A stretch of DNA of 11,399 bases from Desulfobulbaceae bacterium (GTDB lineage Bacteria > Desulfobacterota > Desulfobulbia > Desulfobulbales > Desulfocapsaceae). Numbering within the stretch: the first letter of the stretch is position 1; every line of letters begins with the position of its first letter. The position numbers and the translations under genes were made by a program. The notes under the pieces are model-generated. The model worked only from the letters and a program-made list of their open reading frames with translations, was not told the DNA's origin and made no database searches. Shown here one piece after another: positions 1-11,399 of the stretch. The DNA lies in assembly GCA_030599175.1 (NCBI GenBank), contig JAUVON010000056.1:1-11399 (forward strand), written 5' to 3'.

Positions 1-653
1 AGAAACCAGTTGGCAAGAATAAAGAGAAAGAAAATGATAACCCCGAGATTAATTATCCAGAAAGATGCCTCTTTGAGCATACAGGTGAGTGGCTGACATT
101 CCTCCTTCATCAGGGAGAAAATTACCGACATGCTTATAAGTGAAATAGGGAAGGAAAAGCCGAGAAAAAATGTGTCCAGTTTGAGTTTATTCAGGGTCAC
201 CCAGTGACCATAAACAGAGTTGAGGGTGGCAGGGATTGAGATAAACAGCCCCAGAGAAAGGCAGAGCAGGGCGGCTTGATGGAATTTTCTTGCAGTACTC
301 TCAGCCGGTGAAAAGAGTCCCTTCGGAAGGCAACTGCCGAAGTGCTGTACGCGTACTGTCTCGGTGATTGCTGCCAGCGCCAGAGGGATTATCAGGGTAG
401 GTACATACCACTCCATAAAGGCACAGAAGGCAAAACTTATGGCAAGCAGAAGGAAATGGAGGGCTTTGGGACTTAAGTTCTGTCTGTCCTCGGTAAAATA
501 GATAAGTAGAGTGCCGCCGCCACAGAGATTGAAGAGAAAAATATGCAAACGCTCAAAGTTCATTACCTCCGGGGGGATAAGGTGATGGAGAAAACCGCAT
601 GTTAAGGCTGTGGTCATAATGACCCAGAATGTTGTTTTCAGTTTCCAACTCAT
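1..653 (-). CDS. Polytopic inner-membrane protein of unknown function, partial (C-terminus beyond left edge)
   Basis: The frame is open without a stop from the ATG at 653 to the window edge, giving 217 visible residues. An AAGGGA Shine-Dalgarno lies at 667-662, 8 bases from the ATG and inside the end of the preceding gene. Only 3 bases separate the SDR stop (TAG, 659-657) from this ATG, so the two are almost certainly co-transcribed. I do not recognise the family. Hydrophobic stretches that look like membrane helices lie near residues 9-25, 36-53, 65-97 (probably two, split around EWYVP), 126-145, 161-182 and 198-217, so at least six to seven helices. The loops are short; the longest runs around residues 98-125. 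No catalytic motif is evident. The position after a lipoprotein and an SDR epimerase suggests an envelope or lipid-related role, but this is only context. The gene is real on length, operon spacing and hydrophobic pattern; its function is unknown. Confidence 0.8.
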   Translation of the reverse strand, partial: MSWKLKTTFWVIMTTALTCGFLHHLIPPEVMNFERLHIFLFNLCGGGTLLIYFTEDRQNLSPKALHFLLLAISFAFCAFMEWYVPTLIIPLALAAITETVRVQHFGSCLPKGLFSPAESTARKFHQAALLCLSLGLFISIPATLNSVYGHWVTLNKLKLDTFFLGFSFPISLISMSVIFSLMKEECQPLTCMLKEASFWIINLGVIIFFLFILANWF

Positions 654-656
654 CTT

Positions 657-2054
657 CTATTTCCCTTCCTGATCATCATATCCCAACAGGTTTCGTAGTG
701 TTGTTTCCAGATTTGGGTGACGGAAATGAAAACCCGAATCCTGAAGTTTTTTGCTGGAAACAGAACAGCCTGAAAGTATTATCTCCCTGGCCATCTGCCC
801 ATACATACTCTGGAAAAGTCTGGCGGGAAGGGGTGGGAGTAAAGGGCGACCTGTTATTTTTGCCAGCAGACGCATCAGTTCTCTGTTGGTTACCGGTTCC
901 GGTGCCGCCACGTTCACAGGGCCTTGAAGATCTGGACAGGTGAGGGCATGGAGCATGGCTGATATGAGATCATCGTCACTGATCCAGCTGATATACTGTT
1001 TTCCTGATCCGAAATACCGTATAAAGCCCAATGGTGATGTGGAGAGGATCCGTTTCAGTGCGCCGCCCCGGGAAGTTATGCTTACCCCCATACGCAAAAA
1101 AACGGTTCTGATACCTGCTTGCCGGGCTGGTTGGGCCGCCTTCTCCCATTGTCTGCAGACAGTGGAAATAAAATCTTCTCCCGCAGGCTCAGTTTCATCA
1201 ATCAGCTTGTCCTGACAGTCCCCATAATAACCAATAGCGGATGCACTGAGCAGCACTTTGGGTGGTTTACTTAGTGTCGCAAGGGTTCTGGCGAGGAGTT
1301 CCGTACCTTTAACCCTGCTCTCAAGTACCCGTCGTTTGCTCTCTAAAGTCCATCGTTTAAGGCCTATGGGTTCGCCCGCCAGATGGATGACTCCATCGAG
1401 TTCCGGCAGATCGGTCCGGCTTAAGAATTCTGTCTCCGGATCCCAGAAGATTTCGTTTTTATTCGGATAAGGACGTCTGCGAACCAGGGTGTATATAGAA
1501 TGCCCACCAGTGCTGAGCAGTGGGATGAGTGCTTTTCCCAGGACACCACTTGCACCGGTGATAAGAACTTTTAAAGGAGTCTGGCTGCATTGTTGATGCA
1601 GGGCAATATCTGCTGTAAGGGTGCGTTGACGGTGGCGAAAACTTGCGGTGAGTTTTTTTTCTACATGGTTTTTAATAAACGAGGGTAAAAAACGGTGGGC
1701 CGGCAGAGTGTATTCTATTCTGTCTTCCAGTAGAGATCCTCTTTCGGTATTATGAAAGAAATGAGAGTGGGACCAACTGGAAAAAGGACCTTTTTCTTGA
1801 ATATCCCGGAACATTATTCCGGGCCTGTCCTCAACATGGAGAGCCTGAAAATAGAAGGGGAAGGGGCCTGCGTACATTTTCAATTTCACACGACTTCCGG
1901 GACTGATATTCCCCTGTTTGGAGATTATCGTGTTTTTCTCCCAGGGGGGAAGAAGTCGTTCAAGAGCCCCCTCCCTGCTGTGGTATATATAGAGATATTC
2001 CGCTGAACAGGGGTATTCTGACTGATACACAAAGGAGCTGGACTGGTTTTTCAA
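657..2054 (-). CDS. TIGR01777-family SDR epimerase with N-terminal SRPBCC domain
   Basis: NAD(P)-binding extended-SDR protein of the TIGR01777 (YfcH/SulA-like) epimerase family; substrate unknown. From the TTG start the protein has 465 residues. Residues 1-130 form the SRPBCC (cyclase/dehydrase-like) domain seen in the long members, with the family signature GALERLLPPWE, then GPFSSWSHSHFF and a YTLP element. The Rossmann fold begins near residue 161 with LITGASGVLG (G167, G170, G173), followed by VIHLAGEPI and SASAIGYYGD. The C-terminus (about 390-460, ending in KKLQDSGFHFRHPNLETTLRNLL) matches DUF1731. Start choice: the frame also opens at a GTG at 2132 (491 residues), but that overlaps the lipoprotein gene by 68 bases and adds residues the family lacks. 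The TTG at 2054 has GAGAAG 6 bases upstream and gives a family-like N-terminus. It is the middle gene of a three-gene operon. Family assignment is secure; the start is less so. Confidence 0.9.
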   Translation of the reverse strand: MKNQSSSFVYQSEYPCSAEYLYIYHSREGALERLLPPWEKNTIISKQGNISPGSRVKLKMYAGPFPFYFQALHVEDRPGIMFRDIQEKGPFSSWSHSHFFHNTERGSLLEDRIEYTLPAHRFLPSFIKNHVEKKLTASFRHRQRTLTADIALHQQCSQTPLKVLITGASGVLGKALIPLLSTGGHSIYTLVRRRPYPNKNEIFWDPETEFLSRTDLPELDGVIHLAGEPIGLKRWTLESKRRVLESRVKGTELLARTLATLSKPPKVLLSASAIGYYGDCQDKLIDETEPAGEDFISTVCRQWEKAAQPARQAGIRTVFLRMGVSITSRGGALKRILSTSPLGFIRYFGSGKQYISWISDDDLISAMLHALTCPDLQGPVNVAAPEPVTNRELMRLLAKITGRPLLPPLPARLFQSMYGQMAREIILSGCSVSSKKLQDSGFHFRHPNLETTLRNLLGYDDQEGK

Positions 2055-2060
2055 GGCAAT

Positions 2061-2066
2061 CTTCTC
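2061..2066 (-). promoter_or_regulatory. Ribosome binding site of the SDR gene, overlapping the lipoprotein stop
   Basis: On the minus strand GAGAAG overlaps the TGA stop of the lipoprotein gene (2067-2065) and stands 6 bases before a TTG codon at 2054. The overlap suggests translational coupling between the two genes. It is the main reason for preferring the TTG over the GTG at 2132, which has only a weak upstream AGAAG. Confidence 0.5.
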
Positions 2067-2532
2067 AACGATGACTGCTGCGATCGGTTGCTGAAAAGGA
2101 AAAAGATATCGCAGCAGATCCGGGCGGAACACTCAAGGTCTTCTGGAAAACACGAGCCGACCCTTTTCCATTACCTGATCTAAATCCTGATGAATATATT
2201 ATTTTCTGCTGCAGTACAATTCCTGTTGCATCAAGGAACAGGATGCGAATATCCAATGAATCGGCACCACCGAGATAGGCAGCCTTTCCAGCCAGAATCA
2301 TGTTGCTGCCACCCGTAATCATGTTGCTGCCGGTCATTGTATAGCTGTAATCAAGTGACAACTGCCCATAACTGAAATTAGCCTGATTGTTTTCCCCTTC
2401 AATCAGGGGGGCTCTTCTTTCCGGAGGAATATTTGATCCAACCCCTGCACATCCCAGGGCACCAAGGAAGGTTAGAACAAGCATATATAACAAGCTGGTT
2501 TTAAAAAACGGTATGGTTGAATATTTTTTCAT
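2065..2532 (-). CDS. Small predicted lipoprotein of unknown function
   Basis: A 155-residue protein with a Lys-rich N-terminus (MKKYSTIPF), a hydrophobic core (about residues 12-26) and a lipobox-like GALGC with the cysteine at residue 28. This predicts signal peptidase II processing and a lipid anchor. Position -3 is Ala rather than the usual Leu, so the lipobox is slightly off consensus. The mature part begins with a Pro/Arg-rich linker, then a glycine- and serine-rich domain with a duplicated GSNMI motif (about residues 68-79) and beta-strand-like alternation up to the C-terminus. I recognise no family. Start choice: an ATG also lies at 2538, but the GGGAG at 2543-2539 abuts it directly, whereas it is ideally spaced (6 bases) from the ATG at 2532. 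It is the first gene of the minus-strand operon, with the SDR epimerase next. The role is unknown; an envelope location is likely. Confidence 0.75.
   Translation of the reverse strand: MKKYSTIPFFKTSLLYMLVLTFLGALGCAGVGSNIPPERRAPLIEGENNQANFSYGQLSLDYSYTMTGSNMITGGSNMILAGKAAYLGGADSLDIRILFLDATGIVLQQKIIYSSGFRSGNGKGSARVFQKTLSVPPGSAAISFSFSATDRSSHR
2296..2331. repeat. Short in-frame direct repeat in the lipoprotein gene
   Basis: Two identical 15-base copies of AATCATGTTGCTGCC (2296-2310 and 2317-2331) have a period of 21 bases, which is seven codons. On the minus strand they encode the doubled GSNMI motif of the lipoprotein. The copies are identical at DNA level, which suggests a recent duplication or strong conservation of the motif. 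Confidence 0.6.
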
Positions 2533-2538
2533 GTTCAT

Positions 2539-2543
2539 CTCCC
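2539..2543 (-). promoter_or_regulatory. Ribosome binding site that decides the lipoprotein start
   Basis: GGGAG on the minus strand is immediately adjacent to the ATG at 2538 but 6 bases from the ATG at 2532. Normal spacing therefore favours the second ATG, giving the N-terminus MKKYST. Confidence 0.6.
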
Positions 2544-2571
2544 TGTTTTAATATTAACATATCAGCCAGCT

Positions 2572-2600
2572 ACTTTAAGCATATGTGCAGCAAATGCCAA
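2572..2600 (-). promoter_or_regulatory. Candidate sigma-70-type promoter for the lipoprotein/SDR/membrane operon
   Basis: On the minus strand there is TTGGCA (2600-2595, 5 of 6 match to the -35 consensus), a 17-base spacer, and TAAAGT (2577-2572, 4 of 6 match to -10). It lies in the 110-base divergent spacer between the lipoprotein gene and the CHAD gene and would leave a leader of about 30 bases. I found no equally good promoter for the CHAD gene on the plus strand in the same spacer. Confidence 0.35.
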
Positions 2601-2642
2601 TGCAGAAAAAAGTAATACTATTAAAAAATCAATTGAGTTGTT

Positions 2643-4154
2643 ATGGAACCCTTTGTTTTTACTCTTCCTCCTGGAAAGAACCTGAAGAAATTACGTCGTC
2701 TTCTGGATGGTGATACGCTGTATAATCTTGTTGTTAAAAAAGGTGAACTGGTTGATTGTTCTATTTTGGACACCTTTGATAACGAAATAAGGCTTTCAAA
2801 GCGAATTCTATTGCGAACAGGGCAGGATCTGCTACTGATAAATCTTGCAGATGGTCGGATTGTTGAACAACAGCCGGGATCGACATGGTCCTTCCTGTCT
2901 GAACTGGAAGACGGGCCCGTGGCCGGATCATTGAAAGGTGTTTCCAGGATTCGGGCGTTCATGGTTGTGTCGAGGTTAAAAATACGGCGTGATATGGGAT
3001 TGATCCTGGATGATGAGGGAAAGACCCGGGCGCGGTTGCACACCGTTTCTTTTTTTCGAAAAAAACGATCATTGCAGCTTGGGATTACACAATCTCTTCG
3101 TGGTTATGAGCGTGCCCATACAGATCTGAAAAGTTGGCTGATGAAAATGGGTGCAGACCCGCGTAGAGATGTTGGAGAAATGTACAGCCGGTTAGGGATA
3201 AAGTCGAAAAATTATTTTGCAAAACCTGATATTTTTCTTACTTCTGAGGATCCGATTAAAGAGAGTGCTACAACAATTATTCGTACCTATATAAACGTTG
3301 CAAGGAAAAATGAAACCGGTGTGATAGCTGATTACGATACGGAATTTCTGCATGACTACCGTGTCAGCTTTCGAAAGGTCAGATCCATCCTGAGTCTTTT
3401 TAAGGGAGTCTATGGCGCTGAACAGACAGCACAGTTGAAGCAGGAGTTTGCTGATCTGATGAAGCAGACAAATCGCCTCCGTGACCTGGATGTCTATCTG
3501 CTCGGCCGGGATGACTATTTTCAGATGGTTCCAGAGAGTAGTCATGGGGGACTTGGAATTCTGTTCGATGCTATTTCGACAGAGAGAGTGGCTGAGCATA
3601 AAAAAGTCTGTAAGATGATAAAGAGAAAATCCTATCGTCGGCAAATTGACGAATGGGTTGATCTGTATGCTGGTGGCAACCTTACATCCGGTCCCAATGC
3701 GATGAAGAGTTCAAATCAGTATATTGCCGGGCTGATTCTTAATCGATATCGCAAGGTGTGCAGGATTGCCCGTGGTATAGATGAAACAACTGCCGACCAG
3801 GTTGTACATGAACTGCGTATTCACTGTAAAAAGCTGCGTTATCTGATGGAGTTTTCTTTGCCGCTTTTCTCGAAAAAGAAGGTTAAAGTCCTGATCAGGG
3901 CATTGAAGATTCTGCAGGATAATCTGGGCAGGTTTAATGACTATTCCGTGCAGCAGGTATCTCTTGGGGTGTTCATGTCGGGACAGTCCATGTCAGGCAA
4001 AAAAAGTTTGAAGGTTGCTGAATCTATAGGTGCTCTCACTGCCATGCTCTACCAGTTACAATACAGAGAACGCAATCTTGTAATGGAAAATTTTGCTCAC
4101 TTTGACAGTGAGAAGATCCACGCTTCTTTTATTGACTTGTTTCGGCTTGAATAA
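2643..4154 (+). CDS. CHAD-domain protein with degenerate CYTH-like N-terminus (predicted polyphosphate binding)
   Basis: A 503-residue cytoplasmic protein. The C-terminal two thirds (about 205-500) is a CHAD domain, a helical bundle with conserved basic residues that binds inorganic polyphosphate. Both half-repeats show the signature: HDYRVSFRKVR at 237-247 followed by NRLRDLDVYL, and HELRIHCKKLR at 389-399 followed by a QDNLGRFND-like helix. The N-terminal part (about 25-160) resembles a CYTH/triphosphate tunnel fold (ILDTFDNEIRLSKRILLR recalls the family's DT-x-L-x-LR strand), but the N-terminal ExExK motif needed for triphosphate hydrolysis is absent. It is therefore probably a binding module, not an enzyme. 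The start has only a weak upstream GAG (TTGAGTTGTT before the ATG). A ParA-type ATPase gene follows after 38 bases in the same direction, pointing to a joint role in placing polyphosphate bodies (inference). CHAD assignment is strong; the CYTH relation is tentative. Confidence 0.88.
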   Translation: MEPFVFTLPPGKNLKKLRRLLDGDTLYNLVVKKGELVDCSILDTFDNEIRLSKRILLRTGQDLLLINLADGRIVEQQPGSTWSFLSELEDGPVAGSLKGVSRIRAFMVVSRLKIRRDMGLILDDEGKTRARLHTVSFFRKKRSLQLGITQSLRGYERAHTDLKSWLMKMGADPRRDVGEMYSRLGIKSKNYFAKPDIFLTSEDPIKESATTIIRTYINVARKNETGVIADYDTEFLHDYRVSFRKVRSILSLFKGVYGAEQTAQLKQEFADLMKQTNRLRDLDVYLLGRDDYFQMVPESSHGGLGILFDAISTERVAEHKKVCKMIKRKSYRRQIDEWVDLYAGGNLTSGPNAMKSSNQYIAGLILNRYRKVCRIARGIDETTADQVVHELRIHCKKLRYLMEFSLPLFSKKKVKVLIRALKILQDNLGRFNDYSVQQVSLGVFMSGQSMSGKKSLKVAESIGALTAMLYQLQYRERNLVMENFAHFDSEKIHASFIDLFRLE

Positions 4155-4179
4155 CTTTTTTACGATGCCATTATAATTT

Positions 4180-4185
4180 GAGGGA
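4180..4185 (+). promoter_or_regulatory. Ribosome binding site that decides the ParA start
   Basis: GAGGGA stands 7 bases before the ATG at 4193. The frame extends upstream to a TTG at 4178, but that codon overlaps this site and would add only five residues (MRDAK) ahead of the canonical MKIVACYSNKGG start. Confidence 0.7.
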
Positions 4186-4192
4186 TGCCAAA

Positions 4193-4939
4193 ATGAAAAT
4201 TGTTGCCTGTTACAGTAATAAGGGGGGGGTCGGGAAAACTGCTACCTCTGTTAACCTGGCTTATGCCTGTGCCATGAGTGGTAAACAGACACTGCTCTGT
4301 GATATGGATCCCCAGGGTGCATCGGGCTTTTATTTTCGGGTAAAACCTTCCCGTAAATTAAAAAAACAGGCCTTTTTCAAGGATGTGGATTGTTTTACAG
4401 GAGCTATACGGGCAAGCGATTATGATAACCTCGATCTTTTGCCTGCCAATATGAGCTATCGTGATTTTGATATTTTCCTGTCAAGGATGAAAAACAGGCG
4501 GTCACGTCTTAAAAAGGCTTTAAAGGCTGTGGGTAATGAGTACGATGTGATTATTCTCGATTGTCCGCCAAATATTTCGCTTCTTTCAGAGAATGTTTTC
4601 AGGGTGGCAGATAAAATCGTGGTACCGGTAATCCCAACTACTTTATCGGAACGTACACTGGAGCAGCTTTACGACTTTTTCAACGATAAGAAATATCAGA
4701 AAAAGAAGCTGCTGCCTTTTATTTCCATGATGCAGAAGAGAAAAAATCTGCACAAGGAGACGAGGTTGAGATTACAGAAGAAATATAAAAATTTTCTTGA
4801 TAATTCGATCCCGTTTTCAACTGATATTGAGAAAATGGGTGTGAATCGGGCACCGGTGTTGGCGTATGCCAGATCGAGTCCTGCCGCAAAGGCGTATGAA
4901 AAACTCTGGAATGCAATTCAAGATAAGGTCAAAATTTAG
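4193..4939 (+). CDS. Small ParA/MinD-superfamily ATPase (cargo-positioning type)
   Basis: A 248-residue soluble ATPase of the ParA (AAA_31/CbiA) group. All core motifs are visible: deviant Walker A KGGVGKT at 10-16 with signature lysine K10, Walker A' LLCDMDPQG with D37 and D39, and Walker B VIILDCPP ending at 126. The VPVIPTTLSERTLEQL segment is typical of Soj/ParA proteins. No N-terminal HTH is present, so it is the short, non-plasmid-autoregulating type. Such ATPases dimerise on ATP, bind nucleoid DNA non-specifically and move a partner-bound cargo. There is no parB gene or parS-like site nearby. The partner in this operon is the CHAD protein, so the cargo may be polyphosphate granules (inference). 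The region around residues 175-200 is rich in Lys/Arg and could contribute to DNA contact. The Walker A coding sequence contains a run of eight G. A chromosomal Soj role is less likely without parB. Confidence 0.88.
   Translation: MKIVACYSNKGGVGKTATSVNLAYACAMSGKQTLLCDMDPQGASGFYFRVKPSRKLKKQAFFKDVDCFTGAIRASDYDNLDLLPANMSYRDFDIFLSRMKNRRSRLKKALKAVGNEYDVIILDCPPNISLLSENVFRVADKIVVPVIPTTLSERTLEQLYDFFNDKKYQKKKLLPFISMMQKRKNLHKETRLRLQKKYKNFLDNSIPFSTDIEKMGVNRAPVLAYARSSPAAKAYEKLWNAIQDKVKI
4222..4229 (+). repeat. G8 homopolymer within the ParA Walker A codons
   Basis: The codons for Lys-Gly-Gly-Val of the P-loop are written AAG GGG GGG GTC, giving eight consecutive G. A one-base slip here would frameshift the gene at codon 12 or so. 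Confidence 0.85.
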
Positions 4940-4945
4940 TCTGAG

Positions 4946-4963
4946 CTTTCAGAGAACTGAAAG
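4946..4963. terminator. Small hairpin between convergent ParA and kinase genes
   Basis: CTTTCAG (4946-4952), loop AGAA and CTGAAAG (4957-4963) form a perfect 7-base stem just after the ParA stop and over the last codons of the convergent kinase gene. It has no T-tract on either strand, so it is at best a weak or factor-assisted bidirectional terminator. Confidence 0.3.
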
Positions 4964-7900
4964 AATTGCCTTTGTCAGTTCGTCAAGAACAATTGGTTTG
5001 GTGAGAGCTGCACGAAATCCGTATTTCCGGTAATTAGCCATCACCGGGTCGGTGGAATATCCGCTTGAGACGATAATCCTGGCATCGGGATCTATCTTCA
5101 GAATTTCCTCCGCAGCATCCTGTCCTCCCATACCACCTGGAATGGTGAGATCCATGATTATGATATCGACCTGTTCACCGGAACCCCTCATTTTCTTATA
5201 AGTGGCCATGGCTTCAATACCATCGGATACAAGTATAACTTTATGACCGAGAAATTCGAGCTGGGATTTCGTCACATTTTTTACCACTTCTTCATCATCC
5301 ATGACCATGATGGTAGCAGACCTGGAAGGTAGAATTACAGATTCACTGTCTGCTTTTTCTCTCGGCTGATCCAAGGTCGCGGGAAGGTAGATAGTAAAGA
5401 CGGATCCTTTCCCCGGTGTAGATTCTGCAGTTAAGTAACCGCCATGTTTGGTAATGATTGAATGGCTGATTGCCAACCCCAGGCCGCTTCCTACCTGTTT
5501 GGTCGAAAAATAGGGGTCAAATATCTTGTCGATCAGATCCTTCTGGATGCCTATGCCGGAATCGCGTATTGCAATCTTTATGTATTTTCCTGTATTGCCA
5601 TTGAGCAGTGGGACGTTGCCTGCATCCTGAATATTTGTGCCTTTGATTTCAATCCTGCCACCGTCAGGCATGGCATGCCGGGCATTGATAATAAGATTCT
5701 GTATAACCTGTCCTATCTGTCCTGTGTCGATATTGACAAACCAGAGGTCGTCGGGACAATCATAGGTACAGGTAATATTACTCCCATGCAGGACAAACCC
5801 TGCTGATTCTTTTATGATCTCAGGGAGTGCTGTTGTTTCTTTGACGGGTTCGCCGCCCTTTGCAAAAGTAAGGAGTTGCTGGGTCAATTTGGATGCTCTG
5901 AAGGTTGCACTTATGGCGTCGGCAAGTAAAGTGGAGATTTCGTGCTCTTCCCCCACTATTTTAGAGGAAAGTTCAATGTTCCCGAGTATGGCAGATAATA
6001 TATTATTGAAATCGTGGGCAATTCCCCCTGCAAGAACGCCGACTGATTCTAATTTTCGGATTTTGAGAAGTTCCTGCTCCGTCTTCTTCTCATTGGTGAT
6101 ATCTCTGAAAACCAGCACAACACCAATAATTTTGCTTTCTTTGTCAAAAATAGGTGCACCACTGTCGGCAATGGACACTCTACGGTTATCTCTGGTGATG
6201 AGGAGTTTTTGAGCGGCTCTCTCAAGTTGTTCCCCTGTTTCAAATATCTGTTCTACAGGACTTTTGCAGGGTTTTCCTGATCTTTCGTGTACTATGTTGA
6301 ATATTTCAGATGCCTGCCTGCCCAGAGCCTCTTCAGCCACCCAGCCGGTTATCTGCTCAGCCGTCTTGTTTATAAGAACAACCCTTCCTTCAGTATCCGT
6401 TGTAATAACACCATCACCAATACTTCGAAGGGTAACTGCAAGTCGTTCCTGCTCGGCTGCCAGGATTTGCTCAGTTTTTTTCTTCGCATCAATATTTCGC
6501 TGAACTGCAATCACAAAGTTTTTATCGCCCAGTTCCGTCAGGTTCAGGCTGTTTTCCGTCCAGAAAAATTCGCCTGTCTTCTTTTTAGCCAGCCATTGAA
6601 ATGTCTGGGGGCCATTTGTGACGGTCTCTGCTAGTTTTTTGCGTGCCTCTCTGTAATCATATGGCGGCGGGCCGAAAATGACGTTTTCCCGAAGGGGGGT
6701 TACTGCTTCCTGATGCGTAATACCATACATTTCGAGCATAGCATGATTTACATCCAGGATAGACCCATCATGGGGATCAAATAAAATGATTGCTTCCTTT
6801 GGTGCGTTGAAAATCGACCTCAGGTAGTTTTGGTTTTCCTTTACTGATTCCCATGCCCGTTGTCTCTCTTTTGCCATCTGGTTGGCAGACGCGGCCAGGG
6901 AGTGGAATTCTTGAAAGGTTATCTGATCCAGCTGGATGGGAATTGCTTTTTGGGCGGAGTCTTTGAAAAAATCAAGAAATAGTCTAAGGTTCTGCCCTAT
7001 TCTGTTTGAAAGAAGACGGGTCAGTGCATAGGAAAGCAAACAGAGGAAACCGAGTACCAGCAGACATTGTTTGAGAAAGATTGTAGCGGTTTCTTTTAGT
7101 TCCTTTTGCTGCTGGGTCACCATGTCTTCAATATAATCGACATAGACACCAGTGCCAATATACCACTGCCATTCCTCAATGGCAGCCACATAACTGATTT
7201 TCGGTACTGAGCGCTGTCCGGAGAATTCCGGCATAATATACTCTACAAAGCCACCGCCTTTCTTTGCCTTGTTAATGAGTTCCTGGACTACTTTTACACC
7301 ATTGGGGGCCGTAACATGGTACATGTTTTCACCCTTAGCCGGGCCGGTCAGGCTTAAACCTTCCCAGGTACCAGTGAAGATATAACCATCGACTCTGGGG
7401 TGTGTTTTTTCTACCCATTCCAGTATCTCTTTCTTGATAAGCTCCTTTTCATCTTCGACATACATTCCATTGCCGATAATCCAGTCCAGCGGTTCAAAGA
7501 ATTTTATAAACGATATTCTCGGTTCAAGTATTTCTGGTGAATCAGGTCTGCGCCAATAAAAAGAACAAAATCCTTCCCGTGCTTCAGGTTTTGCGAAAGC
7601 CAGAATATCCCGCACGATGAAATTGCCATCGTCATCCTGTAAATCAACAATATCCTTGTCCATAATTTCAGGAGAATTATGGTTCACTATCTCTGTTCCT
7701 GCAAGATCTTCAACAAAATAGTAGCCATTGCCGTTATCCCATGATGCGGCAAACAGAGCATCATGAATCAGGTCAGCGATTTCTGAATCAGGCGTGTCAT
7801 TTTTATTTTGTTCATAAATATACTGCGCTGTTTTAAATGCCTCCTCTGTCCGTGATTTTACCACTGCCTTGACTCTTTCCTCAGCAAGGGATTTCTGATG

Positions 7901-8113
7901 TTCAATGTACTGAAGGACATCTTCCACGTCATTTTTAATCAGTTCTTTTTCAGTAGCAAGATATGAGGTGCGGATCTCCGCTATCTCTGATTGTGAACGG
8001 GTGATTTCCAAACTCATCCACAAATACCCCAGAACGCCGACAAGTGATAAAACAAGTACGAAAACGTGGAGTTGAAATATGGTCAGCAGGCTTCTTTTGT
8101 TCTTCATATACAT
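4949..8113 (-). CDS. Membrane-bound hybrid sensor histidine kinase (dCache-PAS-PAS-HisKA-HATPase-REC)
   Basis: A 1054-residue two-component sensor. Membrane helix 1 is at about 11-33. A periplasmic region at about 35-340 carries two Cache-like repeats, each ending alike (EPLDWIIGNGMYV near 207-219, EEWQWYIGTGVYV near 313-325), which suggests binding of a small ligand. Helix 2 is at about 345-367. Two PAS domains follow (about 425-540 and 555-675), the second with GDGVITTDTEGRVVLINKTAE. HisKA contains GGIAHDFNNIL with phospho-acceptor H700. The HATPase shows NLIINARHAM, DSGIGI and GSGLGLAIS boxes. The terminal REC domain (about 932-1054) has D939/D940, acceptor D988 and K1039. No Hpt or output domain is present and no regulator gene is adjacent, so the relay target is elsewhere. 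The ATG at 8113 lacks a clear Shine-Dalgarno; the ATG at 8107 is an alternative. The gene is convergent with the ParA gene, 9 bases apart. Confidence 0.93.
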   Translation of the reverse strand: MYMKNKRSLLTIFQLHVFVLVLSLVGVLGYLWMSLEITRSQSEIAEIRTSYLATEKELIKNDVEDVLQYIEHQKSLAEERVKAVVKSRTEEAFKTAQYIYEQNKNDTPDSEIADLIHDALFAASWDNGNGYYFVEDLAGTEIVNHNSPEIMDKDIVDLQDDDGNFIVRDILAFAKPEAREGFCSFYWRRPDSPEILEPRISFIKFFEPLDWIIGNGMYVEDEKELIKKEILEWVEKTHPRVDGYIFTGTWEGLSLTGPAKGENMYHVTAPNGVKVVQELINKAKKGGGFVEYIMPEFSGQRSVPKISYVAAIEEWQWYIGTGVYVDYIEDMVTQQQKELKETATIFLKQCLLVLGFLCLLSYALTRLLSNRIGQNLRLFLDFFKDSAQKAIPIQLDQITFQEFHSLAASANQMAKERQRAWESVKENQNYLRSIFNAPKEAIILFDPHDGSILDVNHAMLEMYGITHQEAVTPLRENVIFGPPPYDYREARKKLAETVTNGPQTFQWLAKKKTGEFFWTENSLNLTELGDKNFVIAVQRNIDAKKKTEQILAAEQERLAVTLRSIGDGVITTDTEGRVVLINKTAEQITGWVAEEALGRQASEIFNIVHERSGKPCKSPVEQIFETGEQLERAAQKLLITRDNRRVSIADSGAPIFDKESKIIGVVLVFRDITNEKKTEQELLKIRKLESVGVLAGGIAHDFNNILSAILGNIELSSKIVGEEHEISTLLADAISATFRASKLTQQLLTFAKGGEPVKETTALPEIIKESAGFVLHGSNITCTYDCPDDLWFVNIDTGQIGQVIQNLIINARHAMPDGGRIEIKGTNIQDAGNVPLLNGNTGKYIKIAIRDSGIGIQKDLIDKIFDPYFSTKQVGSGLGLAISHSIITKHGGYLTAESTPGKGSVFTIYLPATLDQPREKADSESVILPSRSATIMVMDDEEVVKNVTKSQLEFLGHKVILVSDGIEAMATYKKMRGSGEQVDIIIMDLTIPGGMGGQDAAEEILKIDPDARIIVSSGYSTDPVMANYRKYGFRAALTKPIVLDELTKAILSVL

Positions 8114-8172
8114 TTATCGACAATTTTTTTATTACTATCAACAACATAATACCAAGTTTTATACGATAATTC

Positions 8173-8201
8173 TTTAAAATAAATGTTGTAACCTGATTCA
8201 A
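8173..8201 (-). promoter_or_regulatory. Weak candidate promoter for the sensor kinase
   Basis: On the minus strand there is TTGAAT (8201-8196), a 17-base spacer and TTTAAA (8178-8173), each matching 4 of 6 consensus positions, about 60 bases before the ATG at 8113. The surrounding sequence is AT-rich, so chance matches are likely. Confidence 0.22.
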
Positions 8202-8277
8202 ACAGGTGGGGATTTTCAACATCCTGTGACTCAGTTCGGTACTTCTTGAGGAGGATAGAATAAAGAAAAATAAGTTC

Positions 8278-8337
8278 TGATTACGTACGAAACTCAGCTA
8301 TATCAAAAGACTATGTGATTACGTATGAAACTCAGCT
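8278..8337. repeat. Pair of 22-base direct repeats
   Basis: Copies at 8278-8299 and 8316-8337 share TGATTACGTA, then one mismatch (C versus T), then GAAACTCAGCT. The spacing is 38 bases start to start, with 16 bases between copies. They lie just left of the inverted-repeat element. Only two copies are present, so this is not a CRISPR array. Confidence 0.8.
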
Positions 8338-8345
8338 GCTTTTCT

Positions 8346-8416
8346 CGTCATTCCCGCGCAGGCGGGAATCCAGCCATTTCAATACGTTCTGGATTCCCGC
8401 CTGCGCGGGAATGACG
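8346..8416. repeat. Perfect 28-base inverted repeat, dispersed ATTCCC-N8-GGGAAT palindromic element
   Basis: The arms 8346-8373 and 8389-8416 are perfect reverse complements around a 15-base loop (8374-8388). Each arm contains its own smaller palindrome, ATTCCCGC-GCAG-GCGGGAAT, so the whole can fold as one long hairpin or as two short ones. The core ATTCCC(N8)GGGAAT has the form of the dRS3 element of Neisseria and of REP/MITE-like repeats seen across proteobacterial genomes. It is much more GC-rich than its surroundings, and I see no clear target-site duplication. It could act as a transcription barrier or a mobile-repeat remnant. It encodes nothing. Confidence 0.85.
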
Positions 8417-8739
8417 GAGCAGAGAGGTTTTTACGAATTTATCAGGAAATAATTAGTAACGAACCAAACTGTATTCTAAAACTTTTTAGTTTTACTATTA
8501 TGGTTGTTTAATTATTTTCGTAAATGTGTATATTCAATATTAATGTAGCAATGTGATTTGAGAATTTAACTTCATGGCCGTCTTAGTTGTAATAAAGCGG
8601 GATGATAATATTGAAAAAAATAAATCATGATAGTCTCATAATAATTCAAAATTTACATCGATGATAAAGATGATGAACTCGTGAAAAGGTCATTCAAAGA
8701 TGAAGAGTTGTTACGATGATATTAAGCATGACAAAAAAC

Positions 8740-8746
8740 AAGGAGG
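8740..8746 (+). promoter_or_regulatory. Strong ribosome binding site that decides the regulator start
   Basis: AAGGAGG stands 4 bases before the ATG at 8751. The frame extends upstream to an ATG at 8700 without a comparable site, so the 17 extra residues are unlikely to be translated. Confidence 0.75.
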
Positions 8747-8750
8747 ATCT

Positions 8751-9083
8751 ATGGCACCTAGAACAAAATATGATTTGGATTTATTCAGACAACTCGTATT
8801 GAGGGGGAAAACCAAAGGTGAAATAATGGCTGAAATGGCAATTAAAAATCACCCGACATTTAACAGCCTTAAATTGAAATTGATGGAAGTTGACAAAAAA
8901 TACTATAGAATCAAGGTTGCTAATAAAGCAGCTGCAAAGAAAGTATTAAAGGCAACTGTTGGAAAAAGAAATACCCTTACCCTATCGTCTAAATTGCTTG
9001 AAGGGAGTGGGTTTGGACCGGGAAGTTCCTTTCTCGTCACAATTAAAAAGAATAAGATAAACCTGGCATTGATTGAAGAATAA
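8751..9083 (+). CDS. Small putative DNA-binding regulator (helical N-terminus, AbrB-like C-terminus)
   Basis: A 110-residue basic protein. Residues 8-50 are predicted helical, and the stretch LVLRGKTKGEIMAEMAIKNH reads like a helix-turn-helix (GKTKGEIMAEM as the first helix and turn). The C-terminal 35 residues, NTLTLSSKLLEGSGFGPGSSFLVTIKKNKINLALI, follow the SpoVT/AbrB swapped-hairpin pattern: a TLTLSSKLL strand-helix, a GFGPGSSFLV turn-strand, then a strand with charged residues and a final hydrophobic strand. It is therefore probably a transcription factor or nucleoid-associated protein; the target is unknown. It stands first in a plus-strand series, 45 bases before the DUF3616-like gene, after a long AT-rich spacer. 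It could be autoregulatory, but no operator was recognised. An alternative is an antitoxin-like AbrB protein, but no toxin gene is adjacent. The gene call is secure; the function is moderate at best. Confidence 0.72.
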   Translation: MAPRTKYDLDLFRQLVLRGKTKGEIMAEMAIKNHPTFNSLKLKLMEVDKKYYRIKVANKAAAKKVLKATVGKRNTLTLSSKLLEGSGFGPGSSFLVTIKKNKINLALIEE

Positions 9084-9128
9084 ACAAGAAACTAACTTGT
9101 CATTCTTATGGTTAGAAAACAAATTTAA

Positions 9129-10118
9129 ATGTATATTTTAAGGGTATTATTGACTCTTTTTATATCACTTGCAGGTTTTATGGTATTGCCAATTATCCAG
9201 TCAGATGCCGTTGCTTCCGGTTCTCCTCTAGTCGATAGATTGTTACATATATATGAGCCATCCGGGGTTCTTTATCTTTCAAACGGTGACGTCCTGATAA
9301 TTGAGGATGATGGCAGAAATCCTCTCCATCTTATTTCTCTTGCGGATCATTCAGGTGTTGATTTTACCGGTCCAAATGTCACTATGAAACTGTCGACACC
9401 AGTGGATGATCTGGAAGGTATCACACTGGGCAGAGATGAGACTGTTTTTCTGATTACTTCGTTTTCCCCTGACAGGAAAAAAAAGAGAAAAAAGAAAAGA
9501 CAACGGTTGATTCAATTTCAGATTAAAGATGGTCGGGTTGTTCATGAACTTCATTTCGATAATTTTCTGCCCTACCTGATTCAGCAGTTAAATAAGGAAA
9601 AATATATCGATGCCGGAAGCGCTGATACACTCAATATTGAAGGAATCACTTTTGATGCCGGGAAGAAACGCCTTTTAATAGGACTCCGATCTCCTTTGGT
9701 TAAAGGCAGAGCTATTATCGTTGTTCTTGAAAATCCTTATGAAATTTTTTCCGGCACGACTCCGCCCATTTTTACAGGCCGGAATATTATGATGGATCTT
9801 GGCGGAGAGGGGATACGGGGGATTACCTATAATTACAACCTGGGTGTCTATCTGATCACCAACGAGGTGAAAAACAAAAAGGGGAAATTGCGACCGGGGT
9901 TGTGGGTGTGGGACGGAAAACCTGAAAATAGACCAGCCAGGGCCTCACTTCCCAAAATGAAGGGGGTAAAAAATATTGAAGGGATTACCCCGATTACTGT
10001 TGGCGCCAGGCATTTCCTTCTTCTTGTATGTGATGATGGGGAAAAGAAAAAAGAAAAGGGTGGACATTACATTTTGATGGATACCGGGTTTTTATCAAAG
10101 AAATCCGTTTCAAGGTAA
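9129..10118 (+). CDS. Exported DUF3616-like beta-propeller protein
   Basis: A 329-residue protein with a signal peptide ([24 protein letters not shown], likely cleavage after DAVA near residue 29), so it is periplasmic or secreted. The mature part resembles DUF3616 (PF12275), a propeller-type domain related in outline to esterase-like phytase domains. The repeated motifs are [19 protein letters not shown] (93-111), [33 protein letters not shown] (168-200), [20 protein letters not shown] (227-246) and KNIEGITPI (281-289). Blades thus begin with a conserved EGIT-like element. No catalytic residues are known for the family. A very basic loop, [11 protein letters not shown], lies at 116-126. No clear Shine-Dalgarno precedes the ATG, but no better start exists that keeps the signal peptide. 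It is 45 bases after the regulator gene and 97 before the YyaL gene. Family assignment is moderate; export is likely. Confidence 0.78.
9477..9500 (+). repeat. Purine-rich A-tract stretch in the DUF3616-like gene
   Basis: A run of eight A (9477-9484) followed by A6 and A4 tracts broken by single G encodes the polybasic loop of the exported protein. Such runs are slippage-prone. Confidence 0.6.
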
Positions 10119-10121
10119 TTT

Positions 10122-10138
10122 TGCAAGGTGGCCTTGTA
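10122..10138 (+). terminator. Weak intrinsic terminator after the DUF3616-like gene
   Basis: TGCAAGG, loop TGG and CCTTGTA form a 7-base stem with one G-T pair, only a few bases past the stop codon, followed by TTTTCCTGTTT. The stem is short and the T-tract imperfect, so some readthrough into the YyaL gene is likely. Confidence 0.4.
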
Positions 10139-10147
10139 TTTTCCTGT

Positions 10148-10176
10148 TTGACTTTCCTTCGAGCTGTTACCACACT
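10148..10176 (+). promoter_or_regulatory. Weak candidate promoter for the YyaL-like gene
   Basis: TTGACT (10148-10153, 5 of 6 to the -35 consensus) is followed after 17 bases by CACACT (10171-10176, only 3 of 6 to -10). The poor -10 would fit a regulated promoter, since the adjoining palindrome begins at 10175. Low certainty. Confidence 0.25.
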
Positions 10177-10199
10177 GTAGGACATGGCCATGTCTACAG
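10175..10199. promoter_or_regulatory. Operator-like palindrome before the YyaL-like gene
   Basis: CTGTA and TACAG flank GACATGG/CCATGTC, giving 12 paired bases on each side with one unpaired G (10180). The central 14 bases (10181-10194) form a perfect loop-less palindrome, which suits a dimeric DNA-binding protein better than an RNA hairpin. It ends one base before the AAAGGAGG ribosome binding site, so a bound repressor would sit at the promoter/start region. Confidence 0.5.
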
Positions 10200-10215
10200 A
10201 AAAGGAGGAAATTCA

Positions 10216-11399
10216 ATGTTCCGCATAATTTTAGCCTGTCTCATTATCAGTGTATTACCCGTGATGGCACTGTCAGTACAGGTAGAGGGCGGTGAAAACC
10301 GTATTCAAAATCAAGTGCAGAAAAAACTTGCTTCAGGAGAAAAATCAAACCGCCTGATCAATGAAAAGAGCCCCTATCTGCTGCAGCATGCCTTTAACCC
10401 TGTAGAGTGGTATCCCTGGGGTGAGCAGGCCTTTGCCAGGGCCAAAAATGAAAACAAACCAATCTTTCTTTCCATCGGTTATTCTACCTGCCACTGGTGC
10501 CATGTTATGGCCCATGAATCCTTTGAAAATCCCGAGATTGCGGCAATTTTAAATAAATGGTTTATCAGCATCAAGGTCGATCGGGAAGAACGGCCGGATA
10601 TCGATCAGATGTATATGGCGGCAACTCAGGCGATGACAGGGTCCGGCGGTTGGCCCATGTCGGTTTTTTTAATGGCCGATGGCAGTCCCTTTTATGCAGG
10701 AACCTATTTCCCGCCGAAGTCATCCGGCGGTCGTCCAGGATTTAAAGATCTGCTGACAACCATCCATAAAGCCTGGCAGGATCGGAAGGGAGATCTGCAG
10801 GAATCAGCCAGTCAGATGGTTGCTATGCTGGAAAGCAGCAATACATCTTCTACCGGCACAATCAAACCGGATGTACTTGTCCGTGGCTATGAGTTGCTGG
10901 CCGGGAGTTATGACCAAAAAGAAGGTGGTTTCGGCCAGGCACCCAAGTTTCCGCGACCGGTCGTCTTTTCCTTTCTTTTTTCCCGTTACCTCGCCACCGG
11001 AGAGGAAAAGGGTCGTGATATGGCACTCTTTACCCTCAAAAAAATGGCTGAGGGTGGCATGTATGATCAGATTGGTGGGGGATTTCATCGTTATTCTGTC
11101 GATGAACGCTGGTTTGTCCCTCACTTTGAAAAAATGCTTTATGATCAGGCCCAGCTTGTCGATTCCTATCTCGATGCATTTCAGATCACGCGTGAGGAAC
11201 AGTATGCGGAGATAGCGAGAGATACTTTCGCTTATCTCCTCAGGGATATGCGTGACCCGGCAGGCGGGTTTTATTCAGCCGAGGATGCAGACAGTGATAA
11301 CCCATATGCTCCTGGAGAGCATGGTGAAGGTGCATTCTATCTCTGGATCCGAGAGGATCTGGATAAGAAACTGGGTCCGGAAAGGGCCGATATCTTCAG
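10216..11399 (+). CDS. YyaL/DUF255 (spermatogenesis-associated protein 20-type) thioredoxin-fold protein with signal peptide, partial
   Basis: 394 residues are visible; the C-terminus lies beyond the right edge. The start ATG at 10216 has AAAGGAGG at 10201-10208. Residues 46-205 form the Thioredox_DsbH/DUF255 domain (PF03190). It begins with [24 protein letters not shown], where most family members start, and carries the redox-type motif CHWC at 92-95 ([14 protein letters not shown]), then [10 protein letters not shown] and GGWPMSVF. From about 215 an alpha/alpha-toroid, six-hairpin-like region follows ([52 protein letters not shown]), as in AGE/cellobiose-epimerase-like folds. The biochemical role of the family is not settled. 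Unusual here is an extra N-terminal stretch of about 45 residues that looks like a signal peptide ([20 protein letters not shown]) plus linker, placing the protein in the periplasm. It is preceded by a palindrome and a weak terminator, so it may be transcribed on its own. Confidence 0.92.

Follow-up and report, generated by a model that had tools for sequence, protein, structure and literature searches.

A conserved pair of CHAD and ParA genes as a candidate two-gene system for the positioning of polyphosphate granules

Introduction

In McdAB systems, the ATPase carries a signature lysine and its partner is encoded by a neighbouring gene; the locus described here has the lysine and a candidate partner gene next to it. 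How bacteria place their polyphosphate (polyP) granules is an open question. In the table of a 2025 review (PMC13052382) AlgP is the sole polyP example, the positioning proteins of Caulobacter are treated as not identified, and the authors ask whether energy goes into the positioning of polyP granules. With regard to the CHAD domain, PMC6537752 names 3E0S as the CHAD protein of C. tepidum and reports that changing H253, R256, R260, R296, R418, and Y419 of this protein weakened polyP binding. A ppk-parA-CHAD gene order in Acidithiobacillus appeared in print in 2019 (PMC6416229) and 2024 (PMC10892726). The CHAD-ParA gene pair analysed here offers a two-gene, ATPase-based candidate for granule placement and, occurring in widely separated bacteria, a testable candidate for the placing of phosphate stores in some cells.

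The gene pair and its genomic surroundings

The window, i.e., the whole stretch of 11,399 nt that was analysed, is contig 195 of a 430-contig, 2.9-Mb assembly of a Desulfobulbaceae bacterium with a completeness of 86.8%. The pair and its elements are located in the window as follows.

2643..4154, + strand: gene of a CHAD-domain protein of 503 aa (PF05235 profile match, AlphaFold2 model)
2643..3266, + strand: N-terminal domain of the CHAD protein, mostly beta, approximately residues 1-208 (from the secondary structure of the model; CYTH-like by position only)
3276..3959, + strand: helical CHAD domain, residues 212-439, with polyP-contact residues H237, R240, R244, R280, R399, and Y400
4155..4192, + strand: intergenic gap with the ribosome-binding sequence GAGGG; TTG at 4178 is an alternative ParA start
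4193..4939, + strand: gene of a ParA-type ATPase of 248 aa, without HTH and without adjoining ParB
4220..4240, + strand: Walker A motif KGGVGKT, ParA residues 10-16, with the signature lysine K10
4946..4963, + strand: weak terminator-like hairpin 3' of the ParA gene; such sites occur at chance level in this region

An earlier note on this DNA had described a CHAD gene followed after 38 bases by a ParA gene. This arrangement was recovered, with both domains above the Pfam cut-off (PF05235 at residues 212-439 of the CHAD protein, E 2e-52, 178.9 bits against a cut-off of 25.6; PF13614 in the ParA protein, E 7e-40). The genes share one strand and the distance of 38 nt is counted from the CHAD stop codon to ATG 4193. 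The ParA ORF opens at TTG 4178, and ATG 4193, which lies behind the GAGGG sequence, is the likely start. Downstream of the ParA gene a hybrid histidine kinase gene is situated in convergent orientation. A single CHAD gene was detected in the draft assembly. Elsewhere in the window, positions 9129-10118 encode a DUF3616 protein that also has a phytase-like match below cut-off, possibly an additional link to phosphate, and positions 657-2132 encode a TIGR01777-family oxidoreductase with approximately 188 additional N-terminal residues.

The CHAD protein

The best solved relatives of the CHAD part are PDB 3e0s, 6qv7, and 6qva (profile E 1e-91). The six C. tepidum residues named above correspond, in the order given, to the six listed for the window, as counted along the profile alignment with the residue names of PMC6537752. 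These positions are kept in 78 to 79 of 79 CHAD proteins. Considering the conserved residues and the solved relative, the CHAD domain of the window is expected to bind polyP, which agrees with the role assigned to it in the earlier note.

The AlphaFold2 model (59 sequences) reached a pLDDT of 92.9 and a pTM of 0.89 and contains a mostly beta N-terminal domain of approximately 200 residues, separate from the helical CHAD part; the earlier note does not mention this N-terminal domain. A CYTH relic was guessed at this position from the architecture. A modified CYTH domain remains our suspicion, without support from sequence comparison: profile comparison with hhalign gave a probability of 0.4%, no CYTH protein occurred among the PDB sequence matches, and Pfam returned CHAD only, and no CYTH, for the CHAD proteins of the window, L053, L062, and L084.

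The ParA ATPase

Walker A (KGGVGKT, K10), Walker A' (D37, D39), and Walker B (D123) are all intact in this short protein of 248 aa. In the 79 rows of the ParA alignment, positions 10-15, 37, 39-41, and 122-126 of these motifs are kept throughout, and T16 in 78 rows. Walker A starts at residue 10, which leaves no space for an HTH in front of it, and searches with Pfam and NCBIfam found no regulatory domain. Among 25 listed of 26 matching NCBIfam families, no named ParA family (ParA_partition, BcsQ, MinD, and others) exceeded its curated cut-off, the best reaching 87.7 bits against 180.

Profile searches of nine window ORFs found no ParB. A separate Soj-ParB pair, its ParB identified by eye, is located on another contig of the same genome, and this chromosomal Soj shares 30% identity with the ParA of the window. 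Furthermore, the ParA subfamily is separated from the Soj-like rows with 100% SH-aLRT in the tree of 79 rows. Identity with the chromosomal Soj was therefore rejected, and the description of a short ParA with intact Walker motifs, no HTH, and no parB nearby stands in all its parts. A phage-defence system was rejected as well: in a PADLOC run on four proteins, one CHAD protein gave nothing and three ParA proteins matched only over residues 3-39 or 4-39.

Conservation of the CHAD-ParA adjacency

Searching with an alignment built from four ParA proteins yielded 247 relatives, of which the best 80 were kept as named loci. CHAD neighbours were called with a profile built from four CHAD proteins; Pfam, applied to L053, L062, and L084, gave CHAD each time. 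With ParA as the only query, 78 of these best 80 of 247 had a CHAD gene immediately upstream and in the same orientation. The genes overlap by exactly 4 nt in 40 of these 78, and in 75 of the 78 they overlap or are separated by no more than 10 nt. Wider gaps (95, 100, and 176 nt) occur in the remaining three, L045-L047, near relatives of the window. L065 and L068 are the two exceptions, with a PPK1 gene directly upstream of ParA (Pfam on L068), so that the upstream slot is occupied by CHAD or PPK1 in all 80 loci. Contig ends truncate some of the loci (CHAD in L050, L064, and L120), and in L111 CHAD is split into two ORFs.

The pair occurs in Desulfobulbaceae, Desulfocapsaceae, Gammaproteobacteria (e.g., Neiella), Roseobacteraceae, Paracoccaceae, Alcaligenaceae, and Pontiella (Kiritimatiellota), and according to record titles also in isolates of Ruegeria, Salipiger, and Desulforhopalus. 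The presence of a two-gene ATPase candidate in isolates makes the question of granule placement directly testable. A conserved adjacency of the two genes, which the earlier note had proposed to look for in Desulfobacterota and other genomes, is seen at 78 of 80 loci and extends far beyond the close relatives; chance adjacency was rejected on the same count. The distances of CHAD and ParA proteins are correlated (r 0.81, 79 pairs; L064 and L111, with CHAD ORFs below 440 aa, were left out), which indicates shared inheritance only.

If this ParA were an ordinary partition protein, of a chromosome or a plasmid, and lay beside CHAD by coincidence, it would correspond to the annotation in print for Acidithiobacillus. 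Against this reading stand the lack of an adjoining ParB, the genome's own Soj-ParB pair, and the adjacency conserved in 78 of 80 loci, and we regard it as extremely improbable.

The first ParA tree comprised 79 rows, among them 32 of the 80 named loci, and required five changes of CHAD linkage, or four if CHAD and PPK1 are taken together. For a reduced tree of 55 rows, three long branches (L005, the G036 ParA without CHAD, L011, and L027), nine of 12 Soj-like rows, and 12 near-copies were dropped. On these 55 rows a single origin of the CHAD/PPK1-linked ParA was not rejected (AU p 0.277). The linked proteins do not form one clade in any free tree, with three changes in the careful tree and 0% of 200 bootstrap trees. 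CHAD-linked ParA proteins fall into one main clade and a small number of deep lineages.

Occurrence in samples of different relationship

In 99 genomes of the phylum (E 1e-20 or better), ParA proteins of at least 41% identity were found in G000, G052, G088, and G036, with all other matches listed at 36% or below. CHAD was present in nine of the 99. Both genes are adjacent in G052 and G088, G014 contains CHAD without this ParA, and G036 contains this ParA with no CHAD anywhere in the genome. In the latter, the 41%-identical ParA adjoins a 206-aa protein with coiled coil plus PAS (L032:7572-9007).

The 58 genomes of the order of the window contain 14 CHAD genes above cut-off in 13 genomes (one more, in G551, lies below) and 16 ParA matches in 15 genomes. 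Twelve adjacent pairs account for 12 of the 14 CHAD and 12 of the 16 ParA genes. Outside the pairing, G014 has CHAD only, G573 has both genes apart, and G546, G582, and G540 have ParA without CHAD; G546 and G573 retain the argJ-ParA order without CHAD. CHAD is present in 12 of 15 ParA-positive versus one of 43 ParA-negative genomes of the order (p 6e-9, uncorrected for relatedness).

The Pseudomonadota sample comprised 398 genomes including its centre G127, which was itself picked for carrying the pair, and a ParA threshold of E 1e-45 was applied. The ParA subfamily occurs in 68 and CHAD in 202 of these genomes, with adjacent pairs in at least seven, G127 included. The neighbours of 30 of the 69 ParA matches were inspected directly, and seven had CHAD next to them while 23 did not; the other ParA matches were compared with the CHAD matches listed. 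The pairs seen are a small share of the CHAD genes. Genome-wide, and uncorrected for relatedness, CHAD accompanies ParA in 57 of 68 ParA-positive versus 145 of 330 ParA-negative genomes, and still in 50 of 61 versus 145 of 330 when the seven pair genomes are removed. Also uncorrected for relatedness, PPK1 is rarer with ParA (29 of 68 versus 275 of 330 without) and PPK2 slightly commoner (59 of 68 versus 240 of 330), whereas for either kinase there is no real difference (65 of 68 versus 300 of 330). In four ParA-positive genomes (G183:C19, G207:C11, G211:C81, and G319:C74) an unlinked CHAD gene lies divergent from PPK2, with approximately 0.5-0.65 kb between the matched domains.

Neighbouring genes of polyP and phosphate metabolism

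Among the best 80 loci, 41 have a single-domain CYTH gene with the E(I/V)ERKF motif next after ParA (criterion -60 to 150 nt). In four further loci (L069, L073, L077, and L104) the CYTH gene after ParA has an ORF that opens further upstream. Pfam placed CYTH above cut-off in the downstream genes of L059 and L063 and below it in L112. A NUDIX gene is located downstream on the same strand in nine of the 80 loci. For 10 of the 12 pairs of the window's order, the third gene is SixA-like (Pfam on three genes); the window and L170 are the exceptions. Because the search seed was a NUDIX-SixA fusion, its matches are NUDIX genes at some loci and SixA genes at other loci, and Pfam settled the identity of the few genes named.

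PPK1 lies inside the fetched DNA of at least nine of the 80 loci, seven times divergent from CHAD and twice upstream of ParA, and shortened loci could hide others. Genome-wide kinase searches on part of the 80 loci found PPK1 in 30 of 40 genomes and PPK2 in 25 of 25, including that of the window. In the draft assemblies of the window's genome and its five closest relatives PPK1 was not found. The frequent CYTH, NUDIX, SixA, and PPK1 neighbours bear out the polyP context assumed for the pair, and a polyP function of this ParA is well supported.

The same neighbours can be read differently. ParA might act as an ATP-dependent switch of polyP metabolism: by recruiting or releasing CHAD, CYTH, NUDIX, SixA, or PPK1 at polyP, it would control how polyP is made or degraded and would not move granules. 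The prevalence of polyP and phosphate enzymes among the neighbours and the two ParA genes directly after PPK1 are consistent with such a switch. Two points count against a switch, which we consider unlikely: the Pfam and NCBIfam searches found no regulatory domain, and known ParA/MinD proteins of such size with an intact signature lysine mostly position cargo.

GAK genes and other ParA neighbourhoods

GAK-type genes (TIGR04356 ATP-grasp, TIGR04355 HprK-related kinase B, TIGR04354 amphi-Trp, and TIGR04358 XXXCH as family set) together with PhoU-APH genes were located beside ParA in the following regions.

L177:1094-9841 and L063:5454-14626: GAK-type and PhoU-APH genes beside ParA, with CHAD
L171:3298-11176 and L172:4964-12608: GAK-type and PhoU-APH genes beside ParA, without CHAD

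In L063 (Neiella), the CHAD-ParA-CYTH genes are followed by a GAK ATP-grasp gene (E 1e-129), an HprK-related kinase B gene (4e-104), and an amphi-Trp gene (4e-16; all NCBIfam); its PhoU-APH gene matches both parent families below cut-off only. In L177, the genes after CHAD-ParA, on one strand, encode relatives of the L063 proteins PhoU-APH, ATP-grasp, and HprK-B, and beyond them come NUDIX-SixA, a further phosphatase-like gene, and a metallophosphatase relative. At L135/L176, a CHAD-ParA pair is followed immediately by amphi-Trp. Two loci of the window's order are situated in GAK clusters of genomes without CHAD: the same-subfamily ParA lies between two amphi-Trp genes in L172 and between XXXCH and amphi-Trp in L171. 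Within the named loci, the fetched DNA of four out of 80 contains GAK-type genes (L063, L064, L067, and L108). A literature search on the GAK system, amphi-Trp, and HprK-related kinase, with subscription journals mostly outside its coverage, found no paper.

Two side groups were also observed. The ParA genes of a sister group (L139, L144, L146, L147, and L148) are oriented divergently to an RnfH-like gene (Pfam applied to L146 alone), the product of which carries a Lys/Ala-rich repeat tail like that of H1 or AlgP, with truA near several of them; this group could represent a separate ParA cargo system. In L178 ParA comes directly after alaS and in L179 one gene lies between, with recA near (names by eye from the sequence).

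These neighbourhoods raise the alternative that the ParA subfamily serves some other shared cargo or assembly, e.g., one built by GAK proteins, with CHAD as one of several adaptors. In favour of it, same-subfamily ParA genes occur in GAK clusters without CHAD (L172, L171), GAK genes follow on the same strand after CHAD-ParA in L177 and after the CYTH gene in L063, and other members lie near alaS or by the RnfH-like genes whose products have the Lys/Ala-rich tail. Since all 80 named loci link the window's own ParA clade to CHAD or PPK1, we rate a shared cargo of this kind as distinctly improbable. It is tempting to speculate, although we lean slightly against it, that an unnamed ParA clade is dedicated to polyP as a whole, with CHAD as adaptor, granule positioning by ATP hydrolysis, and a GAK system tied to polyP-body biology via the contiguous PhoU-APH, ATP-grasp, and HprK-B genes.

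Proposed function

We consider it reasonably probable that CHAD-ParA represents a two-gene system for the spacing and partition of polyP granules. The CHAD protein would coat the granule via its polyP-binding domain, as its conserved residues and solved relative suggest. ParA, judged by its family, would dimerise on ATP and bind the nucleoid non-specifically. The CHAD protein, probably by its N-terminal beta domain or tail, would stimulate ATP hydrolysis at the granules, and the resulting moving ParA gradient would spread granules along the nucleoid and share them at division, like McdA with carboxysomes. Positioning of granules by ParA appears to be the best reading, and CHAD, as the candidate partner encoded next door in 78 of 80 loci, would be its cargo-binding partner. 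In favour of this reading are the CHAD or PPK1 gene upstream of ParA, the pairing within the window's order, the polyP and phosphate genes nearby, the conserved contact residues, the distance of the ParA subfamily from the Soj-like rows, and the co-occurrence of CHAD with ParA beyond the adjacent pairs. For a fused CHAD-ParA chain, obtained by reading across the in-frame stop that occurs naturally in L067, the model had a pLDDT of 88.4 and a pTM of 0.74, and no contacts or interface score were returned.

The proposal that CHAD is the adaptor of ParA, made in the earlier note, is partly supported, by the conserved adjacency, polyP-contact residues, and polyP surroundings and by the lack of an adjoining ParB. 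CHAD is not the sole possible partner, given the same-subfamily ParA genes without adjoining CHAD in G546, G573, G582, and G540 and in 23 of 30 cases of the Pseudomonadota. The granule-positioning reading itself is weakened by the commonness of such genes and by G036 with no CHAD at all. It is further weakened by the window's genome and its five closest relatives, drafts without PPK1, though the window's has PPK2. The Pseudomonadota also speak against it, as PPK1 is rarer with ParA there, either kinase is no different, and few pairs were seen.

Comparison with known systems

A literature search, with subscription journals mostly outside its coverage, found no paper proposing polyP positioning by a ParA. 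Common to McdA-McdB (PMC13052382, PMC6328274) and the present pair is a ParA-type ATPase with a cargo-bound partner, a role that the CHAD protein would fill here. In contrast to McdA-McdB, this partner is a polyP-binding CHAD protein and not McdB, and the cargo would be polyP. PMC6328274 also describes McdA-overproducing cells with unusually many granules, perhaps polyphosphate bodies, which is a possible lead to a connection of ParA and polyP.

AlgP of P. aeruginosa (PMC9239181, PMC13052382) acts in the spacing of polyP granules via nucleoid binding and resembles the pair in its proposed role. Unlike the ATPase pair, it is a single histone H1-like DNA-binding protein, the ATP dependence of which is listed as unknown in PMC13052382. 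CtCHAD of Chlorobium tepidum (PMC6537752; PDB 3e0s, 6qv7, 6qva) has the same polyP-contact residues as the window CHAD, but the accessible text of PMC6537752 mentions no ParA partner.

Closest in gene content is the Acidithiobacillus folD-ppk-parA-CHAD cluster (PMC10892726, PMC6416229), in which ParA lies beside CHAD and PPK1 as in the loci described here. In the accessible text of both papers this ParA is read as a plasmid or chromosome partition protein, with no wider survey. New in comparison are the breadth and near-constancy of the CHAD-ParA pair, its distinct ParA clade, and the links to the uncharacterised GAK genes.
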